DNA of 48,388 nt from Podaxis mareebaensis. Its lineage: Eukaryota > Basidiomycota > Agaricomycetes > Agaricales > Agaricaceae. The stretch covers positions 1 to 48,388 of the forward strand of contig JAEUWP010000225.1 of NCBI GenBank assembly GCA_018524725.1, given 5' to 3'. The position numbers and the translations under genes are program-made. The notes below the pieces were generated by a model. That model did no database searches and was not told the origin of the DNA. It saw only the letters and a program-made list of their open reading frames with translations. Below, piece by piece: positions 1 to 48,388 of this stretch. The number at the start of each line of letters is the position of its first letter. The stretch's first letter is position 1.

Positions 1-415
1 CGGAATCATAAATGTGGCCAAACCTAGCCCAAATGTAGGTATAACCCTGACCTTTATTGAAAAAAGCCTTAGAATAAGCGCCGTGTTATTTTTAGCCAGC
101 GTCTCGAAATGTAGGTCATTTTCCAAGTGTCACCTAGGTGACGTCACCCGATCACGTGAGTAGCATCACGTGCCCGGACGACGGCTCGAATTATCCGGTA
201 AGAATTTCTCGTGTCGGTTATTTTTATCCGATCTCGATCGCGACGTCATCGATCGAATCCCGGATCAATTCTATCATTCCTAATCGGGAGATCGTCGTCC
301 GTTTCGACAAGTAGTAGGTATCGTGCTACGCCTCGCGGGCGTAGACCTACATGATAGGTAAATCGATATCAGACTTTCTATCGTTATCGATAGAAAGCGG
401 CGGAACAAGGTAAAC

Positions 416-492
416 AACTGCAAATGCGCCTGATGAGTCTATAAGTAGACGAAATTCGCGGGGAGAAATCCCAATGAATTGCGCCTGCAGTT
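416..492 (+). ncRNA. Type I hammerhead ribozyme, copy 1
   Basis: All catalytic parts are present in order. The CUGAUGA box is at 430-436, stem II is GUCUA/UAGAC (437-441 with 446-450) closed by UAAG, and GAAA is at 451-454. Stem III starts UUC (455-457) and returns GAA (476-478), with an inner GGGA-GAAA-UCCC hairpin at 461-472. The cleavage triplet is AUU, so the scissile bond lies between 480 and 481. Stem I is GCGC/GCGC (426-429 with 481-484), then an internal loop AAAU/CU, then AACUGC/GCAGUU (416-421 with 487-492). The internal loop in stem I opposite loop II is where natural hammerheads make their tertiary contact. Activity is inferred, not shown. Confidence 0.9.
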
Positions 493-516
493 CATCAGTG
501 AGCTAACTCACATAGC

Positions 517-530
517 AACCCCTAACCCCT
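517..530 (+). repeat. Telomere-like CCCCTAA tract 1
   Basis: The tract reads AACCCCTAACCCCT, about two units of the TTAGGG-type repeat with its C-rich strand on plus. It begins 36 bases after the cleavage site of the first hammerhead and is preceded by a small hairpin (GTGAG/CTCAC, 498-511). It separates the two retroelement remnants. The orientation means a chromosome end would lie to the left. Confidence 0.65.
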
Positions 531-852
531 CTTTCTCCCATGCCAGCACCTGCCGATAGCGTCTACCTGCGCGTCGGTCAAAGAGAGCGTCCTATGGACG
601 GACGCTCAACGGGCGCCTCGTAAAATACGGAGCGCCAGTGGTAAGCGCGCGCTTATTTTATTCGAACTTTAGTATTTTGCAAGAATTAGTTTTTATACCC
701 TATTTATAATACGGTCCGCGTACCGAGCGTCAATCGGATTGACGCCGACTCCATCGGGACGATCTCCGGATAGGATAGTCCCCTCGATTTTACTATCGAG
801 ACATCGTCCACTCGGGTGGACGCGATGGATAGCCATCTAGATAGATAACGAG

Positions 853-934
853 CTACGTAGAGCGCCTGATGAGTCTATATAAGACGAAACGGGCAGTCGT
901 CGAGGTCTCCCCTCGACACCGTTGTGCCAAGTAG
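853..934 (+). ncRNA. Type I hammerhead ribozyme, copy 2
   Basis: CUGAUGA lies at 866-872. Stem II is GUCU/AGAC (873-876 with 882-885) with an AUAUA loop, and GAAA is at 886-889. Stem III pairs CGG (890-892) with CCG (919-921) and contains an inner GUCGAGG/CCUCGAC-type hairpin. The cleavage triplet is GUU, placing the cut between 923 and 924. Stem I is GCGC/GUGC (862-865 with 924-927, one G-U pair), an internal loop GUAGA/CAA, then CUAC/GUAG (853-856 with 931-934). The core is shared with copy 1, but loops and outer stems differ by compensated changes, which argues for selection on structure rather than a chance match. Confidence 0.9.
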
Positions 935-969
935 TCCGGTACTCATCGTTGTCTTTTATTGCACCACTG

Positions 970-988
970 CCCCTAACCCCCCTAACCC
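970..988 (+). repeat. Telomere-like CCCCTAA tract 2
   Basis: The tract is CCCCTAACCCCCCTAACCC, roughly three imperfect CCCTAA units. It starts 46 bases after the cleavage site of the second hammerhead and directly abuts kinase coding sequence on its right. On the minus strand it is GGGTTAG-like and follows the broken kinase gene in the direction expected for a telomere added to a broken end. Confidence 0.7.
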
Positions 989-2086
989 ATGCATGTTCTG
1001 ATACGGCCACCAAACCGAGGGTCATCAAGACTGCCCCAGAATTCCAGCCTCGGAACAGCTGGATAGCGTGTATTCCCGTGTATTGCCTGCAAGATCTCCT
1101 GTTCTGTCCAACGACGATTTTGCCTGATATACTGATCTTTGACGACCCATCGCACCGAGGCATCATTGTTACCGTCGCCACATATGAATACATGACTACG
1201 TCCGCCAAAAGGATGGTTCGAGTAGTGGAGACGGGCAGTCGGCAATATCTTACCCGCTGGAGTCGTGATATCGAAGCGGATGGCACCCTTGACCCTGATT
1301 CTGGACCTTTGCAGTGTCATCTCACGAGCGCCTTGCTGATCGTCATTAAGGTACTTGACGACAGCTTTGAGGAGTGGCTCATAATCCACCCGGTCTTTGA
1401 GCTGGAGCTTCTTGACGCCGCAAGCACTGCAGATCAGAAAGACAAGGTCATTAGCATTGATGAGAAGGCCAAGAGTCGAGATGAGGTCAGGGCGGGCGCT
1501 GAGGAGGTATGTAGCGTAGCTGACAGCCCGGTGGATATGGTCTTCTTCATTCACTCCAGCAGATTTATACTTGATCGCAATTTCAAGTGAGCTCCAGTGG
1601 AGCGGAGGTTTCGGCTCGGGGTCGGCAAGCGCAAGGGAATAAGCGACAATGTCCGGTTTGCACTGTGTGGTGGTGGGATGATCAGCCGGAGGGTGGTTAC
1701 TGTGTACCATGAATGCAATCTCTATCCACAACGCGTTAGACCTAAGCTGACTGAAAGGTTTTAGACATACTCTGTTGGGGTAGAGCATTCAGGAAACCCT
1801 GGACCATTGTAATAAAGTCGCTTGCAGACCCGAACACTGACGAACTTCGAGGATCCTTTTGTGAACCCTCGGACGTCTTGTGCCTGCTACGTGCTTTTAC
1901 GTTGTTTGACGGGGCTATTGCGACCCTCCAGGCACCGAGGAACTCGTAGAAGTCATCTATGTCAATATCGCAGATGGGAGGCATGTTGGTGACGAGCTTC
2001 ACACGATCGTGCCAGGGATAGTGGGCTGCGACCTTTGTGACCGGAGTGCTAATGAGGTCTTTGTTCTCGTCTTTTGCGGCGGGCAT
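989..2086 (-). pseudogene. FunK1-type fungal protein kinase, broken at its 3' side
   Basis: The product starts at 2086 (MPAAKDENKD) and continues through a PDIVA segment, a W..LEIAIKYK segment and a VVKDQY...RWTEQEIL segment followed by YPAVPRLEFWG. These are landmarks of the N-terminal half of the FunK1 kinases that are expanded in Agaricomycetes. The catalytic core (HRD and DFG region) should follow, but the frame runs straight into the telomere-like tract at 988, so the kinase domain is lost. Around 1745-1785 the frame changes; this could be a very short intron or a frameshift, and I favour a lesion because only ~25-29 bp would be removed. Inferred to be non-functional. Confidence 0.75.
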
Positions 2087-2387
2087 GGGAGAAGAAGGTA
2101 AGGAGCAAGCTCTGTGAGTCTAAAGTTGATACACCTTTAGGCTGCTTTGTTGTGGGCACGATCACGCTATCGCCACAATCGATGGGACAGCCGCCGTTTG
2201 CTTGCGGTCTAGTGGTTGTTCCAGAAACTGCTCAGAGGACAATGAAAAAGACAATCAAAATGGCAGAGAGTTGCGAAGAACGATACTCATGTACGGTCAC
2301 CTTTGCGTCGGAAAAGCACGTGACCATACAAATTCTCCTACGAAGTCGAAGCTCTTCTTTGCATCAGCACCAACATCAAACTCTGCA

Positions 2388-3191
2388 TCAGCATGCCGAG
2401 CCGGTATCTTCAATCTCTCCTTGAACACCCTCGTCACTAGTTAAAGAAGCATGGAAGATGGGTGTATCCATGGTCCCGGGTCGCATTTGCGAAACTTCGA
2501 GGGGAATCATAGAACACGGGCGCTCGACCTCGTCATCCTCTTCGTCGTTGTCATGGATAAACCTCTTGTTGAAATCGAATGCGTCACCGTCCTTGCCACG
2601 GTCAGAATTTGCTTTCATAATAAACTTCTGTGTTCAATGTTGATGGGCGTCAGAAATAAGGCCGCTCCGCTGCCACACTCCCTCTTGATTACCTCCATAC
2701 CCGCCAACCGTTTCTCCACAACGTCCAATCTTCTCCCCAAATACCTCGTTCGGTCTGCGAATGTCGATACCTGCACTCTTATCACTTCCTCTTTCACCTC
2801 CGCCTCCTGTTCTGTACGTTTACCGGCTTCGCTGTCATGGGAGTTATGGCTGTTACGGCTGGGCTCGCATTCATACGTTAGTACTGTCCGGAACTCGGCA
2901 CCCTTTGCTGCATTCCTCACGAAATCCGCTACATCTGTCGAATCAGGCCACTCATATGCCCTCCCCGCCAACAATACACCGCGGAAGGATACACCGGGCA
3001 TAGGAGGCACCCGGACGACGGTATCAACCTTGCGGCACGGAACAGCGGTTGAAATGGGTGGAGGGGGAACACTGGGTGGTCGTGTTGGTGCCGACGCCGG
3101 CGCCTTAGTTGCTTGAATCTGGCCGGATTTGAGAGATATCCGAATGGGAGAGTGAGTTTGGATAGGTACGATGATGTCGGTTCGAGCTTTC
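2388..3191 (-). pseudogene. Unknown protein gene, probably frameshifted
   Basis: A minus-strand coding-like stretch begins after a plausible acceptor at 3192-3194. It reads through a Pro-rich segment (PTRPPSVPPPPI), then VRVPPMPGVSFRGVL, GRAYEWPDSTDVADFVRNA and a Lys/Glu-rich helical part to about 2630. It then continues in another frame with an acidic patch (NDEEDDEVE) to 2388. No donor lies between the two frames, so a frameshift is likelier than an intron. I do not recognise the family. It lies just upstream of the broken FunK1 gene on the same strand, and the first exon was not found. Confidence 0.4.
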
Positions 3192-3379
3192 CTGTTCAGG
3201 CTTGTGAATGAATTTCTACTAATGTTTGTTGAAACAGCGTACCTTTGCCTTCACCTACTCCCCCCAACTCGTCTTTCCCATTCCCATCACCAAACACATC
3301 GACGTTCCACCTCTATTTTGCATCCGGCCCCCCTTCCGCTACAAACGTCGAATGCTGTATCCTGGTCCCACTGAGTTTG

Positions 3380-3917
3380 TTTGAGTCTGCATTTCCCGTA
3401 ATGAATCTCCTTTGAACCGTCTATGGTTGATGGTATATTGCTATTCTGGTTCTTACAACCAATGAAGGGCTACGACGACGGAATGCTGCCAACGTCAAGT
3501 GCGCAATGAGCATTAGCAGGAAGAGTGAGTGCTTGGGCTATGGCGTCACCACATCATTGGCGATCACCTTCCTCATGCCTGTTTTTTGAAGATAGATTGA
3601 GGAAGATGCTCGTGGATAAGAAAAGACGAATTAATTTCATTATCGTCTCCCACTGATCAACCTGCGGCCCTTAGCCTACTCGTTGATCCACCTATCAGTG
3701 CGCGTTGGCTCTTAAGCCTGCTCCGTGGGATGTGTACTCGATTTTGCGCGTTATTCGTGTTCTCGCGACTGAGATTCTGAATGACCACACATGGGTTATA
3801 AGGTACCGTAAGAAACTACGCAAAGCATATGTATTATCTACAATGGCTACAAGTACACCGCAAGCATGAAATCGACGAAAAAAATAAACTGTACGGTGCC
3901 CGGAACTCCTCTACTCG
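3380..3917. other. Spacer without visible gene
   Basis: I see no coding exon, RNA gene or repeat here. It separates the unknown minus-strand gene from the 3' end of the BRR2-like pseudogene. Confidence 0.4.
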
Positions 3918-6900
3918 TCACTCCTCATCATCACTCTCCATATCTTCATCACTATCGCTCTCCTCTCCCTCTGCTACCTCAATCAGGTCAAGCTCGATAT
4001 TGTGAGCAGCACCGATATAGGAGTCGCACACGACAGAGTCGTGGACGGTGTATACCCTTGGGCAACGTAAACTCGAGCTTGGTAACGGGGTTCTTGGTCA
4101 CAGTGACCTTTCTAATGACGCAGAGTTGCTGACTGTCTCAGTCTCCGAGGACCACCCACCAGTTGGCGAGTTTTTTTCAATGGGTAGAATGTCGTGATGA
4201 TGGTTTGGCCAGCGTCTTCTTCGTCCTTATCAACGTCACGCACGAGGGTAACCTTGAGGGTGGCAGGGGCACCCGCAGTAAAATCGCCTTTGACAAGGTT
4301 GTACGAGACATCGAGGGTGGGGTACGAATTGACGAGCATCACGACATCATGCCTAAACAACACAGCCAAGATTACACTAGGGCCACAACAGAAGATAAGA
4401 CGTACATCTGTGACGAAGTCATCTGGAGCAGCTTCGTGCGATCATCGTCCTCCATTTCCATGATATCGTACACTGTCTCAATACTCGCCTCTTTGCATCG
4501 TTTGATAAGCTGTAATATAAGTATTAGTCACTGATCTGCATCATGGGGTACGAAATCAACAACTCACCTCCGGTTCGAAATGTGGGATCTGCTTGAGCGG
4601 TGAACCGTTCCCCCACATAGCCTGGACCCACATCTGTGACAAATCCATGGCACCCAGAGCATTCAACCACGCATTTGATGACATGGCATCTACACATGCT
4701 GTCAACAAGTGCAAGATCTTTTCGAGAACAAGAACCTGGTCCGCAGCAAGATTAGGCAGCAGTTGCAATCGCGCGCCTGCAAGGGCAAGATCTTGAAGTG
4801 GGGAGCCTCGAAGTCGACGTGGTCGAGCTTGACAGGAACCCAATCATAAACGCGGCGGAGTAGGAGTTCTTCGTGGCGACGGATGGGGATGCTTTCGAAC
4901 TCCGCAGATGAGGAGACGACTTTGAGGAGGCCCTTGAGGTTGATACGTTCCTTGAGGGAGGGTACAAACATCAACCATGACGTCTATCATTGTGTTAGTA
5001 TATGTTCGAATATTGAGAAAGGGAATGACATACAGAAAATTTTATAGTATTCGACGATCATCCCCAGGTTGCAGGTTGAGCGCCGAGACGTCTATCTCAT
5101 CCTCTGTCCAATGCATTTAGCTTCCTGTCTTTCTCATTGCAACAGAAACACTCACCGATAGTGATATGCTTCGAGTCAACAAAGTCATTGAGTGTATTCT
5201 CCACCAATTCCGACTGATGGTCTGACAAGTACTGATGGCTGACATTGTGCAAATTGTAGTAGCTGGGGTTTTGGGTCATGGGCGATAGAAGTATGTCCAC
5301 GCCAAGATATCCCCAGTGCAAGCTCATCAGCCAGAGCATTCCACAAATGCAATGAATGAACTTACCATAGCATCCTGCTCGTTTTCAATGGTCTTCACAG
5401 CGCTCTCCGCCAAGAAGTAGTCGCGTAACAAGTGCGTCGGCAGGTGCGACTCGATGGGTAGACCTTCTGCGAGGAACTCCTTGTAGAAGTCTTTTCGCGT
5501 TCGTTGATACAGCAGGACACACCGACTGTTCGAGTCTTCCCCGGGTCGGCACGCGCGACCCATCATCTGCAACGCGTCCATCACGGGATAGTCAATGTAA
5601 TGGTGCTGCTTGCCCTCGTAGAATTGCATGCCTGTGATTGGTGACCGTGTGGGTAGCGACGGGCAAGCTCCACGCAGTATTCTACGAGCATGTCAGCACC
5701 ATCATTTATTGGCGACACATAGAAACAATGTAACGCACCTTGGAAGCAACGAGCACCTGAATCGCACCGGACTCGAATAAACGTTGTATGATCTTTTTGT
5801 CCTGTTTATCCGACGTCTCATGGTAGTACCCAATACCGTGCTTCAACGTCTCCGCGAGCCCTTTGTTCCTGATATGATCCAAGTGCTTCTGCAGTTCATC
5901 GAGTTCAAGGTTGAGGAAACGATCCTAGTCGCCGTCAGCTGTGCGGTCGATGAGCTCATCGACTGTGAGACGGCACTGTCGACGCGATGGAACGAATACG
6001 ATGACCGGCTTCGTGGATAAATATTCGAGAATGGCGAGGTACACAGGTTTGGACATAGTTATCATGAGAGGCGGGAAGTGGGGGGTCGTGAATGATTGAA
6101 TGTGGATCTCCATACTCAGTGATCGCGCGCTAGTATCTCATCAAGGAAGTAAAGAAATGTACTTTAGTGAGAAATTGAAGGTCGTGTGCGACTTCGCGCC
6201 GATACACTCTCCGAGGTCCTCTGTGTTTGCAAGGGACGCACCACATGCAACAATACGCGTCGGGACCTTAGTCTGGGACGAGACATACCGCGTCCTCTAA
6301 ATAATAACTTCATACGTCGGTCCAATCTCTACTCCAACCTGCTGGATCTCAGCCGCAATCAATAACCCGATATTTTGCGCACTCTTCCTCTAGTGCCATC
6401 ACCTCGAAAAAAAACATCCCACTGAATCAGCGCGTCACCATCCCATCTATCTAACCAAAAGCAGGAAAACTCACTTGCATATGAATGCACGCTACCGCAT
6501 CTGCCTTCTCAACAACCCCAAATCCGCACTGGTCTCCCCGGTAAGCCCCGCAATATCCCCCCCATCCCGCAGACCCCCGAGTTTCCTCCTCCACCCCTCC
6601 ATCCTTTGGGCAACCACCTCCTGGAACGGCTCAATACGCACTGCTCTCGGTTGTTCCCTCTTACTCCATAGCCGCAATAGCACGAACTCTGCACAAATTG
6701 TCTTGTCACTTCTCGTTGGAGCACCAATGAAGACGTCTCCGTTGGACGTATAAAGCACTTGGAAAACTTGCGTCTGGATCTTGTTGAATCCATTGATGGT
6801 GCTGGGATAAATCGCCTCGAACTTCTTCTTGTGGAGTGCTGACAGTGGAAGAGCTTGAAGGTCGAGGAGGCAAGTGGGAGGGAGGAACTTGGCGGGGTGA

Positions 6901-7676
6901 ATAAAGTGTTTGAAGCTTAAGGGTAGCCTGGTCTCGGAGTGCAGCCATCTGCCCAAACCGATAAAAATATACTCAAACGTGAGGGCAGTGAGGGTGATGT
7001 TATGCTCGTCCTTGGCATATTGTTGACGAAGCACAAAATTGTCATGGAACAAGATGATTTCGCCATCGACGTCCTCGGGGAGGACGATGAAGGTCTCCGC
7101 AGAACCATGGATCTTTCCACCCCATCGGAAATCAGGGATGATGGAAAGATCGATGCGGGGGAGAGAGTGAGTGATCAGTTGGACCTGAGCCTGAAGCCTA
7201 CGCAAATACTCACTGCGGGTTGAGGAGAAGATATTCGAAAGCACTTACTGAAGTTTATGGAAACTGCACCAGTCTATGCACCAGCTTCCCAGCATTCGGA
7301 ATGCCGATTAATTGTCCAATTCCAGGGGGCGCAAGGTCAAAGTATCGGTACCACGGCTATCACCAGCAAATCATTCCTTTCAATCATGAGTGAGAGCAGA
7401 TGGGGGTGACTGACGAATTGTTTGTCCTCAGCCTTCCTAATAATCTTGGGGGGAGGGACGCCCTTGATCTCAGCGGAGTCATAGATCCCTACATCCACTT
7501 CTCGACCATCTTCCATAGGTCCAGTGCGACCTTCGCAGGAACAGCCCATCCGCGCTTGAGACAAATCTTAAACATCGCATGAAGGATACTAAATACATCA
7601 AGTCACATCAGAAATCAGAGTCACCCCAGAGAAAGGCAAAGATGCTCACCGCCCAGTGGATTGCTGTACAAAAAAC
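3918..7676 (-). pseudogene. BRR2: BRR2-like DExH helicase, C-terminal half, decayed copy
   Basis: BRR2 is the Ski2-like helicase of the U5 snRNP that unwinds U4/U6. In minus-strand order this copy shows the winged-helix/Sec63 segment ending the first cassette (GRILHAMFKICLKRGWAV, about 7570-7660), then second-cassette landmarks: FIGAPTRSDKTICAEF (motif I region, ~6690-6735), VPTRIVACG, KPVIVFVPSRRQ (~5990), DYPVMDALQMMGRACRP (~5580), MTQNPSYYNLHNVSH (~5260), and the acidic C-terminus before the stop at 3918-3920. Introns are retained, so the copy arose at DNA level. Motif I has two changes in GxGKT, and the DExx box reads AEIQ. Stops and frameshifts occur throughout (e.g. stop near 7510 and at 6299). 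It lacks everything N-terminal. A functional BRR2 must exist elsewhere. Confidence 0.88.
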
Positions 7677-9647
7677 CCCTCGAGGAACCGTGCGACCTCT
7701 TTCAATTGGTCTTTGAGTATTTTGGGGAGCATTCAGCTGCGGCGTCCAAGACCCCGAGCAAAACGGCGGCTTGGTATTTGACAACAGTGAGTGAGAAGAC
7801 TGTGACCGTAGATCTCGAGGTCCTTGTTGGCGAGGTAGACGTGGTTGTGCGTGGGGATGTAGCCCAGGAGGTGAAGCCGACTGGACATGAAATGTCAATC
7901 ACCTTAATGCGAAGGACTTGGAGACTTGCTATCAAAGGGGCCGATGTTGCAAGATTCAATGCCGATAAATAGGAGAGGGGGCTGGGTGTCGTGTAGATGA
8001 GGCAGTTGCTGATCCGTTTACTTGTTTGGGCGCTACGACAGTAATGACGTGAGTATATGTGGTTGTGTGTACGCAGCTGTAATGGAAAGAGATACCTGTC
8101 GTTGATTTGGGCGACCTCGAACGCCTCTTCAACTCTCTCATCTAATTTCAACGCCTTCATCGACTTGATCTTGATATGCATCTCGATCAGATCTGAGCAC
8201 ATAGAACGAGTTGGCAGAAACAATCATAACAAGCATGCCAGTTGTGTTGACCGATAGACCTGCACCACAATTCACCGAACGGCAAAAAGATGAACATACG
8301 CGTTACTCACGGCCTTGGCATCAACATCAATCCGCCTAACAATAATCTTCCCTGTCTCCCAATCCCCGAAAATCACACACTCAGGCCCATGAACATCCAA
8401 AACCGGACCACCATGCAACCCATCCAAAGCAAAGCCCCCAGCACCCTTCATCCCACTCCCTCTCCTTGTATTTCTTATACACCTTCAGCTTGATTTTGCC
8501 CTCCAGTACCACATAGATGTTAATATCAGACGCCCAAGTAAACGAAATATCGTTACCGGTGTACTTGTTCCTCCAAGCGAGGGCAGTGCAAATGATGTAT
8601 TCGCCATCGCTGACGACGGTGACGAAGCGACCGTTGGGGGAGTGGAGGAAGGACGTGGCGAAGATTTCGGTGGAGCCGATTTCTTTGGTTGTGTGGGACC
8701 CGGGCGCCGACTGAGGTGGAGGTTGGGTCGTCGGTGGTGGGGGTTTGGAGGTTGCCTGAGAAGACTTCGTGGTTGCACGTGTAGATGAGCTTGCCAGAGA
8801 GGTCCATGGAGTATGTGGGTTCGTCGCGGCTGAGCTGAGAGCAAAGAACAGATTAGGGTTATGTTTGGTTGGAAGAAAGGGAAGGAGACGTACTGTGATA
8901 ACGACGACACCTTCGCCGAACCGATTGCAATTTCGTTGGTGCCTTTCCAGAGGCTGAGACACCATGCGCGTTTGAGGGTATAGCTGAGGTTGTGTTCGGT
9001 GTGGCAGGTGCAGTTGTTCTAGATCTTGACAGTGCCGTCTTCACTTCGACTGATGATGATAGGGAGGTCGGGATGGAAAATGGCGAGTGAGACGTTGGTA
9101 TGGCCTTCCATTGTCTGTACGCGGCTCTTGGGGAGGTAATCCCAGACTTTAATGGCCTTGTCGTCACCGGTGGCGACCAGATATGGTTTATCTGCGCCAG
9201 GGTAAAAGTTGACGTAGTTGACACCTTCGTCGTGGTACTCCAGGGTAGTATTGGCTATTGGAGGACCGATGGACCGCATTTTGACGGTATGGTCAAGGCA
9301 GGCAGAGACAAAGGTGTCGGAGTCTTTTAGGTTAAAGCCGATGTTCATGATATGGCGTGTGTAACCTTTGTATGTCTACAAATCTCATTAGCAATATTGA
9401 TAGGTGCAGAGGGGGGGCTACCTGCGCACCTGGACTATACGCCATTGCTCGTCCCAGCCCCAGACTTTCATGGTTATGTCATCGCTGCCTGTAAGGACGA
9501 TCGGCGCGGTAGGTGGACGGCGAGACATCGGATGTAATCCGGTGAGCCTCAAAAGTGACGACTTTTTGCATGGATGTCGTATTGAAGACGCGTAGCGAAT
9601 AATCTTCTGAGCCTGCGACGAACCAGTTTTTTGCAGAGGAGGTCCCG
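7677..9647 (-). pseudogene. SEC27: COPB2/SEC27-like coatomer beta' fragment, decayed copy
   Basis: COPB2 (Sec27) is the WD40 and solenoid subunit of the COPI coat. On the minus strand the copy starts after a normal acceptor at 9648-9650 with KNWFVAGSEDYSLRVFN. It follows with LTGSDDITMKVWGWDEQW, a repeat with FVSACLDHTVKM, YPGADKPYLVATGDDKAIKVWDYL, MEGHTNVSLAIFHPDLPII, and then the second-propeller part (EIGSTEIFATS, NGRFVTVVSDGEYII). It ends in the solenoid at LKEVARFLEG near 7680. The first ~100 residues and the C-terminal half are missing, and multiple frameshifts are present. Introns persist (e.g. around 8830-8890). The downstream end is fused directly to BRR2 sequence. Confidence 0.85.
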
Positions 9648-9778
9648 CTGAAAGGTAATTAAGTGCTGACAGTGTGAACTTGGGTGACGAGTGAGTGATA
9701 CACAAGTCCACTTTGTCACATCAATCACCTTGCATCGTGGGGGTTCCCACCACCCACGCCGTCGACATCATCTGTTGT

Positions 9779-10112
9779 TCATGCTGTTAGGGTCTTGAAC
9801 GCGGCTCCGGCCATGATCGATTGGCACAAATCATCCGACCTATTCTCATCTGCACCCCACTTCAAGAACCCTTTCGTTAGCTCCATATGTCCTGCATATG
9901 CAGCGGCGTCAGGAGCATGTTCCCTAGATATTGACTTGGAGGCTGGCATTGCTTCTAAAAGGATCGAAACGTAATTATGAGGTAGGGCTCACCTTTGTAG
10001 TTCGTCGGATTTGGGGGAAAACTTGCATCTGCTGCACACAGAAGTTCCGAATTTCCCTAGCGGGCAGCCTCGAGCACGAGCGCCTCGGGTGGCAGGTTAT
10101 CTACGTTGGTTT
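9779..10112 (-). pseudogene. Ankyrin-repeat-like fragment
   Basis: Two minus-strand pieces join in phase. The first reads VDNLPPEALVLEAAR, an in-frame TAG, then GNSELL (~10,112 to 9,993). The second reads EAMPASKSISREHAPDAAAY, then AGHMELTKGFLKWGADEN, and ends at the stop 9779-9781. The putative intron (9955-9992) is only 38 bp. DAAAYAGHMEL..GFLKWGADEN matches the ankyrin consensus pattern (A-A-x-x-GH-x-E-x-x-x-x-L-L-x-x-GAD-x-N). The premature stop and lack of further repeats suggest a remnant. The antisense 119-residue plus-strand frame over this stretch is judged a shadow. Confidence 0.4.
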
Positions 10113-10129
10113 GAAAGTTCCGCTGCTCT

Positions 10130-10920
10130 CAGCGGTGTCGGCTATGATGGGCTCACGAATTAATGATGGTCTGTTTGCGGAGTACATGGGTATCAAAATG
10201 GACCATATCGTGGATTCGCAAGGGAGTATGCGAGTATATGAATGTGCAATACAAAAACAAGGTCTAGTAGTATATTCCATGAGTCCATAGGCATGAGAAT
10301 CATCCAGCCAGAGAGAAGCAGCCAGCCCGAGTAACGCCCAGAGGCTTGTACGTCTAACAGTACAGCAGCTTTTGTAGGTCATCCGGGACCTTACCACGAG
10401 ATAAGTTCAGGACTTTGGCAATCACTAGTATCACACACCTTCCAATCGTTGATCGTTGCCGCCCGGATATAACCATCTAATGCCTCTCGTCTGATAAGGC
10501 CTAACAAAGGATCAGAATATTGTGGCCAATTTATAGACTATTTACTCACGTGTTCCACTGGGAAGGATCGAGACGTGCTAGCCATTCAAGGTTCGAAATT
10601 GCAAGTTTGATTTGTATTAGGACCGCAGGGATACTGTAACTCGGCAACCAGCCTGCAAGCGTTCGTACGTCACTCCTACGACCGTGGACGTTATGGTGCA
10701 GTTTCTCACCATCAGCCGTGAGTAGAACGATACACACAGTGCCCCCTATCCGAGGAATGCAAGCTCAGAGCAAATTGGAGAGACCGTCGAGCCCTGAACT
10801 CACCGCTTGTGACATGCCCACCACCACCGCGAATAAACGGTAAAAACCTGGACCCTACAATCCTGAAGAATGGCGGCGCATGTGAAAATGCCGATGGGAA
10901 TCGAATTTCGAAGATAATTG
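10130..10920. other. Spacer without visible gene
   Basis: No recognisable domain, RNA gene or repeat was found. It ends at the left edge of the first copy of the duplicated block. Confidence 0.35.
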
Positions 10921-11492
10921 AATTTAGGTCGTCGGCAGTTGAGAGACCCTCTCTGCCTGATGTCAGCATTTTCCGAAATTTGGCGTTGAACTCATAGGTA
11001 GCTTTTCCCAGTATAAGGATGCCCCGAAGGCACTTTTATACGTCTTTCGCATCCAATGTTATGAGATACACCTGGAGTGGATACCGAGCAAAAGGGAGTC
11101 CAAATTGTCTCGCTTAACTTTAATACACACCACAATCTTGTGACCGCGTAGGTCTCCACATCCTTCTTGGGTGTCGACACGGACAATGAGGAAATCGGGC
11201 TCAAATAACCCATCATTTTTAGTGATCCCTGCATTATATGAGTCTACTGAACGTCTTACGAGCCCTTGTTCATTTCCGCATAACTGAATGGGCCGTCTGC
11301 GTCCATCGGTGGTGCTGTGGGCCTTATTTTGCTTTTGAGGCTTCACTATATATTCCGATCCGGAAAAATGAAGTTTGCCATCTTGTCAATGGGCCCATAG
11401 TAGGAAGCTTTAAAATGAGGCTCCTGTCCTTCACGCTGAAGTGCCAGCTGCTGCAGGCGTTCAGAAATCTACTCAGGAGCAATGCCCATCAT
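10921..11492 (-). pseudogene. PD-(D/E)XK-like protein, broken copy A
   Basis: This is homologous to the open copy at 15,767-16,411. The start is at 11,492 (MMGIAPE), but the tryptophan codon of copy B is a TAG here (469-471 of the 11 kb row, i.e. 11,469-11,471), and further frame changes follow. The nuclease-like core reads GLFEPDFLIVRVDTQ then KIVVCIKVK. The acidic residue of the ExK half-motif, intact as CIEVK in copy B, is replaced by lysine. The copy is thus doubly disabled: truncated and lacking a predicted metal-binding acid. Confidence 0.7.
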
Positions 11493-12310
11493 ACCTGCGA
11501 AAGGCCGAAGTTCATTAGAGAGAGATGAAGGAAACAGAAGTTTTGAGAGCACACCCTGATCGCTATGAGCTTGAATGTGAGTAAATCTGGAAGACGATGA
11601 TAATATTAGAATAGGTCCCAGTGCCCCACTTAAGCACGTTCTAGATCTCAAAATGAAATGTAAAGAAATAAAGGGACGATGAAGTCGTCATGCCATATGG
11701 TCTTTTCTTCTCAGAGAGATGCTTTCAGCAATCACTTGCATTGTCGAAACCGCCTATTGCTTACATCCTTGTCCAAGTGCCTTCTCAACGTGATATACGA
11801 TTTGGTTCTGATTTCGGAAAGCAGAATACCGTACACTCCCTGATCGTTTCTGTTCTTTTCTTTTGAAGTCCACTCCACGTTGAGTACATTGTCATGCATA
11901 CCACAAGCGATGATATGGGTCTGTGACGCCGACAGACATTACGTCAAAGAGTTTACTTTCTGCATAGTTTCTGTGGTTGACAGATAACATGTTTGCCATA
12001 TGAGGGGTGGACAAGTTACCACACGTCACGCTTCCGACATCTGTCAAGGAGAAAGCAAGAGGAAGTTGTTGTATTTTGGGAATTACTGGAACTTCAATCA
12101 GAAGATAGCACAATGGACAACTTGCCGGTGGGCGTCTCGACTCCCATCACCTCATTTGAGCCCATTGGTTTACCAGATTGCCGCAAGTGACAATACCATG
12201 GCTTGATTCGGCGCGAGGGGAGAAGGTTTGTCCTCATTAGACAAAATTCCTGTTAAATCATGAAACACGGCCTATTAGTGGATTCTGAAAATCGCAAAGG
12301 CCGCCACAAC
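10921..12310. repeat. Duplicated ~1.4 kb block, copy A (direct repeat)
   Basis: This block matches 15,838-17,240 in the same orientation almost throughout. Shared runs include CATATGGTCTTTTCTTCTC, TTCCGAAATTTGG and the segment ending CCTATTAGTGGATTCTGAAA. Left flanks outside ~10,921 and ~15,838, and right flanks outside ~12,310 and ~17,240, are unrelated. The pair therefore looks like a segmental or element-borne duplication with about 3.5 kb between copies. I see no terminal inverted repeats at the edges. Confidence 0.8.
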
Positions 12311-12719
12311 TGACGCTGTTGGAAGAGGCATTATTTGAATGAAGTCGACACCATCCCTCGTCCTCGTTGACGCTATGCAGCCAGTTGTGCAGAGTTTATC
12401 CTGTATTCGTCTACACAACTGCTCCACACTCGCTCTCGAAGAGCTGTGTTGACAGCTATACCGACCTGCCAAGGAAAGGCGGTGAGCTCTGCAGCTCTTT
12501 TGTAACCCACACCAAATAATGGCGGAGACGACTACATGATCACGGTAGAAGCTAAAGAATTAGTCTACACCGAAGTACGTTAAATATGCCGATTTTCCCA
12601 ATTTCCCATGCAGCCATGTAGGTACCTCCACAGCTGGAGAGGATGAAGAGCGTAGAGTCCTAACCACGGCGGCAACCATGAGTTTGTAGCCACGAGAAAA
12701 CAATTCGGGAGAATATTCG

Positions 12720-13205
12720 ATGTATTTCCTATATTACAGAATGGAGAATGCAAGCTCCAGGGTCAAAGATGTGCTATTGGCGAATGGAGCCCCCGAGAAT
12801 GGAACGAAAACTATACTAAGAAATAATATGAAAGAACATAGAAACAATCAAAAGCACCCATCTACGCGTCGTCCTCACGTAGCCGTTTCGGTACTCCCAC
12901 ACTATCACACGCTACTCGTCGATAACCCTGACTCCGTGAAGCTGAAAGGAGAATCCCTGACCGTGCTTCTCTCAGTCCTTCGGTTCTGCCTGACGCTTCC
13001 TGTTCTCCGCTGTCCAGGGAAGCGCATTATGCATGCCTTGCAGCAGCGTGGGACCCGACCCCAACTTCCTTCAACATATGCACCAAATTTAGGCTTCATG
13101 ATCACGAGCAAGCATCCAGTGCTAAAAACAGTGCCCAGAATGATCAACGAGTTGCCACAGCTGAAAGATGATAACGCCCATCTTCATATCGATGAACATT
13201 ATTGA
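12720..13205 (+). CDS. Possible unknown 161-residue protein
   Basis: An uninterrupted frame begins with MYFLYYRMENASSRV, with a second methionine at residue 8. It is basic and Pro/His-containing, with no domain, signal peptide or membrane span that I recognise. A Leu-rich stretch (TVLLSVLRFCLTLPVL) lies near residue 90. It sits in the unique sequence between the two copies of the 1.4 kb duplication. It could equally be a chance open frame, since codon choice is not clearly biased. Confidence 0.22.
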   Translation: MYFLYYRMENASSRVKDVLLANGAPENGTKTILRNNMKEHRNNQKHPSTRRPHVAVSVLPHYHTLLVDNPDSVKLKGESLTVLLSVLRFCLTLPVLRCPGKRIMHALQQRGTRPQLPSTYAPNLGFMITSKHPVLKTVPRMINELPQLKDDNAHLHIDEHY

Positions 13206-13782
13206 CAATTAATCGTGACATCACCAGCATCCTGCGCTCATGGGTTGAGCGAGGGCAGTCTTGGTTTCGTCGTATTCACCTGAATTACTGTATAACCTCC
13301 AGGACAACGTTACCATATGGCTCCACCGCGTCCTAAACTCCAAATAGCGATGACTTGCATTGACACCGAGAGTCTGCCACGTTCTCACATGGAAAGTCAA
13401 AACCGAAAATTTTATTTCCGGCGTTAGCTTACTCCTGGACAGCTTCGATCTCAACTCATTTTCGCTTTGTCTTTAAATCTACTTCAATGAAATGTGGTCA
13501 TGGGGCTTAGATCCACGCTCTCCCCGCTTGGCTTGTCTGACAGACAGCCTGGAAGACCTTGGTAATCTCCCTACTAGAACATTTTCATATTCGCCTCGAC
13601 ATTGTCGATTATCCATATCTGCTCAAGACCAAGTCTCTATATCGGGGCACTTCATTGAAGGGGAGCTCGCTGGCGTACATATATCCTCAGTCCCAACCAC
13701 CAATCCTCCAGAACACGAAAGTGCTTCCTTTGGAATAACTTGAACTTCCCTCCCTTTCTACATTTTCCCTTTCCTGCACATC

Positions 13783-15461
13783 ATGGGTGGCCGCAAGGAG
13801 ACCAAAAAATCATTGGAGCGAGCCAAGACTGGTCTCGTCAATCGACTGATGGACAATGCCCGCGACCCCCTCAGAAAGGCATGGCGTTCATCTCTTCTGC
13901 ATTTGTACCCGCACTAATCCTTCTCCGTCTTAGGAATTCAATATTACGGATAACACGACGAACCTCGACAGCCTCCTCAGGAAGCTCACAACCAGTTACT
14001 TCCAAGAGACCCACAATTATGACTATAGTGACGACCCAACAGGTTGCCACCCTCCGGATAAGCATGGCACCACGCCGCCGAAGACCTCAGCGAAGATTTG
14101 CAGTATCGTCCCGCCAGTTGGTAGCCAGATCAATGCGCACATCAAGCCCGGTGTCTTCAGGTGGCTTTCGTGACTCTCAGGTCAAGAAACTGCGGGTTGT
14201 TATGTGTTCATTCCGACAGCGACCTCGACCTGCCCGACTGGGTGAAATGTATGTTCTCCATTACTCTGATCCGATCCTCTTCCTGACGCTGACTTGTGTT
14301 GCTCGTGTTGCTCAACAGAAATTACCATCAATGATCTCTCTAACTATGTAAACCTTTTTGCCTCCAGCGACACTGGGGAGCAATGGGCACACTGGGCGTT
14401 CGAAGTGATCTACGACGCTCAGAAGGAAGACCAAGACAACTACAAGTGTAACGCTATGCCGGTGTGCTGCTCAGGCTCTCTCGTCGAGGATGGTATTCAG
14501 GCTCAACTCGCCATTATCTACTACTGTTGTGCAAGTCGTTGAACAGCCCATATCACGCCATCTTCCCGAGACCTCTTTTAGGTCTACTACGAGGTCCTTT
14601 CCGAGACCAAGGTCACTCATGACTATCTTCAAGGTACTGCATACCGGGACGCGGCAACCTTGGCCGTGAGTTTCCTAAACACAGAACGGTATGTGCAGGG
14701 ACTAACCTGACCCGATCAGAACAGCGTCGTCCCTCAGTCGGAGAGGGAACTCCACAATACCCTCGACAATTTTGCTAAAGGCAAATTCGAATCAGAGCTC
14801 GGCTTCCGATATGAATCTGTTCCTCCCGATTCCTTGAAGGCAGAAGGTGTCGACGCAGCGTTTATGACACACAATTCCAAGTTGTACTACATCCCAGATA
14901 CCAAGGTTGATGACCTAGAGGACTTCACCGACCACGAGCTTTTTGGGTACTTCATATGCTTGCGCTCGATATCCTTCTGCTGAAACTCTTTCCTTATAGT
15001 GATCTTAACATTCCGGTGGACTTTGTTGTGAGTAAGTCTCACCCTTCATGATACTGTACCATTCTCACACGATTCATGGATAGAGAAGGCAGCACAAGAT
15101 GCCTTCCTTCGATTCAAGTCGATTCTGAATGATGCCTCGACCGGTTCTTGGAGGGTCACTCAGGTTGACAAGACTTACACTTCCGATGACCTTACCACGA
15201 ACCCTATCCGGCAAACTGGTATCATCATGTCTTGGTACGGCCACGCGAAGTCGCAGTGCCAAGTCTCCATCTCTGTCACATATTTGTACGTCATGACGGT
15301 GCGTATCAATCTTTCCCACCTAGTTTCTCGCCTCATTTTAGCAAAGATGTTTTACGAACTGCCGGACCCCGAAAAACAAGTCGCCGACGAACTCTTCAAG
15401 GTGCTCGGCAACAACCTTCGTCGTCACATTCAGGGAGATGACAGAGTTCCGCGGCACGTAG
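13783..15461 (+). CDS. Unknown multi-exon protein between the duplicated blocks
   Basis: The start is MGGRKETKKSLERAKTGLV at 13,783, about 100 bp after a TACATATATCC TATA-like element. Coding exons are clear from C-ending codon use: EFNITDNTTNLDSLLRKL, ITINDLSNYVNLFASSD, FEVIYDAQKEDQDNYKC, VYYEVLSETKVTHDYLQG, NSVVPQSERELHNTLDNF, LNIPVDFVVKKAAQDAF and TYTSDDLTTNPIRQTGIIMS, ending TTFVVTFREMTEFRGT at 15,461. From ~14,580 onward all splice phases close. Two introns use a GC donor: AAAG|GCATGG after exon 1 and TGT|GCAAGT at about 14,530. Between ~14,150 and 14,330 I could not find one fully convincing splice path, so a lesion there is possible. There is no signal peptide, and I do not recognise the family. 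Confidence 0.55.
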
Positions 15462-15766
15462 TCTTGTCGTATCAACTACCCCTGTATTACGCGAATTGCA
15501 ATTGGTATGAATATATAAAATCGACTGACTGTACACGGGTGATATAGTCTATGCGAGTGGGAAAAGCCAACTGAGGGTGAGCACAAAGCCGATGAAATAC
15601 CCTCAGCAATGAGCAATTCCTGACCGGTGACCAATTGTCGACCTACAAAGGCTCGGGATTGGTAACTAAACGAGAAGTGTCGCCGGAACGAACTAGCTAA
15701 TTGGTCGCCCCCACCTCCCTGAATTCTCCCTGAATTTCCCCGCTATCGCCACCACCTCCAGACTTT

Positions 15767-16411
15767 TCAAGTCTCACCTCCACGCCACTGCAACTTGTCC
15801 TCTTTTTCTACTTTCAACGCTAACCTTCTAAACACCATCTCCAGGTCGTTAGCAGTTGAGAGACCCTCTCCGCCTGGTGTCGGCATTTTCCGAAATTTGG
15901 TGTTGAACTCGTAGGTAACTTTTCCCAGTATAAGGATGCCCCGAGGACACTTACATGTGCTTTTCCCATCCAATGTTCCAAGATACACCTGGAGCTGATG
16001 CCGAGCAAGAAGGGATTGCGAATCATCTTGCTTAACTTCAATACATGCCACAATCTTGTCACCTTGTGGACCTCCAAGTCCTCTCTGGGTGTCGACACGG
16101 ACAATGAGGAAATCAGGCTCAAATAGTCCAACATTGTCGGTGACTTCTGCATTATATGAGTCTACCGAACGTCTCATAGGCCCTTGTTCGTTTCTGCGTA
16201 CTCGAATAGGGCGACCCGCGCCTGTTGGTGGTGCCGTCGGCCTTATCTTCGCTTGAGGCTTCACCATATATTCCGATCCGGAAAAAATGGAATCCGCCAT
16301 CCCGTCAATAGGTCCATAGTAGGAAGCCTCAAAATGAGGCCCCTGTTCTCCCCCCTGAAGCACCAGCTGCTGCAGACGTTCAGAAATCCACTCAGGAGCG
16401 ACGCCCGCCAT
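15767..16411 (-). CDS. PD-(D/E)XK nuclease-like protein, open copy B
   Basis: A 214-residue frame starts MAGVAPEWISERLQQLVL. The core is LFEPDFLIVRVDTQ, a 12-residue spacer, then DKIVACIEVKQDD; that is PD followed by E-x-K, the half-motifs of the PD-(D/E)XK fold. It continues HQLQVYLGTLDG and ends in a charged tail. Short proteins of this layout are common and multiplied in Agaricomycete genomes, but their role is unknown to me. Homologous sequence extends ~830 bp upstream (to 17,240), including a second coding-like piece on the same strand at 16,650-16,853 (HIVTCGMHDNVLNVEWT), so the full gene may be longer and spliced. Copy A is disabled. Confidence 0.6.
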   Translation of the reverse strand: MAGVAPEWISERLQQLVLQGGEQGPHFEASYYGPIDGMADSIFSGSEYMVKPQAKIRPTAPPTGAGRPIRVRRNEQGPMRRSVDSYNAEVTDNVGLFEPDFLIVRVDTQRGLGGPQGDKIVACIEVKQDDSQSLLARHQLQVYLGTLDGKSTCKCPRGILILGKVTYEFNTKFRKMPTPGGEGLSTANDLEMVFRRLALKVEKEDKLQWRGGET

Positions 16412-17240
16412 ACCTGCGAAAGGCCGAAGAGAGATTCAGGAAACAGAAGTTTTGAAAGCACACTTTGATCGCTGTGAGCTTAATATGAGTGAATCTGGAA
16501 GGCGATGATAATACCTGAATGAGTCCCAGTGCCCGCTTAAGTACTTTCAGGCCAGCTTCTAGATCTCAAAAGGAAATGTAAAGAAATAAAGGGACGATGA
16601 AGTCGTCATGCCATATGGTCTTTTCTTCTCAGAGAGATGCGTTCAGCAATCACTTGCACTGCCGAAACCGCCTATCGCTTACATCCTTGACTAAGAGCCT
16701 TCTCAACGTGGTATACGATTTGGTTCTGATTTCGGAAAGCAGAATACCGCACAGTCCCTGATCGTTTCTGTTCTTTTCTTTTGAAGTCCACTCCACGTTG
16801 AGTACATTGTCATGCATACCACAAGTGACGATATGAGTCTGTGACGCCGGCAAACATTACGTTAAAGAGTTTGCTTTCTGCATGATTTCTGTGGTTGACG
16901 GGTAGCATGTTTGCCATATGAGGGGTGGGACAAGTTACCATGCGTCACGCTTCCATCTGTCAAGGAGAAGGCAAGAGCAAGTCATTGTATTTTTGGAATT
17001 ACTGGACCTTCAATCAGAAGATAGCACAATGAACAACTTGCGCGCGGGCGCCTCGGCTCCTTTCACCTCATTTGAGCCCACTATGGTTTACTAGATTGCC
17101 ATAAGTGACAGTACCATGGCTTGATTCGATCCCAAGGCGAAGGGTTTGTCCTCATTAGGCAAAGTTCCAGACTGTGGTTAGACCATGAAACACAGCCTAT
17201 TAGTGGATTCTGAAAACTACAGAGACCCGCCACAATTGTG
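15838..17240. repeat. Duplicated ~1.4 kb block, copy B (direct repeat)
   Basis: This is the partner of 10,921-12,310. Differences are mainly scattered substitutions plus small indels, and this copy keeps the reading frame of the PD-(D/E)XK-like protein. Its right edge lies just before the TATA element of the gene at 17,505. Confidence 0.8.
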
Positions 17241-17284
17241 ACGTCATCCCAAATTCGGAGAACATTTTGTCACGCCGTTGCTTT

Positions 17285-17290
17285 TATAAA
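17285..17290 (+). promoter_or_regulatory. TATA box
   Basis: TATAAA within CTTTTATAAACC is followed by a pyrimidine-rich stretch typical of fungal start regions. It lies about 215 bases upstream of the ATG at 17,505, a distance that includes a 5' UTR intron. Confidence 0.5.
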
Positions 17291-17504
17291 CCTGCTTGCT
17301 CTTGTTGCCTTCACTTTCAAAATCTTCCGAACTCTTTCGTCGCATTTGATACGTTGAACAAGGTACCCCTTTACTAGGCTCACCAGCTCTAGTCCTCGTC
17401 ATTGTCTTCTACGTCTTGCATCTTTGCCTGTTCATCAAAGAACCCCCGTAAGTGGCACAAACCCCTGATGACAATGTGAACTCACACATCCTTTAGCTTC
17501 CGCA

Positions 17505-17840
17505 ATGGGTATATTTGCTGGTTATCTCATCCGTATTCCCAAACTTCGTGCCTGGTTGGAAAAGCACAACTCGTACTCTGAAGAAACTGCCGTAGGCTTC
17601 AATCTCCGTTTCTTGCTTAAAGAGCACGGCATGTACGGCAGATTAATACGGTCTATTATACCCTTCGAGCACGAGGGAGAGATAGTCTACCTGCTTGCTC
17701 GCGTGGTCCAGAAGGATGACATGAGTCCTGGTCTCATGGAGGAGGAGGAGCAGGATAGGGAAGCCAAGAAGGAGCTCCTGAACCACGGCGGTTTGGAGGA
17801 GGGGGACCTGGAATGGGTAACATGTTCTAGTGGGTGCTAA
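17505..17840 (+). CDS. Unknown 111-residue acidic-tailed protein
   Basis: A single coding exon encodes MGIFAGYLIRIPKLRAWLEK at the N-terminus, a central EHGMYGRLIRSIIPFEHEG and an acidic tail (MEEEEQDREAKKE). A well-formed 5' UTR intron (GTAAGT...TTTAG, 17,448-17,496) ends eight bases before the ATG, which together with the TATA box supports this start. There is no signal peptide or membrane span; a cytosolic or nuclear protein is likely. I do not recognise a family. Confidence 0.6.
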   Translation: MGIFAGYLIRIPKLRAWLEKHNSYSEETAVGFNLRFLLKEHGMYGRLIRSIIPFEHEGEIVYLLARVVQKDDMSPGLMEEEEQDREAKKELLNHGGLEEGDLEWVTCSSGC

Positions 17841-19003
17841 GCGCGAGGTCGCTTTGTGTGGTATATCAATACGAGCCAGGATTAGGTGGGGATATCTGAG
17901 TAGTGTACGAGCGTGCACGTAGTTCCACCTTTATTCGTTTCTAGGTCAGCTAGATGTGCTCAATACGCCGACCCAAGTATGTCCTGCTTCAGTTATGGCT
18001 CCAAAAACCTCATGATTACGCCACATGCCCGCACGACGGAGCTAGTATGTATTTCTGACTGATCCGCTAATGGAGACGTTGAAAGCTGATCCAACGCTCC
18101 TCCTTTCGCGCTTTATTCGCTGGTATAGACGGTATAATGCAGCATCTACACTAGCGCTGCTGTCTCGGTACGGCCAGGTTGATGCCATGAACGAACTACA
18201 CAGTGTAGGCGTCTGCGTCGCCTCGAAAGTGTTCTCACATTGGTGCCTGACGTCCACAAACCTTTCGACACCGAGAGGGGCGTTTCTGTATATCCGATGG
18301 TGTCATGCAGGCAGAAATTTACGCTAGAATCTTCCTAGCCGCTATCACCTGGCCATGGCTGCTCAGGGGAATATACTCAGTCCTAATCCGGCCGCTCACG
18401 GGTGCCCCCTGATCGACGCTACCTAAACCCTGCATGCTGTGTGCACTCGTGCTTCATGTCTGCTGGGTGTGGGAAAGTACGTTGATCAGATCCTGCGAGA
18501 TACAGTTGAGCCCGGGAGTTCTACCCAATGGCTGTACCGTCCCCTCATGCGCCGCCTAGACGTTGAGATTGACTGGATAGCGTGAGGAGCTCGCTGGGCT
18601 CTTGCGGGTTCTGTAACTGGCGTTAATGGCGTTGAAGCAACAACGTGTAGCCACCCGTTGATTTCGAAACACCCAACATCTCGCGGCCAGGGACTGAGGC
18701 GTATAGCGTCCGTAGAATTGTAATTGACACCGGACTGTTCATGTGCCCAGACCTCGATGGTTCCGCGCTTATATGGATATAATAGCCAGTGCATGATTGC
18801 TTATCGGTGGTCGAATATCGAGTTCCTGCGGGTGTTTTTTAGCCCTCGCAGCTGGCAGGGATCTTCGCGAGGTCATTTCGAGTGGGGGGTCAAAGTGCGA
18901 ACACTGCCATCATATCGTAAACGCTTCTCCGCTGACGTCCTGGGGCGCCGAGAATTCAAAAAAACACCAAGGACTAGGATTAAATTAGCTATACAATACA
19001 CAA
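17841..19003. other. Spacer without visible gene
   Basis: Open frames on both strands here overlap each other and lack domains or coherent splice sites. Nothing else was seen. Confidence 0.35.
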
Positions 19004-19876
19004 TTAAAAGGGGGTATACGTCTTCCACAGCTCCTGCTCGACCTTGAGTTCGTCCGTGTACTGCGGCAAGCACCGCACAAGAATATGCGCCCAAATATTA
19101 CAAACATTCCTGCGGGACCATGCGCCGGCCGTCAACTCCCAGTACGACGGCATCCACGCGGCACATTCCCACCCAACAAGCCCAACAGGCCTATACTGCT
19201 GATCGACAAGCACATTCTCCGGCGACACATTGCCATGGACGAAACAAAGATCATACCGCTTCTGTCGGATAATAGCCGCCAATGCACGTACGTGAGGGTC
19301 ATGGGCATCGGTCATGGCGCAACACGGCTCTTCATGGAAGCGGTCCTGGGACCTATATGGGCCAACGGGGTTCTTGGTATCGATCCGGTACGAGGTGAAC
19401 GCACCACCGAGGTATCCGCATACGGAGCGGCCGTATGGGGAGCGGAGATACTGGAGTTGGTTGAGCCAGTCTCGGAGGGTATCGGCGATGGCGGTGATGT
19501 GGTCCGGAGAGAGAGTATCGAGAGGTGTGCGGGACAGCGGTGTGCCTGGGATGCGTGACATGAGCAAGAGGCCGTCTACGTGGTCGAGGACAGTGGGAAC
19601 GGGGATGGTAGTGTACTCGGCAATGAACTGGAGGGTGAGTGCTTCCTGGGTGACGGCGTCGCCACCGAGCTTTGCATAGAGACCAAAGGGCAGCCTGAAA
19701 AGGTCGGGGGCGTTGGAGGAAGGCCTGGCAAAGCACAGCAAGAGTCGATAGACACAGATGCGGAAAGACTGCGAGAGCCGCAGCCACTGGGCCCACAGGA
19801 AGCTGGAGAGGCGAGGGCGCCTGGGAAATTGGAGACATGGTATTTGTGATATGTTGGCAACTCACCTGTGGTCCAT
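19004..19876 (-). CDS. APH/ChoK-family protein, probable pseudokinase
   Basis: Two exons (19,876-19,866 and 19,820-19,004) joined over a 45-bp intron (GTGAGT...CCCAG) give 275 residues starting MDHR. Family landmarks of phosphotransferases are present in order: GLYAKLGGDAVTQEAL, then IPVPTVLDH, GPYRSQDRFHEE, CFVHGNVSPENVLVD and PVGLVGWECAAWMPSYWE. In active members these last two read HGDxxxxN and the D of (I/V)DWE. Here the catalytic base is asparagine and the metal-binding aspartate is glycine. The frame is otherwise intact and splicing is clean, so a non-catalytic role or very recent loss is inferred. Fungal members occur in large families of unknown substrate. The short first exon makes the start moderately certain. 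Confidence 0.8.
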
Positions 19877-20257
19877 TGGGGGGCGGTTGTGATGTGGGAG
19901 GAGAAAAAAAAGAGTATGTGCTTACATAACAGGGGGCGGAACCGACGAGATGGGGGGGTTCTCGTTGTTGTTCTACATATGTAGTTGACAGCCATCAGGG
20001 AAACAGAAGCAGCGGATGTTTTCCAGAAATATCACATCAATATGAAATGTCTCCGAGTAACAACATGTTCGGGGGCGAGCTAAAGTTTGATGCTGCGCAT
20101 GGGTATATTGCACTATGATATGATACAAATGAAGCATGATGGATGGGTGTGATCGACAACAAGAAAGCGACAACGAAAACCAGTGCAGGGTCCAAGAAAT
20201 GCATGTACAAGAAAAGCGGACAAAATGTTTCCAAAAAACAAACGAAATTACAAGCGG

Positions 20258-21947
20258 TTAATCACAGAGTCGAAGAATGTCGCCTTGGAGGACGACGCGA
20301 CCGCGCTCCTGTAGAGCGGTGACGCCCTTGACGACCTCTGTGGTGTCAAAGTCCTCGTGTTTGTCCTGAGGCATGGCGGCGTTGAGGTACGTAAGTAGGG
20401 CGGAAATAGACATGTCGTCGGAAGATTCGTATGTTGTGGCGAACAAATATGAAACGGACGCGGAAATGAAAGCACGACGCCCGGCCGGAGAGTCCAGATC
20501 GGCGAGCCCAGTGGGGTGTGGGCGCCGGATAATGGCGCCACCGCGAGATGAAGACGGACGGGAGTCGTCCTCGTATTCTCCCTGTGCGTCGGCGTCGCCC
20601 TCTGCAGCATCAGCGTCGTCGTCCCAGGAACGTCGACGGGGACGGGAGGGACCAGGGGCAGCAGCAGCAGAGACACGGGGACGGGGACGCTCAGCAGACC
20701 GGAGCCAAGCGATGTAACGCTCGACATCCTTGGGGTGCTTTCTTCGGATCCGGTCTTCTTCGGCGTCTTCGCTTTCCATGTCGTCTGAGTCCGAACTGTC
20801 AGAAAGGGTGTGATCCAGGGGGCGCTTTGAAAGCAGTTTTGAATCGCCGCGCTGGTGCCTCTGGCTGGAACACAAGTGTCAGAAGGCTGTTGGAAGGGGT
20901 GGTGGATACGAATAATACGTACTGTCGCTTCTCGCATTTGGTTCTGTGCTGGATCCAGGGATAGGCGCAGTAGGAGCTGTCCTGGCGCAGCTGGACCCAT
21001 TTCTGACACAAAAGACAAAAGACACGGTTAGGCTCTACCTCGCCGATAAACTTGTCCGCGCGGAGGGTGGCGGCCCGCTGCTCGGCGTTGCGGCGACGAG
21101 ACTCGTGGGCAGGGGGGTAATTGGCCGCAGACAGGTCGTTGAAAGAGGGGCTGTAGGGAGGCGGAGAGTGTCTGCGAGGGGGTTCCGGTTTGGGCTTGGG
21201 CCTAGAATGGCAGGTAAGTCCGGGGAAGGTCCAGCCGAAGAAAGTATAAGAGAGAGAGAGAGAGAGACTTACGGGGAGGGCTTGTGGCAGTCCGCACGGT
21301 GCTGGAGCCATTTTTGGACAGCCTGGAGATGATCAGAGGAAGGGACGTCGATCCACTTGTCGCAGAGATTGCAGAGGACGCGCTCTGCGTCAAACTTGCG
21401 GACATCGGGGTCCTTGCCAAAAAGATTGTTGCGCTCCTCCAGCGCATAGACGTTTTTGCTATTGCTGATTGGCGTCAGCTGTGAAAAGAAAGACCGAGGA
21501 AATGGGGGGGTACACCTACACTTTTTTGGCTAGACAGGATTTGCGGTGGGCGTCCCAGGGGATGGAGCAATAGGTCGAATTGGGGCGGAGACGTATCCAC
21601 TTGTGGCACGAGGCACAGAGGACACGGTAGGCCTCGAACTGGGCAACATAGGGATCTGAACGAAGGTACTGGATGCGTTCCTCCTCTGTGCGCTTTGCCC
21701 GGCGGCGCTTTGCAGGTGGGTGGGAGAGGGCCTCTGCAGTGGACTCTGGGGTGTATATGACAGCGTCGCGATCTGCAGAGCGTGCAGCAGGACAAGACTG
21801 GCGGTGGGCATCCCAATGGTCGGTGGTAAAGTCGTTGTCGCCGTCTCGGATGGGGACGGCGTCGCCACAGTGGTGGCAGATGACACGGCCAGACTCGTAC
21901 TCCCGGGGAGGAGAGTCGTTTGGGATGATTTTCGGCGAGAGGGACAT
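20258..21947 (-). CDS. Protein with four tandem CCHC zinc modules
   Basis: Four exons (21,947-21,522; 21,478-21,273; 21,201-20,923; 20,864-20,258) close in phase to give 505 residues. Four modules follow C-x2-C-x(19-20)-H-x3-C, with W three residues before each H: C24/C27/H48/C52, C111/C114/H134/C138, C178/C181/H202/C206 and C273/C276/H296/C300. Each C pair lies in RV(I/L/F)CxxC and is often followed by KW(I/V). Modules are spaced by basic linkers (AKRRRAKRTEEE), and a Ser/Asp/Arg-rich region (DSSDSDDMESEDAEED) precedes a C-terminal domain ending VVLQGDILRLCD. Nucleic-acid binding in the nucleus is inferred; I cannot name a family. Intron 2 contains a GA repeat. Confidence 0.85.
21251..21267 (+). 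repeat. (GA)n microsatellite in an intron
   Basis: A short AG dinucleotide run lies in intron 2 of the zinc-module gene, just inside its 5' splice site on the minus strand (so CT-rich in the transcript). Confidence 0.8.
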
Positions 21948-22100
21948 GAGGGATGAGAGTTGAGTAAATCGGTTGAGCTTATGGCGAAGAAAACATATAT
22001 TTGAAACTCCGCCAATTAAAGCGGGAGAAGCGTATGGAGACTATTAATAGGCACATCTTCGATAACCCCATTGGGGATATCCTGTGTACTCGGACGTAAC

Positions 22101-22935
22101 TCAGTGATAGGGTAAGAGGGGGTCCATGTGTGTCACAATCTTGTCCAGCCCTGCCAGCCACCGCGTCAATTCCCGATCGAATTCTTCTTCGTCGGCGCCT
22201 TGTGACAGGCGGTAGATAAAGTCGGCGCGGTTGGGCACTGCCCGGAGGGCAACCTGCAAATAAGCTCTGCGTTTAGTGCACCAGAATGGCGGAGTATAGT
22301 GTTGTTGTTGCGTACTGCGACGAGAGATCGGATGACGGTGTTGTGGTGCTGCCTGAGGACTTGGTCGTATGCACGCTTGAAGCAGAGGTAGAGGTCAAGC
22401 TCCGGCTCTTGTTGCATCATGACGAGGGCACGACAGACATAGCGGTAACCCCTGGTAACACCCGAATGTGAGAGGGGGGGTTGGGGGCTGCTCCGGGCTA
22501 TTTTTGTGACATACCTAATAAGGAGAACCACGCTGGCTATGGCGTGTTTGTCGGGAGACTCGAGTATGGCCTCGAGGGTGGGGTCGTTGTGAGCATTCAG
22601 ACGGGTGCGCAGGCCCTGCTCGAGTGTGAGTGAGGATCAGGGCGGGAAGACGAGAGAAAATGTACCCCAATGTTCTTGCGGATGTCTGCTTGAATAAAGG
22701 TAAAGACGCCGTGACCAAGCAAGTCTGATAGGGGCGCGTGAGAACACGTGTGGGACCGATGGTCAGGGCCACTGACCAAAGAGCTGGATGAATCCGTCGG
22801 ATGCCTCGAGAAAGGCTCTGGCAGGGACGCCGTCGGGGGCGATTTGGACGTCTGCAAAGGACTGGGCGTGGATGAGAAATCGATATACAGTAACAGTAGG
22901 TCCAGGGCCAGTACCTTGATGGACTCAAAGGTCAT
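22101..22935 (-). CDS. Glycolipid transfer protein (GLTP domain)
   Basis: Six exons close exactly (22,935-22,915; 22,861-22,777; 22,724-22,666; 22,618-22,515; 22,451-22,316; 22,253-22,101) for 185 residues, the usual GLTP length. GLTP moves glycosphingolipids between membranes from the cytosol. Landmarks are MTFESIKSFADVQI, FLEASDGFIQLFDLLG, FTFIQADIRKNIG (headgroup-binding D and N), AIASVVLLIRGYRYV, AYDQVLRQHHNTVIRSL (conserved His) and ALRAVPNRADFIYRLSQG. The tryptophan that stacks on the sugar in canonical GLTPs is leucine in the VLLIRG segment, and the lysine after DxxxN is not obvious. Ligand preference may therefore differ. It is divergent from the Zn2Cys6 gene with only 106 bp between start codons. 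Confidence 0.93.
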
Positions 22936-23041
22936 GATACGTGGCAAAGAGTTGCTAATTGGGGAATATCGAAAGGGCGGTTCAGGGGAGAATAGGACTT
23001 GCCAATGCCTTCAGAGACAGCGCAGAAACGAGTGCGACGGG
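22936..23041. promoter_or_regulatory. Short bidirectional promoter region
   Basis: Only 106 bp separate the start codons of the divergent GLTP and Zn2Cys6 genes, so both 5' UTRs and core promoters must overlap or extend into coding sequence. No clear TATA box or palindromic CGG-type Zn2Cys6 site was recognised in it. Confidence 0.55.
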
Positions 23042-26000
23042 ATGGGCACGCAAGGGAACTGGAGCAAAAGCGCAGCAGAGGTCTGTCCTTTTTCTCTGTC
23101 TGAGACGCTGTCTGACGTGAGCAGGCGAAGTAAGCCCCTAACCCTGCTCATCTTCCAATGCTCATCCGCTTAGGTCTCCTGCGCAGAGTGTCGAAGACTC
23201 AAGATAAAATGCGACAAACAGATTCCGTGCCAATCTTGCCAGCGCAGGGGCTGCGCTTCGCTCTGTCCAAACGGTACCTGCTCTTTCTCTCTCTCTCTCT
23301 TTTTTTACATCTTTTTAGCTCATTTTCTCTCCTTTCTTTTTGCCTTTTCGCAGGCTCTCTTGCCACCGGTCAGGGAACTCGCTTCGTCCTCGCCGCCACC
23401 GAACACCTCCACCGCCGCATCGCACGTCTCACTGCCCGCGTCCGCCAGCTCGAAGATGCCCTCCAGCAGCTCCACGCCAAGCACTCCGATGACCCCCACC
23501 CTCTTCTCCAAGATGACCTCACCACCGAGGACCGCGACGACGACCCCGCAGCTATGCTCGATGACTCCCCTCCCCATGCCCAGACAGAAGTCATCGATGC
23601 CTTTGGCACTCTCTCCATCTCTGACCATGGCATCTCTCGCTTCTTTGGTCCAACAGGAGGCTCAGAGGTACGTCCTTCTTTATATCACCCCTATATACTC
23701 CTCTCACCCCCCCCCGTCCCCGACAGTCTCTCCTCCTCGTAAGCACACCCACCGCTGCTGCGCTTTCGCTCAATATGCTTACTTCCTCCCATAGGCCCAG
23801 CATTCCTCTCTCGACCCTCCTACCTCCGACCATCCCACCCCTCTCCCAGAACTCGCCCTCTTTTCCCAATCCTTCCCTTTCACTCCCATCGGCTCACCAG
23901 CTGACGTCCATGACCTCATCAAATCCCACCTCCCTCCATGGAATCGTGCCGTCGCTCTCGCAGATACCTATTTCGAGCAGGTCTCTTGGATTTTCCGTGG
24001 GGTCACTCGAAACCAGCTCAGAGACGACATGCTTCCCGTTATCTATCGCAAGCAATCCCCCGTTCCCGGTGAAGACTATACCAGTCCGCACGATCTCGCT
24101 CTCGTTTTCATGATATTTGCCATGGGCGCTCTCGTCCAACCTGAACCCTCAAATGCAGAAGGTGAACATTTCCAGCAACTCGCCCGTGCCGCCCTTGCCC
24201 TTCAGCCCGTCCTTGAAAAACCTTCCATCGTCACCATCCAGACCCTTCATCTCATGAGTATATACAATGCCATGAGTGGAAGCGATCTCAAGAGCGAAAC
24301 CAGCATGGAGATGACCTGGTCTCTCATCACCCTTGCCTCTCACCTATCCCAAACAGTACGTTTTTGTCTTGTTTTTCTCACCCATCATTCACGAGACCCT
24401 CTCCAGATTGGCCTCCGTGAGTCTGCTAACCACCCTCCCCAGTCCCTCGGTTGACCCGTGGGAGCAGACAGAGACAGTGCCAGGTGGGGCTTGTCCCCGA
24501 AGATGGTCCAACGCCGCCGTATCCTATTTTGGGACCTCTTTGTCGCTGATGTCTGGCAGGTCCGTCCTCAACTTCAGTTCTCCGCATTATTTTCCCCTCA
24601 CGCTCCTCAGAGTCTCAACACTGGTCGTCCGCCCTCATTCTCCCTTGCTTACATTGACTGTAGCTTCCCCCAATATGACGATAAAGGCAAGAGTGGTTTC
24701 GGTTCCGCCTGTGCGTGGTCTCCGCTGGTTCACTAAACCCCTCCACTTATCATTTCTCAGTTGAGATCTGGCAATTCCGCTTCGCTGCCGAATGCGTAGC
24801 AGAGGTCACCTCTCGCACTCTCACTGCCGAGGCTCCGAGCTACGCAACGATCATGGAACTCGACCGCAAAGTCCGCGATTTTCCTCTTCCCGAGGGGTTA
24901 TCCAACCCTCCCAAGAACGACCTCGGCGCTTCCTTCCAGAGATGTGTTCTCGATCATATCAGAGAAACTGGTGTGTTTCCATCCCGCGTTGCGCCAGTCT
25001 CTCACCCTCAAACTTATCCTCTTTAATTTCATTTCCATAGTCCTTATGTATATTCACCGTAGCTTCTTCGCACAGGCAATCATCGACCAGCCGCTCAATC
25101 CCCTCAAGAGTGCCTACGCTCCATCCTTCACCGCTGCCTATCGCGCCGCATCCACCATTCTCAAGTCCGTTAATGAACAATTTAATCTATTCCCAATCTC
25201 TTGTTCCCGTTTCTGGACAATGTGGACCTTTGCTTTTACGGCCGCTGTGAGTCGCTAACCTTAACCGAGGCCTTCGGAAATTATCATCCCATTGATACAT
25301 AATTTATCGGCTCAGGTCATTTTTGGCACCGTCGTTACCCGCGGCCCCCGCTCGCCACTTGCCCAGTCCGCTATGGCGGAACTTGAGCAAGCCTTGATTC
25401 TCTTCACAAAAGCTTCCAAGTACAGCATCCGTGCCTTGAAATCCCTTCCCATACTCACCAAGCTAGCCGACAAGGCCCGCTATACACTTGAGAATGTCAA
25501 GGCTTCTTCTGCCGGTGATGACTGGAACATTCAGGTCCAGGCGCAAGGGGAAGATCATGACGAGTTGGCGATTTTTGCCGGCCATACGAGAGTTGTGTCT
25601 GCGAAGAAGGGGGTTACTTGTAACGTTGGGGGAGGCGCTGAGCAGGGTAGTGATGGACAGAAATCGTCCAGGAGCACCTCTGCAGAGGCACCGGTCCCTC
25701 AGCTGCATCAGCACAATCAACAGCAGCAGCCTCCTCAGCAGCAATCCCCATTCGTGTACAGCTGGCAACACCCACGACAACCGACACACTACGAGTACGG
25801 GTACGCTTCATCGGAACGCACAATGCAACAACTAGATGCACCTTCACCTGCTTCGTCGTCTTCCTCTCAAGGATATCACCCATGGTCAAATGATCCGGTC
25901 GTATTACGCCCGCCAAATATGCCACAGGTACCACAAGTCCCTACCCCGCCACACACGTCAGGACATACCCACGGTAGTACCCAATATGGCCACGGAATAT

Positions 26001-26455
26001 CAGAGGATCAATTGGATGGTGGCTCAATCGGGCTTCATCCGCCGTACTACGCGCTAGGTTCGACACACAATCACACGCCGCCACCACCACAACTGGCCCC
26101 CGTCCACCATCCCCAGCAGTCATATCCTTCATCGCAAAGCCATCCTCCACCGCCTCCACCCCCACCTGCAACGGCTACTCCTGCTGCGGCTGCGTACTCT
26201 CTCAACACTTACTCACGGTACGCACCACCGCTCCCACATCACCAACCGCAGCATCAGCAACAGCATCCTCATATCCAACATCCGCCCCAGCAACCGATAC
26301 ATCACCCCCATCATCCACGCCATCCCCATCACGGCGGGACGGCCGAACTTGCTGATCTGGGGCTTGCATCGCGCGACTCGAGATTGGACGAACGTTGGAG
26401 CTCGTTCATGGCTGATTCCGGGCTGTTAGAAGACATTAATTTTCGGTCGCATTGA
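23042..26455 (+). CDS. Zn2Cys6 transcription factor with fungal regulatory domain
   Basis: Ten exons close in phase to 923 residues: 23,042-23,080; 23,174-23,273; 23,354-23,667; 23,795-24,355; 24,407-24,416; 24,468-24,559; 24,611-24,710; 24,761-24,970; 25,041-25,246; 25,316-26,455. MGTQGNWSKSAAE leads into CAECRRLKIKCDKQIPC and the rest of the six-cysteine cluster. A coiled-coil follows (LTARVRQLEDALQQL), then the fungal-specific domain with RDSARW, RRRILFWDLFVADVWQ, GRPPSF..YIDC and YIHRSFFAQAI. The C-terminus is rich in His, Pro and Gln (26,060-26,350), typical of activation regions. The start gives a very short N-terminus. A nuclear DNA-binding regulator is inferred; targets are unknown. 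Confidence 0.93.
24407..24416 (+). other. 10-nt micro-exon of the Zn2Cys6 gene
   Basis: ATTGGCCTCC is flanked by CCAG and GTGAGT. Its inclusion is required to keep phase and it encodes IGLH joined to RDSARW, a conserved segment of this factor family. Confidence 0.8.
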
Positions 26456-29400
26456 ACGGCGATAATAAACCGGGTGGATCGAGGATGCGGATGGTCATAT
26501 TTGGTTGCTCTGGTTCTCTTGTCGTTTCGATTATTTGATAATATGTTTTCCTTCTTTTCTTCTGTTACTATCCTCTTTACAGCCGCCCCCTCCTGACGTC
26601 TAATGCCTGGTAGAGAGATAACTGCCTACTCGCGTGTACATGTCCTTGCTATTCGTTGACCTCCCCACTCGATTGTTCATTACTACCTTTGGGAAGTTCA
26701 ATCGTTGTTGTTCGTCCCTGCCATACGCCGCTCCCTAATCCATGGTTGAATACTTGTGATGTTTGTCGCCATGTTTGTATATATATATTTCATATTCTTG
26801 TTTATGTTTCGAGATCCGATAATAGATCACCGCGCCCGTGACAAATTAAGAATGAAAAGGGACTTCACCGCTGTCCACGGCAAAAACATCAGAAAAGCAA
26901 CAGCTTGGAACAGAGTATCGAGGGTGGAGTCTGATCTGTGTTCTGTGACACCAGTTTGCGATGCGACCCCCCCTTCCGAATCGTGTCCACCCATGATCTT
27001 TCCGACACAGCGGCATCCGACAAGGGCGCTATCATGAACCCCATGAAGCGTGTCACCTCAAACCCGAAACCCGCAGTGGATAACTTTCCTGGAGTCTAGA
27101 GCCCAAGGGTAGGTTATGTCAATGGTCCCCCTTTCTTGGGGCGCTCCATATGTGTCGCCAGGAGACGTGTTACGTCTTATTTTCTACGAATATCCATTCT
27201 GCTTCCGCTTCGGTTCCTCACTCGACCATCGAAGCGCGAAGGAACTTAAAAGGAGGTTTACCTTTTGTTTTAGTAATCTAACGAGTTCGGAATTCGGCAC
27301 GACAGATACAGACTTAGGAGTCAGAAGCCGGGAGGGGTGTCCTAGTCAGAACTTAGAAGCCAAGTGCATGTCGTAGAATATTCGTAAACCCGTGCATTCG
27401 GAAATGCCTATCATGCGGATAATGGAGTGGATGTATTATGGTGTACCGAATAAGTGGTTCATCGAACTTGGAGCTTGAATAGACACTCAGAGCTAAATGA
27501 AAGGGTTCTCCCAAACCATCACAATCTGTACACGTACAAATGCTACATTGCGCACATGGTGTCAGATGCTCTTACCCCCAAAAGAGTATGTCTCTACCCG
27601 TTCTGTTGTTGCGTTGCATATGGTTCGGGCGCGAGTCCTACATACTTCGTGTCTTCCCGAATTGCGCCACGGTGTCATAGCTAGGCGAAGCAAGGTCACT
27701 AGCAAGCTCCCGTTCGGATCTTCTAAGAAACTTGATCACTGTCACAAAATACAGGCTCCAGCATGGCGAGTCGAGTCTATTGTTACTCGACCTTGGCAAC
27801 TGGCAATTTATCACGAATTTTGTACGTATTAAAAACAACTTAAGAATGCCTTTTGCCTAGTGCTTACATTTGAAGTTTAGAACATGTCAGTTAGTCGACA
27901 CATCAAATGAAGAAGGAAACAAATCACGCATCATGCACAGACTTCTCAGTCAAATTCGATTTTTCATAGCGCCAGTTTTGTGGTGTTTCGCGATTTCGTA
28001 TCTGCTTTTAGCGTCTCTTTTGGACTTCAATCTGACATCCCTGGAAGGGGGAGCCGAATAATGCTGAACTAACATTCAATGTTGGCTGAATGTAGACCAA
28101 TCAGGGTCAAATCTCGACATGAGGCACTCGACAAACATGAGTACTACCTCGTACATTCATACACGGGGACCTTGCAGTAAGAATTAAGATGTTGGACCAC
28201 ATGCTGGGCGAGTTGCTGTGATATCCGGCTAGCGCTGGACCCTCGGAGTGATCGGTGAGCGATAACTGGTTGAGTAATGAATAGGATTGGCGGTGGCGTG
28301 GAATGGAAACATATGTAAAGTACTAGTTATGATGGTGCGGTCTCGAGCGCCCCCCCAGGCTCAACAGATTCTAGATATAATTGTTTTGGCGAGATGAATA
28401 TGTACTGCCAAGCTTCGGATCTAGAGGCTCTGATAGTCCTGATACCTTTTCATGAACCGAGGGGTGGCACATGCCATATGTATCCAGGTGAGATATTGTG
28501 GCTCGAGTGAGAAACGAAGCACGGGCGACAGACGTGTTCGATTCATTTCACTTTGCTGTGTACTCTTTATCATGCACCATCACGACAGCGCGAACGTTTG
28601 TAATACACGGGTGGTGCTGATCCATTCTGCGATAGAAGCACAGTCGCAGCATGAGTATGGAGAGACGGAAAACGAAGACAGTGCACTACAATAGCCGCTA
28701 CTTATCCCTCGGTACTATTCCTGTAATCGCCAGGGAGTCGCGAGGCCTAAGACTTTCCGCAGAAAACCTATTACACCAGTTATCACACGCATCGGATCCC
28801 GATAAATGAACAACTACCATATAGTCGCCCGAGATGGTATACGGAAGGTCTTGACATGCGAACTCCATCCTCTATATCCATTTTATCAATGGTATAGACC
28901 TGCACCGAGTGCACGTAATGTTCATTCCTCTGTTTGGATTTTCTATGGATCTGGTATTTAGGGATGGATTACCAAGCTTTCTGTGTTTTCTTGGTTCCGT
29001 GACACCACCATTTCGGACCTTTTCCCAGATTATGGCACCGGTCATACGTGAGAGGCCAGTACATATTACGATTAACATATCATTGGCGGAAGTTCTCTTG
29101 AGGGGGTCTTATCCAAACACGTTTTGCACAGGCTCCATGTGGCCTTCTCCGCTTTTTACCTGCCACTTTATCAGGTGGCTGGGAAAGTCTACGACTCTCC
29201 GATCAAAACTATGCAAACCTTGATTATTGGAGCCTTCACTCATGACAGGGGTTGTCACCTGAGTGTTTAAGTTGCAATAGTAATCACTTCAAGCGTCAGG
29301 CGTGAAGATGGCAGACATAGAAAGCAGATACTCGTCGTATGTCATGTTAGCACATTCCGAGCGACTCTAATGCTTTGAGCAATGACAATACGGTTCGCCT

Positions 29401-32400
29401 CGTACTCAAAACTCGTTGGAAGTTCCTGAGGTATCGGATCTCACACGTGCTGAGGGTAATGCGAACAAGGTCAGAAGTCACCTGTGTACGTCTAATGGAT
29501 TATAGAAGACAAGCGTGCGTCCAGCTCTCCACTGCCAGAGGCCAGGGATCCGGGGGGTTGCGTTCTGTCGTGTATATCCCTGATCTCTTCCTGGTATTTG
29601 AAGGAATTCAGTCAGTACCGCCGAACGGCGCTGTATGCAGTTGCCGTTGTATCTCAAGGAAGACTATGAGAAAGCTATGTCGGTGAGTTAGTATATGAAT
29701 GTATTCGCCATAGCGCAATGTAGGTGGTATCGGAAACACGCGCTCCCAGCAGGCAGAGTGGGTTCTAGCGGACCGGGAATAAGTGTTGCCGATAAGCGCA
29801 ATGAATAGCGTAAGCTGGTTAAGACTTGACATCCCATTGGTTGAAAACACGAAATTCAAATACCCGTATATCAGACTGTCGGCAAAAGCTGGATGGACAG
29901 TATAGGGTAGAAGATATTGTCCAGCCGTCGAATGGGCGAACGGGGCGTCCGTGATGTCATAAATGTTGCAATTGATATTTTTGCCATTTTCTGCGGGATG
30001 TGTCTCATCTACATACTATGCATATTGAAACTCTTGGGTGAATATCAACATGGTCAAGCGAGTGCACTTGGGTTGTGCTTCGCAACGGTTAGGATTTGGT
30101 CTCTCGCAACACATTTAAATGCAGCTAACCTCACCGTGTGACGCATTGTTTACAAGGACCGTCATGTTGTGTCCCCGCAGCTACTAACCTAGTCGTGTGA
30201 GCCAGGAGCTGATATACTTCCACGGCTTGGGGTGATGTGGAAGAAGTGTGTTCTTGATTCTCATGAATGATGACCACTCGACTGGCTTGGTGAAAGAACA
30301 GAGAAAACGAAGTGGCCCCGTCCAGCCATTGTAATTGCTGCAAGCTGCTCACAATATTCATTCCACCTTGTGACAGCCTTGCTATCCCAGGTTTATATCA
30401 ATTCACCTCATCCTTTCATAATTTTTGGCATCAGAGGTTTGATTTTGTGTTTTGGCACTGTCCCTGAGCTGGGATGTCGAGCCGTGTGATTTTGGAATAG
30501 ATAGAAAAGAAAAATTTAACAGTGGAACTAGGGATTTTACGAGCTTGTCTGGTTTGTTAGCTACACGTGTTACATCGCTAGTGTCCACCGTTTGCTAAGA
30601 CAGGCATAGCGTTGCCGCTGTTGGTAACCGTGTCAGGGAGCGAGGGCGCTGAAGGTAAGGAATCTTTGCGGGTGAGAGAACAGGTGGCGTTATGAGGCGA
30701 ACACACCGATACTACTGGAGGGACAACCATGTGTAGAGTCATAGTTCAAAGTTGAAGATATCTTCGTGGATTTGGTAGCATTTTGTAGTCGTGGATATAC
30801 GTTCTCTCATCCAGTTGATAATCGCACAAGGACATGCTTCATTACTCTTCTCATAGGCACCGCATAGATTCCGGATGGGTGTACAATTTTCCTCGAATGG
30901 GAAGACTCGAGTGTCTAAACAGAGTATTGAGTGCTCCACCTGAGATTCTGTGAATACTTGAGAATGGCACGATAGGGCGTGACTGAAGTGCGGCAAAGGG
31001 CCATTGTTCACACTTAAACAAGCGCTTACCCGGATAGTCGATCAGGTTGGAGCACTGGAGACATTATTCGGCTTACTGCAATACAGTGTGAGGGGTATTT
31101 ATGCCGGAGACTCGAAGCAGCTGCTCCCGCAAATAGGTTCCTCCAGCCTTTCTAGGGAATGGGGGCCATTGTGGCTAGAACATACATGAAGGCCATGAAC
31201 TCGCGTAAAGAGCGACGCTCCTTCACCCTTTTGGTTTGGCCGATCACCGGAAAACGAATACAGGTGTCGGACACGTCGGAAAACTTTGCTTTAGCGTGCA
31301 CTGTTAGGTGACATGAAAAAGGTGAAACGTAAACCTACTATGTGCTCATGCCCTTTGGACAAATGTGTTGGATGCGAAAAAAACAGGGAAGACTAGCCCG
31401 CGGCCGCGAAAAGAAAGCTGCGGACCCAAGAATAAACATTAACCTAAAAGCAGCGAGAGAACGATACGAACACTATTCCCGACACGATACACTACTATGG
31501 CGAAAGACAGAGGGAATGGAAGACTGGAAGCTTGAAGTTGATAGACTAAAACTTCATTCTAGACGGCCAACAAATCAAGGCTAACCTTCGCATAGGCCCC
31601 CTTGGTGGGTCGTGAGTTCGGATGCTCGCAGGATTGGAAGCCTTTCCTCGGTCATTACATGAATCCAGAGGTGTCGCTAGAATACATTTCGTTCGTCGAC
31701 GGTTCCGGCTGTCCAGTGGGTACTTTCAGATGGTTTACTGCGATAACTCCATGAAAATTCTTTCCTCGCATGAAGCTAAGGTCTGCTCATGCCCGTCCAT
31801 GAGAAGACCCGTCTTGTGTACCTGAAGGTAACCAGGGACGGTGCGCTCGACTTGAGCCTAGCCAAATCCATGCCTGAATTCTTCGGCTCAGATACGTGAC
31901 CCAAAGGCCGGTGAAGGGGGAGGAAACGTCTCACTTTGTCCTAGCTTAATCTCATCAAGCATCTCCAAGAGCAACTCCTCCCGCCTGCCCCCACGTTGAC
32001 TCCCAGACGTAGGACCGACGAATGAGGCAAGGTAGCAAGGGGTCCACATCCATCAAAAGGTTGACCATCCTTCAGCCTGTACTACACGTACGACTCAGTG
32101 TGAGCTAACTGGCACTAAAAGACCTGCAACTTACATTGCCCTCGCGAAGAGACCAAAGAACTTCTGTCAGCTGCAACAAGAAGTTATGCTTGATACCGGG
32201 GGTTTGCAATCGACGGCGGAGATTAAACGATCACTCTCGGTGTGTCAGAACCTGTCTTGTGGATCTGTGCGACGTCACGAGGAATAAAACCATCTTCCCA
32301 CACTCCAACATCAAAGGTCCGGCCGTTGAATATTATGAATCATTGGCTTAGCAGAAAACTGTCCTTGACGACCAACGTCGGTACGAGTAACGAGCGACTA

Positions 32401-34314
32401 GGTGATTTGACCTTTGTAATGTCCCAATCTCGTATCTCTCACTGTTACATTTCACTAAACATCCAGCTTGAAGTGGCGCGAATTCGTGCTGCGGTGTCTG
32501 GAAATATCTGGCGGGCTTAAACATCTTGTAAGAGTGGGCCTGTACGGTGTCCTTAGTCACACTCCTTTGCCAGATAGAAACTTAAATTGAAGATGCCCAA
32601 ATTGCACCCCGACCTCTTGAGATACCACTGAATAACCACTTCGTAGGGAGTTAACCAGGTATTTGGTTCGGGCCTAGTTCATGTGTCGCCGCCAGTTGCC
32701 GTTTACCCTGGCAGGACGAATAAGACCGTGTCGGTTTTATTGAGGCTGTAGGATCTGCCCATTTGTTGGGGACACATGAGAAAACATTTTTCCTCGTCAA
32801 AGTGACCCTGGATACACCAACCAGGTCGACGGATAACGGGGATATCAAAAGGGCATTGGCGATTGTGGGTGCCACTTACCCCAGTATGGCTCCGCCTCCG
32901 CTCCCTGACTTATCCCAGACGCCTCACCTGTTGTGTGGTTCCAGATCCGATGGATTCTGAAGAAAAGCAAGGCGCTACAAAATTTCCTAGGTTGATGGAG
33001 CAAAGCAGTCCATGGTAGGGGCGTTCCATACTTCGATACCTCCCCAGTTGACGCAGCAATGTCATCACGCCCCTATTCTACCCTACCCCCTATGCTAAAC
33101 TGCTCGCTTGTGCGCAATTGCGTGATCGCCACTGTGGAGCTTATCGGATGAAAGGAATTTGATATCATCCGTCTGCCCGTTGTCCGAGTACCTACTAATC
33201 GTGGAGTTTTATGGTAACTAAAGGCGAGCACACGTTATTAACAAGTCCGAACACTCGAGATAGTGGATAGCCGGAACTGTATGGCCAAACTTCGTTGTAC
33301 TTTACGGGTACTTTTCCGTAGGGATCCATAATCCATGCCAACCAAGTGAAACGAGGTTTTCGTGCGAGTAGTCCTTCGCATCATTCTATCGCCGCATTCA
33401 TTCCATAAGAGTTTTTCTCTGCCACAAATGTCACTAACGCTATCCACCTGTACCGCCCCTCCCGACACACCCCCGCCCCTCCCATCTTTGCCCCGTCATC
33501 CAGATCGACCATCACTGTACCTCGCCAAGCCGGGCCCTACACAGATAATAAAATCTAAAAATACCTATAAATACCGAAAAAAATCAGCAGGCGGGCCTTG
33601 GCATTGACCCTCCCGCGCCGTCACCAATCCTTCTTCACGGAGTTGCAAAAAAAAGTCGGCTTCGTGTCGTCATTCCCCGTATTACAATTTATTAATAAAT
33701 CCCGCCGGCCGACTATGTATATATGCACCCGTGCTGTGTTCCTTGTCTGGATCGGGCACAATCGCCTGTAAGAGGCAGCTGCGATAAAAATAAATGCGTA
33801 ATTTAAACAACTCCTCCATCACGACGTTCCTGACCTGTCCCCCCTTGCCTTTTTATACCGATCCTCGCGGCCGCCGCGCCATCATGTTGACCTCATCGTG
33901 TTCGTCTTCGACCCAGACGCCAAAACTCTGTATAAATATATCTTTCATTTAATTTCAAATTCCAGGACATGCCGGCGGGATTGGTTATAGGTTATTTTCG
34001 TCCTGGTTTATTACCCTTCCCCAGTCTTTAAACGGGGTCGCATACGTCACCGGCAATGTAAAAAGTACGATGGGATACTAAAACGGCTATATGCGCTACA
34101 GCAGGACACACAACGGATGGGATACAGCGGATCAAGTGTTAAGGGTCGAGGAAGAGAGGCACATAGAAACAGCGAAAACAGCCATAAAACACGATAAATA
34201 ACCGAGCAGCACACGACGGGGAGCCACAAAACCAGAGTCCTTTTCTAATGGTACACGATGACAGGGATAGGCGACCTGTCACTTCAAGTTTTCGGAGTGT
34301 TGAAAAGTTGCTGA
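26456..34314. other. Gene-poor stretch of ~7.9 kb
   Basis: Apart from the 3' region of the Zn2Cys6 gene, I find no recognisable protein domain, coherent exon chain, tRNA, rRNA or long repeat. Many frames of 60-110 codons exist on both strands but overlap one another and lack codon bias. Some 33.4-34.0 kb sequence is C-rich on plus and may belong to the 3' side of the MADS gene. Old decayed transposons are possible but not demonstrable by eye. Confidence 0.4.
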
Positions 34315-36100
34315 TCAACCTCCTCCTTCGGGCTTCAGGTCTTTTTTATCGCTGCCAATTCCGCCCAGAGACCCGGGGCTGCCGAGGGCTGGATCATCTA
34401 CTTCGGAACCGACGCGTCGCTTATTTCCAGCCATACTGCCCATGCCAACACCCAGAGGAGAAGCGGCTTGGCCGCTTCCCCCACCACCTCCCCCTCCACT
34501 AGAGCCAAACATATCGGCAATGTCCGCTCTGTTATCCCCACCACTCCTTTCCCATGACATTGAGGGGTCCCTGCCAGAAGAGGATGGGTTTGCATTTCCG
34601 GACAGGAAGTCAAGCCAATTCGAACTCCCTTCGGCTGGTCCTGATGACGAATTTGCCGAAGGATTGGAAACTAGGGATATCAGTCAGCAAAAGAAGCGTT
34701 ACGTGAATATCTCACATGTCAAACCACTTGGACACTCACCAGAAGGCGCGGGGTTGGAAGATGGAGGACCAGATCCAGTGTTCGAGTTGTGGACCGGCCA
34801 GTCGAGCCCGAAGCCCTGACTTTGCGACTGACGGCTATGCTCGTCCGCGTCCAAGAATGCGGAAAAGAGGTCGCCTCCACCACCACCGCCACTACCTCCG
34901 CTTCCGCCGGGGTGGTGAGAGGAGGACTGGGGTGGGCGCATCATTCCTGGGTACATGCTCGTGTCATAGGAGGAATTAGCACTACTGGAACGTGCGGCGG
35001 AAAAGGCAGAGGGTGGAGGCCCCGAACCAGCAGTACGCGGGGCGGGACCACGCGAAGAGGAAGAACCGAAGTCCGGCTGGAGAGGAATGAAGACCGGTGG
35101 AGGCGTGGTGTGGTTGGAAACCGGGTAGAGAGGCGTGTACTGAGAATTTCCTGAATGGTGGTATTGTCCGCCTGTCCTAGAAAACGAAGCCCCTGAGCCA
35201 GTTTGATAATGATATGCGGTTGAACCGGAGGGCAAATGGTCGTCGGATGGAGATCGGCTATGCAGATTGGGGTGGTCTGTGCGTGGGCGCTTGGGGTGGT
35301 GAGACGGGTGTGTGCGCAGGTCGTGTCGATCGCTGGAAATAGGAAGCGAGGACCTAGGAGCCATTCCGTGCATGGGGAGAGGAGGCTGGGGAATGGAGAG
35401 ACCGCGGTCATGCATAAAGCCCATCTACAGAAGTTAAGCAAGGTCAGACGAAATGGCGGGGGAGAGACATACATCATTAGACATAGTAAGGTCCGAGCCG
35501 CGCTTCAATTTGGGATCGCCCCTGCGTTTCCCAGAGGTATCGTCGTCGTCGTCTTGATCATCGTCGTCGCCATCGCCCTCATCTATCTTGGTGTTGGCGT
35601 TGCCTGCAAAGTCCTGTGGCCCACGCGTGTCTTTTTCGCCGTCGTGCTGCAGGAGATGAGCGCTAGGGAAGAGGAGAGAAGGAGGAAGAACGTACACGAA
35701 TATGTCTCTGGACAATGTCATGGATGTCAGTGGAACAGTACTGGTAGAGCTTTAGATGGTGTCCAGGGCGTTCCTCTGCGCGATAAAAATAGAACAAGGG
35801 TCAGCGAGGAATATCTGGAGGAGAGAGGACGAGATACCGAAGATAATGACAGCAACGTCGACAGAGCAGAGGACGCCAAGCTCATACGCCTTTTTGAAGA
35901 GGCCATTCTTGCGCTGGAGGAGTGGCGGGCCAAGAATAAATATGCTGTAGGCAAAAATAGCGAATAAATTGGGAGGCGTGCCTTTAAAAAGGTGACTGAG
36001 CGGTTTCGCTCGTGCTGTGGCTGAAATGAGCAGAAATACAGGTGTTGGACGACGGGATACTGACAGTAATTGGCTGAATTTCGATCTTGCGACGGCCCAT
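34315..36100 (-). CDS. MADS-box (SRF/MEF2-type) transcription factor, Rlm1-like
   Basis: Seven exons close in phase to 479 residues (36,100-36,065; 36,014-35,982; 35,913-35,838; 35,775-35,696; 35,646-35,473; 35,424-34,740; 34,670-34,315). The MADS box is split over the first exons: [63 protein letters not shown]. An acidic block ([13 protein letters not shown]) and basic [10 protein letters not shown] follow, then a long Ser/Pro/Gly-rich low-complexity tail. MEF2/Rlm1-type factors act in cell-wall integrity signalling in fungi; that role is by family only. Intron 2 (35,981-35,914) has a GC donor, forced by the invariant MADS sequence on both sides. Confidence 0.94.
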
Positions 36101-39100
36101 GGTGGGGAGGAGATGGATGGAGGAGAGAAGGCGAGCTGCCTCTTGAAATCCGTTTGTTTTGTTCGGCACACATGCCGACATCCCACTCAATGTCCTTTTT
36201 CGGACTCCGCCCCGGCGCCCCATCACCAGCTCGCCCCGGTTCATTTCCATGGCACTCTCCGCAGCGAGCCAGCCACGTCAGATCCCTCCCACTCCAGCAT
36301 TCCCACGCTCAGCGCCCCAGCCCCGGTCCTCCGTCTCCCTTTCCAAAAACATTCCTTTTCTTCTCACCACCTATAAATATCCCCTGACATTACCTCCCGC
36401 TCGCACGTCAAATAAACTATCTGATTATCAGCCGGCCCCGTAAACCAGCTTGCTGCGCACCCTCCAGATGCGACATAACCTCGCTTTGCCAGTAGTCTCC
36501 TGCTCTTCTACGACGTTCCTCGCTTTTTTCTCTCCAATTTTCGGTACTTCCGTTCCAATGTTCTTAACTTCCGCCGGAACCAGAATGTAAAAACAGAACA
36601 ACCGTTCACGTACATCGTCTTAATTCTTCATCCCCACTGCGACAACCCATCAGCGATATCACCGTCCTTAAACCCTCGACCGAAATATCCCTCCGACAAA
36701 CAACAGAACCTCGATACCGTGTCTATTGATCGTATCTAGGTGTCGTATTCTGGTCCTGGACTCTGCCCTCTCAACTTCCATCGACGGGCAATCATGTGAA
36801 GCATCACCCGCCCGCCTGTCTCCCGTAGATTTCCTCCTGACTTTGGGGCTCGCTTATCCTTGTTTCCGAACCGGAGGCTTGTCAAAAACCCGCCACGCGC
36901 GGGGGTAATAGCAGGCTCAAATCTGGCCGTCGAGACATCTCCATGCCTTAGCGCCTCCTAGAACTAGTTTGAAGATTTGGAATCTTCCTCAGAACACATG
37001 ACTTACTTTCCACACAGAGTCTTTCCTTCGCTCGGAGATTGAACTGCTTACCGCAAGACTGTACCCGCCTTCTGTGCAAGATAGGCTATTCAGCTTAGGC
37101 ATATAGTCGGACAAAGCACGACACCTATGACTTCCCCATGGCATCGCCAGCAGTTCAGACAATCCCGGCGGCTGCGACAATCTTGCCTTGTCCAACTCTT
37201 GCTCAACGCTTACGCGAGCGGCACCATAGAACTCAATCTAGTATCGCCACCGCACCTCCACTGAGATGAAGGATCCAATTACCCCGAAGGAGACTTCCCT
37301 CCACGTCCAGTCCCTTCGTCCGAATTCTACCCAATGATTCTATGCCATCATTGCGTGCCCCCGTATCCTGACAAGAAGCATCTCGATCGATCCAGTTACC
37401 ATACTGCACACTGCGTGCCGCGGGATCCGGATTTCGGCGACCTGGCTGAATGGTAACGCTGCTCATCTCTCGACAGGAAACTCATGCCCTGAGACCTGAG
37501 TGCCTACCCTGCAGCAACATCGAGGTTTTCGCCAGATCCTTGCCTCCTATTTCTTCTTCTTCGGGGCTGTGGTGGTCGAAGCATAAACGAGGACAACAAT
37601 GCATATCACCATCGTCAATGTCATCCGTAACTGTCCATCCCACCTACGCCCATACCGACCAGCATAGCTAACGCCCTCTTTTCACCCTCGGAGTCTCACG
37701 TAGTCACCCACGCGCCACACGAGCTGTCCAATGGCACTACGCATACATATGACAGGACGAGAATTCAAACCCTAATTCGAGCGGCGCCCATCGGCATATC
37801 AATACTCAATACTGATCGAAATGCTCCAGATCGTGCTTCGCACCTCACTCTGCCTCATGCATGTCTACTTATCCGGCGCATGAGAACAAATCTCGCTTCT
37901 GTGTTTTGCGTCCTTTGGCATCAACCCCCGCGCAAACAACATCATGCGTGACACCTAACTTCTGTCAAAACACTCGCTGGCATCGGTTGGTTGGTTGACT
38001 TTGGACAACGGGGAAGATGATTCTTCTTCGATCATTGTTGAACACCCGATGTCAAATGACAGGGTGTTCATAGGGTACTGTTTCTCTGAGATTGAGAATC
38101 CAAGCACCAAGAAAAAAACGCATGATCATTGATAAAATCAACGGCAAGGTCAAAGTGTGCATAACGGCACGCCACAACATTCACAGCTCCCTTGCGCACA
38201 ATGAAACTAGGCTCAGCAAACCAGTGTACGGCGTGAGCATATGACTGATACTCATTATCAAGATTGTGACATGTCCGCAGCCCGTGGCTTGCAATACCAT
38301 ATATCGTTACCGACACGATGACTGGTTCTTCTGACAAGCGGATGAGGAGCCGTACACCTCACCCGCGACCTATCATCCATTGAACATGATGACCAAGACC
38401 GAACCAGACCCTGCGCCAAGTTCAAGATTTAACATAACGAAATGGAACGAAATGGGAAGGCTCTGATGGCTGAATCACACCGCGCGTTCGTGCCATCATC
38501 ACGAAGCTCCAAGTGGTCCACAAACATGCGAAAACCCAAGAACACGCGACGCGATTATGACATCTTTCTGTAACGCGAACCTGAAGCTTATAGTATAAAC
38601 ATATATAAATATAAAATTGAATTGCGAAATCCACTAATACAATTTGTATCGGATTTTCGTCCTCCATTGGACTCGAATTTGCCGGGACCGCATGATGACC
38701 GATTCACCTGTGTATCTATGTTGGTTGACATTTTGCCTCGTGTTGTGCTATCTGGGCGCTAGAAGACAGAAGACCGGCGACATCAGCGGCGAAGGATGAA
38801 TGCAGCTAGCCCTAAGCCTCATGTTCGAGATACCCAAACGCGCCTCGATAACCCACAACAAACCGTCGGAGAAACACCGATTTAATTTGAACCACCGAGA
38901 TCCTAACGCAAGTTACTCCTGACTGTCATGGAACGGCGAGTTGACAAAAAAAGCCTCCGTTGCCAAGCCCACCTCCCGAAATATGTATTACTTGATAATT
39001 CCATAAACTTCACGATCATTAGACGACATGATCGATCTCGAAAACAAGGCGGCGGTTGCAAACAGCACTGCACTTCACCCGAGGTTACCTCCTATATACC

Positions 39101-41307
39101 AGATATCTTTCGGCTCCTTTTTGTCTAAGGTTGCTTCTGTATGGCTACGGCTATTGTTTATGCACCATCGTGTCATACTACTTGGGGTTCTGGCCCGCTT
39201 ACTGCTCGGGGCTGTGCTCGAAGCCATTAGATTATGAGCCAACTCAATTGTCTTGGGCTCGGCCTCGGATAGTAAGCTGATCTCGGGCGGGAAGGGGATG
39301 AGGAAAAGGGAAAAAGGGTCCAGGCCCACATGTGGCGTTATGGCAATATGCAGGAGGAGTAGGTGGAGACGAGTGGTTTGTGCCAGGGTTCCACACACAT
39401 GCAGGACCCTGGGGCAATTCGTCGGAGGAGTATACGGTAGAAACAGTGTGGCCAGGCTCAGGCTCAATATTCTTTTCAATGTCTTGAGAGGTTCAACGAA
39501 TACTGCTACCCACCGGGTGGGAAAGGACAATAAAGGACGGTTAATCCCTATCTGTCGCACAAAGCTCATAGCTGAGATCATCATACCATTCCTGAACTGT
39601 CGTAGCGGCTCAGAGAAGCTTTCTGCTTGGTACCTAACGGCGAGCTCTACGCTAAGCTACCAAAGGAAGAGAACTAGCCTAGGGCAAGACTTCAAGGGTC
39701 GGGCTAGCGCGGTGCTACCCTCAGTCGACTGGACCCTTTCTATCCAGACTCGGAGTAGTTCTACCTCTCAGCCCCTGCCCCACCACTGGTCATGAAATAT
39801 GCATCTCCATCTTGAGGAGTCCGAATCTCATCTGCCATCTCATTTACCTCTCGCCAGGGCCCAACTCACTGGGTAGCTCACTGCCCCCTGTCCCAATTGG
39901 CTCGATATAAGGGCACCATAGGCCAATGACCCAGCGGCGGTGTTAGTTGGCACAACCAAATTCCAGAGGCTTGCGGCGTGACATGGTCATACCACCTAGT
40001 CCAACATGGGGAGCCCAGATCCAGTCTCAATGTTCCTCTTATGTTTACACACGAACATGCAGCTGAGTAAGACTCTAACAACCAGGAGTGGGACCGATGA
40101 TCCAATGGAATAATGGTCAGTTTCGTTACTTTAGTTGATTGGTTTCATTGACTCCGCCCTTGTCGTGAGATATTCGTGAAGTTAAATTTGATCTGGGCTG
40201 CTAGGATGCGTTTCGAACAAGCCTTCGACGAGACTGAGAGGCCCGTCTCTACGCTGCGATTAATTTGTTATCACTGGCGGCGTTGTTATCTTCTGGACTC
40301 TAATATACATCTCAGGCGGCCGGCCTCTATACCACATCGGACGGAACCCATGTCATGTGTTGACGTTGTGACATGGATACTTACGGCTCGCCGACCTAGA
40401 TCAGACTTTATCATGATCTTTCCTAGTTTGTGCAAGTTATGTTACCAGTAATATGCTCGAAGATAACTCGTTCAGTCTGGAGAGTTCATCACTTTGCACC
40501 GCCCCTGTACGTTCCCGTCGTCGGACACCGTCATGGTGTTGTTGATGCCTTGCAGAGCCGGTTCGATATGTACACGCATGCTGACCATCGATTGATGCTC
40601 ATATACACGACTGAGTGAGATGTGAACCACCCATGCATTCGAAGAGGCAGTACCGTTCCCCTTTGACCAAGTTATTAGCTACAACGAACTGCCTGCCAAA
40701 CTGCTCACCGCCTTGACTAAGTCATTTCAGATTAAGGCTAAATAAAGCAGGCAGTCGATTATAACAATAGCAGCAGATGAAATATCTTCCCTGAAAGAAG
40801 CGTCAATGGTGTCGCTCGATCTCTTGATCCTCCCAGAGAAAGTCAACAGACATACCAAAATATCGGCTCTCTGGCACCTGATGATGGTATCGTCCAGTCA
40901 TTGTTTCTTGCTCTGGAGTAGCACCTGCTGCGGATTCATCAGAAGGGTTCTCTGACTCACTACTTACACACGACTCGGTCTATAGAACAACCTAGAGCCT
41001 CACACACCGCGGACATTGTAAAGTTCAGTTCGAACCCCGCGAAGCCATGTCATGGGGAAGGCGCCTCGCAGATATCGGCAGGGAACCCGAAAAGTTCTGA
41101 AAGCCGGAAGAGGATATATTTACGCAGAAACCTGGGTATTCCAAAAATATTGGGGAAAACACAACCTCTTTGGTGCGGTCTGTAATCACGCCAAGTGGCT
41201 GCGAGTCACGGGAGCTTTTGGGTAGGCCAAGGATATTGACGTCATATTCATCCTCTTAATTCTACTCAAGGTGGCAGTGCAATGACCCAACCCTGCAGTG
41301 TACGACC
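36101..41307. other. Gene-poor stretch of ~5.2 kb
   Basis: The first several hundred bases are upstream of the MADS gene. The rest shows no recognisable domain, exon chain, RNA gene or repeat. The longest frames (39,253-39,795 plus and 39,075-39,584 minus) lie antisense to one another and match nothing I know. CpG content looks normal here, unlike the block at 43.6-47.2 kb. Confidence 0.4.
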
Positions 41308-41991
41308 ATGTTCTCCATATCGACCTTGCTCGTCCTCCTCGCTACAATCTTCTCAACATGTGCTCAGGTTGTCGTACGCCGCCGCAGAAGGCGCAGCGTA
41401 GGTTCCATCATTGCGGGCTGTATAGTCGGTATGCCGCCAACTCGTCATCAAACATCAAGGGTGATACCCGATCCATCTAATTCAATTTATTCATAGGCGG
41501 CGTCTGTCTGATCATTCTCCTGCTCTTTGTCTTTGCAGTGCTTCGCCGTCGCAGGCGGAGGGCTCGCGTTATTGCAGTCACTCGGGGACAACCTGGAGGT
41601 TCCCAAGACCCTCATACTGCTGGTTGGTTTGGCGGTCCTTTTGGCGGCTACCGTGGAGCGCCACCGCCACCCCGTGGTGCAGATGGAGGTCCTGGAATGA
41701 TGCAGCATGATATGTACAGGCCCCATGAGCCCGGGAGCCCCAAATACCCCACGCCTCCACCCTACGTCGGTGACAGCAACCCTGGCAATAACCACTTGGT
41801 GAGTGCACATATCCTCCCGTACGCCATAATCTAGTCCTTGAATGCGACTTCCGACGCCTTATCTCTAGCCACCGGGCGCTCCTCCACCGGCTCACACAAA
41901 GGTGAGATTCCATGGTGCCTGTTCCATCAGAACTCTTATTTAAGTCTTTGAATAGGGAAATGACCACTTTGTGGGAGGGTTCAGAACTTGA
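41308..41991 (+). CDS. Small single-pass membrane protein with PPxY tail
   Basis: Four exons close in phase (41,308-41,428; 41,497-41,798; 41,869-41,901; 41,956-41,991) for 163 residues. A signal peptide or first hydrophobic segment (MFSISTLLVLLATIFSTCAQ) is followed by VVVRRRRRRS, a second hydrophobic span (IIAGCIVGGVCLIILLLFVF) bounded by RRRRRR, and a Gly/Pro-rich tail with PTPPPYVG. If the first segment is cleaved, the arginine-flanked span anchors the protein with its tail in the cytosol by the positive-inside rule. PPxY motifs recruit WW domains of Rsp5/NEDD4-type ubiquitin ligases, so an adaptor role is possible but is inference. I do not recognise a named family. Confidence 0.75.
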
Positions 41992-43576
41992 TCTCCTTGA
42001 ACATAGAGAAACGCGTAGGATTCGAACTTTGCTGTAATAATTGACCGCGAAGATATGCTTCTATTCTTGTTATGAGTATCATATGTTTAACGGAATTCCG
42101 AGGACCCTTAATGCGAAATACATCCTACACGGTTAATCTATACGGATGTAGAGTTTGGACATCTGAATGTATCATAAACCTACTTTCTCAGCATGTTTGA
42201 GTGCTAGCCCTTCCATAGGACGACTTTGGAAGGGGATCATACCAAGTATCGGAGGCATAATCTGGATCCCTCACGTCAATTACTTCCGTTCCGCATGTGG
42301 TGCACTCATATCCATCGCCATTCAGGATCGCACATAGATCCCAAATCATCCATTTCGTCTGTTTTGCAGATGTTTCGATATGCATCATATCCGAGGTGGA
42401 AATGAGAATAAAACCTTGTTACGCACGCCTCATGCGCACACAGACGAAGTAATAGAAGTAATAGCTTCGCTCATAAAGGAATGCGATTGACGGTCGTAGT
42501 TGTCTAACATCCACCATTACCATTGGCCACTATGAATACAGAGCAGAAGGCCTACCTCTTCACCAGTTCTGTTGGAATGGAGTATGAGGATCACAGAAGC
42601 AAGCCGATGTGTGCATAGAAACAGTCCACCGGTGAGGGGTGCGCGTTCGGGAGACCATATTTGCAGTGGTTTGGGAACGTGAGCTATTAGGGCATGGATC
42701 TCGATCAAAGGTGGTCGGACCATGAATTGGATAATCAACCATAGAATAGTCCCTCGGAGTACCGTGGCTTTGACAGTGGCGGTGCCGATGGCTTTTATGG
42801 CTTCGTTGACGTCGGACTAGTCGGTGAGACGGCGGTCTCTGAGGTTCATGCATAGTGGAATTAAGGAATGTCCCAGCCACACTTTGGTGAACGCTAACAT
42901 GAACATTGGAGTTGACGTTGAGAATGACGGTTGCATAGAAAGGCGGAAAGGAACATGGTGGACACAAGTGGGTCGTACACCTCCCCGAAGATCGTGTGGG
43001 GAGCAGCTTTGTCGTGAACAAATGATTCACGCCAGTTGACCATGTGAACTGACAGTGGCGGCTGCACCGAGCCTTTGATAGTTTTCCTTATCAATTCCAG
43101 AAAGGCGTCAACAGCTTTGGATGGAAAAGGGGGGTTATCCACGCCTCTCCCTTTCATACCCCAAATCCAGGAAATGGTTTGCAGCCGCTGTAATCTCGGA
43201 GGTTTAGTGGGTAGCGTAGTGAGGAGTCAGTTACACCACGTATCTGATACGGATTCTCTGTTCGGGATAGGTGGCCTGAAAGGCGGTTTGTGCTATCGTC
43301 GCAAATGATTGCACATTGGGAACATCCTCTAAATAGTTCCTAACATTGTCATGCATTTTTACAGGAACTATCCCTGTGCTCATGGAAGTTGGCAACCCGC
43401 TAGATGGTGTTTGTAACGACTGGCAGCCAAACATTTCCCATGACTACCCAAAACCCCTCGTGGGTCGCAGTCCAGGTGAGCCTCGAGGCCATGCAAGAGT
43501 GGATGCTCAGTACTAAGTACCAGGTTTTGAGTCTCCCGTACTTATTCCCCGGTTCGAGAACTGCAGCCCTGCTACG
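41992..43576 (-). pseudogene. Degraded unknown coding sequence
   Basis: Minus-strand pieces look protein-like but do not join. They include DNVRNYLEDVPNVQSFATIA with YPEQRIRIRYV (~43,235-43,360), PFPSKAVDAFLELIRKTI (~43,080-43,130), AIKAIGTATVKATVLRGTIL with IEIHALIAHVPKPLQIWSPE (~42,640-42,810) and CTTCGTEVIDVRDPDY (~42,250). In-frame stops separate them. They could be exons of one decayed gene. I do not recognise the family. Confidence 0.3.
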
Positions 43577-43746
43577 CAATACTCATATTCTATAAATGTC
43601 TATTCCCCTGGAGAAAATGTCATCAGCCTATTCCCTCACATTCTCCACCATCTCATGCACACTTGGCTTCCATATTGACACTACTCCAAGCTCTAATAAC
43701 ACAAGATGCTCCTCAGCTGGGATACTAGAGTGGCTTCTGTGACATT

Positions 43747-44889
43747 TCTGAAGTTCTATTTCCTAATGATTCACTGTATGGTTGGCCAGTGACAAGTCTG
43801 GGTCATATTTCTGTGGCCACTTTCCTCTCCAAGATTTTGTGTCCTTCATAACACTACCCCACTGAAACTACAGGAAACACTTCTTCCATGATTCAGGCAT
43901 ACAACAAAAACATCAGTGAGAATGTCCAAGAGGATATTAGTGATAATGGCAATGAATTCTTTGCTACACTATTCACTCCTGAGGCTGTGAATCTCTTACC
44001 TTCCTCTTATCTCTTGCAATGCTGATGGGAAGGGCCCAAGCTGTCCTTGCAGACTGCAGCCCTGGTTGGCCTAGTGGACAATGTAACAGATATCCTCCCA
44101 TTCAAACAGGCAGTAGCAGGTGATACTATTGAGGACCAGATGAGGAGAGGAGCTGATATGGTGTTTGCTAAATATTTCAATTATTTGTATAGTGACCAGC
44201 CTGACCAATGCCTTCCCTCCAGGGCAATTGAATTGCCAAAGGTTGTGAGTGGCCTCTGCAGTATCAGCACTCCAATAGGCAACCAGGTCATGGAGTGCAT
44301 CCAGTCAAGTCCCTTTAGGTATGCTCTCACACTACACTACCAGAGCATATCTTACAACTTTGTCACATATCAGCAAATTGGATCTACCAACCTGGGTGGA
44401 ATGTGAGATCAAGTCTTAAATATATTAACAACATCATACCAGGTCAAGCAATCATTGATCTGATTTGTACTGGAACCAAACTCATTGATGATAATGCCAA
44501 ACTGACATGGGGTTTCATACCTCTGAATGGAACATATGATTCTGCTGTTGGAGATCAAAGCAGCTGGAGATGCAACATGATATTCTTATACATGACTGGT
44601 GCTCTCACAAACAATGGTCTTTGTGCCAGTTTTTTATGGTCTATTACCCTGGTATATGCACTTATCCCTTTATTGCATTACTTTCTTGTAATCTTTGTTT
44701 TGAAAGGCATTTTTTGGGGTGCAGTTCGACAAGCCCTCTAGTGTAGCCACTCCAAAGACCAACCAAGAACCACCATACACACCTGTACTGGACTTTTGTG
44801 ATGTGTTTGGCTTTGAGTTTGGCTCAGTGCTGCCAGACTCATTGTACACTGAGGGTGTGTTAGGATGGTCCTTATCACTGGTCACCTAA
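43747..44889 (+). pseudogene. Unknown protein gene in the CpG-depleted block
   Basis: Coding-like pieces in order are NDSLYGWPVTSLGHISVATF, SSMIQAYNKNISENVQEDIS, SLQTAALVGLVDNVTDILPF with GDTIEDQMRRGADMVFAKYF, YALTLHYQSISYNFVTYQQ, AIIDLICTGTKLIDDNAKLT with WGFIPLNGTYDSAVG and GALTNNGLCASF, and after an intron (~44,639-44,723) FDKPSSVATPKTNQEPPYTP ending LGWSLSLVT at 44,889. Several stops interrupt it (e.g. after LPSSYLLQC near 44,022). The protein would be large and Asn/Thr-rich, perhaps a surface protein. I do not recognise the family. Confidence 0.45.
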
Positions 44890-45747
44890 GCTTTGCTAGG
44901 GGGTGGCTATCTCACTAGATGGTTTGCAGAGGTGCTAGGATCTAGCAAGAAGGATCATGATAAGAAGGTGGCAAGGCAAGTGTCCAGTTAAGCACACTCA
45001 AGAGGTTAAATGTCTATAAGTCAAGAATATGACCAATAGAACATTTACTACCACACTGATTGTGAACTAACATCAATTGCAGAGTTAAGAGAATAACACT
45101 GAGATTTAAGAATATAGGAAGCTTGCACTTCCAGTACACAAGCAGCTATTTAAGCTTTACTTCTAGAGTCCTAAAGAGGTAACTATGATGAAGTAATGAT
45201 ATGAGTCTGAGAGTCAATAGAAGCATAACTATGGAGTGGAATGGGATGAGAATAGAAACTAGGACTGAGATAGAAACTAGACAAGAAAGGAAACTAACTA
45301 GGTAAGGAAATAGTGCAAGTCAGAGTTTGGGCAGGATACAGAGATATGAGACAAGGAGTCTGTAGTAACAAGATAAGAAAGAAACTATATACTGAGGTTA
45401 TATTACTAGTCCATATCATGGTGAAGATGTCTGTCAGCAGAATTGGAAGAGTAGGAGTCAGGAGACAAGGCAGAGCAGGGAATGGTGAAGCCTCCAATGG
45501 GAGACAAGTCAGTAGAGTCTGACTCATGCATTGGACTGTGGTGTGGCAAGGATGATGACAATGATGACAAGGAAACATCTGCAGTGACATAGGGAGGTGG
45601 ATATGGAGGGGGATTTGCAGCAGGTTCAGAGTCATCAATGCTGGGGACATTGGAGTCAATGCTGTAGAGTGGAGGAAGCTGTGATCAATGGGGAGGGATT
45701 GCTAGAGGTTTATCAGAGTTAGGATTGAGGCAATAGACTTCTACTTC
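44890..45747. other. Purine-rich CpG-free spacer
   Basis: The plus strand is strongly A/G-rich with many GAGTC, AGAAAC and GATGA words and no coherent exon. The antisense frame at 45,294-45,659 is Leu/Pro/Ser-rich because of that composition and is not taken as a gene. Confidence 0.4.
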
Positions 45748-46215
45748 TCAAAAGTAGAGTCCACAGGCAACTTCATACTTGATGATGTGAGGGACAACCT
45801 CTGGTGGATACATCATGTAAGGATGGAGGAATACTATAGGTTCTCCAGTGTAAGGGATCATCTTCCATCCATGGGCCCAGGCAGAGTCAAAGTTGTTATG
45901 GATAGTCTGGACATATAACCTGTCAGGATCAAAGATGTGAGTGAAGGGAGTGTTCTCCCAAGCAATGCATAGGATTTCAGTCATCATACAGTCAGTGGAG
46001 TAGAATAGCAGTCCAGGTGTCAGCCAGTCTTCTGAGAATAGGGATGCATGGCCAGGAAGGCAATGATTGGTGAAGGCTTCATTGCAGTAGCAAACAGGGT
46101 TTTCAGTCAATATACCTGTATCTTGAGTGGTGTGGCAAGAGGTGTTGGGAAGTCCAAGTTCATGGACTAGGGCATTGTAGATAATGTTGTGGCAAGGGGT
46201 ACTAGGAGGGTTCAT
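45748..46215 (-). CDS. Unknown 155-residue protein in the CpG-depleted block
   Basis: An open frame encodes MNPPSTPCHNIIYNALVHEL, then TQDTGILTENPVCYCNEAF, LFSEDWLTPGLLFYSTDCMM, CIAWENTPFTHIFDPDRLYV and WKMIPYTGEPIVFLHPYMMY, ending VACGLYF. Composition is even and protein-like, and the frame survives despite total CpG loss. It may be the last exon of a larger gene. I do not recognise the family. Confidence 0.4.
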   Translation of the reverse strand: MNPPSTPCHNIIYNALVHELGLPNTSCHTTQDTGILTENPVCYCNEAFTNHCLPGHASLFSEDWLTPGLLFYSTDCMMTEILCIAWENTPFTHIFDPDRLYVQTIHNNFDSAWAHGWKMIPYTGEPIVFLHPYMMYPPEVVPHIIKYEVACGLYF

Positions 46216-46242
46216 AACAGTGTGTCCTCTGCATATTTCCAG

Positions 46243-46634
46243 TCCAATTCACAGGTGGATTACCTTAATTTGTACTACCCAACTTGGGATCAGCTGAGGA
46301 CTGTACTGGAGCAAGGCCTGTTTGGGTATGATTTCCAGTTTCTATTTGATCTGAGAACTCCATGCACTTGTTTTACTAGTGGACTTAATGTACCAGTTGC
46401 ATCATGATCAGGGATAAGGCCCTTGGGGATTTGACTGACAGTTTGACTGAGCTGTGGTCTGAGACATATCAGAACCCTGATCTAATCAACAGTGTCATTG
46501 ACAAGCTCTACATGCCTGCAGATCCTACCCTTAATCTAATCTGCCAGAAGAGTATTATTATGCTGGAGCACTCTGGTGATATGGTCTATCCCAGTACCAC
46601 CATCCCACCATCTCTCTGCTTCTCCTGGCCATAA
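46243..46634 (+). pseudogene. Unknown frameshifted coding fragment
   Basis: After a TTTCCAG acceptor the frame reads VDYLNLYYPTWDQLRTVLEQ, GLFGYDFQFLFDLRTP and GLNVPVAS, then shifts frame near 46,405 to ALGDLTDSLTELWSETYQNP, DLINSVIDKLYMPADPTLNL and ICQKSIIMLEHSGDMVYPS. The two halves look like one protein with a frameshift. It runs opposite to the neighbouring 155-residue frame. Confidence 0.4.
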
Positions 46635-47063
46635 GCCACAACCCACATGCAATGATCCTGGCAATTGATTTGGAAAACCAGGTGTTCTGCAAGGAACTTC
46701 CAGTGGAGTAAAGAGCATTGCAACACCTTTTCCAAATTCTTTGTGATAAAATTCTTCAGGAACTCCAGGTAACCCATACCATCACTCATAGAGTCAACCT
46801 CTCTTTGATGAAAGCATGTCCAAAGGCCACCCCTCTTGGAGACCAACTTTCTCAGTCTGAGGGAGATGCTATTTGAGTACACTGGTCAAAAGTTCAATGC
46901 CAACTTCAGCTTTGCCCACAATTGAGATGAAAGCAATCCCCCTGACAAAAGACCTGGAGGTGCCATCTGAGGTTATGAAGAACTCTTCCATATAAGCCAT
47001 TCCCAGGCTGCAACCCAAGACATCAAGGATTGGCTTAATGGAGAGGTCTTCCTGTATGTCCAT
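46586..47063 (-). pseudogene. Unknown minus-strand coding fragment
   Basis: Two overlapping minus-strand frames look protein-like: DIQEDLSIKPILDVLGCSLG with MEEFFITSDGTSRSFVRGIA (47,063-46,869), and LRKLVSKRGGLWTCFHQREV with LEFLKNFITKNLEKVLQ (46,882-46,586). They probably belong to one decayed gene with a frame break near 46,870. The 3' part overlaps the plus-strand fragment. No family is recognised. Confidence 0.35.
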
Positions 47064-47188
47064 ATTGTCACCTTGTATGTGTGTCCATGGCTGATAGTTC
47101 TACTATATGTAATAGGAAGGATAGTCTTGCATTCCCCACATTTGTGAACAGTACATGCACACATGTCCCTGTATTTGTAATATCATCC

Positions 47189-47689
47189 TCACCCCCATCA
47201 AGATAAAATCCGGGAGAAAGTACGTGATGATGTGGTTGAATTTGCTAAGACAACCACAGCTGAGAATTGGCTGCATGTGTTCAATAGCACAGTCTACTCG
47301 CACCTGGAAGGAGGAACTAACATTAAACAGTACCCACAATATGTATACACAGTCGGGGAGTTGGAACTTGATGGTGTGAAGGTAACCCAAGTGTTTGTCT
47401 GTTATCTCGGGGTGCGTGAAATATTCCTATATGTTGGTTATCGTGAGACTAAGAGTTTTTGAGTCTTTTGCAGAACCATGCAGACGTCTTAGAAATAGAT
47501 GGTGTACCGTATCATCTCAGACTGGTATTGGAGTCAGTGATACGATACTGGTCAAAAGCGACTGGCCTCCCCCCCAAAGCATGGGAATGTATTATAAGGA
47601 ATCTTCATTCACCCAGATGTGCTTATATTCTTCTACTTGACAGGTGTATCCCTGCGGGTATCCTACTCATTACTGACAATGCAGTGTAA
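47189..47689 (+). CDS. Unknown gene fragment across the CpG block edge
   Basis: Two exons join in phase over a 92-bp intron (47,382-47,473): KIREKVRDDVVEFAKTTTAE, NWLHVFNSTVYSHLEGGTNI and YTVGELELDGVK, then NHADVLEIDGVPYHLRLVLE and SVIRYWSKATGLPPKAWECI, ending at the stop 47,687-47,689. CpGs reappear within the first exon. Upstream exons were not found, so the start is unknown. No family is recognised. Confidence 0.4.
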
Positions 47690-48388
47690 GCCTTGGCAGA
47701 GGCTAAGTGGTTTGACCGCTGTCAGGTTCCAGAGAACAGTAGTGGATAGGCCCAATTGAAGATTTCAGGCTTCTAAATGTGTCTTTCCAGTTGTCAATGC
47801 TACTCCATCGTGCCATTTGCATCCTCTCTATTCAGTATATCGGTCCAATGCCTGTTCTATCAGTTCTCCTAGCACTTGTCCCTTAAGCACTCCAACAAAT
47901 ATACCTAATCCAATTGAGACCCCATGTACACTCATACCTTCCCAGCCGATTTAGCAGTGGTATCTCTGGCTCCATCATGACATGGGAAGCAACAGAGAGC
48001 TGAGAAACTGGGGCCGTTGCCAGCCAGTCATAGTCCGAGGGGCGAGAGGGTGAAGCTGACTGATGTTATGGGATGGAACCGGAGGAATCATGTACTAATG
48101 ATGAAACTTGAAGCTTGAAGCTCGAAACCTTGCCAATATCTTTCACAACAAGTGCCCTTATCAGGAGCCGAAATTAGTCTATTGTGCTGGTTGATTCCAC
48201 TGTTCAACATTGGACTGGCAAGGCATTTGCTACCCGAAGAAACGTGAACAGCTCTCTTCCCATCCCAACTTCAAGAAGAAGCGGAGTAACTGCTGAACAC
48301 CCACAAGAAAGTCATCAGCAGAAAGGCTGAAACTATACATACCAAAAAATATCAATACATATACTGAAATGTACTAAAAACCACAAAA
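47690..48388. other. Right-end sequence without visible gene
   Basis: CpG frequency is normal again. No exon, RNA gene or repeat was recognised; the last 60 bases are A-rich. Confidence 0.35.

Follow-up and report, generated by a model that had tools for sequence, protein, structure and literature searches.

Coprina is a fungal clade of endonuclease-deficient Penelope-like elements (PLEs). The name is used in PMC6515669. Endonuclease-deficient PLEs are reported in fungi as a clade of their own, and priming from exposed chromosome 3′ ends is described for such PLEs (PMC3846280). Terminons, the giant endonuclease-deficient PLEs of bdelloid rotifers, carry reverse-complement telomere repeats just downstream of a hammerhead ribozyme at their 3′ ends and attach through them to exposed G-rich telomere repeats; most copies are 5′-truncated by telomere repeats, and head-to-tail arrays are possible (PMC6431247, section 8). 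PMC12477314 gives a similar account of Terminon attachment and lists basidiomycetes as PLE hosts. One review calls the hammerheads of PLEs and Terminons minimal, with a role that is unknown, and suggests that PLEs or Terminons mobilise animal retrozymes (PMC7761336), and a paper on a lizard PLE suggests a protein-assisted hammerhead (PMC11167929). Among the accessible parts of open papers, those on mushroom genomes included, we found no description of a fungal ribozyme-tract pair. A Terminon-type 3′ design and its priming model are not new, and endonuclease-deficient PLEs are known from fungi. Where the first-pass annotation of this DNA had proposed a new mechanism, the same design and priming model had already been published for the rotifer Terminons (PMC6431247).

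The window analyzed here is one whole contig, C228, 48,388 nucleotides long, of the 36.95-Mb Podaxis mareebaensis assembly (429 contigs). One protein encoded in it matches its closest relatives at 45% over 93% of its length, and among named genera Lyophyllum, Sphagnurus and Hermanssonia come closest, at 52-64% over roughly a quarter; this is agaricomycete-like, with no entry that is nearly identical. One end of it carries the following features:

1 to 75, plus strand: 3′ end of family D, 100% to D reference 369-443, adjoining element B on its outer side and without a ribozyme.
84 to 518, plus strand: partial copy of element B, its non-coding 3′ region, with relatives on contigs C128 (90%) and C411 (79%).
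418 to 490, plus strand: predicted type I hammerhead of element B, with its core CTGATGA at 430 and its predicted cut at 480/481.
519 to 529, plus strand: telomere-like tract CCCCTAACCCC, beginning 38 nt past the predicted cut of hammerhead B.
532 to 969, plus strand: 5′-truncated copy of element A that ends at a C-rich tract; 532-965 are 92% to A reference 279-714.
853 to 934, plus strand: predicted type I hammerhead of element A, with its core at 866 and its predicted cut at 923/924.
970 to 988, plus strand: telomere-like tract CCCCTAACCCCCCTAACCC, 46 nt past the predicted cut of hammerhead A, at the junction to older chromosome sequence.

We consider it probable, in a single judgement with the overall explanation developed below, that positions 84-988 are two partial retroelement copies stacked at a chromosome end and that positions 1-75 are a third addition, from another family. 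The two pieces had been read before as successive additions to one chromosome end, and the anatomy of the window looks so. The earlier reading also placed a tract after each hammerhead in the same orientation, which holds, at distances of 36 and 46 bases, of which the second stands and the first becomes 38. Sequence common to other contig ends stops at position 992, and from 993 nothing is shared in the first 2.5 kb compared. On the inner side of the junction lies an open frame of 268 amino acids (982-1788, minus strand) that has no Pfam match at E 0.01. By element mapping, 3′ pieces of element B are also present on C295, C183, C300 and C199.

Both predicted ribozymes have the makeup of a type I hammerhead, with a CUGANGA and GAA core, three helices, an NUH cut site and an open stem I. 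Stems I, II and III were parsed as four pairs each in A and B, and all of these pairs form. At the gathering score, Rfam has no match anywhere in the window; with a relaxed threshold, the two best matches within 300-1100 are to RF00008, at 852-894 (E 0.0086) and 419-460 (E 0.27), neither of which reaches the gathering score. Folded as a single strand, the B sequence takes the hammerhead form (z -4.8, 0/200 shuffles as good), and the minimum-energy fold of the A sequence is one other than the hammerhead (z -2.7, 1/200 shuffles as good). The stronger evidence for these predicted hammerheads, relative to Rfam and the lone folds, is comparative. In 25 fetched contig regions there are 40 hammerhead pattern matches, two of which lack a GAAA partner and were discarded as chance. 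Stems could be parsed in 37 of the 38 that were kept; the remaining one, at C128 510, has lost its cut site. All 37 parsed hammerheads have a U at the cut, 35 have CTGAWGA, 32 have GAA, and stems I, II and III mostly have all four of their pairs. Some copies are probably dead, because GAA is altered in five of the 37 and CTGANGA in two. Across 14 aligned hammerheads, pairing is found in 99.4% of 166 cells, compared with 18-56% in a control in which the partners were slid by 1-3 columns. Three of 12 pairs have changed on both sides in this alignment, a count equalled by 67 of 500 shuffles, and the cells with two-sided change number seven, with a shuffled mean of 1.9 and 0/500 shuffles as high. 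Pairing is kept across three families, A, B and C, with stem III reading ACGG/CCGT or a close variant in A and C and ATTC/GAAT in B.

For the tracts we used a strict pattern, CCC+TAACC+ or CC+TAACCC+, and a looser one, CC+TAACC+. The looser pattern has four matches on the plus strand of the window, two of them being the tracts listed above, and in positions 1001-48388 the strict pattern occurs once on the plus strand and never on the minus strand. Two tracts that lie 38-46 nt past two ribozymes are not there by chance. The element arrays, 27,769 bases in all, contain 30 strict tracts on the element sense strand and 0 on the other; beyond the arrays (138,128 bases) there is one on each strand. 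Spacing from cut to tract is 38-46 nt in 18 of the 19 tracts found, with one at 52 nt, so that the distances, which the first-pass annotation had proposed to compare across copies, turn out to be nearly fixed.

A DNA search with positions 1-1010 of the window gave 46 matches. An exact 14-base ribozyme pattern has 33 matches genome-wide, versus one for the reversed control, and 29 of the 33 lie within 4 kb of a contig end, a zone that makes up 9.3% of the assembly (P 3e-26). In all 29, on 16 contigs, the ribozyme side faces inward. This is the location of endonuclease-deficient PLEs and Terminons, at chromosome ends in one orientation, found here at contig ends that are presumed to be chromosome ends. 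Pieces of A, B, C or D, tails included, occupy 24 contig ends, all in the same sense. The order of ribozyme and tract thus recurs at other scaffold ends, with terminal, inward-facing ribozymes in 29 of 33 cases and a strict tract at 27 of 52 complete 3′ ends, and the copies are not mostly internal and tractless. The earlier reasoning on orientation, that the sense 3′ end must abut CCCTAA on the centromere side, was right. The assembly has no long telomere arrays for the patterns tried and no match to an exact CCCCTAA repeat; a gapped telomere pattern has four matches, one at a contig end. Contig ends are therefore only presumed chromosome ends, and the telomere unit is deduced from the short tracts.

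The other four of the 33 ribozymes are an exception and form one internal cluster on C411, 14.6-15.6 kb from the contig start. Its copies are much diverged, the longest A copy being 74% to the A reference and the B copy 79%. The cluster (14.4-15.9 kb, in region L031, C411:9000-18999) is the only internal one, has LINE-like frames nearby and is perhaps the relic of an old chromosome end. Changes of C>T plus G>A are in excess there (74 to 28). We rejected such decay as a mark of this cluster alone, as the same excess occurs in the copies on C210 (43:8), C313 (30:10) and C289 (37:14). A second exception is found at the left end of C133, where an A piece of 116 nt faces outward, off the contig, which places some 27 kb outside an A copy. 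Region C133:1-1500 (L067) and C421 (L039) have a common outer A-copy boundary, CCCCTAACC, and are 97% alike over 116 nt and different beyond, as if different additions had been made on one older end, or as if this were a full-length 5′ end.

Families A, B and C are related and share a 3′ end design of ribozyme, spacer and tract. The stretches common to their copies are shorter than about 0.8 kb and non-coding. Family D is a terminal repeat with up to 443 shared nucleotides, without ribozyme or tract, whose constant 3′ end, GCCTTAGAAT, is followed without a gap by a copy of A, B, C or D or by other sequence. Its six copies on five contigs (window 1-75, L035 1-616 and L037 615-1057 among them) all lie near contig ends in one orientation. 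A short repeat like CTACTTAAACTGAGAAAAACCGGTATGAAT is found at four places on three contigs (L037 1185, L038, L043), and in at least two of these it comes straight after an A tail. On C183 (L034 95-3177), about 3 kb separate an outer B tail from inner C and A copies. This intervening sequence has stop-to-stop frames of 430 amino acids (overlapping the tail) and 264 amino acids with no Pfam match; it is sequence caught between units, of the sort described for Terminons.

Mapping of the A, B, C and D reference stretches on the first 6 kb of the 25 contig regions gave 60 segments. The regions, C411 included, had been turned beforehand so that the ribozymes read forward, with the left end of C133 outside the set, and 0/60 segments are reversed. 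The ends of segments come from BLAST alignments, with a possible error of a few bases. Of the 54 mapped A, B and C segments, 52 are complete up to a shared 3′ end, 31-53 nt past the cut, and another element comes next after 23 of these 52, forming head-to-tail arrays. A strict tract follows 15 of the 23 3′ ends that precede another element and 12 of the 29 that precede other sequence. The 25 of 52 without a strict tract imply that pairing may use a short C-run only, or that the primer is not necessarily telomeric. At C417, C112, C138 and C342, a bare C-run or CCCCTA stands at the 3′ end before other sequence, suggesting that the C-run is encoded by the element RNA. The 3′ ends thus follow the Terminon order of a hammerhead and then reverse-complement telomere repeats, with the identity of the telomere unit taken from the tracts.

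The 5′ ends behave differently from these constant 3′ ends. Measured from the cut, the 41 internal 5′ ends are spread over -669 to -9; six of them are not true ends because they fall at the limits of the reference stretches, and a strict tract lies within 30 nt upstream of 15 of the 41. As in Terminons, 5′ truncation, telomere-like repeats at the 5′ end and head-to-tail arrays occur together. Seven of the 41 form a truncation hotspot 9-14 nt before the cut, at the helix III C-run of the A and C ribozymes. In family C this run is CCCCAACACC, and its copy ends in TTGGGG; at two of the seven (C193, C128), only CCCC stands between the units. A bolder reading, which we regard as speculative and unlikely, is that the short non-coding RNAs of the three families, which would each end in a full-size hammerhead and a C-rich tail, act as trans templates that lengthen chromosome ends, a telomere-specific non-autonomous retrozyme in which the copy of the helix III C-run would provide a built-in priming end.

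The explanation that we favor, and consider probable, is serial end-primed reverse transcription at chromosome ends, probably by an endonuclease-deficient PLE. The 3′ end of the element RNA would consist of the hammerhead, a spacer of 38-46 nt and a C-rich stretch whose complement is the G-rich strand of the telomere. A chromosome 3′ end that is bare or has been shortened would pair with this C-rich stretch and serve as primer for a reverse transcriptase, which most likely comes from an endonuclease-deficient PLE. Synthesis that stops early would leave the outer (5′) end truncated, and this end could then be lengthened by telomerase or by the next element RNA. Repeated rounds would build head-to-tail arrays that all point the same way. 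Constant 3′ ends on varied flanks, scattered 5′ ends, a single orientation and tracts at junctions are what end-primed reverse transcription predicts. Against it weigh the 25 complete 3′ ends that have no strict tract, the internal cluster on C411, the outward-facing A piece on C133, the lack of long telomere arrays for the patterns tried, and the weak searches that found no PLE enzyme. The genome has a telomerase gene, recognized by a telomerase RNA-binding domain on C35, and telomerase can therefore add repeats to truncated ends.

Among the rival explanations, the one that survives best is a subtelomeric satellite, in which the units no longer retrotranspose and are spread by ectopic recombination or break-induced replication, with their orientation kept. 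Under recombination among chromosome ends, too, the units would read the same way at every end. This rival is favored by the D piece of about 75 nt, whose copies on five contigs are 99-100% alike, and by the outer A-copy boundary that C421 and C133 have in common. However, the constant 3′ end meets many flanks, with non-element sequence after 29 of the 52 complete 3′ ends, and apart from the elements, 10 of 24 regions have no sequence in common with any of the other 23. Recombination would also be expected to leave breakpoints common to both sides, whereas these copies combine a constant 3′ side with a scattered 5′ side. We judge this alternative to be unlikely and retain serial end-primed reverse transcription.

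To look for the enzyme we used a PLE consensus that performs well on PLE-like proteins in the protein database, where 7222 of 7983 scored candidates have E <= 0.001. Neither this consensus nor a conifer PLE, both weak searches, found a PLE reverse transcriptase in the genome: the conifer PLE had no match, and the consensus had four, at E 0.2-0.9, all of which we rejected on reading their translations. Those on C151 and C280 belong to one and the same LINE, the one on C429 resembles an enzyme of a mitochondrial intron, and the one on C246 is a short unrelated frame. The RVT_1 search scored 150 of 501 candidates, all at 98 bits or more. With RVT_1, two PLE fragments reach 44 and 48 bits, too low for a PLE to enter this scored set. 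The 780-nt RVT_1 matches on C274, C65, C178 and C33 were rejected as PLE enzymes; they are closely alike and LINE-like, and presumably belong to Tad-like LINEs. A walk by DNA search upstream of the longest A and C copies reached no coding region, and at E 1 Pfam matched none of seven frames from three contig ends. The full-length copy suggested beforehand as something to look for, with a PLE reverse transcriptase and without GIY-YIG, was not found at the limited sensitivity of these searches. Absence of a PLE enzyme is not established, because PLE scores fall below all of the scored RVT_1 matches and because fungal endonuclease-deficient PLEs form their own clade.

These results bear on a further rival, in which short non-autonomous RNAs are copied by telomerase or another cellular reverse transcriptase with no PLE involved. 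Telomerase is present, no PLE enzyme was found, and no frame of at least 100 amino acids lies wholly within an A, B or C stretch in the nine of 25 regions for which frames were listed. Against this, maybe only the 3′ parts were assembled, and a PLE at 44-48 bits is beyond the reach of an RVT_1 list in which 150 of 501 candidates were scored. We also know of no case in which telomerase copies hundreds of bases of another RNA. Copying without a PLE therefore seems to us distinctly improbable, more so than the satellite. Our searches for PLEs were weak, so membership in the PLE kind is something that we infer.

The first-pass annotation raised a link between the self-cleaved 3′ end of the RNA and telomere priming. 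In such a mechanism the RNA would be cut by its ribozyme, and the new 3′ end, held near the telomere, would prime copying or set its start. The nearly fixed spacing between ribozyme and tract (18 of 19 tracts at 38-46 nt past the cut) would suit such a link, but 0/54 mapped segments end at the cut, and 0/41 5′ ends begin there, which contradicts it and makes this mechanism very improbable. The cut was likewise rejected as the 5′ end of full-length copies. Complete copies extend 31-53 nt past the cut, so the copied template kept the stretch downstream of it. By the mapping of the junctions, copying began downstream of the ribozyme. For priming, a short G-rich 3′ end seems to be enough. As the template was not cut at the ribozyme, cleavage more likely serves to trim readthrough or tandem transcripts than to produce the end used for priming. 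An assembly artefact, in which ordinary interspersed repeats merely break contigs, is just as improbable. Repeats commonly lie at contig ends, and an assembly effect could account for terminal position but not for orientation: breaks at interspersed repeats give mixed orientation, as in the RVT_1 control, where 14 of the 150 listed matches (of 501 candidates) begin in the first 4 kb of a contig, eight on the plus and six on the minus strand, whereas the terminal ribozymes agree in 29 of 29.

The Podaxis elements extend the Terminon 3′ design of ribozyme, spacer and telomere-complementary tail to an agaricomycete, in whose 37 Mb 37 ribozymes were parsed and 54 segments mapped. Provided that the species grows in culture, a fungus could be used to test what the ribozyme and telomere pairing contribute to terminal retrotransposition. 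The system also bears on how retroelements and telomerase divide the upkeep of chromosome ends.

Set beside known systems, the elements probably represent the Terminon-like, endonuclease-deficient PLEs in a fungus; full-size hammerheads and short non-coding copies set them apart. They resemble Terminons in the 3′ hammerhead, the short reverse-complement telomere repeats just downstream, the head-to-tail chains, the 5′ truncation by telomere repeats, the other sequence caught between units and the presumed attachment to G-rich overhangs (PMC6431247). They differ in that the host is a fungus, the tracts are of CCCCTAA type, the shared stretches are below about 0.8 kb and non-coding, and our weak searches found no reverse transcriptase. 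The Podaxis hammerheads have a looped helix III, whereas those of PLEs and Terminons are described as minimal, without helix III or the loop contacts (PMC7761336). Like the endonuclease-deficient PLEs that PMC3846280 reports from fungi, the elements are telomere-associated and in a fungal host; unlike in those PLEs, a reverse transcriptase was not found here by the weak searches. Retrozymes are likewise short non-coding retroelements with hammerheads. Here, however, no unit is bounded by two hammerhead cuts, as the 5′ ends scatter and 0/41 lie at the cut, and the copies sit at contig ends with a telomere-like tract.
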